This document shows, in pieces, positions 1-37,280 of a stretch of 37,280 bases of DNA (position 1 is its first letter; each line of letters opens with the position of its first letter). The position numbers and the translations under genes were made by a program. Below the pieces are notes generated by a model. That model was not told the DNA's origin. It was given only the letters and a program-made list of their open reading frames with translations, and did no database searches. Source of the stretch: Oscillospiraceae bacterium (lineage in GTDB: Bacteria; Bacillota; Clostridia; Oscillospirales; Acutalibacteraceae); the NCBI GenBank assembly GCA_902780565.1, contig CACZGD010000008.1:1-37280 (forward strand), read 5' to 3'.

Positions 1-125
1 ACTTCCCCTTGCCGGGGAGGGAATCATCCCGGAATGAACATCATTCATATTCCGATACCTGATCCCGCCGGGATTCATCCCTCCGCCGTCAAGGCAAAGA
101 AACGGCTGTGGGCAGCCGTACTACC
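1..125. repeat. Half of a REPIN-like palindromic element (copy A, cut by window edge)
   Basis: This is one arm of the element that occurs whole at 7654-8028 and 12327-12700. Read on the minus strand from 125 it begins GGTAG, then a hairpin with stem ACGGCTG/CAGCCGT and loop CCCA. It continues through the conserved words GCCTTGACGGCGG, GGGATGAATCCC and CCCTCCCCGGCAAGGGG, and ends at the window edge. The partner arm should lie to the left, outside the window. No open frame here looks like a gene. Confidence 0.85.
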
Positions 126-162
126 GATATAACCACCGCCCGGCTCCATTTCCGGGAACGAT

Positions 163-204
163 CCCTGGCCCCTGGTCCCTGGCCCCTGGTCCCTGGTCCC
201 TGGT
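163..204. repeat. Heptanucleotide tandem repeat, six CCCTGGY units
   Basis: Six uninterrupted 7-bp units read CCCTGGC, CCCTGGT, CCCTGGC, CCCTGGT, CCCTGGT, CCCTGGT. The array lies just past the terminator of the minus-strand membrane protein gene. Exact 7-bp periodicity recurs at several other intergenic sites in this window with other unit sequences. Confidence 0.9.
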
Positions 205-205
205 T

Positions 206-234
206 ACAAAAACGGGACGCCGAAGCATCCCGTT
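206..234 (-). terminator. Rho-independent terminator of the membrane protein gene at 311
   Basis: On the minus strand AACGGGATGC pairs with GCGTCCCGTT around a TTCG tetraloop (10 bp, one T-G wobble) and is followed by TTTTTG. It lies 77 bp beyond the stop codon, so the 3' UTR includes the heptads at 270-290. Confidence 0.85.
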
Positions 235-269
235 GTCAAAATCATATTTCAATCGCGGCGCAGCCGCAC

Positions 270-290
270 CGACATCCGACATTCAACATC
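270..290. repeat. Heptad repeat CGACATC/CAACATC, three units
   Basis: Units are CGACATC, CGACATT and CAACATC. On the left is the palindrome GCGGCGCAGCCGC and on the right a GC-rich stretch reaching the stop codon at 311. The same order is seen at the other copies of the compound element. Confidence 0.8.
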
Positions 291-310
291 GCCGGACGCC
301 ATCCGGTCCC

Positions 311-2182
311 TTACTCCGCCGCCTCGGTTGTGGCTTCGGTTTCGGTCGGCTCCTCGACCTCGGTGGGCTGTTCGGCGGGGGCGGCGTCGGTCCTTGTGAC
401 GGAATCCGCGTTCAGGGAATCCGCATAGACGGACAGGGCGACGGTATCGCCGACGTTCAGGAGCACCACACGGTTTTCGGCGGTGGCGGAGACGGCGTAG
501 AATTCCTTGTCGCCTTCGAGCCGCAGATAGACCACGGTGTTGCCGGAGAGGACGGCGGTGCGGATCTCGGCGATCACGCCCGTGACGGTTTCGGCGGTGG
601 GCGTTTCGGTCCCGTCGTCGGGGGTCTCGGCGCCCGGCGCGGCGGCGTCGAAATCAAAGTGGACGGTGATGGGGTTCGAGAGCGCCCCGAGATTTTTGAT
701 ATACTGCTCCAGGCAGGAGCGCAGGTTCATATCCTGCGACACGGGCGTGGCGACGACGGAGTACTGCTCGACGTTGACCATGGCGTAGGACTTCACGACG
801 TTGGAGTTATCCTTGAGCGCCATGTAATAGGTCGGCTGTCCGTCGATGTTCAGCAGGATCGGGAAGCTGGCCTTCCAGCCCATATCCTGCACGCGGCCCT
901 CGGCGGACTGCTGCGCGGCGGCCTCCGTTGCGCCGGCGGTCTCGTAGAAATACGCGTCCTTGGTGCGCTGGTTGATGAGGAAGAAGCCGAGGATGGAGTT
1001 ATCCGAGGTCACGGACGTGACGCCGGTGTAGAGATACACGTCGTCGTCGATGGCAAGGAAGGAATAGCCCACGCTCGCCTGCTTGACGCCGGACTGCCCG
1101 AGGAAGGAGTTGATGAAGCCCTTTTCGTACTTGCCGTGGTAGTTATACTGCTCCACCAGCAGGTCCGCGTCGTAGGCCTGGTCGATCCACTGGATCTCGG
1201 AGTTTTCCGCCGCAAAGACTTCCTTGTCGTAATAGTGATCCTCGCCGGTCTCCGCGTCCACGAGGATGATGCCCTTGACGTCCTCGCCGCCGAGCAGGCC
1301 GATGGTCTTTTCAATGACCTCGACCACCCAGAAGGGCTTGCCCTCGTCGTTGACCTCGAAGGAGATCTCGCCGAAGATATCGAACGGATGCTCGAAGCGC
1401 AGGTGACGCACCAGATACTCGCCGAAGTGCTCCGCGGTGGAGTACTTGATATCGTATTTGCCCTTGACCAGCTCCGCCTTCTGCGTGTTCAGGTTGACCA
1501 TGACGTAGCCCGGGATGCCCTCGTGATCGCCCGCCACGGAGTTCGTGAACCACTTGAAGATATCGCCGTACTGCAGGGGATAGACGCGATAGGGCTGTTT
1601 GTTGAAGTTGATCTGCGTGGAGTCCTCCAGCAGCAGCTCGAACTGCGATTCCAGCCCCATTTCGGCAAAGCCGCCGAGCTGCTTATCCGCCAGCGCGGCG
1701 GCGGCGTCCTTGTCGATCAGCGCCACGTTGTTGAAGTCGCTCATGGAATCCACCACGGTGACGGCGCTCTTGAAATCCTTGGTATCGTCCAGCGTGATGA
1801 TGCGGGAATAGCTCTTCGCGCGGAACAGCGGCGCGCCGATCAGGTACCCCACGATGAGGATCAGCAGCACGACGCCCGCAAGAATGGCGGGAATGCGGGA
1901 GCGGCGCTTGACGTACGGCACGAATTCGGGCTTTTTGAACGCGCCGGACGTGATGAACGACGCGGCGACGTAGGACCCCAGAACAAGGAAGATATAGATA
2001 TAGAACTTATAGTCCCCGAGGTTGATCGCGGGCAGCATGAAGTAAAAGCCCAGCACCGCGGTCAGGACCATAACGCCCAGACTGATGCCGATCTTCAGAC
2101 CCGGCTTATCCGGGGGGATCAGCACGTCCTTGACGCTCTTCTTTTTGCCGTTGCCGGAGAAATCGACTTTGATAGGTTCCAT
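311..2182 (-). CDS. Large conserved membrane-anchored protein of unknown function
   Basis: The product has 623 residues. Three membrane helices are clear near the N terminus (about 31-50, 60-79, 98-118), followed by a soluble region of some 430 residues. The tail is rich in Glu, Thr, Pro and Ala, and a beta-rich OB-like stretch (VTGVIAEIRTAVLSG onward) precedes it. I recall similar long proteins in many Clostridia with no assigned role, sometimes named Tat-signal proteins, but no twin-arginine motif is visible here. The start at 2182 is chosen because AAGGAG sits about 8 bp upstream; an in-frame start at 2224 lies inside the promoter region. The gene has its own promoter (2215-2243) and terminator (206-234) and is divergent from the HD protein gene. 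Odd feature: its 3' UTR carries heptad repeats. Function is not assignable from sequence. Confidence 0.85.
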   Translation of the reverse strand: MEPIKVDFSGNGKKKSVKDVLIPPDKPGLKIGISLGVMVLTAVLGFYFMLPAINLGDYKFYIYIFLVLGSYVAASFITSGAFKKPEFVPYVKRRSRIPAILAGVVLLILIVGYLIGAPLFRAKSYSRIITLDDTKDFKSAVTVVDSMSDFNNVALIDKDAAAALADKQLGGFAEMGLESQFELLLEDSTQINFNKQPYRVYPLQYGDIFKWFTNSVAGDHEGIPGYVMVNLNTQKAELVKGKYDIKYSTAEHFGEYLVRHLRFEHPFDIFGEISFEVNDEGKPFWVVEVIEKTIGLLGGEDVKGIILVDAETGEDHYYDKEVFAAENSEIQWIDQAYDADLLVEQYNYHGKYEKGFINSFLGQSGVKQASVGYSFLAIDDDVYLYTGVTSVTSDNSILGFFLINQRTKDAYFYETAGATEAAAQQSAEGRVQDMGWKASFPILLNIDGQPTYYMALKDNSNVVKSYAMVNVEQYSVVATPVSQDMNLRSCLEQYIKNLGALSNPITVHFDFDAAAPGAETPDDGTETPTAETVTGVIAEIRTAVLSGNTVVYLRLEGDKEFYAVSATAENRVVLLNVGDTVALSVYADSLNADSVTRTDAAPAEQPTEVEEPTETEATTEAAE

Positions 2183-2214
2183 GGTGACAGCTCCTTTTCG
2201 GTAATACACAGACC

Positions 2215-2243
2215 AGTATACCACATATCGGACAAAAGTACAA
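2215..2243 (-). promoter_or_regulatory. Sigma-A promoter for the membrane protein gene
   Basis: On the minus strand TTGTAC is followed by a 17-bp spacer and TATACT. The predicted start is about 25 bp upstream of the ATG at 2182. It is divergent from the promoter at 2264-2292. Confidence 0.75.
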
Positions 2244-2263
2244 GTGTTTTTCGCGGCGGCGGC

Positions 2264-2292
2264 TTGCTTTTTCGGGGGCTATTCGGTATAAT
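2264..2292 (+). promoter_or_regulatory. Sigma-A promoter for the 2354-6508 operon
   Basis: TTGCTT, a 17-bp spacer and TATAAT. The -35 hexamer is the same as that of the recA promoter at 21125. The leader to the ATG at 2354 is about 55 nt. Confidence 0.75.
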
Positions 2293-2353
2293 GGGGAAAG
2301 ACTTGTGTGAAAGCTTTAATATTTTGCTATTTGACAAGAAAAGAGGAAATTGC

Positions 2354-2932
2354 ATGCATCACTTTTTCGCGCTGTTTTCGAGGATGAAGCATATGGACCG
2401 CTGGGCGCTGATGCGCAATGTCACCCGCGAAAATCTCAGCTCCCATTCGCTGGACGTGGCGGCCATTTCGCACGCGCTGGCGCTGATCGGCAACCGCCGC
2501 CTCGGCAAGGCCTACGACCCCAATTTCGCCGCGGCGCTGGGGATCTATCACGATCTGCCGGAGATCCTGACCGGCGACCTGCCCACCCCCGTGAAATATT
2601 ATAACGACGAGATCCGCGCCTCCTACGCCAAGATCGAGCGCGCCGCCGAAAACGCCCTGCTCGGGACCCTGCCGGAGGACCTGCGCGAGGACTTTCGTCC
2701 CCTGCTGCAGCCGGACGAGACGCGCGGCGAATACGTGCTGATGAAGGCGGCGGACAAGATCGCGGCGCTGATCAAGTGCGTGGAGGAGAAAAACGGCGGC
2801 AACCGCGAGTTCCGCCAGGCGGAGGAGGCCACAAGAAGAGCCATCGACGCGCTGCGCTGCGAGGAAGCGGCGATCTTTTTGGACGAGTTCCTGGGGAGCT
2901 ACGATCTGGTACTGGACAATATTCTGCGATAA
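2354..2932 (+). CDS. HD-domain 5'-deoxynucleotidase (YfbR family)
   Basis: The 192-residue product matches the length and motif order of E. coli YfbR, which dephosphorylates deoxynucleoside 5'-monophosphates using a divalent metal. Visible signatures are RWALMRNVTRENLSSHS (first metal His), IYHDLPEILTGDLPTPVK (the HD pair and the family-specific TGDLPTPVK), and KAADKIAALIKCVEE near the C terminus. The ATG at 2354 follows AGAGGAAA at good spacing; a much longer open frame upstream overlaps the antisense of the membrane protein gene and is not real. It opens a tight run of plus-strand genes (20 bp to the next) and has a promoter at 2264-2292. By homology it acts in cytoplasmic nucleotide-pool balance; substrate preference cannot be read from sequence. 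Confidence 0.92.
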   Translation: MHHFFALFSRMKHMDRWALMRNVTRENLSSHSLDVAAISHALALIGNRRLGKAYDPNFAAALGIYHDLPEILTGDLPTPVKYYNDEIRASYAKIERAAENALLGTLPEDLREDFRPLLQPDETRGEYVLMKAADKIAALIKCVEEKNGGNREFRQAEEATRRAIDALRCEEAAIFLDEFLGSYDLVLDNILR

Positions 2933-2951
2933 AACGGAAAGGAACGTTAGG

Positions 2952-3968
2952 ATGAAAACAACAGAACTGCTGCGGCGGCTGACCGCCGCCCCGTCCGCCC
3001 CCGGCACGGAGTCGCCGGCCGTCGACGTGATCCGCGAGGCGCTGGAGGGCGTGGCGGACCGCTTTGAGACCGATACGCTCGGCAACCTGAAGGCGGTCGT
3101 GAACGAGGACGCCGCCGACGGCGTGATTTTGCTTGCCCACATGGACAAGATCGGCTGCATTGTGACCGGGATTGACGAGGAGACCGGCTTTTTGCGCATC
3201 GACAAATGCGGCGGCTTCGACGCCCGCGTGGCGCCCGCCCTGCGTGTGACGGTGCTGGGGCAGCGTCCCCTGCCCGGCGTGATCATCAGCACGCCCCCGC
3301 ATCTGGCGTCGCCCGATTCGGCGGACAAGGCGACGCCTTTGGATAAGCTCGGCGTGGACTGCGGCCTGCCCTTTGACGAGATCAGAACGCTGGTGTTCCC
3401 GGGCGACCGGATTTTGACGGACGCGCCCTTTTTTGAGCTGAACGAAAACCGGGTCTGCGGCCCGTATCTGGACGATTGCGCGGGCGTGGCGGCGCTGATC
3501 CGCTGCGCCGGGCTTGTGAAGGCCGCCGGGCGCGGCAGACGCCTTGAATGCGTGTTCACCACCCGCGAGGAGGTGGGCGGCCAGGGCAGCGCGGCGGCGT
3601 GCTTTTCCACGGCCGCGAACACGGCGGTGGCGGTGGACGTCTCCTTTGCCAAAGCCCCCGGCCTGCCCGAAACGGTGGACGCCGCCCTCGGCGGCGGCGT
3701 GATGATCGGGTACGCCCCCGTGCTGCACAAGGCCCTGAGCGACAAATTCAAGGCGCTGGCGAAGGAACGGAACATCCCCTATACCGTGGAGATCATGGGA
3801 CGCTCCACGGGCACGGACGCGGACGAGGCGCTGACCGCCGCTGGCGGCAAGGTGACGGGGCTGCTTTCGATCCCGATCCGCAATATGCACACGCCCGTGG
3901 AGATCGCAGACGTGCGGGATATCGAGGCGACCGGCGACCTGCTGGCGGCGCTGATCCTTTCGGACTAA
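2952..3968 (+). CDS. M42 family metallo-aminopeptidase, first of a tandem pair
   Basis: The 338-residue protein has the M42 (glutamyl aminopeptidase / TET) zinc-ligand series in order: AHMDKIG, YLDDCAG, TTREEVGGQGS, VAVDVS and NMHTPVE. Family members form large oligomeric shells that clip N-terminal residues from peptides after proteasome-like or other proteases have acted. It starts at the ATG after GGAAAGGAAC. Only 12 bp separate it from a second M42 gene, and the two are clearly divergent paralogues rather than a recent duplication. The middle segment (residues about 120-140, DSADKATPLDKLGVDCGL) differs from the more usual DIGA-type stretch kept in the second copy, which suggests a different specificity. 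Cytoplasmic; no signal peptide. Confidence 0.92.
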   Translation: MKTTELLRRLTAAPSAPGTESPAVDVIREALEGVADRFETDTLGNLKAVVNEDAADGVILLAHMDKIGCIVTGIDEETGFLRIDKCGGFDARVAPALRVTVLGQRPLPGVIISTPPHLASPDSADKATPLDKLGVDCGLPFDEIRTLVFPGDRILTDAPFFELNENRVCGPYLDDCAGVAALIRCAGLVKAAGRGRRLECVFTTREEVGGQGSAAACFSTAANTAVAVDVSFAKAPGLPETVDAALGGGVMIGYAPVLHKALSDKFKALAKERNIPYTVEIMGRSTGTDADEALTAAGGKVTGLLSIPIRNMHTPVEIADVRDIEATGDLLAALILSD

Positions 3969-3980
3969 GGAGGAAGACCG

Positions 3981-5000
3981 ATGAAAGACCTGCTGAAGCT
4001 TTTGTGTGAGACCGACGGGACCTCCGGACGCGAGGCGCCGGTGCGGGAGAAGATCCTGTCCCTGATCGGGGACGGGCACGAGACGACCGTGGACCCGCTG
4101 GGAAACCTGATCGTGAATGTGCGCGGCAAACGGCGCGCCAAACATAAGGTCATGCTGTGCGCCCACATGGACGAGGTGGGCGTGATCGCCACCTGCATCA
4201 CCGGCGCGGGGCTGGTGAAATTCACGACCGTGGGCGGCATTCGCCCCGAGGCGCTGCTGGGCAAGACCGTGCGCTTTGAAAACGGCGTGATCGGCGCCGT
4301 GGGCGTGAAGCCCGTCCACCTGTGCGGCGGCGACGAGCGCAGCCGCCTGCCCGAGGTGAAGGATATGTACCTCGATATCGGCGCGGACGGCAAGGAGGCC
4401 GCCGAAGCGCTGATCGCCCCCGGCGACACCGCCGTGTTCACAAGCAACTGGACCGAAATGGGGGAGAAGCTCCTGTCCAAGGCCATCGACGACCGCGCGG
4501 GCTGCGCCGTGATGGTGGACATGATCAACAAGGGCGTGGAAGTTGACCTGACCTTTGTGTTCAATACGATGGAGGAGGTGGGGCTGCGCGGCGCCGCCGC
4601 CTCCGCCTTTACCGTGGCGCCCGAATACGCGATCGTGCTGGAGGGCACCACCGCCGCCGACGTGATCGGCGTGCCGCCGGAAAACCGCGTGTGCGCCCTC
4701 GGCAAGGGCGCCGTGGTCAACTTCATGGACCGCGCCACCGTTTACGACAAGACCCTGTACCGCAAGGCGTTCGCCATTGCCGAAGCAAACGGGATCGCCC
4801 TGCAGGCCAAGGCCGCGGTGGCGGGCGGCAACGACGCGGGCAGCGTCCACGTCAGCCGCGGCGGCGTGAAAACGCTCACGCTCAACGTCCCCACCCGCTA
4901 TATCCACTCCCCTTCCTCCGTGTGCGACGTGAACGACCTGCTCTCGCTCAGAGCCCTCGCCGAAAAAACGGCGGAGGCGTTCGCCGATGGAGACGCCTGA
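3981..5000 (+). CDS. M42 family metallo-aminopeptidase, second of a tandem pair
   Basis: The 339-residue protein carries the M42 metal and catalytic motifs AHMDEVGVI, AIDDRAGC, TMEEVGLRG, VLEGT and YIHSPSS. It keeps the typical MYLDIGADGKEAAEA segment of the family. AAGGAGGA lies just upstream of the ATG. It overlaps the next gene by 14 bp, so the two are probably translated together. With its neighbour at 2952 it may form homo- or hetero-oligomeric peptidase shells; that is inference. The usual Asp in the fourth motif appears as Glu (VLEGTTAAD), which is also common in the family. Confidence 0.92.
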   Translation: MKDLLKLLCETDGTSGREAPVREKILSLIGDGHETTVDPLGNLIVNVRGKRRAKHKVMLCAHMDEVGVIATCITGAGLVKFTTVGGIRPEALLGKTVRFENGVIGAVGVKPVHLCGGDERSRLPEVKDMYLDIGADGKEAAEALIAPGDTAVFTSNWTEMGEKLLSKAIDDRAGCAVMVDMINKGVEVDLTFVFNTMEEVGLRGAAASAFTVAPEYAIVLEGTTAADVIGVPPENRVCALGKGAVVNFMDRATVYDKTLYRKAFAIAEANGIALQAKAAVAGGNDAGSVHVSRGGVKTLTLNVPTRYIHSPSSVCDVNDLLSLRALAEKTAEAFADGDA

Positions 5001-5643
5001 GTTCCGTCTGCCCGACGGGGAGACGGCGGACCGCCTGCTGCGGCAGACCGCGCGCGGGATCGCGGGCGCGGAGCTTTTCACCCTGCTCAGCGTCCGGCGG
5101 GCGCATTTGCCCGAGGGACGGCTGTTCGCCGCCGAACGGGGGGACGGGCGGCTTTCCGTTTTGTACCGCGCGCCGGATTACACCCTGCGGCTGGAGGACG
5201 GGGTCTTCCCCTATGAGGGGCTGCGGCTGCTGAAGCTGACGAGGGATCGGCTCCCCCGCCCCGAAGGGGTGGCGGAGATGGCGCTGCCGGACCTGCTGGA
5301 GGCGGCGGCGCTGCTTGCGGGCGGAAAACTGACGGCGGCGGACGAGGACCGCTACGTCTTTAAGGCGAAATGCCTGCTGGACGGCTTTTATTGCGGGTTC
5401 TGCGTGCGCGAGGAGGGCGAGCTTGTGAGCATGGCGGCGATCGTGGCCCGGAATGAGGATTCGGCGCTGCTGGGCGACGTGTTCACCCGCCCTGACCGCC
5501 GGGGACGGGGGCTTGCCGCCCGCTGTGTGGCGGCTGCGGCACGGTGCGCTGCGCGGCAAAACAAGACCCTGTGGGCGCTGTGTGAGGAACAGAACGTCCC
5601 GTTTTATGAAAAGCTTGGATTCGAGGAAGTCAATGACCTGTGA
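4987..5643 (+). CDS. GNAT-fold N-acetyltransferase
   Basis: This 218-residue protein has a C-terminal GNAT domain from about residue 105. Motif A is visible as DVFTRPDRRGRGLAAR, which forms the acetyl-CoA pyrophosphate loop, and the end PFYEKLGFEEV is the usual GNAT tail. The first 100 residues are not recognisable and may be a degenerate second GNAT repeat. The start overlaps the end of the upstream M42 gene by 14 bp and no clear ribosome site precedes it, so the start is less certain than the frame. The stop overlaps the start of the next gene. Substrate unknown. Confidence 0.85.
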   Translation: METPEFRLPDGETADRLLRQTARGIAGAELFTLLSVRRAHLPEGRLFAAERGDGRLSVLYRAPDYTLRLEDGVFPYEGLRLLKLTRDRLPRPEGVAEMALPDLLEAAALLAGGKLTAADEDRYVFKAKCLLDGFYCGFCVREEGELVSMAAIVARNEDSALLGDVFTRPDRRGRGLAARCVAAAARCAARQNKTLWALCEEQNVPFYEKLGFEEVNDL

Positions 5644-6508
5644 GCTTTGCCCCCGGCGCTGCCGGGCGGACCGGACGACCACGTTCGGCTACTGCAAGAT
5701 GCCGATGACCCCGGTGGCGGCGCTGGCGGGGCCGCATTTCGGCGAGGAGCCCTGCATTGCCGGGTACGGCGGCGCGGGGACGGTGTTTTTTTCCGGCTGC
5801 AGCCTCGGCTGCGTCTACTGCCAGAACCGCGAGATCAGCCGGGACGGCGCGGGCAAGGCGATCACCGTGGAGCGGTTGGCGGAGATCTTCCGGGAGCTGG
5901 AGGAGAACGGCGCGGACTGCATCGACCTCGTCACCCCCACGCACTTCGCCGACGCCGTTGTGAAAGCGCTGACGCTGGCGAAGCCGACCGTGCCGGTGGT
6001 GTATAACTGCGGCGGGTATGAGCGCGTGGAAACGCTCAGAATGCTGGAGGGGCTGGTGGACGTGTACCTGCCCGACTATAAATACGCGGACGCTTCTCTG
6101 GCGCGGCGGCTCTCGAACGCGCCGGACTACCCGACTGTGGCGCTGCACGCGATCCGGGAGATGGTCCGCCAGACGGGAAAGCCCGTCTTTGACGAAGACG
6201 GGCTGCTGCAAAAAGGGACGCTCATCCGCCATCTGGTGCTGCCGGGGTACGTGGACAACACGCTGGACTGCCTCGATATCCTGACCGCCGCCTTCGGCGA
6301 GGACGAGGTGCTGCTGAGCGTCATGAGCCAGTATACCCCGCCCGTCGAGCCCTTGCCGGACGGCAACCTCAACCGCCGCCTGACCGAGGCGGAATACGGC
6401 CGCGTGCTCGATTACCTCTACCTGCTCGGCAACGAAAACGTGTTCGTGCAGGAGCTTTCCGCCGCGTCGGAATTTTACGTCCCGGACTTCGACGGCACGG
6501 GCGTGTGA
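5633..6508 (+). CDS. PflX-like radical SAM Fe-S protein (COG1313 type)
   Basis: The 291-residue product begins with a Cys-rich segment (CELCPRRC at 3-10, GYC at 19-21) and then the radical SAM cluster motif SGCSLGCVYCQN, with Cys56, Cys60 and Cys63 binding the 4Fe-4S cluster. The order and length match the PflX group, related to pyruvate formate-lyase activating enzymes but of unproven substrate. The ATG at 5633 lies inside the end of the preceding gene and follows GAGGAAG. An upstream in-frame extension overlaps the GNAT gene and is rejected. It is the last gene of the 2354-6508 run; no terminator is evident after it, only a GC hairpin and low-complexity DNA. Confidence 0.88.
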   Translation: MTCELCPRRCRADRTTTFGYCKMPMTPVAALAGPHFGEEPCIAGYGGAGTVFFSGCSLGCVYCQNREISRDGAGKAITVERLAEIFRELEENGADCIDLVTPTHFADAVVKALTLAKPTVPVVYNCGGYERVETLRMLEGLVDVYLPDYKYADASLARRLSNAPDYPTVALHAIREMVRQTGKPVFDEDGLLQKGTLIRHLVLPGYVDNTLDCLDILTAAFGEDEVLLSVMSQYTPPVEPLPDGNLNRRLTEAEYGRVLDYLYLLGNENVFVQELSAASEFYVPDFDGTGV

Positions 6509-6656
6509 GCCGGGCGAAGCGGAGGGGGTGCGGGTGCACGGGATAGTATAAGTTAAAAAATAAAAAAGAAAAAAGAAAAATTTCATTCCCTCGTCTTTTC
6601 ATTCCCTCGGCCCTCGGCCCTCGGCCCCCGGCCCTTTGCCCTTTGCCCTCAAAAAA
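6509..6656. repeat. Low-complexity intergenic block with seven heptad units
   Basis: Right after the stop at 6508 come a GCGAAGC-type mini-hairpin and the word GGGTGCACGGGATA, which recurs at 7536. An A-rich stretch follows, then heptads at 6604-6652: CCCTCGG three times, CCCCCGG, CCCTTTG twice and CCCTCAA. The array ends five bases before the ATG at 6657. There is no REP hairpin here. Confidence 0.85.
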
Positions 6657-7520
6657 ATGACCACCATGAACGATTACTGCCGGAGGACCTTCGGCAAAAA
6701 GCTCTATAAGCTGTCGCTGGACGGCGGATTCACCTGTCCCAACCGGGACGGGTCGCTGGGCGTCGGGGGCTGCATGTTCTGCTCGGCGGGCGGCAGCGGG
6801 GAATTCACCGGACGGGGCGGGGACCTTGACGCGCAGATCGAGGACGCAAAACGCCGCGTGGCGGCAAAAAACCGGGACGGCGGCTATATCGCCTATTTTC
6901 AGAGCTTTACGAACACCTACGCGCCGGTGGAAACGCTGCGGGAGACGTTTCTGCCCGTGATCGAACGCCCGGAGATCGACGTGCTCTCCGTCGCCACGCG
7001 CCCGGACTGTCTGGAGCCGGAAAAGGTGGCGCTGCTGCGTGAGCTTTCGGCGATCAAGCCCGTGTGGGTGGAGCTGGGGCTGCAGACGACGAAGGAAGAA
7101 AGCGCGCGCTATATCCGCCGGGGCTACGGGACCCCCGTTTACGACGACGCGGTGCGCCGCCTGAAGGACGCGGGGCTTTACGTGATCACGCACGTGATCC
7201 TGGGGCTGCCGGGCGAGACGGTCGCCGATATGCAAGCCACCGTGCGGCACGCCGTGGCCGCCGGGACCGACGGGATCAAGCTGCAGCTTCTGCACGTGCT
7301 GCGCGGCACGGACCTGTGCGCCGATTTTGAGGCCGGGAAATTCCAAACCATGAGCCTTGACGAATACGTGGCCGTCCTGAAGGCCGTGCTGCCCCTGATC
7401 CCGGACGACGTGACCGTCCACCGCCTGACCGGCGACGGCGACAAAAAGACCCTCGTCTCTCCCCTTTGGAGCGGGGATAAGAAGAGGGTGTTGAACCGGA
7501 TCAGGAGGGAGCTGGAATAG
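6657..7520 (+). CDS. Radical SAM protein, TIGR01212 / YhcC family
   Basis: The 287-residue product has the YhcC-type cysteine pattern: TCPNRDGSLGVGGCMFC, with Cys27, Cys39 and Cys42 as the likely 4Fe-4S ligands. Further family marks are SVATRPDCL, VELGLQTTKEESA and HVILGLPGET. Members are cytoplasmic and their substrates are not firmly known. The start is uncertain: ATG codons at 6657 and 6666 both fit family length, yet neither has a Shine-Dalgarno sequence, because the leader is made of CCCTTTG-type heptads and a run of A. An in-frame TTG at 6636 lies inside those repeats. The gene ends 131 bp before a REPIN-like element. Confidence 0.88.
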   Translation: MTTMNDYCRRTFGKKLYKLSLDGGFTCPNRDGSLGVGGCMFCSAGGSGEFTGRGGDLDAQIEDAKRRVAAKNRDGGYIAYFQSFTNTYAPVETLRETFLPVIERPEIDVLSVATRPDCLEPEKVALLRELSAIKPVWVELGLQTTKEESARYIRRGYGTPVYDDAVRRLKDAGLYVITHVILGLPGETVADMQATVRHAVAAGTDGIKLQLLHVLRGTDLCADFEAGKFQTMSLDEYVAVLKAVLPLIPDDVTVHRLTGDGDKKTLVSPLWSGDKKRVLNRIRRELE

Positions 7521-7653
7521 CCGGGCGCAGCCCGGCGGGTGCACGGGACAAGAATGCAGAATGCAAAATACAAAATTAAACTATACCTCGGTATTTAAAA
7601 ATGGTCTCGGTTGTGACATGGTTCCGGAAACGGAGCCGGGTATAAGTTGCAAT
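7521..7653. repeat. Left flank of compound element B with AGAATGC heptads
   Basis: The flank starts straight after the stop codon with the hairpin CCGGGC-GCA-GCCCGG, then GGGTGCACGGGACA, then four 7-bp units at 7551-7578 (AGAATGC, AGAATGC, AAAATAC, AAAATTA). The rest up to 7653 shows only short imperfect inverted repeats. Confidence 0.75.
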
Positions 7654-8028
7654 GGTAGTACGGCTGCCCACAGCCGTTCCTTTGCCTTGACGGTGGAGGG
7701 ATGAATCCCGGCGGGAGCTGTTAACGGGAATCGGATAGGTTTTGCCCCGGGATGATTCCCTCCCCGGCAAGGGGAAGAACGCGGAATGCGGAACAGATGA
7801 CCGAATCCGGCGATTCGACGAATAACCTAAAAGATACATTGTTTCGTTATATGGAAATTTCGTCGACCGAACGATCCCCGTTTCCCGGGGACATCTCCGT
7901 CGGTTGCCCCTTGCCGGGGAGGGAATCATCCCGGAAATATACTTGGATCGGCCGCCACTGCCTGATCCCGCCGGGATGCCCCCCTCCCGCAGCAAGGCAC
8001 AAAAACGGCTGTAGGCAGCCGTACTACC
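7654..8028. mobile_element. REPIN-like compound palindromic element, copy B (375 bp)
   Basis: Two inverted arms (7654-7777 and 7907-8028) surround a core of about 129 bp. Each arm begins at its outer end with GGTAG and a hairpin of stem ACGGCTG/CAGCCGT; the loop is CCCA on the left and CCTA on the right. Inside lie further small palindromes: GGGATGAATCCC, GGGATGATTCCC and CCCCGGCAAGGGG. Arms and core match copy C at 12327-12700 in the same orientation and nearly the same length. There is no credible gene inside, so any movement would need a protein supplied in trans. It lies between two convergent genes. Confidence 0.8.
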
Positions 8029-8152
8029 GTTGTGATTGGAACCTTGTTCCGTACTCCCCGACCGGAACCAATAGTTTAATCGCGGCGCAGCCGCAGCCGC
8101 AACCGACATCCAACACCCAACGTCCAACATCCAACATCGCCGCAAGCGGCGC
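8029..8152. repeat. Right flank of element B with CAACATC heptads
   Basis: This stretch contains a GGCGCAGCCGC-type palindrome and five exact 7-bp units at 8104-8138 (CGACATC, CAACACC, CAACGTC, CAACATC, CAACATC). The hairpin GCCGC-AA-GCGGC follows and abuts the stop codon of the DUF4037 gene. Confidence 0.85.
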
Positions 8153-9067
8153 TCACTCCATCACGTGCGAATACCGGAGCGCGGGGTCCGCGATGCGCGA
8201 AAGGACCTCGTTTGCGTGGGGTTCGAGATAATCATAGGGCAGGTCCGAAAGGTCCTGCCTTTTCAGTTCCGCGATCAGCAGGGCGGCGACGGCTTCGATT
8301 TCTGCGGGGACGTCCGCCCGCAGCGGGTCGGTGAGCAGCGTTTCGCACATTGCGGCGGCCTGCCCGCAGACGGGCAGCGCCTTTGCCCCGCGCAGCAGCC
8401 ATTTATAAAACGGCGGGTAGGCGAAATTGAGCTTATAGACCGCCCGGCAGACGTTCTGCGAAAATTCCGCCAGCGCAAGGACCGCCGCGCCGCGCTCCCC
8501 GTGGGCGAGGGCGCGGGCATAGTTATACTGCCCCGCCTGCGCGGCGAAGATCAGATACCGTGCGAGCCTTTTGCGGCGCACGTCCTCCGGCTCGTTTGAC
8601 AGATGCGCCCGCACGCGGGTGACGGCGCCGGGACCGTCGTAAAAAATTTTGCCGTTGACGGCGCAGGCAAGTCCGGTTTCGGGGATCGCAAGCCATTCGG
8701 CGTTCGTGCGCGGCAGGGCGTCGGTCCCGAGCAATTCCCGGAAGAACGCGCCGAGCTCCCGGACCCCGTGGCGGGCGGTGCCGTAGGCGGAATCGCCGAT
8801 GCGGGGCAGCCCCTCGAAGTCCCGGGGCAGCCGGTCGTAGGCGCGGGAGAGCCGCAGCTCCCACGTCTGATAGTCCCGTTCGCCCAGAAACAGAAAGAAC
8901 CCCGGGTCCACGTCGTGGTCGAGGCTGATTTCGTCGTCAAAGCCGAAGTTATCGCTGCCGGGGCCGAAAACCCCCGCCGCCACGCGCCCCCAAAGGTCCG
9001 GGAGCGCCTGCCGAAGCGCCTCTTCGTATGCGTGAAAAAACCGCTCACTGCGTCCGATCGCGTCCAT
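8153..9067 (-). CDS. DUF4037 domain protein (nucleotidyltransferase-like)
   Basis: The 304-residue product has the DUF4037 signature GSDNFGFDDEISLDHD at 37-52. This resembles the GS...D-x-D active-site loop of the nucleotidyltransferase fold, with three acidic residues available for metal binding. No substrate is known for the family, so enzymatic activity is inference. The ATG at 9067 follows GGAGGAG and lies inside the last codons of the TPR gene (23-bp overlap), a sign of coupled translation. It is the last gene of the ymdB operon and its stop codon touches the repeat flank of element B. No T-run terminator is visible; the repeat hairpins may end the transcript. Confidence 0.87.
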   Translation of the reverse strand: MDAIGRSERFFHAYEEALRQALPDLWGRVAAGVFGPGSDNFGFDDEISLDHDVDPGFFLFLGERDYQTWELRLSRAYDRLPRDFEGLPRIGDSAYGTARHGVRELGAFFRELLGTDALPRTNAEWLAIPETGLACAVNGKIFYDGPGAVTRVRAHLSNEPEDVRRKRLARYLIFAAQAGQYNYARALAHGERGAAVLALAEFSQNVCRAVYKLNFAYPPFYKWLLRGAKALPVCGQAAAMCETLLTDPLRADVPAEIEAVAALLIAELKRQDLSDLPYDYLEPHANEVLSRIADPALRYSHVME

Positions 9068-9785
9068 AATACTCCTCCGCAAGCCGCGTGTAACGGTCTT
9101 CGTCCCAAAACAGCCCCAAAGCGGCACAAGCGGCCGCCGCCTTGCGGCAGGTGTAATAGAAATAGGCGTCCCGGTCCTTTTCCGGGACGGCGAGCGCCCG
9201 CCGTCCCTGTTCGGCGTAGGCGGCCGCCTCGTCTGTGAGGGGCGAAAAGCGGGCGTACAGCACCGCGAGGTTATAATAGGTCACGGCGAGGTCGCAGGCG
9301 TCGTTGTGGCGGGAGAGGATCCCGGCGGCGCGCTCGTAGTAATACGCCGCCGTGCGCCAGTCGTTTTCGTGCAGGAAGCAGGCCGCCATGTTGTTATACA
9401 GCCCCGCGAAGTCCTTGGCCCCGGCGGGGTAGTATCTCTTGAACAGCGCCTCCGCCCGCCGGTAATACGTCAGCGCCGTTTCCTCGTCCCCGGCGTTTTT
9501 GAACACCGTGGCGGCGTTGAGGAGGACGTAGGCGGCGGGGCGGGAGTCCGTCAGCGCCAGCGCCCGCAGAAGGGACAGCGCCTCGTCCGCGGCGGCGACG
9601 GCGCGCTCGTTCGTCCCGTACTGCCGCTCGAAGCCCATCAGCTCGTTATAAAGCGACAGCGTCCCCTGCGGGTCCGTATCCTTGCGTCCGGCGATCTCCC
9701 GCCGCAGCAGGTCCCCCGCCTCGGCAAAGCGCTCGCGCGAGAGCAGCCGGTCATAGGCTTCGATCACGGTCAGGATCGGTTCCAT
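9045..9785 (-). CDS. Tetratricopeptide repeat protein
   Basis: The 246-residue product is almost wholly helical with several TPR-like units. The clearest are AYVLLNAATVFKNAGDEETA, GLYNNMAACFLHENDWRTAA and VTYYNLAVLYARFSPLTDEA. There is no signal peptide or membrane segment, so it should be a cytoplasmic scaffold. The ATG overlaps the stop of the upstream lipoprotein gene (ATGA) and the 3' end overlaps the DUF4037 gene. TPR and DUF4037 genes side by side suggest a shared process that I cannot name. Confidence 0.85.
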   Translation of the reverse strand: MEPILTVIEAYDRLLSRERFAEAGDLLRREIAGRKDTDPQGTLSLYNELMGFERQYGTNERAVAAADEALSLLRALALTDSRPAAYVLLNAATVFKNAGDEETALTYYRRAEALFKRYYPAGAKDFAGLYNNMAACFLHENDWRTAAYYYERAAGILSRHNDACDLAVTYYNLAVLYARFSPLTDEAAAYAEQGRRALAVPEKDRDAYFYYTCRKAAAACAALGLFWDEDRYTRLAEEYYGRDRTQ

Positions 9786-11374
9786 CACACCAGCCACTCC
9801 TCGATGTCGTAATACAGCCGGTCCTCCGTGCTCTGGATCGCGGAGCGGATCACGCGCGAATAGCAGAACTGCCCGTTGCGGTAGACCAGCGGGATGAAGG
9901 GCATGAGCTCGTTGAAGCGGTTCAGGAACACGTCCAGCTCCTTGGCGCCGCTCTGATAGTCGGCCCAGAGCGCCGGTAGATCCGAGCCCTCGAGGTTGAT
10001 GCCCCAGCTTGCGGCCCCGTCCGGCGTGAAGAAGGGCGAGAGATCCATGTTTTTGGTCAGGCGGATATCGCCGAGATAGAGGTCGAAGTCCCCGCCACGG
10101 AGCGCGGCGCGGTATTCGGCGGCGGGCTTTTCCGTCAGCTCCACCGTGATATTGACGTAGGAGAGCTCCTCCACGATCAGGTTCGCGGCGCTTTTCAGGA
10201 AGGCGTCCGCCTCCTCGTTGACGAGCAGGCGCAGAAAGACCTCGTTTCTGCCCATGCCCGCGCCGAGCTTGCCGAGCAGGGCGTCCGCGCCGTTGGGGTC
10301 GCCGTCCGGCGATTCGGCGGTCTGATAGGCGGACAGGACCTCCCATGAGGTATTGAAGGGCGTGGACGCCGCGCGGGCGTGGTTCACAAAGGCGTTGCCG
10401 ACGATGGCGCTGCGGGAGAGCGCCAGACTCAGCGCCCGGCGGAATTCCGCGTTCTTGAGATAGGCCCCGAAGTGGTTCACGCCGAGGAAGACCAGCTCGT
10501 TGAGATAGACCTCGTTCGACCCGGCGTAGGAGCGCTTGGCGACGCCGTCCGACAGGTCGGTATAGAAGCAGTCGATGCCGCCGACGTTCAGGACGTGCAT
10601 GAGCGTGGCGGATTCCGTGACCTCCCTGAGGCGCACGGAGCCGATCATCGGCGAGACGGCGCCGTAGCGCAGGTTGCAGCGCAGCAGGGGGCGCCCGTCC
10701 TCCACCTGATAGAAATAGCGTCCGGCGCCGATCGGCGGGGTCTCGGGCGCTTCGGCCGTGCCCGCCTTCACGATCGGGAAGGTGAGCAGGTTGACCGCGT
10801 TCACGTCGGGCGAACCCAGCGTGAACTGCACGGCGGCGCTGCTTTGCTCGGCGCAGGCGGTGAAATTCTTCAGGCTTTCCCGATACAGCGGCGCGTCCTT
10901 GGCCTTTTCAAAGGAATAGATCACGTCCGCGGCGGACAGCGGCGAGCCGTCCGAAAACACCGTGGAATCCCGGAGCCTCACGTCCAGCGCCGCGCCGTTC
11001 AGGGTGAAGTCCTTTGCGATCAGGGGCTGCGGCATGAAGCCGCCGTCCAGCGTGAACAGCGGATCGTAAAGCAGGCTCACGAGCGACGCGTTGACAAGGG
11101 ATTCCATGAAGAAGGGGTTCAGCGCGTCCAGCTTTGTATAGGGCACCGCGATGGCGCCCGTGGGCTGCTGGAATTCGGTGGTGGTTTCGGTGGCCTCGCG
11201 CAGGTCCTCCTGCGGCTCGCCGCCCATGCAGGACGTCAGCAGCAAAACGCCCGTCAGCAGCAGGCACAGCGCCCGCAGGATCGTGTTATTCGACTGTGAT
11301 GCGTTCGGGAATCCCCGCCGCGCGTGGGGGGCGTGCGGCTGCGGGACTGTGTTATTCGACCGTAAAGCGTTCAA
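9785..11374 (-). CDS. Lipoprotein, family 5 solute-binding protein (oligopeptide type), orphan
   Basis: The 529-residue frame has a hydrophobic signal (LRALCLLLTGVLLLTSC) ending in a lipobox with Cys49, so the mature protein is a membrane-tethered lipoprotein. The body shows SBP_bac_5 features: LNPFFMESLVNASLVSLLYDPLF, DGSPLSAADVIYSFEKA, and FRRALSLALSRSAIVGNA. These proteins capture peptides or related solutes for ABC importers, but no permease or ATPase gene is nearby. The start is doubtful. The listed TTG at 11374 overlaps the end of ymdB and gives an unusually long n-region of about 32 residues; no ATG lies closer to the signal. A 23-bp near-copy of the ymdB tail lies within this n-region at 11284-11306. 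Confidence 0.85.
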   Translation of the reverse strand: MNALRSNNTVPQPHAPHARRGFPNASQSNNTILRALCLLLTGVLLLTSCMGGEPQEDLREATETTTEFQQPTGAIAVPYTKLDALNPFFMESLVNASLVSLLYDPLFTLDGGFMPQPLIAKDFTLNGAALDVRLRDSTVFSDGSPLSAADVIYSFEKAKDAPLYRESLKNFTACAEQSSAAVQFTLGSPDVNAVNLLTFPIVKAGTAEAPETPPIGAGRYFYQVEDGRPLLRCNLRYGAVSPMIGSVRLREVTESATLMHVLNVGGIDCFYTDLSDGVAKRSYAGSNEVYLNELVFLGVNHFGAYLKNAEFRRALSLALSRSAIVGNAFVNHARAASTPFNTSWEVLSAYQTAESPDGDPNGADALLGKLGAGMGRNEVFLRLLVNEEADAFLKSAANLIVEELSYVNITVELTEKPAAEYRAALRGGDFDLYLGDIRLTKNMDLSPFFTPDGAASWGINLEGSDLPALWADYQSGAKELDVFLNRFNELMPFIPLVYRNGQFCYSRVIRSAIQSTEDRLYYDIEEWLV

Positions 11375-12131
11375 TCGTCTCTGCCCTCCCCGTTTTGTCG
11401 TTGATCTCGATCAGCACGCAGTCCATGGCGGCGGGCCCGGCTGCGCTTTCAAACCGCACCGGCAGCCCGGTGCGCATTTTTGCCGTGGCGGTCTCGACCG
11501 AAACGCCGAGCACCGAGTGGACGGCCCCGGTCATGCCCACGTCCGTGATATACGCCGTGCCGCCCGGCAGGAGCCCCGCGTCCGCGGTCGGCACGTGGGT
11601 GTGGGTCCCCACGACCGCGCTGACGCGCCCGTCCAGATAATAGCCCATCGCCTTCTTCTCGCTCGTCGCCTCGGCATGGAAATCCACCAGAATGGCGCGT
11701 ACGCCCTCGGCGGCAAGCTGCTTCACGGCGGCGTCCGCCGCGTCGAAGGGGTTTTCGGCGTAGTCCATATAGACCTGCCCCATCAGGCTGACGACCCCGA
11801 GGCGCAGCCCGCGCTTTTCCACCACAAGGATCCCGCGCCCGGGCGCCGAGCGGTGGAGGTTCACGGGGCGCAGCGCCGCCGAATAGGGCTCCTCCAGCAC
11901 GCGCTCGAACTCCGGGCGGCGCAGGGTATGGTTGCCGCCGGTGACGGCGTCCGCGCCGGACGCCAGCAGATGCTCGTAGGACGCCGGGGTGATCCCGTTG
12001 CCCCTCGCGGAGTTTTCGCCGTTGACGACGCAGAAGTCCACCCCCTGCTGCCGCCGGAACCCCGGCAGCACGCGCCGAAGCTGCTCGCTCCCCACGTCCG
12101 ATACCACGTCCCCGATCATTAATACGCGCAT
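11352..12131 (-). CDS. ymdB: YmdB family metallophosphoesterase
   Basis: The 259-residue protein has the full TIGR00282/YmdB motif series: MIGDVVSDVG (Asp8), VNGEN (Asn37-Asn40), GGNHT (Asn67, His68), DFHAEATSEK and GTHTHVPTAD. These residues bind a dinuclear iron site. B. subtilis YmdB hydrolyses cyclic nucleotides such as 2',3'-cAMP and affects biofilm and sporulation decisions; it lies next to rny there. The same two genes occur here in the same order and strand, but 721 bp of repeat DNA separates them and ymdB has its own promoter at 12173-12201. The ATG follows GGAGGGGG. The stop overlaps the next gene by 23 bp. Confidence 0.93.
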   Translation of the reverse strand: MRVLMIGDVVSDVGSEQLRRVLPGFRRQQGVDFCVVNGENSARGNGITPASYEHLLASGADAVTGGNHTLRRPEFERVLEEPYSAALRPVNLHRSAPGRGILVVEKRGLRLGVVSLMGQVYMDYAENPFDAADAAVKQLAAEGVRAILVDFHAEATSEKKAMGYYLDGRVSAVVGTHTHVPTADAGLLPGGTAYITDVGMTGAVHSVLGVSVETATAKMRTGLPVRFESAAGPAAMDCVLIEINDKTGRAETIERFTVE

Positions 12132-12172
12132 GGCGTTCCCCCTCCGTTTCTGTGGGCGTATATATATAATGT

Positions 12173-12201
12173 ATTATACTTCACTTCGGGACGGATTGCA
12201 A
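12173..12201 (-). promoter_or_regulatory. Sigma-A promoter for ymdB operon
   Basis: On the minus strand TTGCAA, a 17-bp spacer and TATAAT. It lies between the repeat element and the ymdB start, which supports independent transcription from rny. Confidence 0.75.
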
Positions 12202-12204
12202 GAG

Positions 12205-12326
12205 GGAAAGACGCGGGTGCGGCGCGGCGATGTTGCGTGTTGGATGTCGGATGTCGGTTGCGCGCACAGCGCGCGATTGAAATATAGGTTCCGGTCGGGG
12301 ATAACGGAAGGGGCGGCGGTCATAAT
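12205..12326. repeat. Left flank of element C with GATGTTG heptads
   Basis: Units at 12229-12263 read GATGTTG, CGTGTTG, GATGTCG, GATGTCG, GTTGCGC. A GCGCGC-ACA-GCGCGC-like palindrome and about 60 bp of less structured DNA follow, up to the first REP hairpin. The heptads are the reverse complement of those at the other end of the element (12772-12799). Confidence 0.85.
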
Positions 12327-12700
12327 GGTAGTACGGCTGCCCACAGCCGTTCCTTTGCCTTGACGGCGGAGGGATGAATCCCGGCGGGATCTGTTAACGG
12401 GAATCGAAAATGTTTGTCCCGGGATGATTCCCTCCCCGGCAAGGGGAAGTACGCGGAATACGGTGAATATGACCGAACCCGGCGAATCGACGAATATCCT
12501 AAAATATCATGGCATCAAAATAATACCTGATCCGTCGCCCGGACGCCCTGCATCGCTGGTAACATATCCGTCGGTTGCCCCTTGCCGGGGAGGGCATCAT
12601 CCCGGGATATTCACAAAATCCGTCATCCGTCAACATATTCCGCCGGGACGATACCCTCCCGCAGCAAGGCACAAAAACGGCTGTGGGCAGCCGTACTACC
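12327..12700. mobile_element. REPIN-like compound palindromic element, copy C (374 bp)
   Basis: Arms at 12327-12449 and 12578-12700 are inverted repeats of each other and match the arms of copy B. Outer ends are GGTAG followed by ACGGCTG-CCCA-CAGCCGT. The core (12450-12577) is also homologous to that of copy B, sharing words such as GACCGAA, GGCGA and CGACGAATA. No gene is evident inside. The element sits between rny and ymdB. Confidence 0.8.
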
Positions 12701-12799
12701 ATGAAATTGGCGCGCCGTCCCGTATCCCCAACTGCGCTCTGACCATCACCATATTATAATCGCGGCGCAACCGACATCCGACATCCGACATCCAACATC
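12701..12799. repeat. Right flank of element C with CAACATC heptads
   Basis: After about 60 bp of unremarkable DNA and a GCGGCGC stretch, four 7-bp units at 12772-12799 read CGACATC three times and CAACATC. The array abuts the rny terminator. Confidence 0.85.
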
Positions 12800-12829
12800 A
12801 AAAAAATCCCGCCTTTCGACGGGATTTTT
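12800..12829 (-). terminator. Rho-independent terminator of rny
   Basis: On the minus strand ATCCCG pairs with CGGGAT across a short loop and is followed by seven T. It lies about 25 bp past the rny stop codon, which should stop read-through into the repeat and ymdB. Confidence 0.8.
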
Positions 12830-12852
12830 GTGTTGTCGGACTTCATGCCGCC

Positions 12853-14412
12853 TTATTTCGCAAAGTCGAACGCGCGGCTTTCGCGGATGATGTGGACCTT
12901 GATCTGGCCCGGATAATCCAGCTCCTCCTCGATCTTCTTGGCGATATCGCGGGCGAGGATGGCCATTTTATCGTCGGTGATGACCTCGGGCTTGACCATG
13001 ATGCGGACTTCCCTGCCCGCCTGAATGGCGAAGGAGCGCTCCACGCCGTTGAAGGAGGTGGAGATCTCCTCAAGCTGCTCGAGGCGCTTGATGTAGTTCT
13101 GCAGGTTTTCGCGTCTTGCGCCGGGGCGCGCCGCGGAGATGGCGTCCGCCGCCTGGACCAGCACGGCGACCACGGTTTTGGCCTCCACGTCGCCGTGGTG
13201 GGCTTCGATGGCGTGGATGACGTCTTCCTTTTCCTTATACTTTCTGGCGAATTCCACGCCGAGGGAGATGTGCGTGCCCTCCATTTCGTGGTCCACGGCC
13301 TTGCCGATATCATGCAGCAGGCCGGCGCGCTTGGCGGTTTTGACGTCTGCGCCGATTTCGGCTGCCATGAGACCCGCAAGATAGGAGACCTCCAGCGAAT
13401 GGTTCAGCACGTTCTGCCCGTAGGACGTGCGGTATTTCAGGCGGCCGAGCAGCTTGACCAGCTCCCCGTTGACGCCGTTGACGCCCGCTTCGATGACGGC
13501 GCGTTCACCGGCCTGCTTGATGGACTGGTCCACCTCGCGCTTCGCCTTTTCATACATTTCCTCGATGCGGGAGGGATGGATGCGCCCGTCCGAGATGAGC
13601 TTTTCGATGGTGAGCCGGGCGACCTCCCTTCTGACGGGATCGAAGCTGGACACCGTGATGGCCTCCGGCGTGTCGTCGATGATCAGGTCGACGCCGGTGA
13701 TGCTTTCAAGGGTGCGGATGTTGCGGCCCTCGCGGCCGATGATGCGGCCCTTCATTTCGTCGTTCGGCAGATCCACGACGGACACGGTGGCCTCCGCCGT
13801 GTGCTCCGCCGCGCACCGCTGGATGGCGGTGACGATGATCTCCTTCGCGAGCTGATCGGATTCTTCTTTTGTTCTCTTTTCGTATTCCAGGATCTTCAGG
13901 GCTTTTTCGTGATCAAGCTCGCCCTCAAGACTGTTCAGCAGGTACGCCTTGGCCTCGTCCTTGGTGTAGCCCGAGATCTTTTCCAGCATTTCAAACTGGC
14001 TCTTCTTCAGGGCCTCCACCTCGTCCAGACGGTGGTCCGCGTCCTTGATCTTTTTCTGGAGTGCTTCCTCTTTCTTTTCGAGGGCGTCGGTGCGCTTGTC
14101 GAGCGCTTCTTCCTTCTGGTTGATGCGCCGCTCCTGCCGCTGCACCTCACTGCGCCGCTCTTTGATCTCCTTCTCGTATTCCGTGCGTTCGCGGTGGATC
14201 TCATCCTTTGCTTCGAGGATGGCCTCCCGCTTTTTCGTTTCGGCTGTGGTCAAAGCGTTCGAGACGATGCGCTTCGCTTCCTCCGTGGCGTCACCGATGA
14301 CCTTTTCCGCATACTTCTTTCTGTGGATCTGACCCGCGATGAAGCCGATCACGCCGAACACGACCGCCGCGACTGCGATCAGGATGTAAGGCAATGCTTC
14401 CTTCAAGAACAA
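12853..14412 (-). CDS. rny: Ribonuclease Y
   Basis: The 519-residue protein has every RNase Y part in order: an N-terminal membrane helix (about 9-27), a long charged coiled coil (30-200), a KH domain with [12 protein letters not shown] (222-233), and an HD domain with HDIGK (His367, Asp368) holding the catalytic metals. It is the main membrane-bound endoribonuclease that starts mRNA decay in Firmicutes. The start is the TTG at 14412, placed five bases after AGGAGG; no ATG fits the conserved N terminus. A promoter (14566-14594) and a leader of about 145 nt with a strong hairpin (14521-14547) lie upstream. Its usual partner gene ymdB is displaced by a repeat element. Confidence 0.96.
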
Positions 14413-14520
14413 TTACACCTCCTGTTTCTTGAATTTTCGGGATTCGTTATCAATACGCGCCCGCAGGCGCCGGGATAAGAAACAATAATGCTATTAAATA
14501 TTCACGATCTATTTAAAATA

Positions 14521-14547
14521 GTATTTTTTATCGAAAGATAAAAATAC
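14521..14547 (-). promoter_or_regulatory. Strong hairpin in the rny leader
   Basis: On the minus strand GTATTTTTATC pairs with GATAAAAAATAC (one bulged A) around TTTC. It should form within the first 40 nt of the transcript. No T-run follows, so it is not a terminator. Confidence 0.55.
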
Positions 14548-14565
14548 TAACGCATTATCTTTGAT

Positions 14566-14594
14566 ATTTTATAATAGATACTGAAAAAAGTCAA
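14566..14594 (-). promoter_or_regulatory. Sigma-A promoter for rny
   Basis: On the minus strand TTGACT, a 17-bp spacer and TAAAAT, within an AT-rich 14490-14640 stretch. The predicted transcript has a leader of about 145 nt. Confidence 0.75.
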
Positions 14595-14654
14595 GTAGTA
14601 TTGCTTTACATTTTATATTTTTTTAACAACTTTGTGAACGGTTCGTTTCAGGAT

Positions 14655-14681
14655 GAAAAAAAGAGGCCCACAGGCCTCTTA
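14655..14681 (-). terminator. Rho-independent terminator of the two-component operon
   Basis: On the minus strand AAGAGGCC-TGTG-GGCCTCTT is followed by a T-run. The stem overlaps the stop codon of the HAD gene. Confidence 0.9.
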
Positions 14682-15314
14682 ATCCTTGAGGTTCCGTTTG
14701 ACGAAATCGAGGAGCTCGCCGGTGGTGCGGCAGGTGACGGTCTGCCCCACGTCCGCGTAGCGGCGCTCGTTATCGAACAGCAGGGTGGGGATGCCGGCGT
14801 TCACGCCGGAGCCGATATCGATATCCCGGTCGCCGAGCATCATGCTTTGGGCCGGGTCCAGATCATAGGTCCGGAGGATATGCAGCAGCGCGTCCGGCGC
14901 GGGCTTGTTGGGGAAGGCGTCCTCCGACGTGACGAAGCCCGAAAACAGATCTGTGAGGCCATAGCGCCCGAAATATTCCAGCGCGACCTTATCCCGGTGG
15001 GTATAGAGGAAGCTTCTGCCGCCGTGCGAAACGATATAGCGCAGGATCTCCGGGATGCCGTCGAAGGGTTTGCCCACAGGCGGAAAGTCGATATCGTTTT
15101 CGAGATCGTAGAACCGCCGGATCTCCGTTTCGTCCGTGAAGCCGTAGTGCCGGAAGGCGTGCCACATGGTAATCTTGAACAGGTCGTAGGCCTCCTCGGG
15201 GTCGATCTCCCGTCCGTTTTGCCGCATGATCTCGCAGAACGCCGCCACGGTATGGGGATAGGTATCGAACAGCATGCCGTCGAAATCCCAGATATAATTG
15301 ACGATCGGTTTCAT
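14679..15314 (-). CDS. HAD-superfamily phosphatase
   Basis: The 211-residue product has the HAD motifs: DFDGML with nucleophile Asp10 and Asp12, then FLYTHRD, a Lys in the NKPAPD segment, and MMLGDRDIDIGSG as the acidic motif. The helical cap between motifs I and II is of the phosphoglycolate phosphatase/beta-phosphoglucomutase type. The usual Thr of DFDGT is replaced by Met, which some HAD subgroups tolerate. The substrate cannot be told. The ATG overlaps the stop of the upstream YnbB-like gene (ATGA) and the stop lies in the operon terminator, so it is the last gene of the 18802-14679 operon. Confidence 0.88.
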   Translation of the reverse strand: MKPIVNYIWDFDGMLFDTYPHTVAAFCEIMRQNGREIDPEEAYDLFKITMWHAFRHYGFTDETEIRRFYDLENDIDFPPVGKPFDGIPEILRYIVSHGGRSFLYTHRDKVALEYFGRYGLTDLFSGFVTSEDAFPNKPAPDALLHILRTYDLDPAQSMMLGDRDIDIGSGVNAGIPTLLFDNERRYADVGQTVTCRTTGELLDFVKRNLKD

Positions 15315-16597
15315 CGGTCGAGCTTCACCAGCCCTCTTTCCGTCAGCTTCTGCAGGCTCATCATGATGCCGAGCTTGGCGTGCGGGAAGGTCAGGCCCCC
15401 CTGGAAATAGATCGCGTACGGCGGGCGGATGGGGCCGTCCGCCGACAGCTCGATGGACGCGCCCTGCACGAACGCGCCAGCCGCCATGATGACGTCGTCC
15501 GCGTAGCCCGGCAGGGGGCTGGGGATCGGGGTGACGTAGGCATCCACCGGCGCGGCGGCCTGAATGCCCTCGGCGAACGCGCACATGGCCTCGGGCGAGC
15601 CCAGCTCCACGCTCTGGATGATATCGTGCCGGCTTTCGACGGAATCCGGCACCACGCGGAAGCCGAGGGATTCATAGAGCTTTGCGGCGAACACCGCGCC
15701 CTTCATGGCGGCTGCCGTGACCGTGGGCGCGAGGAAGAAGCCCTGATACAGGTCCCGGAGGACCGACACGGACGCGCCGACGTCCTGCCCGATGCCGGGG
15801 GCGGTGAGGCGATAGTGGCAGCGCTCCACGCATTTCGCGGTACCGGCGATATAGCCGCCGATGGGCGCGAGCCCGCCGCCGGGGTTCTTGATGAGCGAGC
15901 CGACCGTCATGTCCGCGCCGACGTCCGAGGGCTCGAGCGTTTCGGTGAACTCCCCGTAGCAGTTATCCACCATGACGGTCAGGCCGGGCTTTACGCCCTT
16001 GAGGAAGGCGATCAGCTCCCCGATCCGCTTCACGGAGAGGGTGGGGCGCATCTGGTAGCCCTTGGATCGCTGGATGGTGACGAGCTTCGTTCTGTCGTTG
16101 ATCGCGGCGCGGATGCCCTCGTAGTCGAAGCCGCCGTCCGGCAGCAGGTCCACCTGCCGGTAGGTGATCCCGTTTTCCATCAGGCTGCAGGGGGCGGGAC
16201 GGATGCCGATGACCTCCTCCAGCGTGTCATAGGGCTTGCCGACGGGCGAAAGCAGCTCGTCCCCCGGCAGCAGGTTCGCCGACAGCGCGATCGCCAGCGC
16301 GTGGGTGCCGCAGGTGACGTGCGGGCGCACCAGCGCCGTTTCGGTGTGGAACACGTCCGCATAGACGCGCTCCAGCGTGTCGCGGCCTTTGTCGTCGTGC
16401 CCGTAGCCGGTGGTGCCCGCGAGGCACGCGGCGTCCACGCGGTTTTTGCGCATGGCGAGCAGGACCTTTGCCTGATTGATCTCCGCCACGCGGTCGATTT
16501 CGGCGAAGCGGTCGGTCAGCCCCGCGAGGATCCGCTGACTGTAAGACGCGACCTCGTCAGAGATGCCGAAGTCGCGGAAGATATTGGGTGTTTCCAT
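15311..16597 (-). CDS. PLP-dependent YnbB / methionine gamma-lyase-related protein
   Basis: The 428-residue product belongs to the Met_gamma_lyase family (PF06838), often named aluminium resistance protein or YnbB. It is a fold-type I PLP enzyme: the cofactor lysine is probably Lys237 in VGSLIKNPGG, and Asp211 in VMVDNCYGEF should contact the pyridine nitrogen. N-terminal marks are LAGTTGYGHDDKGRD and RPHVTCGTHA. The reaction is not firmly known; C-S lyase activity is suggested only by homology. The ATG at 16597 follows AAAGGA; an alternative ATG at 16612 overlaps the kinase stop but has no ribosome site. It is coupled to the HAD gene by a 4-bp overlap. Confidence 0.9.
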   Translation of the reverse strand: METPNIFRDFGISDEVASYSQRILAGLTDRFAEIDRVAEINQAKVLLAMRKNRVDAACLAGTTGYGHDDKGRDTLERVYADVFHTETALVRPHVTCGTHALAIALSANLLPGDELLSPVGKPYDTLEEVIGIRPAPCSLMENGITYRQVDLLPDGGFDYEGIRAAINDRTKLVTIQRSKGYQMRPTLSVKRIGELIAFLKGVKPGLTVMVDNCYGEFTETLEPSDVGADMTVGSLIKNPGGGLAPIGGYIAGTAKCVERCHYRLTAPGIGQDVGASVSVLRDLYQGFFLAPTVTAAAMKGAVFAAKLYESLGFRVVPDSVESRHDIIQSVELGSPEAMCAFAEGIQAAAPVDAYVTPIPSPLPGYADDVIMAAGAFVQGASIELSADGPIRPPYAIYFQGGLTFPHAKLGIMMSLQKLTERGLVKLDR

Positions 16598-16608
16598 GGT
16601 GATTCCTT

Positions 16609-18120
16609 TCATGCTTTGGCGAGGTCGAACCAGAATTCGACGCCGTCCGCTTTGTTTTCGACGCCGTAGGCCTCGCCGTGGAGATTCTGGATGGCGCGCA
16701 CGATGGACAGCCCCAGCCCGAAGCGCCCCTGCGAGCGGGAGAGCGCCTTATCCGCCCGGTAGAACGAATCCCAGATCTTGTCGATATCGCGCCCGGCGAT
16801 GGGCTTGCCGGTGTTGAAGACCCGTATGCGGTATTTGTCGCCCACGTCGTCGCACGAGACGCGGATGCGCTTTTCGTCCCCCTCGCAGTGGGACAGGGCG
16901 TTGGAGAAATAGTTATTCAGCACGTAGGGCAGGATGGTGGGGTCGCCGTTCGCGGTCAGCCCCGCCGGGACCGTGTTTTCGTAAAGCACGCCGCGCTCGG
17001 CCAGCAGCTCCGCGTTGGCGTCCACGGTGCCGATCACGAATTCGCGCAGGTCGAAATTCTCGCGCTGCGGCTCGTAAGCGCCGGAGGTATATTTCGTGAT
17101 CTCGAGGAGCTTGACGATCATGCTGTTCATGCGCCCGGTCTCGCGGATGATCACGTCGCAGTATTCGTCCGCCGCCTTGACGTTGCCGGAGGCGTAGAAC
17201 ATTTTCGCGCCCTCGGCGTAGCCCTGAATGATGGCGATGGGCGTTTTGAGCTCGTGCGAGATGCCCCCCACGAAGGTCTGCCGCAGATTGTCGATCGTGC
17301 GTTCGTTTTCAATGTCCTCCCGCAGCTTTTCGTTCTTCTGCTGCAGGTCCGTCAGCGCCGTGTCCAGCGCGCGGCTCATTTCGTTGATGCCGTTGGACAG
17401 GGAATTGAGCTCCGTGAGCCCCGTGTGGGGGCAGGTCTGCGAAAAGTCGAGCTGCGCCATTTTGCCCGTGACCTCGACCATTTTGTTGACCGGGTTCGTG
17501 AATTTCTTGATGTAGACCCAGATCGCGGACAGACCGAACGTGAGGAAGATCATGATGGCGAGGAAGGCGATCAGGAAGGTGATCTTCGTGGTGGAGGTCG
17601 TCTGGCTGACCTGCATATAGACCTCGATCCAGCCGCCGTCCGGCAGGTACTGGTAGCAGTCGATGAAGGTGACGGTGACGGCGCCGGTGTCATAGGTCTT
17701 GATGAGGTAGCTCTTGTCCCCGACCGTGCGTTCGCCGTAGCGCGTGGTGTAGTTATACAGAAAGGCGTCGTCCAGCGTTTCGGCGTCGTTCAGGTCCGCG
17801 GGCAGGGCGTCGATCACGGCCTTGGTGGAATAGACCAGCCGGGAATCCGCCGTGAAGACCTCGACGGAGGTATCGTATTCCTTTTCGACGTCCTCGATCT
17901 TATCCAGAAAACCCTCGCCGTAGGAGGCGGTCAGGTCCTCGGTCGCCAGCCACAGGCGCGTGGCGGGCACGAGATAATAGACCCACTCCGGCAGCCAGTT
18001 ATAGGCGATAACAGGCAGAAGGATCGTGAGCATCAGGATCACGACGATGCCGCGCATCAGGCGCGAGCGGATATTGATTTCTTTTTGGGCGCGCAGCTCC
18101 TTGATTTTTTTACGTGCCAT
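16609..18120 (-). CDS. Sensor histidine kinase
   Basis: The 503-residue kinase has two membrane helices (about 23-51 and 179-204) around an external sensor domain of about 130 residues. A HAMP linker (205-258) and a coiled segment follow, then HisKA with GGISHELKTP (phospho-acceptor His289) and an HATPase_c domain with N-box NNYFSNALSH (402-411) and GLGLSIV (468-474). It should phosphorylate the response regulator encoded immediately upstream, with which it overlaps by 11 bp. The external domain has no recognisable ligand motif. The operon continues into a PLP enzyme and a phosphatase. Confidence 0.95.
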   Translation of the reverse strand: MARKKIKELRAQKEINIRSRLMRGIVVILMLTILLPVIAYNWLPEWVYYLVPATRLWLATEDLTASYGEGFLDKIEDVEKEYDTSVEVFTADSRLVYSTKAVIDALPADLNDAETLDDAFLYNYTTRYGERTVGDKSYLIKTYDTGAVTVTFIDCYQYLPDGGWIEVYMQVSQTTSTTKITFLIAFLAIMIFLTFGLSAIWVYIKKFTNPVNKMVEVTGKMAQLDFSQTCPHTGLTELNSLSNGINEMSRALDTALTDLQQKNEKLREDIENERTIDNLRQTFVGGISHELKTPIAIIQGYAEGAKMFYASGNVKAADEYCDVIIRETGRMNSMIVKLLEITKYTSGAYEPQRENFDLREFVIGTVDANAELLAERGVLYENTVPAGLTANGDPTILPYVLNNYFSNALSHCEGDEKRIRVSCDDVGDKYRIRVFNTGKPIAGRDIDKIWDSFYRADKALSRSQGRFGLGLSIVRAIQNLHGEAYGVENKADGVEFWFDLAKA

Positions 18121-18802
18121 CCTTCGTGTTCACGTCCAGCTTATAGCCGGTCCCGTAGATCGTTTTGATGTGGTTGATGCCCCATTCGCCGAGCTTGGTG
18201 CGCAGCCGCGCCACGTGGGAGTCCACGGTGCGGATATCGCCCTCGAAGTCGTAGCCCCAGATATCGTCCAGAAGCTGCTCGCGCGTGTAGACCCTGCCCG
18301 GCACGGAGAGGAGCTTTTGCAGGATGGAATACTCCTTGAGCGTCAGGCTCACGCTCTTGCCCTCCAGCCACACCTCGTGCGCGGCGGCGTCGAGCTTCAG
18401 GTCGTCCACGGCCATCACGCCGGCGGCGGAGGGGGCGTTCTCGCTGCGCCGCAGCAGCGCCGCGACGCGCTTCATCAGCACCGAGGGGGAGCAGGGCTTC
18501 GTGACGTAATCGTCCACGCCCGCGTCGAACGCGGTGAGCTGGTCATACTCCTGACTGCGCGCCGTGAGCATGATGATGGGCACCGAGGAGCGGGTCCGGA
18601 TCCGGCGGCAGACCTCCCAGCCGTCGATCCCGGGCATCATGATGTCAAGGATCAGCAGCGCCACGTCCGGGTTCTCGGCGTACAGCTTCATCGCCTGTTC
18701 GCCGTCCTCCGCCAGCAGCGGCTCGTAGCCCTCGTTCAACAGAAAATCGCCCACCAGCCGTCTGATGAGCTCTTCATCGTCCGCAACGATGATTTTTTTC
18801 AT
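18110..18802 (-). CDS. OmpR-family response regulator
   Basis: The 230-residue protein has a receiver domain (acidic pocket Asp8-Asp9, phospho-acceptor Asp53, Thr80, Lys102) and a C-terminal winged helix with LTLKEYSILQKLLSVPGRVYTREQLL and RTVDSHVARLRTKL. The layout is that of KdpE/PhoP-type transcription factors. It is the first gene of a four-gene operon and is transcribed from a near-perfect promoter at 18887-18915. AGGA lies about 8 bp ahead of the ATG. Its targets are unknown; autoregulation of the operon would be usual but no direct-repeat site is obvious. Confidence 0.95.
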   Translation of the reverse strand: MKKIIVADDEELIRRLVGDFLLNEGYEPLLAEDGEQAMKLYAENPDVALLILDIMMPGIDGWEVCRRIRTRSSVPIIMLTARSQEYDQLTAFDAGVDDYVTKPCSPSVLMKRVAALLRRSENAPSAAGVMAVDDLKLDAAAHEVWLEGKSVSLTLKEYSILQKLLSVPGRVYTREQLLDDIWGYDFEGDIRTVDSHVARLRTKLGEWGINHIKTIYGTGYKLDVNTKDGT

Positions 18803-18886
18803 AAGATCAGTCCTGTCTGCGGTGTTCCGCGTAAAATTTCCGGTGTGCCGGAGAAAGAGTAACGGTTTCTATTACCCTATTATACT

Positions 18887-18915
18887 ATTATAAACGCTTG
18901 ATACGGATTTGTCAA
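18887..18915 (-). promoter_or_regulatory. Consensus sigma-A promoter for the two-component operon
   Basis: On the minus strand TTGACA, a 17-bp spacer and TATAAT: both hexamers match consensus. The -35 abuts the stop codon of the U32 peptidase gene. The leader is about 80 nt. Confidence 0.85.
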
Positions 18916-20991
18916 TCATAATAGTTTCTTGTTATACAGACCCGCGGTGACGTTCGGCGCGGGCTTTTCGCCGCGCAGCATGGCGGCTGCGACGGCCTCG
19001 GCGGTCTGCCTGCTTTCCACGGTGAAATACAGGGTGACGAAATCCGCGTGCGGCAGCCTGAGGCCCGAAACGCACAGCGGCACGGGGTTGAGCAGGGTGG
19101 AAAAGCGCCGGTCCGCGCAGACGAGCGGGAAGGCGTCCCCCCGGCGGTCCCGGACCTCGGCGCGCCCGCGGCAGTCCCCGCAGCCCTTCAGGTCCCGGTT
19201 CGGGCAGGCGCGCAGGCGCATGAGGGGCAGATGCCCCCAGCCGACGAGCCCGAGCTTGCCCGCGCCCCGGCAGGCGTCGAACTGCCCCAGCGCGCACTCG
19301 AACGAGACCGTGTTATCCGTTACGCCCAGCGCCTCCGCCTGCCGCACGGCAAGGGCGTTGACAAGGTTCAGGTGCATGCCGCCGAGCGGGGTCAGCCCGG
19401 CCGCCTTTGTCAGGCGCACTGCGCCGATATTCTCGCACAGGACCTCGGTCACGCCGAAGTCCTTCAGCGCCCGCAGGTCCGCCAGCGCGCGGTCCTCGTC
19501 CCCGGGGTAGAGCAGCACCGGCAGCTCCGCCGTGAGCTTGGGCAGGAAGGGCCGCAGCTTTTCGGGGAAGCGTAGGATCTCGCGCGCGTCCAGGATCAGC
19601 TTTTCGGCGCGGTCCGTGTCGAAGACCTGCGAGGCGCGGGCGAAGCGCAGCCGCAGGGCGGGCGCGTCCGGTCCCCTGCCCGGGGGCGGGAGCAGCCCGC
19701 CGGTGGGCTCCGAAAAGGCGTGGCGGACGCCCCCGCGCAAAGCCGAAAGCGCCTCCACTGCCTCGCGCCGCAGGGCGTTGAGGACGGACGCCGGAAGCAG
19801 CAGCCCCTGCCCGACGGAGACCTCGGGGGCGTCGCAGTAATAGGGCGTGCCGCCGAGCTTTGCCAGCCCCGCAGCAGCCTTTTCGGGCGTGGTGGGGGCG
19901 TTTTTGGCGATTTCCGGCGCGGGACCGGTTTTAACGACGGCGCGTTCGCCGTCCGAGACCGTGAGGGTCAGGGGCGAACCCTGTTCGGCGATCAGGCGCA
20001 TGGTCAGGGGGACGCGCTTTCGCTCGTCCTTATACAGCCCGCGCAGCTCCTGCAGCACGCCCGCCGCAGCGGTGACGTCCTCCTTCTGCCGCGCGCCGAA
20101 CATGGCGCCGTTGATTTTGCCGGTGAAATAGCCGTCCGTGAAGCCGGAGCGGGAAAAGACCGCCTGCAGACGCGCTTCGTCATAGGGCTGCCCCGCCAGC
20201 GCCTGCCGGCACGCCGTGACGGCGGCGGCGACGTATTCCGGGCGCTTCATGCGGCCCTCGATCTTGAAGGAGGCGACGCCCGCCCGCTTTAAGTCGTCCA
20301 GATGCCGCAGCAGGGAGAGATCGCGCAGGCTGAGCGCGTGGTCGCGCTTATCGTTCGTGAAATTCAGGCGGCAGGGCTGGGCGCACAGGCCCCGGTTGCC
20401 GCTGCGCCCGCCGAACAGGGAGGACATATAGCACAGGCCCGAGGCGCTCATGCAGTGCGCCCCGTGGACGAAGACCTCCGTTTCGCAGCCGGCGTTTTCG
20501 GTGATCGCGGCGATCTCGCGCAAAGAAAGCTCCCGCGCCAGCACGACGCGCGAAAAGCCCATGTCCCGCAGCGCGTGGACGCCCGCGAGGTTGTGCGCCG
20601 CCATTTGGGTGGAGGCGTGCAGGCGGATGGTCGGGACGTGTTTTTTGACCAGCGCCGCGACGGCGAGGTCCTGCACGATCACGGCGTCCGCCCCGCTTTC
20701 GGCGATCAGCCGCAGGGTCTGCAGCAGACGGTCGAACTCCTCGTTCAGGATCAGGGTGTTCAGGGTGACGTTCACCTTCACGCCCCGCACGTGGCAGGCG
20801 CGCACCGCGGCAAGGAAATCCGCGTCGGTGAAGTTTTCGGCGTTACGGCGGGCGTTGAAATCGGTCGCGCCGAAATACACCGCGTCCGCCCCGGCGTTCA
20901 GCGCCGCGGTGAGCTGCTCTCCGCCGCCCGCGGGCGCAAGGATCTCCGGAAAAGAATTGTTCATGATATTGATTTCCTCGTTATTCCTCAT
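18916..20991 (-). CDS. U32 family peptidase / RlhA-like protein
   Basis: The 691-residue product opens with a TIM-barrel-like stretch, [25 protein letters not shown]. It then has the U32 signature [20 protein letters not shown] with [14 protein letters not shown], whose cysteines bind an Fe-S cluster in studied members. Its length and a long C-terminal region resemble E. coli RlhA, which makes 5-hydroxycytidine in 23S rRNA, better than the short collagenase-type members. Assignment to RNA modification is inference. Two starts fit: ATG 20991 (GGAGGGG upstream) and ATG 20964 (GAGGAA upstream), the latter closer to family N termini. The gene is divergent from recA. Confidence 0.9.
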
Positions 20992-21124
20992 AAGTTGAAA
21001 CCCCTCCGATCAGGACGAGCGCCCCGGACGAAGACCCGCGACGCGCTTCCCTGCCCGACTGTCCATTTAAATGTATTCTATCATACTTCCCGGGGAAAAG
21101 CGAGAACTATTTTTACTTTCCCTA

Positions 21125-21153
21125 TTGCTTTTTTCGACGAAAGAAGGTATAAT
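21125..21153 (+). promoter_or_regulatory. Sigma-A promoter for recA operon
   Basis: TTGCTT, a 17-bp spacer and TATAAT. The predicted start is near 21160. The imperfect palindrome AAACAAATGTTT at 21169-21180 lies just downstream and weakly resembles a Gram-positive LexA box. Confidence 0.75.
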
Positions 21154-21210
21154 GAAACGCAGTCAAGGAAACAAATGTTTAAATCTCCGGACACGAAAGG
21201 AAACATCACT

Positions 21211-22296
21211 ATGGCGGATAAGCAAGACGCGCTGAAGGCTGCGCTGACGCAGATCGAAAAACAATTCGGCAAGGGCTCCATCATGCGGCTGGGGCAGACG
21301 GAGGCGCTCAACGTAGACGCGATCCACACCGGCAGCATCGCGCTGGACGTGGCGACCGGCATCGGCGGTCTGCCCAAGGGCAGGATCGTGGAGATCTACG
21401 GGCCCGAATCCTCCGGTAAGACCACGCTGGCGCTGCACGTGGTGGCGGAAGCGCAGAAGGCCGGGGGCGAGGCCGCGTTCATCGACGCGGAGCACGCGCT
21501 GGACCCCAAATACGCCCGCAACCTCGGCGTGGACGTGGATTCCCTGCTGGTCTCGCAGCCGGATAACGGCGAACAGGCGCTGGAGATCGCGGAGTACCTG
21601 ACCCGCTCCGGCGCGCTGGACGTGATCGTGATCGACTCCGTGGCGGCGCTGGTGCCGAAGGCGGAGATCGAGGGCGACATGGGCGATTCCCACGTCGGCC
21701 TGCACGCAAGACTGATGAGCCAGGCGCTCAGAAAGCTTGCCGGCGCGATCAGCCGCTCCAACTGCCTTGTGATCTTTATCAACCAGCTCCGTGAAAAGGT
21801 GGGCGTGATGTACGGCAACCCCGAGGTCACTACCGGCGGCCGGGCGCTGAAGTTCTATGCCTCCATGCGCATCGACGTGCGCCGCATCGAGCAGCTCAAG
21901 GCCCCCGGCAACGAGTTCATCGGCTCCCGCACCCGCGCCAAGATCGTGAAGAACAAGGTGGCGCCGCCCTTCCGCGAGGCGGAATTCGACATCATGTACG
22001 GCAAGGGCATCTCGAAGGAGGGCGAGCTGGTCGACATGGCGGTCCAGTTCGATATCATCCACAAGTCCGGCGCGTGGTTCTCCTACGGCGAGCAGCGTCT
22101 GGGGCAGGGCCGCGACCGCGTGAAGCAGTATATTCTCGAGAACCCCGAATTCGCCCTGGAGGTGGAGGCCAAGGTGCGCGCCGCCATGATGAAGGAAGAA
22201 AGGGCGAACGAGAAGAAGGACGCCGACGGCACCGAGCCCATCGTGCCCAACAACGGCAGAGTGCCGAAGATCAAGATCGATATCGCCGCCGACTGA
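21211..22296 (+). CDS. recA: Recombinase RecA
   Basis: The 361-residue protein is a standard bacterial RecA. It has Walker A GPESSGKT (64-71), Walker [16 protein letters not shown], and loops [20 protein letters not shown] and [21 protein letters not shown]. The acidic tail is short and ends in [19 protein letters not shown]. It forms filaments on single-stranded DNA for strand exchange and triggers LexA cleavage. The ATG at 21211 fits family N termini and follows GAAAGGAAA; an in-frame ATG at 21175 also has AAGGAA and would add 12 residues. The stop overlaps the recX start (TGATG). It heads a five-gene operon. Confidence 0.98.
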
Positions 22297-22895
22297 TGGA
22301 GATCACGACGACGGCAACCAAAAAAGGCAGAATCAACGTAAACGCGGACGGTGAATATCGCTTCACCGTCCCTGCTTTCATTTGGGCGGAAAGCGCGCTC
22401 TACGAGGGGTGCGAGGCGGACGAGGACGACCTTGCCGCCCTGCGGGAGCAGGCGACCGCCTTTGAAGCGGAGGAGGCCGCCGTGCGGCTGCTCGCCTGCC
22501 GCGCGCACAGCGAACGGGAGCTCACGCTCAAGCTCCGGCGCAAATACCCTGCGGACGTGGCCGCCGAAACCGCCGCCGCGATGCGCGAAAAGGGTTATCT
22601 GGACGACGCGGCGTTCGCCGCGGCGCTGGCGGAGGAGCTTTCGCGCGTGAAGCACTTTGCCCCCGCCAGGATCGTTTCGGAGCTGACGGCGCGGGGCGTG
22701 GCCAAAGAAATTGCCGAAAATGCGGTTTCGGCTCTTGATATTGATGAAAATACAGGTATAATAGAATTAATAAACAAAATGCGCCTGCCGGAGGAGCCCT
22801 CCGAAAAGGAGGTCGCGCGCGCGATGCGCCGCCTGCTTGCCGCCGGGTATTCGTGGAGCGAGATCCGCCGGGCGCTCAGCTACAGAGAGGACTGA
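22296..22895 (+). CDS. recX: Regulatory protein RecX
   Basis: The 199-residue product has the RecX three-helix repeat pattern: ALRLLACRAHSERELTLKLRRKY-like first unit (about residues 65-90), then EKGYLDDAAFAAALAEELSRVKHFAPARIVSELTARGV, then a third unit near the C terminus (RRLLAAGYSWSEIRRAL). RecX binds RecA filaments and limits their growth. It begins in the recA stop codon, the usual coupled arrangement in Firmicutes, so identity rests on both motif and place. The N-terminal 60 residues form the less conserved lead domain. Confidence 0.92.
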   Translation: MEITTTATKKGRINVNADGEYRFTVPAFIWAESALYEGCEADEDDLAALREQATAFEAEEAAVRLLACRAHSERELTLKLRRKYPADVAAETAAAMREKGYLDDAAFAAALAEELSRVKHFAPARIVSELTARGVAKEIAENAVSALDIDENTGIIELINKMRLPEEPSEKEVARAMRRLLAAGYSWSEIRRALSYRED

Positions 22896-22899
22896 CCGT

Positions 22900-24231
22900 A
22901 TGAACCGTAAAATCGCCTTCGTATCCCTCGGCTGCCCGAAGAATCAGGTGGACGCCGAGCTGATGATCAAAAAGCTGTCCGACGCGGGCTATGAGATGAT
23001 CGACACGCCCTACGGCGCGGACGCGGTGATCGTGAACACCTGCGGCTTTATCGAGGCCGCGAAGCGCGAGGGGATCGACACGATCCTCGAGATGGGGCAG
23101 TATAAGGAAGAGGGCGAGATCGGCAAGATCATCGTGATCGGCTGCATGGCGCAGCGCTACCGGGAGGAGATCCTGAAGGAGATGCCCGAGGTGGACGCCG
23201 TGGGCGGCATCGGCGTGGACGGCGATATCGTCAGCTTCGTGGACAGCGTGTTCGAGGGCAGCCGCGACAACGCCCGGTTCCCGCCGCGCACCGCGCTGCC
23301 GCTTTCCGGCGAACGCATTCTGACCACGCCCCCCTATTGGGCGTATCTGAAAATCTCCGACGGCTGCTCCAACGGCTGCGCGTTCTGCGCCATTCCGCAG
23401 ATCCGGGGGCCCTTCCGCTCCCGCGAGATCGACGATATCGTGGACGAGGCCGAGGCGCTGGCAAAGGACGGCGTGAAGGAGCTGATCGTGATCGCGCAGG
23501 ATACCACCCGCTACGGGCTGGACCGCTACGGCGAGCTGATGCTGCCGATTCTGCTGCGGCGGCTGGATCAGGTGGACGGGCTGAAATGGATCCGTCTGCT
23601 GTATTGCTACCCGGACCGCCTGACGGACGAGACCCTGCAGGTGATCCGCGATTCCGAAAAAATCCTGCATTATATCGACCTGCCCCTGCAGCACGCCAGC
23701 GGCAGGCTGCTGGAGCAGATGCGCCGCACCGGCGACCGCGCGAGCCTGACCGCCCTGATCGGCAAGATCCGCGCCTATCTGCCCGACTGCGTGCTGCGCA
23801 CCACGTTCATCACCGGCTTCCCGGGCGAGACCGACGAGGACTTCGACGAGCTGAGCGAGTTCGTGGAGGATATCGGCTTTGACCGGCTCGGGGTGTTCGC
23901 CTTCTCCCCCGAGGAGGGGACGCTGGCGTATTCCATGCCGGATCAGGTGGACGCGGCGCTTGCCGAGCACCGGGGCGAGGTGCTGATGGAGCAGCAGTAT
24001 GAGATCGCGCTGAAAAAGCAGGAGGCGCTGATCGGCAGCGTGCTCGAGTGCGTGACCGAGGACTACGACGGCTACACCGATTCCTATTCCGGGCGCACCT
24101 GGATGGACGCGCCGGAGATCGACGCGGGCATCCGCTTTATTTCCGACCGGGATCTCGAGCCCGGCGACTTCGTGCGGGTGCGCGTGACCGGCGTGAACGA
24201 GTACGATCTGATCGGCGAAGAGGTATCGTAA
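22900..24231 (+). CDS. rimO: Ribosomal protein S12 methylthiotransferase RimO
   Basis: The 443-residue enzyme has the three methylthiotransferase parts. The UPF0004 domain has Cys12, Cys48 and Cys82 for one cluster. The radical SAM core has CSNGCAFC (Cys156, Cys160, Cys163), and a C-terminal TRAM-like domain ends in GDFVRVRVTGVNEYDLIGE. The stretch IPQIRGPFRSR and length are RimO-type rather than MiaB-type. It adds a methylthio group to an Asp of ribosomal protein S12. The ATG follows GAGAGG four bases after the recX stop. A direct link with recA function is not expected; the grouping recA-recX-rimO occurs in other Clostridia as far as I recall. Confidence 0.95.
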   Translation: MNRKIAFVSLGCPKNQVDAELMIKKLSDAGYEMIDTPYGADAVIVNTCGFIEAAKREGIDTILEMGQYKEEGEIGKIIVIGCMAQRYREEILKEMPEVDAVGGIGVDGDIVSFVDSVFEGSRDNARFPPRTALPLSGERILTTPPYWAYLKISDGCSNGCAFCAIPQIRGPFRSREIDDIVDEAEALAKDGVKELIVIAQDTTRYGLDRYGELMLPILLRRLDQVDGLKWIRLLYCYPDRLTDETLQVIRDSEKILHYIDLPLQHASGRLLEQMRRTGDRASLTALIGKIRAYLPDCVLRTTFITGFPGETDEDFDELSEFVEDIGFDRLGVFAFSPEEGTLAYSMPDQVDAALAEHRGEVLMEQQYEIALKKQEALIGSVLECVTEDYDGYTDSYSGRTWMDAPEIDAGIRFISDRDLEPGDFVRVRVTGVNEYDLIGEEVS

Positions 24232-24717
24232 ATGGAACGACGCGACAAACGGAACTATTATCTCGATCTGGCGGAGATGGTGTCGAAACGCTCCACTTGT
24301 CTTCGGCGCTCCTACGGGGCGGTGATCGTGAAGAACGACGAGGTCATCTCCACCGGCTACGTCGGCGCGCCCAGAGGCCGGGCGAACTGCTCCGACCTCG
24401 GCTACTGCATCCGCGCCGAGCTGAAGATCCCGCGCGGCGAGCGGTATGAGCTGTGCCGCAGCGTCCACGCGGAGGCGAACGCCATCATTTCCGCGTCCCG
24501 CGACAAGATGATCGACTCCACGCTGTACCTCACCGGCGTGGAGCGCGACGGGTCCTACGTCTCGCATTCCTGCTGCTGCTCCATGTGCAAGCGCATGGTC
24601 ATCAACGCCGGGATCCGCGAGGTGGTGATCCGCGACGACCACGAGAACTACCGCGTGATCCCCGTCACGGACTGGATCGAGAACGACGAGAGCGTGACCG
24701 GCGCGCGCGGGTACTGA
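24232..24717 (+). CDS. dCMP deaminase family protein
   Basis: The 161-residue protein has the cytidine/deoxycytidylate deaminase zinc site: HAEANAI (His79, Glu81 as proton shuttle) and Cys116-x-x-Cys119 in CCCSMC. Family members turn dCMP to dUMP to feed thymidylate synthesis; the ComEB group is of the same kind. In the usual P-C-x-x-C motif the proline is replaced by a cysteine, giving three cysteines in a row. The ATG directly follows the rimO stop, and a ribosome site is not obvious, so translation probably depends on rimO. The 22-bp gap to proC keeps it in the recA operon. Confidence 0.9.
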   Translation: MERRDKRNYYLDLAEMVSKRSTCLRRSYGAVIVKNDEVISTGYVGAPRGRANCSDLGYCIRAELKIPRGERYELCRSVHAEANAIISASRDKMIDSTLYLTGVERDGSYVSHSCCCSMCKRMVINAGIREVVIRDDHENYRVIPVTDWIENDESVTGARGY

Positions 24718-24738
24718 GCGCGGAAAAGGAGAATGCAT

Positions 24739-25518
24739 ATGCGATACGACGCTTCGTTTATCGGCGCGGGCAACATGGGCCTTGCGCTGCTGCTGGCGGC
24801 GGCGAAGACCGGCGCAAAGCTCGGGGTCTGCGACCACCACGAAAGCCACCTTGCCGCCGCGAGGGCGGCGGGCGCCGCGGTGGAGGACGCCGCGACCCTT
24901 GCCGCGAACAGCCGCTTTTTGTTCCTCGGCGTGAAGCCCCACGCGGTGGAGGCGCTGTGCCGGGAGCTCGCCCCCTGCCTGTCCCCCGAAACCGTGCTGG
25001 TCACGATGGCCGCCGGAAAGACCGCCGCGGCGATCGCAGCCGCCGCGGGGCACGACAAGGTGATCCGCATTATGCCGAACACCCCGGTCGCCGTGGGCGC
25101 GGGGCTGACCGTCTATTGCAGGACGGACGCGGTGACGGACGAGGAGGAACGTGCGTTTCTGGCGCTGCTGCGGGAGAGCGGTGCGGTGGAGCCGCTGCCC
25201 GAAAACAGGATCGACGCGGCGTCCGCCCTGTCCGGCTCCTCCCCCGCGTTTGTGTATCTGTTCGCAGAGGCGCTTGCCGACGGCGCGGTCGCGGCGGGCC
25301 TGCCGCGCGACAAGGCGGACCGCTTTGCGGCGCTGACCCTGCGGGGCGCCGCCGCCCTGCTGCTGGAAAGCGGCAAGCACCCCGGGAAGCTCAAGGACGA
25401 GGTCTGCTCCCCCGGCGGCAGCACGATCGAGGGCGTGCGCACCCTCGCGCGCGGCGGCTTTCAGGGACTCGTCGCCGACGCGGTGGTCGATACCTTTGAA
25501 AAGGCGAAAACCTTATAA
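24739..25518 (+). CDS. proC: Pyrroline-5-carboxylate reductase
   Basis: The product, about 259 residues, has the N-terminal dinucleotide-binding loop FIGAGNMG and the P5CR C-terminal signature DEVCSPGGSTIEGVRTL. FLGVKP, RIMPNTPVAVGAG and ALSGSSPAF are also typical. It reduces pyrroline-5-carboxylate to proline with NAD(P)H. The ATG at 24739 is preferred to the one at 24733 because AAAGGAG then lies 8 bp upstream. It closes the recA operon and is followed by a strong terminator. Confidence 0.95.
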   Translation: MRYDASFIGAGNMGLALLLAAAKTGAKLGVCDHHESHLAAARAAGAAVEDAATLAANSRFLFLGVKPHAVEALCRELAPCLSPETVLVTMAAGKTAAAIAAAAGHDKVIRIMPNTPVAVGAGLTVYCRTDAVTDEEERAFLALLRESGAVEPLPENRIDAASALSGSSPAFVYLFAEALADGAVAAGLPRDKADRFAALTLRGAAALLLESGKHPGKLKDEVCSPGGSTIEGVRTLARGGFQGLVADAVVDTFEKAKTL

Positions 25519-25540
25519 CGCCGTTTGTCCAAAACAGCAC

Positions 25541-25589
25541 GAAAGGCAGGGAAGCGCCCTCAGGAGGCTCCCCCGCCTTTCTTTTTTTT
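25541..25589 (+). terminator. Rho-independent terminator of recA-proC operon
   Basis: A 15-bp stem with two mismatches, GAAAGGC...GCCTTTC, and an 11-nt loop is followed by eight T. It separates proC from the convergent acyltransferase gene. Confidence 0.88.
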
Positions 25590-25596
25590 GCATATT

Positions 25597-26889
25597 TCAG
25601 GCCGGATCGCCGTCCTGCGCCGAAAGCGTGTCCAGATTTTTTTCAAACAGATCGAAAAAGCGTTCGACGATCCGGCGGTCCTCGTCGTTGCCGCGCACGC
25701 ACATGGAAAGCGTGATCGCCTTTCTGAGCGTCGTGGCAGAAAGCAGCGCGAAGGGCTTATACTTGACCGCGCCGGTCATGAACCCGTCGGTGGGCTCGTG
25801 CCCGGACAGCGCAAGCGCTTTTTCATCCAGAATGCCGATATTGCTCATGGCGAGCAGCGGATTGGAATAGCCGATCTTGATGATCTCCTCGCTTGCGGCG
25901 TGCGGCAGGATGCTGTAGCCGAGATTCAGCAGCGGCAGGCCGTACAGGCCCATGAACTTGTCTTTTTTATACCGCTCGGAGCTTGCGACGACGTAGCGCA
26001 AGGTCTCGAAGACGTCCTTTCCGCGCGCGGGGACGGCGCACTGCATGAAGGCCGTGTGGTTGGTAAGCCCCTCGCCGCCGGTGTCCCGGATGTGACGCCG
26101 CAGGTCGATCGCGCAGGAGATGGTCACGCTCTCCTCCTCCCCGCAGCCCGCCAGCTCGTAATAGCTGTAAAAATAGGCGGCGAGCAGCATATCGTTTACG
26201 GTGGCGCCGCGGCGTTTTCCCGCGGCCTTGATCTGATCGAACCGCGAGGCGGGAATGGTCCTTCTGACGATAAACGACGTGTCCCGGATGCTGTCCCTTG
26301 TGAACGGAAACCGGTGATCGTCCTTTGCGCAGACGTTTTTATACAGGTTTTTCGCCATTCTCTGCTCGGTGTAGCTGTAATCCTGATAGACCGCCGTGTA
26401 TTTCCGCGAGCCGGTCCGCAGCTCGACCGGGCTGAGCCTTTGCAGGTCGTAGCCGGAATACGCCTTGCACAGCGCGTTCAGAAAATACTTGAAATCGCCG
26501 CCGTCCATGCACATGTGGTTTTCCACGATGCACAGGGCGCTGCGCCCGTCCTGATAAAACACCGCCGCCTTCATCTGCAGGTCGCTCTCCGGCGGGATAT
26601 ACTGCGTCAGGAACGCGTCGGCGGCGGCCTCGAGGTCGTCCACGCGCGCCGTCGTCAGCATGTCGTCGATGTGATAGGGCTTCACTTCCCAATAGGGCAT
26701 GACCTTATTGTCAATAAAGGCGGCATGCAGCACCGGCGCCTTTTCAAAGAAACAGATCAGCACCGTTTTCAGGATCTCGGGATCGATTTCAAAATCATAG
26801 CAGAGCATGACGTGCACCATTCTGTCGTTGAAATCGCGGAACAGATAGTGCATCTTGTCCCATAGCTCGGCGGGCAGCTTCTTTTTCAT
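25597..26889 (-). CDS. Condensation-domain-like acyltransferase
   Basis: The 430-residue protein has the HxxxDG active-site motif of the chloramphenicol acetyltransferase / NRPS condensation fold (His125, Asp129, Gly130 in ENHMCMDGGDF). The second half shows the expected bridging segment, RGATVNDMLLAAYFYSY and ISCAIDLRRHI. Related stand-alone proteins are called alcohol acetyltransferases or PapA-like and transfer acyl groups to alcohols or amines. No carrier protein or NRPS is nearby, so the donor is probably acyl-CoA; that is inference. The ATG at 26889 shares its A with the stop of the upstream membrane protein gene and follows GGAGGAGG, so the two are coupled. It has no transmembrane segment of its own. 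Confidence 0.82.
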   Translation of the reverse strand: MKKKLPAELWDKMHYLFRDFNDRMVHVMLCYDFEIDPEILKTVLICFFEKAPVLHAAFIDNKVMPYWEVKPYHIDDMLTTARVDDLEAAADAFLTQYIPPESDLQMKAAVFYQDGRSALCIVENHMCMDGGDFKYFLNALCKAYSGYDLQRLSPVELRTGSRKYTAVYQDYSYTEQRMAKNLYKNVCAKDDHRFPFTRDSIRDTSFIVRRTIPASRFDQIKAAGKRRGATVNDMLLAAYFYSYYELAGCGEEESVTISCAIDLRRHIRDTGGEGLTNHTAFMQCAVPARGKDVFETLRYVVASSERYKKDKFMGLYGLPLLNLGYSILPHAASEEIIKIGYSNPLLAMSNIGILDEKALALSGHEPTDGFMTGAVKYKPFALLSATTLRKAITLSMCVRGNDEDRRIVERFFDLFEKNLDTLSAQDGDPA

Positions 26890-27686
26890 CACGCGTCCTC
26901 CTCCGGTCGATATCTGTATTTTCTGTTCTCAAGCACCTTGCCGAGGATGAGGCCGAGATCGGCGATCACGGACAGCGGCACGATCAGCCAGCCGGGATGC
27001 CACGGGATCAGCCGGGCGCCCGCGAGCGTTACGTAGATCATCGGCGCCGCCGCCGGAATATAGATCAGATCATTGATAATGCGCAGCTTTTGCCCGGTGA
27101 GGCGGGCGAACACGGCGTCCGCGCAGTACATCAGGCACACGCCCGCCGGGAACACGACCCAGAAGCGCGGGATCCGGAACAGGATCAGCCCCACCAGGTA
27201 CACGAGCACGGTCGTCATCATCACGGACAGGGCGAGAAGCACCCTGGCGACCGGATGGAACAGCCGCCTTTTTGCGGCAAGCTCCAGAATGAGCGTCATG
27301 CCGACCGTGTCCACCCAGACCGTCACGAAGCCGATGATGATCAGCCAGCTCCGTCGCCAGTCCTGCGTGAGAAAGCTCACCCCGAGATAGACGGCGATCA
27401 TGACGAGGTAATAAACGGGCGTTGCCTTGACCAGAAACGAATGCGTGGCTTTTTCCCGCTTTTTCTTCAGCGCGGCTTTCCGGTACGCCGCGTATTCGCC
27501 GGGCAGATCGCGGTGATCGCTCAGAAACAGATCGAAGATCACGTTTTCGTCCCGCAGACCGGCCTCGCGCACGCGCGCGCAAAGCGCGTTGTAGTCGTCG
27601 AGCAGCTCTCGCTCAAACCGCAGAAGCACGTCGTCATAGGGGGTATCCCGAAACGCGTTTTCCAGATATGCAGCCATGTCCTTCAT
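26889..27686 (-). CDS. Six-helix membrane protein with soluble N-terminal helical domain
   Basis: The 265-residue product has a charged helical N-terminal part (1-85, AYLENAFRDTPYDDVLLRFERELLDDY) resembling the permease-prefix / HAAS type of domain. About six hydrophobic helices follow near 90-107, 113-135, 148-170, 174-190, 205-222 and 232-250. No catalytic or transport motif is recognisable. It starts at the ATG after GAGGGAA and is coupled to the acyltransferase by TGATG overlap; together they may form a membrane-based acylating unit, which is inference. Promoter at 27742-27770; a hairpin (27704-27725) lies right before the ribosome site. Confidence 0.75.
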   Translation of the reverse strand: MKDMAAYLENAFRDTPYDDVLLRFERELLDDYNALCARVREAGLRDENVIFDLFLSDHRDLPGEYAAYRKAALKKKREKATHSFLVKATPVYYLVMIAVYLGVSFLTQDWRRSWLIIIGFVTVWVDTVGMTLILELAAKRRLFHPVARVLLALSVMMTTVLVYLVGLILFRIPRFWVVFPAGVCLMYCADAVFARLTGQKLRIINDLIYIPAAAPMIYVTLAGARLIPWHPGWLIVPLSVIADLGLILGKVLENRKYRYRPEEDA

Positions 27687-27703
27687 AACAATTCCCTCGT
27701 CCC

Positions 27704-27725
27704 TTGCCTCCGAATCCGGAGGCAA
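27704..27725 (-). promoter_or_regulatory. Leader hairpin before ribosome site
   Basis: TTGCCTCC pairs perfectly with GGAGGCAA around a 6-nt loop, between the promoter at 27742-27770 and the GAGGG ribosome site of the membrane protein gene. The 3' strand of the stem itself contains GGAGG. Confidence 0.55.
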
Positions 27726-27741
27726 GCGCCGTTTTTTTGTT

Positions 27742-27770
27742 ATTATAACCCGTTTTGCCGGTAAAATCAA
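27742..27770 (-). promoter_or_regulatory. Sigma-A promoter for membrane protein-acyltransferase pair
   Basis: On the minus strand TTGATT, a 17-bp spacer and TATAAT. The transcript should start near 27735, just ahead of the hairpin at 27704-27725. Confidence 0.78.
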
Positions 27771-27798
27771 CGGTTTTCGACGCCCCGGCGCGGAAATC

Positions 27799-27822
27799 CG
27801 CCGCAGTCCGGCGATTTTTTTG
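27799..27822 (+). terminator. Possible orphan terminator between divergent genes
   Basis: CGCCG-CAGTC-CGGCG is followed by ATTTTTTTG. No plus-strand gene lies just upstream, so it may insulate the VWA gene from antisense transcription. Confidence 0.35.
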
Positions 27823-27865
27823 TCGCCTGTCAGGCGACCCGTTCGCCGTTTTCTTCCGCTATAAT
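27822..27865 (+). promoter_or_regulatory. VWA gene promoter with dyad in place of -35
   Basis: TATAAT lies at 27860-27865, but no -35 hexamer occurs at 16-19 bp. Instead a perfect dyad, GTCGCCTG-T-CAGGCGAC, lies at 27822-27838. This is what an activator-dependent promoter would look like; no regulator is encoded next to it. Confidence 0.5.
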
Positions 27866-27896
27866 AAAGCCACAAACCGAAACGGAGGAAACGACA

Positions 27897-28580
27897 ATGA
27901 AAAAAGAGACCAACGAAACGAAAAAAGAGCCCGCGCGCAACGGGATCACGGAGCTGGTGTTCGTGCTGGACCGCAGCGGCAGCATGGCGGGGCTGGAGAG
28001 CGACACGATCGGCGGCTTCAACGGCCTGCTGGAGAAGCAGCGCAAGGTGGACGGCAAGTGCTGGGTCTCCACCGTCCTGTTCGACCACGAGACCCTTGTG
28101 CTGCACGACCGCCTGCCGCTGGAGCAGGTGGAAAACCTGACCGACCGCGACTATCAGGTGCGCGGCTGCACCGCGCTGATCGACGCGCTGGGCGGCGCGA
28201 TCCGCCACATCGGCAACGTCCACAAATACGCCCGCCCCGAGGACGTGCCGGAAAGCACCCTGTTCGTGGTGATCACCGACGGGCTGGAGAACGCCTCGAA
28301 GCGCTATACCGCAGACGAGGTGCGCGCCATGATCAGCCGGCAGAAAGAGAAATACGGCTGGGAGTTCCTGTTCATCGGCGCGAACATCGACGCCGTGCAG
28401 ACCGCGAAGCGCTACGGCATCGGCGCGGACCGCGCGGTCAATTACCGGCACGATTCGCAGGGCACCCAGTTGGTGTACGAGGCCGTGAGCGACGTCGTCC
28501 GCCACGTGCGCACCACCGCCATGCCCGTGCAGGCCTGCTGGCAGCAAAAGGTCGACGAGGATTATCAGAACCGGAAATAA
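27897..28580 (+). CDS. Stand-alone von Willebrand factor A domain protein
   Basis: The 227-residue protein is one VWA domain with a complete metal-ion adhesion site: DRSGSM near residue 25, the conserved Thr in RGCTALIDALGG, and the Asp in VVITDGLEN. There is no signal peptide or membrane helix, so it is probably cytoplasmic. Such proteins usually bind a partner through the metal site; similar short VWA proteins are widespread in gut Clostridia without known function. GGAGG precedes the ATG. It has its own promoter region and a terminator at 28598, so it is monocistronic. Confidence 0.9.
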   Translation: MKKETNETKKEPARNGITELVFVLDRSGSMAGLESDTIGGFNGLLEKQRKVDGKCWVSTVLFDHETLVLHDRLPLEQVENLTDRDYQVRGCTALIDALGGAIRHIGNVHKYARPEDVPESTLFVVITDGLENASKRYTADEVRAMISRQKEKYGWEFLFIGANIDAVQTAKRYGIGADRAVNYRHDSQGTQLVYEAVSDVVRHVRTTAMPVQACWQQKVDEDYQNRK

Positions 28581-28597
28581 CCGGAAACGGCTGCGTT

Positions 28598-28629
28598 GCC
28601 GGAACGGGTCGCCCGCTCCGGCTTTCTTT
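28598..28629 (+). terminator. Rho-independent terminator of VWA gene
   Basis: GCCGGAACGGG pairs with CCCGCTCCGGC (one mismatch) around TCG and is followed by TTTCTTT. Confidence 0.82.
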
Positions 28630-28663
28630 GCCCAAAGGCCCCGCGAAAGCTTTTATATTATCC

Positions 28664-28692
28664 TTGACAACAGGCTTCTTTTGATTTACAAT
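28664..28692 (+). promoter_or_regulatory. Sigma-A promoter for CDF transporter gene
   Basis: TTGACA, a 17-bp spacer and TACAAT. The -10 lies inside the dyad at 28685-28703. Confidence 0.82.
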
Positions 28693-28703
28693 TAAATTGT
28701 AAA
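28685..28703. promoter_or_regulatory. Perfect 19-bp dyad over the CDF promoter, candidate operator
   Basis: TTTACAATT-A-AATTGTAAA is a perfect 9-1-9 inverted repeat covering the -10 hexamer and the predicted start. A repressor bound here would block the promoter. Given the gene it controls, a metal-sensing regulator is likely, but the sequence does not match the usual Fur, Zur or MntR consensus closely enough to name one. Confidence 0.65.
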
Positions 28704-28724
28704 CAATCAAACGGAGGCATCCCT

Positions 28725-29888
28725 ATGAGCAAAGAAACAAACGAACAAAAGACCGGCGGCGAGCCGGGGTCGCTGGCAGCCGTGGCGGAAAACCGCGGCA
28801 GGGTGATCGTGCGCACGAGCGTGATCGGGATCGTGGCAAATTTGTTTTTGGCGGGCTTCAAGGCCGCGGTCGGGCTGCTTGCCAACTCCATCGCCGTGGT
28901 GCTGGACGCGGTGAACAACCTGAGCGACGCGCTTTCCTCCGTCGTCACGATCTTCGGCACGTGGCTTGCGGGCAAGAAGCCGGATAAAAAGCATCCCCTC
29001 GGCCACGGAAGGGTCGAATACCTTTCCGCCATGGTGGTGGCGGCGCTGGTGCTTTACGCCGGCGTGACGTCGCTGGTGGAGAGTATCAAAAAGATCATTG
29101 AGCCCGAGACCGCGGACTACTCCGCCGTTTCGCTCGTCATCATCGGCGCCGCCGTGGTCGTGAAGCTGGCGCTGGGGCTGTATGTGAGAAAGACCGGACG
29201 GCGCGTGCATTCCGGCGCGCTGGAGGCCAGCGGCACCGACGCCCTGTTCGACGCGGTGATCTCCCTTTCCGTGCTGCTTGCCGCCGGGATCTACCTGATT
29301 TTCGGCGTGTCGCTGGAGGCGTACCTCGGCGTGGTGATCGCGGCGCTGATCATCAAGTCCGGGATCGAGATGATGCTGGAGACCGTGGACGAGCTGCTGG
29401 GCAAGCGCGTGGACCGCGAGACCGTGAACGCCGTGAAGCAGACCGTGTGCGACCGCCCCGAGGTCTCGGGCGCATTCGACCTGATTTTGCACAGCTACGG
29501 CCCCGATAAATACTTCGGCAGCGTGCACGTGGAGGTGCCGGATACCCTGACCGCCGACCAGATCGACCAGTTGGAGCGCAGCATCGCCAAGGACGTGCTG
29601 GTCCGCCACGGGGTGATCCTGACGGGCGTCGGGATCTATTCCGTCAACACGCGAAACGACGCGGTGCGCGACCTGCGCGACCGGGTGCTGAAGGTCGTGC
29701 ACGACCGCGAGGGCGTGCTGCAGACCCACGGCTTTTATTACGACGAGGCGAAAAACAGCGTGAATCTGGACGTGATCTTCGACTTCGCGCTGCCGGACCG
29801 GCAGGCGGCCTTTCAGAAGCTGAAGGAGGATCTGACCGCCGCGTTCCCCGGCGTCACCTTCTGGCTCGCGATGGACGTGGACGCTTAA
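28725..29888 (+). CDS. Cation diffusion facilitator metal exporter
   Basis: The 387-residue protein has a CDF core of about six helices and a long cytoplasmic C-terminal region (residues 205-387), longer than the usual single ferredoxin-like domain. The site-A ligands appear as Asn64-x3-Asp68 in helix 2 (NNLSD) and Asp172-x3-Asp176 in helix 5 (DALFD); HPLGHGRVEY lies in the loop after helix 2. Zinc CDF proteins usually have His-x3-Asp in one or both places, whereas N-x3-D with D-x3-D is typical of manganese exporters. Manganese (or iron) efflux is therefore favoured by inference. GGAGG precedes the ATG, and the promoter carries a 19-bp dyad. No clear terminator follows. Confidence 0.9.
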   Translation: MSKETNEQKTGGEPGSLAAVAENRGRVIVRTSVIGIVANLFLAGFKAAVGLLANSIAVVLDAVNNLSDALSSVVTIFGTWLAGKKPDKKHPLGHGRVEYLSAMVVAALVLYAGVTSLVESIKKIIEPETADYSAVSLVIIGAAVVVKLALGLYVRKTGRRVHSGALEASGTDALFDAVISLSVLLAAGIYLIFGVSLEAYLGVVIAALIIKSGIEMMLETVDELLGKRVDRETVNAVKQTVCDRPEVSGAFDLILHSYGPDKYFGSVHVEVPDTLTADQIDQLERSIAKDVLVRHGVILTGVGIYSVNTRNDAVRDLRDRVLKVVHDREGVLQTHGFYYDEAKNSVNLDVIFDFALPDRQAAFQKLKEDLTAAFPGVTFWLAMDVDA

Positions 29889-30265
29889 GCCTCGGCAGAA
29901 TCACCAAAATTCCGGCAAAAAACTGTCCGCAAAATCTCTCCGTTCTGTATAACGAAAAAACCAAATAAAACAGCTTGTATATAAAAAATGTTTAAAATTC
30001 CGAATTGTTCAGAATTGTTTTTTCTCAAAACCCCGTTGAATCAATGGTTTCGAGGCAGGTTATGAACATTTTGAACTGAGTTTTGAACATTGCAAGAAGT
30101 AAGTTTGATATACAAATAGTAAAATTTCCTTTCCTGTGAAATCATAGAAATAATCACCAAAATCCCCCGGAAATTTTATTTAAATAGCAGATTTGCAAAC
30201 TTTTTCGCATAACCTCTTGACAAGCGGATATCCTGTGAGCGAAGACTTTTTTCGGAGGTGCCCGC
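29889..30265. other. AT-rich intergenic gap
   Basis: This gap is far richer in A and T than its surroundings and has no credible gene. It holds a 12-bp direct repeat, AATCACCAAAAT, at 29899-29910 and 30152-30163. A cluster of TGAAC words (TGAACATT, TTTTGAAC, TTTTGAACAT) lies at 30063-30090. A lone TTGACA occurs at 30217-30222 but has no matching -10 at 17 bp. Confidence 0.6.
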
Positions 30266-30532
30266 ATGATTAAGGGAGTCAACCGCATGGTGCTGGAGAT
30301 CCCCCAGCCCGAGAGCGCGTATTTCGATTCGGTCCTGCTGTTCGTGAAGCCCGCCTGCGCGGACAGGGACCCGGACGCATTAAAACGAAAGGCGGCGTCC
30401 CTGCTGCGGGACGCCGCCGTGACGCCCGTCCGCCGGAGGTCCGGCCGCGGGCGTTTTTTGCGGATCGCGTCGTATGTTCTGACGGCGCTCGTCAGCGCCG
30501 TTGCTACGGGATTGATTGCCGCGCTTTTTTAA
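30266..30532 (+). CDS. Small protein with C-terminal membrane helix
   Basis: The 88-residue product begins MIKGVNRMVLEIPQPESAYF, continues with a charged middle, and ends in one hydrophobic helix (about 67-87) after an Arg-rich stretch. That gives a tail-anchored membrane protein with the N terminus inside. I recall small proteins with this N-terminal sequence in Oscillospiraceae, without function. CGGAGGTG precedes the ATG. The coding sequence contains a perfect 11-bp inverted repeat at 30391-30418. It is alone between an AT-rich gap and a repeat element. Confidence 0.75.
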   Translation: MIKGVNRMVLEIPQPESAYFDSVLLFVKPACADRDPDALKRKAASLLRDAAVTPVRRRSGRGRFLRIASYVLTALVSAVATGLIAALF

Positions 30533-30653
30533 GCTGCGCAGAGCGCGGCGATGTGGGATGTTGTATATTGGATGTCGGTTGCGGCTGCCGCGTTTAGAAT
30601 AGTATGGAGGGGCCGGAGGTCGTTACCGGGAACGGGAAGGGTATATGACACGC
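30533..30653. repeat. Left flank of element D with GATGTTG heptads
   Basis: The stop codon is followed by GCTGCGCAGAGCGCGGC and then 7-bp units at 30550-30584 (GATGTGG, GATGTTG, TATATTG, GATGTCG, GTTGCGG). GGTTGCGGCTGCCGCG and about 60 bp lead to the REP hairpin. The order matches the flanks of copies A, B and C. Confidence 0.8.
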
Positions 30654-30818
30654 GGTAGCACGGCACCTCAGTGCCGTTCGATGCATTTGTTATTTTTCAA
30701 ATACCTCCGGTCCGAACCCGATCGGATATACCTTGTCCCGTTAACCCCGACCGGGTTCTGACCGGAAGGGTGTTTGAAAATATCATTGTCCCGAACGGCA
30801 CGGAGGTGCCGTGCTACC
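30654..30818. mobile_element. REPIN-like element, variant D (165 bp)
   Basis: This is an imperfect palindrome along its whole length. The outer 27 bp of the two ends match at 26 positions in inverted order. Each end reads GGTAG then a hairpin with stem ACGGCAC/GTGCCGT; loops are CTCA and CTCC. Inner arms (30695-30726 and 30737-30781) are also complementary. It lacks the 375-bp core of copies B and C. It lies between convergent genes, 73 bp past the mnmE stop. Confidence 0.82.
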
Positions 30819-30891
30819 GTGGAATTGAGGACCCGTCCCGGTATACCCGACCGTTTTTCCCGTGTCCCCGTGTACCAGCCGGGCTTCGCGG
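30819..30891. repeat. Right flank of element D
   Basis: On the minus strand the mnmE stop is followed by CCGCGAAGCCCGG and a GGTACACGGGGACACGGG stretch, resembling the type of flank found after 6508 and 7520. No heptad array and no T-run terminator are seen. Confidence 0.55.
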
Positions 30892-32253
30892 TTATTTTCC
30901 GACGCAGAACCGCCGGAAGACCTCGCTGACGATCTCGTCCGAGGCCTTTTTGCCGGTGAGGGTGAGCAGCGCGTCGACGGCGCAGTCGATATCCACGCCG
31001 ACGGCGTCCACGGTAAGCCCCGCGGACAGGGCGGACAGGGCGTCCGCGACGTTTTCGAGGGCGGCGGCGCAGCAGGCGCGCTGCCGTTCGGACGCAAGCA
31101 GCTCCTGCGTGAAATCCAGCCCCGCGACGCCGAGCAGACGCTCGGCGCTTTTTTGCAGCGTTTCGAGCGCGTCGGGGTCCGTGGCGGAGAGGACGACGGT
31201 TTCGGGGACGGCGGCGCGGATCCTGTCCACGTCCGTTTTCGTTTCGAGATCCGCCTTGTTGACGACGGCAAGGCAGGTCTTCCCCCGGACCGCCTGAAGC
31301 AGGGCGGCGTCCTCATCGTCGAAGGGCAGGGAGCCGTCGAACACGCAGAGGACCAGATCCGCCTCATCCAGCTTTTCGCGCGCGAGCTGCACGCCCATGC
31401 GCTCCACGGGGTCGTCCGTGTCGCGGATGCCGGCGGTATCCATCAGCCGGAGGGTGAGGTCGCCGAGGCGCACGGTCTCCTCCACCACGTCCCGGGTCGT
31501 GCCGGAGATGGGGGTGACGATGGACTTGCGGTAGCCCGAGAGCAGGTTCATGAGGGTGGACTTGCCCACGTTCGGCTTGCCGCAGATGGCGGTTTTGACG
31601 CCCTCGGTGACGGCTTTGCCGTTGTCGTAGTCCCGGATCAGGCGGGTAAGCCTGTCCTTTACGCCGGACAGGGCGTCCGCCAGCGCGGCGTTTTCCACGG
31701 CGGGGATATCCTCGTCCGGGTAATCCGCCCACGCGGCGAGGGCGGCCGCGGCGGCGACGAGGGTGGACGTGATCTCCCCGATCCGGCGGCTGAGGGCGCC
31801 CTGCAGGGTGCCGCGCGCGGCGCGCAGAGCGGCCTCCCCCTGCGCGGAGATGACGTTCATGACGCCTTCCGCCTGGGAGAGGTCCATTTTGCCGTTCAGG
31901 TAGGCGCGCTTGGTGAACTCGCCGGGGCCGGCGGGCGCGGCGCCGAGGCGCAGCACGAGCCGCAGGGTCTGCTGCAGGACGTAAAGGCCGCCGTGGCAGC
32001 AGATTTCGACGACGTTTTCGCCGGTGTAGGACTTCGGGGCGCGGTAGACGAGCAGCACGCCGTCGTCCAGCTCCGTGTCGCCGTCGCGCACCGCGCCGTA
32101 GGCGGCGGTGTAGCCCTTCATGGCGGCGACGTCCTTGCCCGAGAACGGGAAAAAGCACTTTGCCGCGATTTCGATCGCGTTCTCGCCCGACAGCCGGACG
32201 ATCCCGATCCCGCCCGCCGCGTTCGGCGTGGCAATGGCAGCGATGGTTGACAT
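30892..32253 (-). CDS. mnmE: tRNA modification GTPase MnmE
   Basis: The 453-residue protein has the MnmE N-terminal tetrahydrofolate-binding domain (MSTIAAIATPNAAGGIGIVRLSG), a helical domain and an inserted G domain. The G domain has P-loop GKPNVGKST (225-233), TTRD (252-255), DTAG (272-275) and NKAD. The C-terminal FRRFCVGK supplies the catalytic Cys450; most homologues have C-I-G-K here. With MnmG it makes the 5-carboxymethylaminomethyl group at wobble uridine 34. AAAGGAG precedes the ATG. It lies 45 bp behind the S1-domain gene and probably shares its promoter. MnmG is not in the window. Confidence 0.96.
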   Translation of the reverse strand: MSTIAAIATPNAAGGIGIVRLSGENAIEIAAKCFFPFSGKDVAAMKGYTAAYGAVRDGDTELDDGVLLVYRAPKSYTGENVVEICCHGGLYVLQQTLRLVLRLGAAPAGPGEFTKRAYLNGKMDLSQAEGVMNVISAQGEAALRAARGTLQGALSRRIGEITSTLVAAAAALAAWADYPDEDIPAVENAALADALSGVKDRLTRLIRDYDNGKAVTEGVKTAICGKPNVGKSTLMNLLSGYRKSIVTPISGTTRDVVEETVRLGDLTLRLMDTAGIRDTDDPVERMGVQLAREKLDEADLVLCVFDGSLPFDDEDAALLQAVRGKTCLAVVNKADLETKTDVDRIRAAVPETVVLSATDPDALETLQKSAERLLGVAGLDFTQELLASERQRACCAAALENVADALSALSAGLTVDAVGVDIDCAVDALLTLTGKKASDEIVSEVFRRFCVGK

Positions 32254-32298
32254 ATGGAATCTCCTTTGTTTTGAGGAATCAGAAAGCGGATGGATTCT

Positions 32299-33222
32299 TT
32301 ATCCGAACACCGTCTCCACGACCTTTTTGCACGGTTCCGGCGAATAGCGGAAGCGGTCCATGTGGTCGCCGGTGAAGAAATACCGCAGCGGCGGCTGCGG
32401 CGCGGGTCCGCCGGCGGAGATCAGGTTCAGCTTGATCTTCATGCGTTCGGGGTTCATGCTTTTGACGTAGACCACGCACGCCTGCCCCGGCTCCACGCCC
32501 GGCGTATGTTCGGCAAGGCCCGCCAGATTCGGGCGCAGCTCCACAAACACGCCGTAGGGCTCCACGGAGCGCACGGCGCCGGTCAAAGTTTCGCCGACCT
32601 CGATTTCGGCGGCGTTTTCTTCCCACGTGCCGAGCAGCTCCCGGAGGGAGAGGGTGAGCCTGCCGGACGCGTCGCGCCCCGCGAGGACCGTGCGCAGCTT
32701 TTGCCCCACCTGCAGGCGGTCCGCCGGGTGGGAGATGCGCGAAACGGAAATGCGGTCCACCGGCAGCAGGGCGGGCACGCCCGCGCCCACGTCGCAGAAC
32801 GCGCCGAACCCCTCCATGTGGGTCACGACCGCGGGCAGAACGTCCCCGGGGACAAGGCGGTCGAGGTAGTCCCTCCGGCAGCGCTCCTGCGCCAGCCGCC
32901 TGGAACAGACGGCGACGGGCGCCCCCTGTTCGTCCGCCGAAAACCCCGTGACCACAAACTGCACGGGCTTGCCGACCCGGGTGATCAGCGCGATCTCACG
33001 CGTGAGGCCTTCCCGGACCCCCAGCGCCCCCTCCTCCCGGGCAATGACCCCGGGCATGACGCCGAGGTCCGGGCGCAGACGGTAGTCTTTATCGCATTTC
33101 GGGACGAACGCCTCCAGCACCGCGCCCGCGGCGGCAGCCGCGGCAAGCCGCTCGGGTGAGGACAGCGCCAGCCGGTTTTCCGGCGTGCGCCAAAGTTCGC
33201 CCTCGGGAAGATACTTGCTCAT
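32299..33222 (-). CDS. S1-domain RNA-binding protein
   Basis: The 307-residue product has two S1/OB-type domains in its C-terminal half: GDVLPAVVTHMEGFGAFCDVG onward and GETLTGAVRSVEPYGVFVEL onward. The N-terminal half (VMPGVIAREEGALGVREG) resembles an incomplete S1-like unit. Such proteins bind single-stranded RNA and may aid translation; it is shorter than full ribosomal protein S1 and not necessarily ribosomal. The ATG at 33222 (MSKYLPEG) is preferred; an in-frame TTG at 33243 has no good ribosome site. It is divergent from the DUF951 gene and upstream of mnmE. Confidence 0.85.
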   Translation of the reverse strand: MSKYLPEGELWRTPENRLALSSPERLAAAAAAGAVLEAFVPKCDKDYRLRPDLGVMPGVIAREEGALGVREGLTREIALITRVGKPVQFVVTGFSADEQGAPVAVCSRRLAQERCRRDYLDRLVPGDVLPAVVTHMEGFGAFCDVGAGVPALLPVDRISVSRISHPADRLQVGQKLRTVLAGRDASGRLTLSLRELLGTWEENAAEIEVGETLTGAVRSVEPYGVFVELRPNLAGLAEHTPGVEPGQACVVYVKSMNPERMKIKLNLISAGGPAPQPPLRYFFTGDHMDRFRYSPEPCKKVVETVFG

Positions 33223-33335
33223 TTTATCACGAACCTTCGCCAAAAAAATTTGATCTCGTAATAAAATTCTATTCCATTTTACATCAAAGTATGTTAAAAT
33301 ACAAGGGATTATTTCGTTTCGGAAGGGGAAGCGGC

Positions 33336-33536
33336 ATGGACGTGCGCGTGGGCGATACGCTGGAGATGAAAAAGAACCATCCCTGCGGGGAAAAACGGTT
33401 TCTGGTGCTGCGTTCCGGCATCGATTTCCGCATCCGCTGCCTCGGCTGCGGACGCGAGGTGCTGGTGCCCCGCAGCAAGATCGAGCGCAATATCAAAAAA
33501 ATCGACCGTCCGGCGGGAACGGAGAACGCGGAGTGA
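33336..33536 (+). CDS. DUF951 family small protein
   Basis: The 66-residue protein matches the DUF951 pattern: [20 protein letters not shown], then [19 protein letters not shown]. Paired cysteines (CLGC) could bind metal or nucleic acid. These basic proteins of about 65 residues are widespread in Firmicutes and have no settled function. The ATG follows AAGGGGAA; a longer in-frame extension has no support. A TAAAAT -10-like box lies at 33295-33300. Its stop is 2 bp before the prfA start, so it is co-transcribed with prfA. Confidence 0.88.
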
Positions 33537-33538
33537 CT

Positions 33539-34618
33539 ATGCTGGAGAAAGTGCGACAGGTCGAGGACCGCGTGAACGAGATCGACCGCCTGCTGTGCGA
33601 CCCCGCGGTTTCGGCGGACGTGGCGCGGACCACGGCGCTGCTGAAGGAGCTGAAGACCCTGACGCCCGTGGCGGAAAAATACCGGGAATACCGGCAATAT
33701 GAGGAGAGCGCCGCCGCTGCCGCCGACATGATGGAGGAGGCGGGCGCGGACAAGGCGCTGCGCGAGGAGCTGTTTTCGGAGGCCGAGGACGCGAAGGCGG
33801 AAATGGCGCGGTGCCTGGAGGAGCTGAAGGTCCTGCTGCTGCCGAAGGACGCGCACGACGAGCGCAGCGTGATCATCGAGATCCGCTCCGGCGCGGGGGG
33901 CGAGGAAAGCGCCCTGTTTGCCGCGGTGCTGTTCCGGATGTACGCGATGTACGCCGAGCGCCGGGGCTGGAAGACGGAAGTGATGAACGTGAACGAGACC
34001 ACGCTTGGGGGCTATAAGGAGATCAGCTTTCTGATCGAGGGCGAGGGCGCCTTTTCCCGGTTCAAGTTTGAGTCCGGCGTCCACCGGGTGCAGCGCATTC
34101 CGGTGACGGAGGCGAACGGCAAGATCCAGACCTCCACCGCCACCGTGGCGGTGCTGCCGCAGGCGGAGGAAGTAGACGTGGCGCTGAACCCCGCCGACCT
34201 TGTGATCGATACCTTCCGGTCCTCCGGCGCGGGCGGGCAGCACATCAACAAGACCGAATCCGCCATCCGCATCACCCACGTGCCGACCGGCACCGTGGTG
34301 GAGTGCCAGGACGAGCGCAGCCAATACAAGAACAAGGACAAGGCGATGAAGGTGCTGCGGTCCCGTCTGTTGGAGCGCGAGATCGAAAAGCAGCAGGCCG
34401 AGATCGCCGGGACGCGCCGCCTGCAGGTGGGCACCGGCGACCGGAGCGAACGCATCCGCACCTATAACTATCCGCAGAACCGCGTCACCGACCACCGGAT
34501 CGGGCTGACGCTTTATAAGCTCGAGAGCATCCTGAACGGGGACCTGGACGAGCTGATCGACGCGCTGATCACCACCGATACCGCCGACCGCCTGCAGGCG
34601 ATGGGCGAAGAGGACTGA
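33539..34618 (+). CDS. prfA: Peptide chain release factor 1
   Basis: The 359-residue protein has the GGQ motif at 232-234 ([15 protein letters not shown]) for peptidyl-tRNA hydrolysis. The codon-reading tripeptide P-V-T is at 188-190, the P-x-T form of RF1 rather than the SPF of RF2, so it reads UAA and UAG. Both positions agree with E. coli RF1 to within one residue. The ATG at 33539 follows GGAG by 5 bases; the in-frame GTG at 33533 overlaps the DUF951 stop. PrmC, the usual methyltransferase partner, is not adjacent here. Confidence 0.97.
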
Positions 34619-34628
34619 TACATTATTC

Positions 34629-36254
34629 ATGACTAACACATTATTCTATACAATCACAGATCCCGCGCGGCAGACCGAAGAGCTGGAAACGGCGGCGGCG
34701 CTGCTGCGCTCGGGCGAGGTGGTGGCGATGCCGACCGAAACGGTGTACGGCCTTGCCGCGAACGCCTTTGACCCGGCGGCGGTGAAGAAGATCTTCGTCG
34801 CCAAGGGCCGCCCGCAGGACAATCCCCTGATCGTACATATCTCGCGGGAGGAGCAGCTTTACGAGCTGGCAAGCGAGGTGCCGGAGGCGGCGCTGCGGCT
34901 GTTCCGCAGATTCTCCCCGGGTCCCCTGACCGTGATCCTGAAAAAGACGGACGCGGTGCCGGACGAGGTGAGCGCAGGCTTACCGACCGTGGCGATCCGC
35001 TGGCCCTCCCACCCCGTGGCGCGGGCGCTGATCGAGGCGGCGGGCGTGCCGCTGGCGGCGCCGAGCGCGAATCTTTCCGGCTTTCCCTCCCCCACGAACG
35101 CCGAGGACGTTGCGGACGACATGACCGGGCGCGTGGCGTGCATTCTGGACGGCGGCCCCTGCGGGTTCGGGATCGAATCCACCGTGGTGACGCTGGCCAC
35201 CCCCGTGCCCCGGCTGCTGCGCCCCGGCGTGGTGACGGTGGAGGATCTGGAAGCCGTGCTGGGGCACGTGGACGTGGACGAGGCCGTGCTCGCCCCCCTG
35301 TCGGCGGGCAAAACGGCGGCCTCCCCCGGCATGAAATACAAACACTACGCGCCGAAGGCGGCGCTGACGATCGTGAAGGGCGCCCTTGCCGACTTTTTGC
35401 TGTATGCGCGGCGGCACCCGGAAGCGTACGATTACGCCCTGTGCTTTGAGGAGGACCTGCCCTTTGTGCCGCTGCCCGCGGTGACGATGGGAAAACGCGC
35501 CGATCCCCTGACCCAGACCGCGCGGCTGTTTGACGCGCTGCGCGAGCTGGACCGCGCCGGGGCGCAGAACGTGCTTGTGACGCAGCCGGAGCCGACCGGC
35601 GTGGGGCTGGGCGTGTGCAACCGCCTGTACCGCGCGGCGGGCTTCCGGTTCGCGGGACCCGAGCAGCGCGGGCGCGTGCTGGGGCTTTGCGGCCCCACGG
35701 GCGCCGGAAAATCCGTTGCCGACGCGGCGCTGGCGGCTGCCGGCTGCCGGATCGTAGATACGGACAAGCTCGCGCGCGAGGTGGTGGAAAAGGGCTCTCC
35801 CCTGCTGCCGAGGCTGCAGGCGGCGTTCGGGGACGATATTGTGCTGCCGGATGGGACGCTGGACAGAAAAAAGCTGGCAGCCCGCGCCTTCGCTTCCCCC
35901 GAGGGCGGCAGGACCCTTTCGGCGATCACGCACCCGGCGATTTTGCGCCGGACGCTGGACGAGGCGCTGGACGCGATCGCGGCGGGGGTTGACGCCGTGA
36001 TCGACGCGCCGCTGCTGTATTCCGCCGGGCTGGACGCCGTGTGCGACCGGGTGGTGAAGCTGACGGCGCCGGAGGAGACGCGCCTTGCCCGCATTATGGC
36101 GCGGGACGGGCTGGACCGGGCGGCAGCGGAAGCCCGCATGGCGGCGCAGGCGGAGGAGATGCGCCTGTCCGACGCCGCCGACGTGATCCTCGAAAACGAC
36201 GGGGACGCGGAAACCTTGCAAAAATGTGTGCGAAACGCATTCGATATCCCATAA
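34629..36254 (+). CDS. Fused threonylcarbamoyl-AMP synthase (Sua5) and dephospho-CoA kinase (CoaE)
   Basis: The 541-residue frame joins two enzymes. Residues 1-205 are the YrdC/TsaC catalytic domain (MPTETVYGLAANA, KGRPQDNPLIVHI, APSANLSG), which makes threonylcarbamoyl-AMP for t6A in tRNA. Residues 206-343 are the Sua5 C-terminal domain, with the linker SPGMKYKHYAPKA at 232-244. Residues 348-541 are a CoaE domain: P-loop GPTGAGKS (355-362), DTDKLAREVV, DAPLLYSAGLD and a lid with RIMARDGLDRAAAEARMAAQ. CoaE phosphorylates dephospho-CoA in the last step of CoA synthesis. All key motifs of both enzymes are present and no start codon with a ribosome site separates them, so both activities are expected. 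It follows prfA by 10 bp. Confidence 0.92.
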   Translation: MTNTLFYTITDPARQTEELETAAALLRSGEVVAMPTETVYGLAANAFDPAAVKKIFVAKGRPQDNPLIVHISREEQLYELASEVPEAALRLFRRFSPGPLTVILKKTDAVPDEVSAGLPTVAIRWPSHPVARALIEAAGVPLAAPSANLSGFPSPTNAEDVADDMTGRVACILDGGPCGFGIESTVVTLATPVPRLLRPGVVTVEDLEAVLGHVDVDEAVLAPLSAGKTAASPGMKYKHYAPKAALTIVKGALADFLLYARRHPEAYDYALCFEEDLPFVPLPAVTMGKRADPLTQTARLFDALRELDRAGAQNVLVTQPEPTGVGLGVCNRLYRAAGFRFAGPEQRGRVLGLCGPTGAGKSVADAALAAAGCRIVDTDKLAREVVEKGSPLLPRLQAAFGDDIVLPDGTLDRKKLAARAFASPEGGRTLSAITHPAILRRTLDEALDAIAAGVDAVIDAPLLYSAGLDAVCDRVVKLTAPEETRLARIMARDGLDRAAAEARMAAQAEEMRLSDAADVILENDGDAETLQKCVRNAFDIP

Positions 36255-36285
36255 ATACATCAAAAAAGGAAAGAAGGAACCCGAT

Positions 36286-37280
36286 ATGGCTGAAGAAAAC
36301 AACAGAGTGAAGGAACTCAAGGAGAAACTGACCTACGCCCCGAAGCACGCGGCGTATCAGATGGACGCGGAGACCGTTGCCGCCGCGGACAGCTTCTGCG
36401 AGGGCTATATGAGCTTTCTGGACGAGGCGAAGACCGAGCGCGAGGCGGTGGCGAAGGCGATCGAGCTGGCGCGGTCCAACGGCTTCCGGGAGTACGTGTG
36501 GGGCAAGTATTACGAGCCCGGCTCCCGCATCTATTACAACAATCGCGGCAAGGCGGTGGTGCTGGCGATCGTGGGCGAAATGGGCCTGTCCGACGGCGCG
36601 CGCATCGTGGCGGCGCACATCGACTCCCCGCGCCTGGACCTGAAGCCCAATCCCCTGTATGAAAAGGACGAGCTGGCCTGCTTCAAGACCCACTATTACG
36701 GCGGCATCAAGAAGTACCAGTGGACCGCGATCCCGCTGGCGCTGCACGGCGTGGTGGTCAAAAGCAACGGCGAGGTCGTGCGCGTGAACGTGGGCGAGGA
36801 CGACGGCGACCCCAAATTCGTGATCACCGACCTGCTGCCCCACCTTGCCGCCGAGCAGATGGGCAAAACGCTGGCGGCGGGCGTTGCGGGCGAGGACCTG
36901 AACATTCTGGTGGGCTCCCGTCCCTTTGAGCAGACCGAGGAAGCCGAGAGCGTGAAGCTGAACATCCTGAACATCCTGTTTGAAAAGTACGGCATGACCG
37001 AGGCGGACTTCCTGTCCGCGGAGCTGGAGGCCGTGCCCGCGTTCAAGGCTGCCGATATCGGCTTTGACCGCTCCCTGATCGGCGCCTACGGGCACGACGA
37101 CCGCGTGTGCGCCTACCCCGCCCTGATGGGCGTGCTGGACGCCGAGTCCCCCGCGCACACCGTGGTTTGCGTGCTGACCGACAAGGAAGAGATCGGCAGC
37201 GAGGGCAACACCGGCCTTAATTCCGAATACATGACCTATTTCATCAAGGCGCTGGCGAAGAGCGAGGGGCTGGACGGCGA
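36286..37280 (+). CDS. M18 family aminopeptidase (3' end outside window)
   Basis: The 331 visible residues show an M18 zinc aminopeptidase: HIDSPRLDLKPNP (His111), GAYGHDDRVCAYPAL (Asp near 271) and LTDKEEIGSEGNTG (Glu pair near 301). The missing end should hold the last metal ligands; full family length is about 430-460 residues. These dodecameric enzymes remove N-terminal acidic or neutral residues from peptides. AGAAGGA precedes the ATG. It follows the Sua5-CoaE gene by 31 bp and is probably in the same transcript. Confidence 0.93.
   Translation, partial: MAEENNRVKELKEKLTYAPKHAAYQMDAETVAAADSFCEGYMSFLDEAKTEREAVAKAIELARSNGFREYVWGKYYEPGSRIYYNNRGKAVVLAIVGEMGLSDGARIVAAHIDSPRLDLKPNPLYEKDELACFKTHYYGGIKKYQWTAIPLALHGVVVKSNGEVVRVNVGEDDGDPKFVITDLLPHLAAEQMGKTLAAGVAGEDLNILVGSRPFEQTEEAESVKLNILNILFEKYGMTEADFLSAELEAVPAFKAADIGFDRSLIGAYGHDDRVCAYPALMGVLDAESPAHTVVCVLTDKEEIGSEGNTGLNSEYMTYFIKALAKSEGLDG

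Follow-up and report, generated by a model that had tools for sequence, protein, structure and literature searches.

Outward-facing GTAG hairpins and a RAYT-like gene in a genome of the Bacillota

REPINs are common bacterial repeats that have been described chiefly in Proteobacteria. In the stretch of DNA analysed here (the window, 37,280 bp, C8:1-37280), hairpins headed by GTAG occur in inverted pairs, and the question they raise is whether these pairs are REPIN-type mobile elements and, if so, whether the genome encodes an enzyme that could move them. The assembly amounts to 3.29 Mb in 240 contigs and is 97% complete. The host had been taken for a Firmicute on the sequence alone, and this fits, since its nearest named relatives are Clostridia.

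Hairpins, their pairing and their covariation

A pattern search for GGTAGYACGGC returned exactly seven sites in the window, and every hairpin listed by the sequence-only reading was found at the position it gave; only the spans had been drawn too long, each by 1 to 3 bases, as GTAG plus hairpin measures 24 bp with the leading G included. When one mismatch was allowed, the window contained nine sites, compared with a mean of 1.12 and a maximum of four in 100 shuffles. Across the genome, 78 exact sites were counted (36 on the plus and 42 on the minus strand) versus 21 for the reversed control pattern, so that the copies are indeed numerous; 15 of the 78 sit no more than 450 bp from the edge of an analysed stretch. 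A perfect 7-bp stem followed in 71 cases, comprising 31 ACGGCTG and 40 ACGGCAC hairpins, while the stem was absent from six of the remaining sites and the seventh was cut by a contig end. By manual tally, the loop is CCCA in 30 of the 31 ACGGCTG hairpins and CTCA in 36 of the 40 ACGGCAC hairpins. Thus 66 of 71 loops match the consensus of their family, and the earlier statement that loops vary freely was mistaken. A variant, GGTAGTACGGCATGAT, keeps the GTAG head without a hairpin (L033 18055, L034 12778, L036 1729, L053 9811 and L042 8513) and lies mostly near ACGGCAC hairpins.

Six of the seven hairpins in the window form three pairs with GTAG pointing outwards, as had been proposed, and all three pairs of the window lie outside identified genes. 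Two of them belong to the ACGGCTG family and are long. The 375-bp element (7654-8028) is bounded by hairpins at 7654-7677 and 8005-8028 and carries an inner inverted repeat, conserved among copies, whose 28-nt arm at 7747-7774 (plus strand) is 100% complementary to its partner at 7907-7934 (minus strand). The 374-bp element (12327-12700) has hairpins at 12327-12350 and 12677-12700 and a 30-nt inner arm at 12417-12446 (plus strand) that is 97% complementary to 12578-12607. The third pair, of the ACGGCAC family, spans 165 bp (30654-30818, hairpins at 30654-30677 and 30795-30818). A single ACGGCTG hairpin, recognised by pattern and stem, lies on the minus strand at 102-125; its partner is not visible because the window begins at contig base 1. 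An excess of outward over inward pairs was also seen in 40 stretches of the genome, where 37 pairs of neighbouring hairpins less than 600 bp apart comprised 18 with GTAG outwards, two with GTAG inwards and 17 in tandem.

Nine outward ACGGCTG pairs were available for comparison, eight of them 374-375 bp long and the ninth 405 bp. They are 80-92% alike (mean 86%) and therefore do not point to recent spread. The 25-column blocks that are fully conserved comprise the two ends and two inner blocks, the latter containing the inner inverted repeat. When the element at 12327-12700 was folded as single-stranded DNA, the result was -117.6 kcal/mol (z -12.8), a strong fold that is expected from its inverted arms. 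In this genome, repeated modules extend beyond GTAG to the outside of the elements, and in one relative (G433, record RUG11941) five of six comparisons of 200-nt flanks scored above all 30 shuffles; the mobile unit may therefore reach past GTAG.

Tandem arrays of 7-bp units adjoin the REPINs of the window (162-204, 6604-6650, 8106-8138 and 12771-12799). Such an array occurs within 300 bp of 40 of the 78 REP sites in the analysed stretches; 66 arrays were counted in 343 kb of REP-bearing stretches, as against four in 220 kb without REPs. Relatives carry arrays of different 7-bp units in the corresponding gaps.

Compensatory changes in the stems had been read as covariation. Within the window this amounts to one difference between two repeat families that was copied many times, and that part of the claim does not hold; in a larger set the claim is sustained. 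Counting hairpins picked for perfect pairing would be circular, and we therefore used the seed GTAGYRCG, chosen blind to pairing, and removed duplicate RAYT loci. An exact complementary arm followed the seed in 86 of 118 instances in stretches of this genome and in 38 of 54 instances in 17 RAYT loci of relatives, whereas after seven other heads the arm paired in 2 of 471 and 1 of 25, respectively. Ten different 5' arms were represented in the two seed sets together, with complementarity kept.

Insertion sites

The 374-bp element occupies the gap between rny and ymdB, which is 721 bp long here, 134 bp in the relative G011 (YmdB 78% identical) and 48-334 bp in others. No GTAG hairpin was present in this gap in any of the 20 relatives in which both genes were found (ymdB was matched in 24 relatives, four of which were dropped because rny was not on the stretch, and G005 gave no ymdB match). 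The extra DNA absent from relatives covers approximately 12229-12799, its edges being set by eye. It is edged by inverted heptamer-rich arms (12229-12263 and 12765-12799) and has the rny terminator on one side and, on the other, a promoter-like sequence that precedes ymdB, both likewise recognised by eye. To the eye, the TTGCAA/TATAAT promoter-like sequence beside ymdB (window 12100-12260) was left intact by the insertion.

At mnmL, comparison was limited to the two relatives that share the convergent neighbour; the gap is 632 bp here versus 86 and 0 bp in these two, which have no such hairpin. In the gap downstream of mnmE, four of 20 relatives (G011, G020, G022 and G012) have GTAG hairpins that belong to other kinds, from which it seems that this gap was entered more than once. 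At this place in G011 (L229), the hairpin GTAGGGGCGCAG occurs on both strands and is perhaps another REP-related family.

RAYT genes and their hairpins

The sequence-only reading had recognised the layout of REP/REPIN elements and suggested a search for a Y1 TnpA-REP gene flanked by the same hairpins. One such gene was found, just downstream of copies: the only Y1_Tnp match in this genome (G000), which lies outside the window (C58:819-1340, 173 aa). Together with copy number and outward pairs, it supports that layout. Upstream of the gene, the GTAG ends of ACGGCTG hairpins fall at 350 and 612, and a copy lacking the stem lies at 727; no hairpins were found downstream. The top NCBIfam match of the protein is NF047646 (REP-associated tyrosine transposase, E 3.8e-16), with 59.3 bits at a cut-off of 80, and it fits this model far better than the IS200 model NF033573 (21.7 bits, cut-off 55). 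NF047646 exceeded its cut-off in just four of 395 genomes of the order and may therefore be tuned to other RAYTs. At E<=0.001 it matched in 157 of the 395, and also in six of 14 control genomes, so that weak matches may represent IS200; judged from such matches, the frequency of RAYTs in Bacillota is uncertain. A phmmer search against PDB gave nothing significant (E 0.12-0.58, with 4er8 at 0.22). An AlphaFold2 model of the protein (pLDDT 78.7) was submitted to Foldseek, and 4er8, a RAYT with its REP hairpin, came first by E-value (2.7e-6); IS200-type structures followed closely, some with a higher TM-score by target length. The HUH, WQ and Y..NP motifs read NHVH, WQDDYYD and YIRDNP.

A scan with six RAYTs yielded 368 confirmed loci, of which the best 80 were kept (79 labelled Bacillota). 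Among these best 80, a perfect hairpin headed by GTAG lies within 500 bp of 41, compared with 11 loci for the farther flanks, and 39 have no GTAG hairpin within 500 bp by this strict test. Near RAYT genes, 85 of 353 GTAGs (24%) begin a hairpin, as against 715 of 146,843 positions overall (0.5%). By raw counts of hairpin heads near RAYTs, AAAA (99) exceeds GTAG (89), while by loci (41) and by rate GTAG is ahead of AAAA. Three hairpin types could be distinguished: GTAG followed by a pyrimidine and a 7-bp stem, GTAG with an 8-bp stem and GTAG with a 9-bp stem. With L115 excluded from these groups, the types require three changes on the RAYT tree (four if it is included), the shuffled mean being 15.5 and none of 200 shuffles as low; in these sequences the type of hairpin is thus shown to follow the RAYT tree. 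The type seen in the window occupies one branch (SH-aLRT 96) and therefore reflects one event. In its clade, all nine of nine rows have D, E or F ten residues past the W of the WQ motif, whereas rows with other hairpin types have R there in 26 of 29. Equivalence of this position to R104 of the E. coli RAYT is by motif alignment only, with residue numbers and GTAG contacts according to the covered parts of PMC6006769 and PMC8266576.

A RAYT match was obtained in 16 of 59 genomes, this one included, and in 13 of the 26 genomes of the genus. The genus contains several different RAYT-hairpin pairs, and its other RAYTs adjoin short REPINs or sit between them. Hairpins of the genus were counted with the pattern GTAGYRCGGCN{6,10}GCCGY, whose variable gap may count one place twice (as exemplified by G001). 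This genome gave 103 matches (control 4), and the other members of the genus whose RAYT falls best in the clade of the window gave 66 (G011), 16 (G025), 206 (G004), 61 (G022), 137 (G003) and 35 (G015, a fragment). In the other 19 members the counts were 410 (G018), 293 (G020), 19, 10, 8, 4, 2, 2, 1 and ten zeros. The REP-rich G018 and G020 had no Y1_Tnp match at all, which counts against a strict link between hairpins and RAYTs. Gene loss or incomplete assembly may account for this; REPtrons may be missing through deletion, according to the part of a 2013 survey consulted (PMC3733652).

From these results, it is very probable that the elements in the window are non-autonomous mobile elements of the REPIN type that depend on the resident RAYT. 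Each element ends in two outward hairpins headed by GTAG and one pyrimidine. The RAYT, a Y1 HUH enzyme, would bind the GTAG-headed hairpin on single-stranded DNA and its tyrosine would nick beside it, upon which the strand would be moved or copied elsewhere, mostly between genes. The same RAYT would serve the ACGGCAC family too.

Two other explanations have to be weighed against this. The elements might be MITEs moved by another transposase, with the RAYT nearby by chance, and their length, their further inverted arms, the continuation of repeats outside GTAG and the two REP-rich genomes without a Y1 gene would all suit such an origin. Yet chance proximity would hardly produce GTAG hairpins at about half of the best 80 RAYT loci with a type that tracks the RAYT tree, nor a RAYT gene inside the element itself, as observed in G011 and G433, and we regard this explanation as improbable. 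Slightly less probable still are immobile regulatory hairpins, that is, terminators or mRNA stabilisers under selection at the RNA level. The intergenic position next to rny, ymdB, mnmL and mnmE and the strong fold of the whole element could be cited for them. On the other hand, the window had no Rfam match at gathering score, the 374-bp element is missing from the rny-ymdB gap of all 20 relatives, and what stays constant is the GTAG head, outside the stem, together with the loops. A secondary effect of the elements on RNA may nevertheless exist.

When set against the literature covered (PMC3733652, PMC6006769, PMC8266576, PMC3116915, PMC8049555 and PMC2817692), the system found here is a REP/RAYT one, a kind already known; the host group is not listed in these sources, and the elements are unusually long. 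The REPINs and RAYTs of Pseudomonas, Escherichia and Stenotrophomonas likewise show a GTAG foot, a hairpin and outward inverted pairs, one RAYT gene that the same hairpins adjoin, and different RAYTs with different hairpins. What differs here is the Bacillota host, the element length, close to 375 bp and including conserved inner inverted repeats (in the covered part of the 2013 survey, PMC3733652, dimer spacers are mostly 20-100 bp), the 7-bp stem separated from GTAG by a single pyrimidine and, by motif alignment, changed residues where the E. coli RAYT contacts GTAG; in relatives, moreover, gene-less elements share arms with a RAYT-carrying one. As in REPtrons, the RAYT has REPs on one or both sides (in G011 and G433 it is enclosed by two outward ones), but long arms common to the gene-carrying and gene-less elements of one genome set the present case apart. 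IS200/IS605 elements and their gene-less derivatives resemble it in the Y1 HUH fold, the hairpin ends and the occurrence of gene-less derivatives; they differ in that here the RAYT model fits best and a GTAG foot, inverted ends and one gene copy are found. Bacillota are not listed for GTAG repeats in the portion of PMC3733652 covered, a term search of the accessible text of PMC2817692 gave neither 'Firmicutes' nor 'Clostridi', and the open-access literature searched yielded no account of RAYTs together with GTAG REPs in Bacillota. Such hairpins with RAYTs are now placed in Bacillota.

Gene-carrying elements and a possible origin of long REPINs

Two relatives harbour elements that enclose a RAYT gene. 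In G011, the gene lies inside a 1045-bp element whose 44-nt ends are 98% alike, and the same genome has four elements that lack the gene: two that are complete, at 350 bp, and two that are partial. One arm of these gene-less elements matches the last ~90 bases of the 1045-bp element at 93-97% identity; in the two complete ones, the other arm matches the first 118 bases of that element at 86-88%. In G433, the RAYT element measures 890 bp and two gene-less copies measure 275 and 274 bp. These copies match positions 1-124 (88-89%) and 751-890 (92-94%) of the RAYT element, and about 11 bases between the arms are the same in both by eye. Both arms are thus common to gene-less and gene-carrying elements in two species. 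In the genome of the window, hairpins occur solely upstream of the RAYT and no shared-arm pattern was demonstrated; nor is a RAYT gene between outward hairpins a general layout, as it was seen in just four of 81 loci, one of which (L096) ends in two hairpins that differ from each other.

The gene-less copies of G433 look like a deletion derivative that spread. Their shared arms and identical middle fit a proposal from 2011 that REPINs stem from REP-flanked transposons and have their source in the ends of an IS200-like ancestor, with deletion as the presumed direction of change. The long elements are most readily understood as kin of a RAYT-enclosing element whose gene was lost by internal deletion, as the two relatives suggest. 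The reverse order, in which REPINs are no deletion derivatives and the REPINs of G011 and G433 already existed when they acquired a RAYT gene by insertion, appears unlikely, although less so than the two explanations discussed above: two cases do not fix a direction, the enclosing layout is rare and includes the unlike ends of L096, and other RAYTs of the genus are found beside or between short REPINs. Against it stands the structure of the gene-less copies of G433, which, with both arms and a shared middle (by eye), have the classic appearance of deletion derivatives.

We can only tentatively suggest, at somewhat less than an even chance, that the missing step in how REPINs originated has been preserved in rumen Clostridia, namely RAYT-enclosing elements that shed gene-less, multiplying REPINs, along with a recognition that changed jointly in enzyme and hairpin. 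Under this joint reading, long gene-less REPINs would arise through internal deletion and then multiply; in the clade of the window, a base would have been added after GTAG, and the enzyme would have lost the two residues, H and R, that in the E. coli RAYT face GTAG. The coexistence in one genome of elements with and without the gene but with the same arms, found in two species, provides material for the 2011 proposal; with such siblings and several RAYT-hairpin pairs in one genus, both the origin of REPINs and the rules of recognition therefore become testable.

A tract of ~2.1 kb containing a RAYT and hairpins is 100% identical between G016 (C115:1-2100, L283) and G021 (C25, L284), two species whose YmdB proteins are 84% identical. 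Beyond the shared tract, identity drops to 66-91%, and the tract reflects either a recent exchange or an assembly mix-up.
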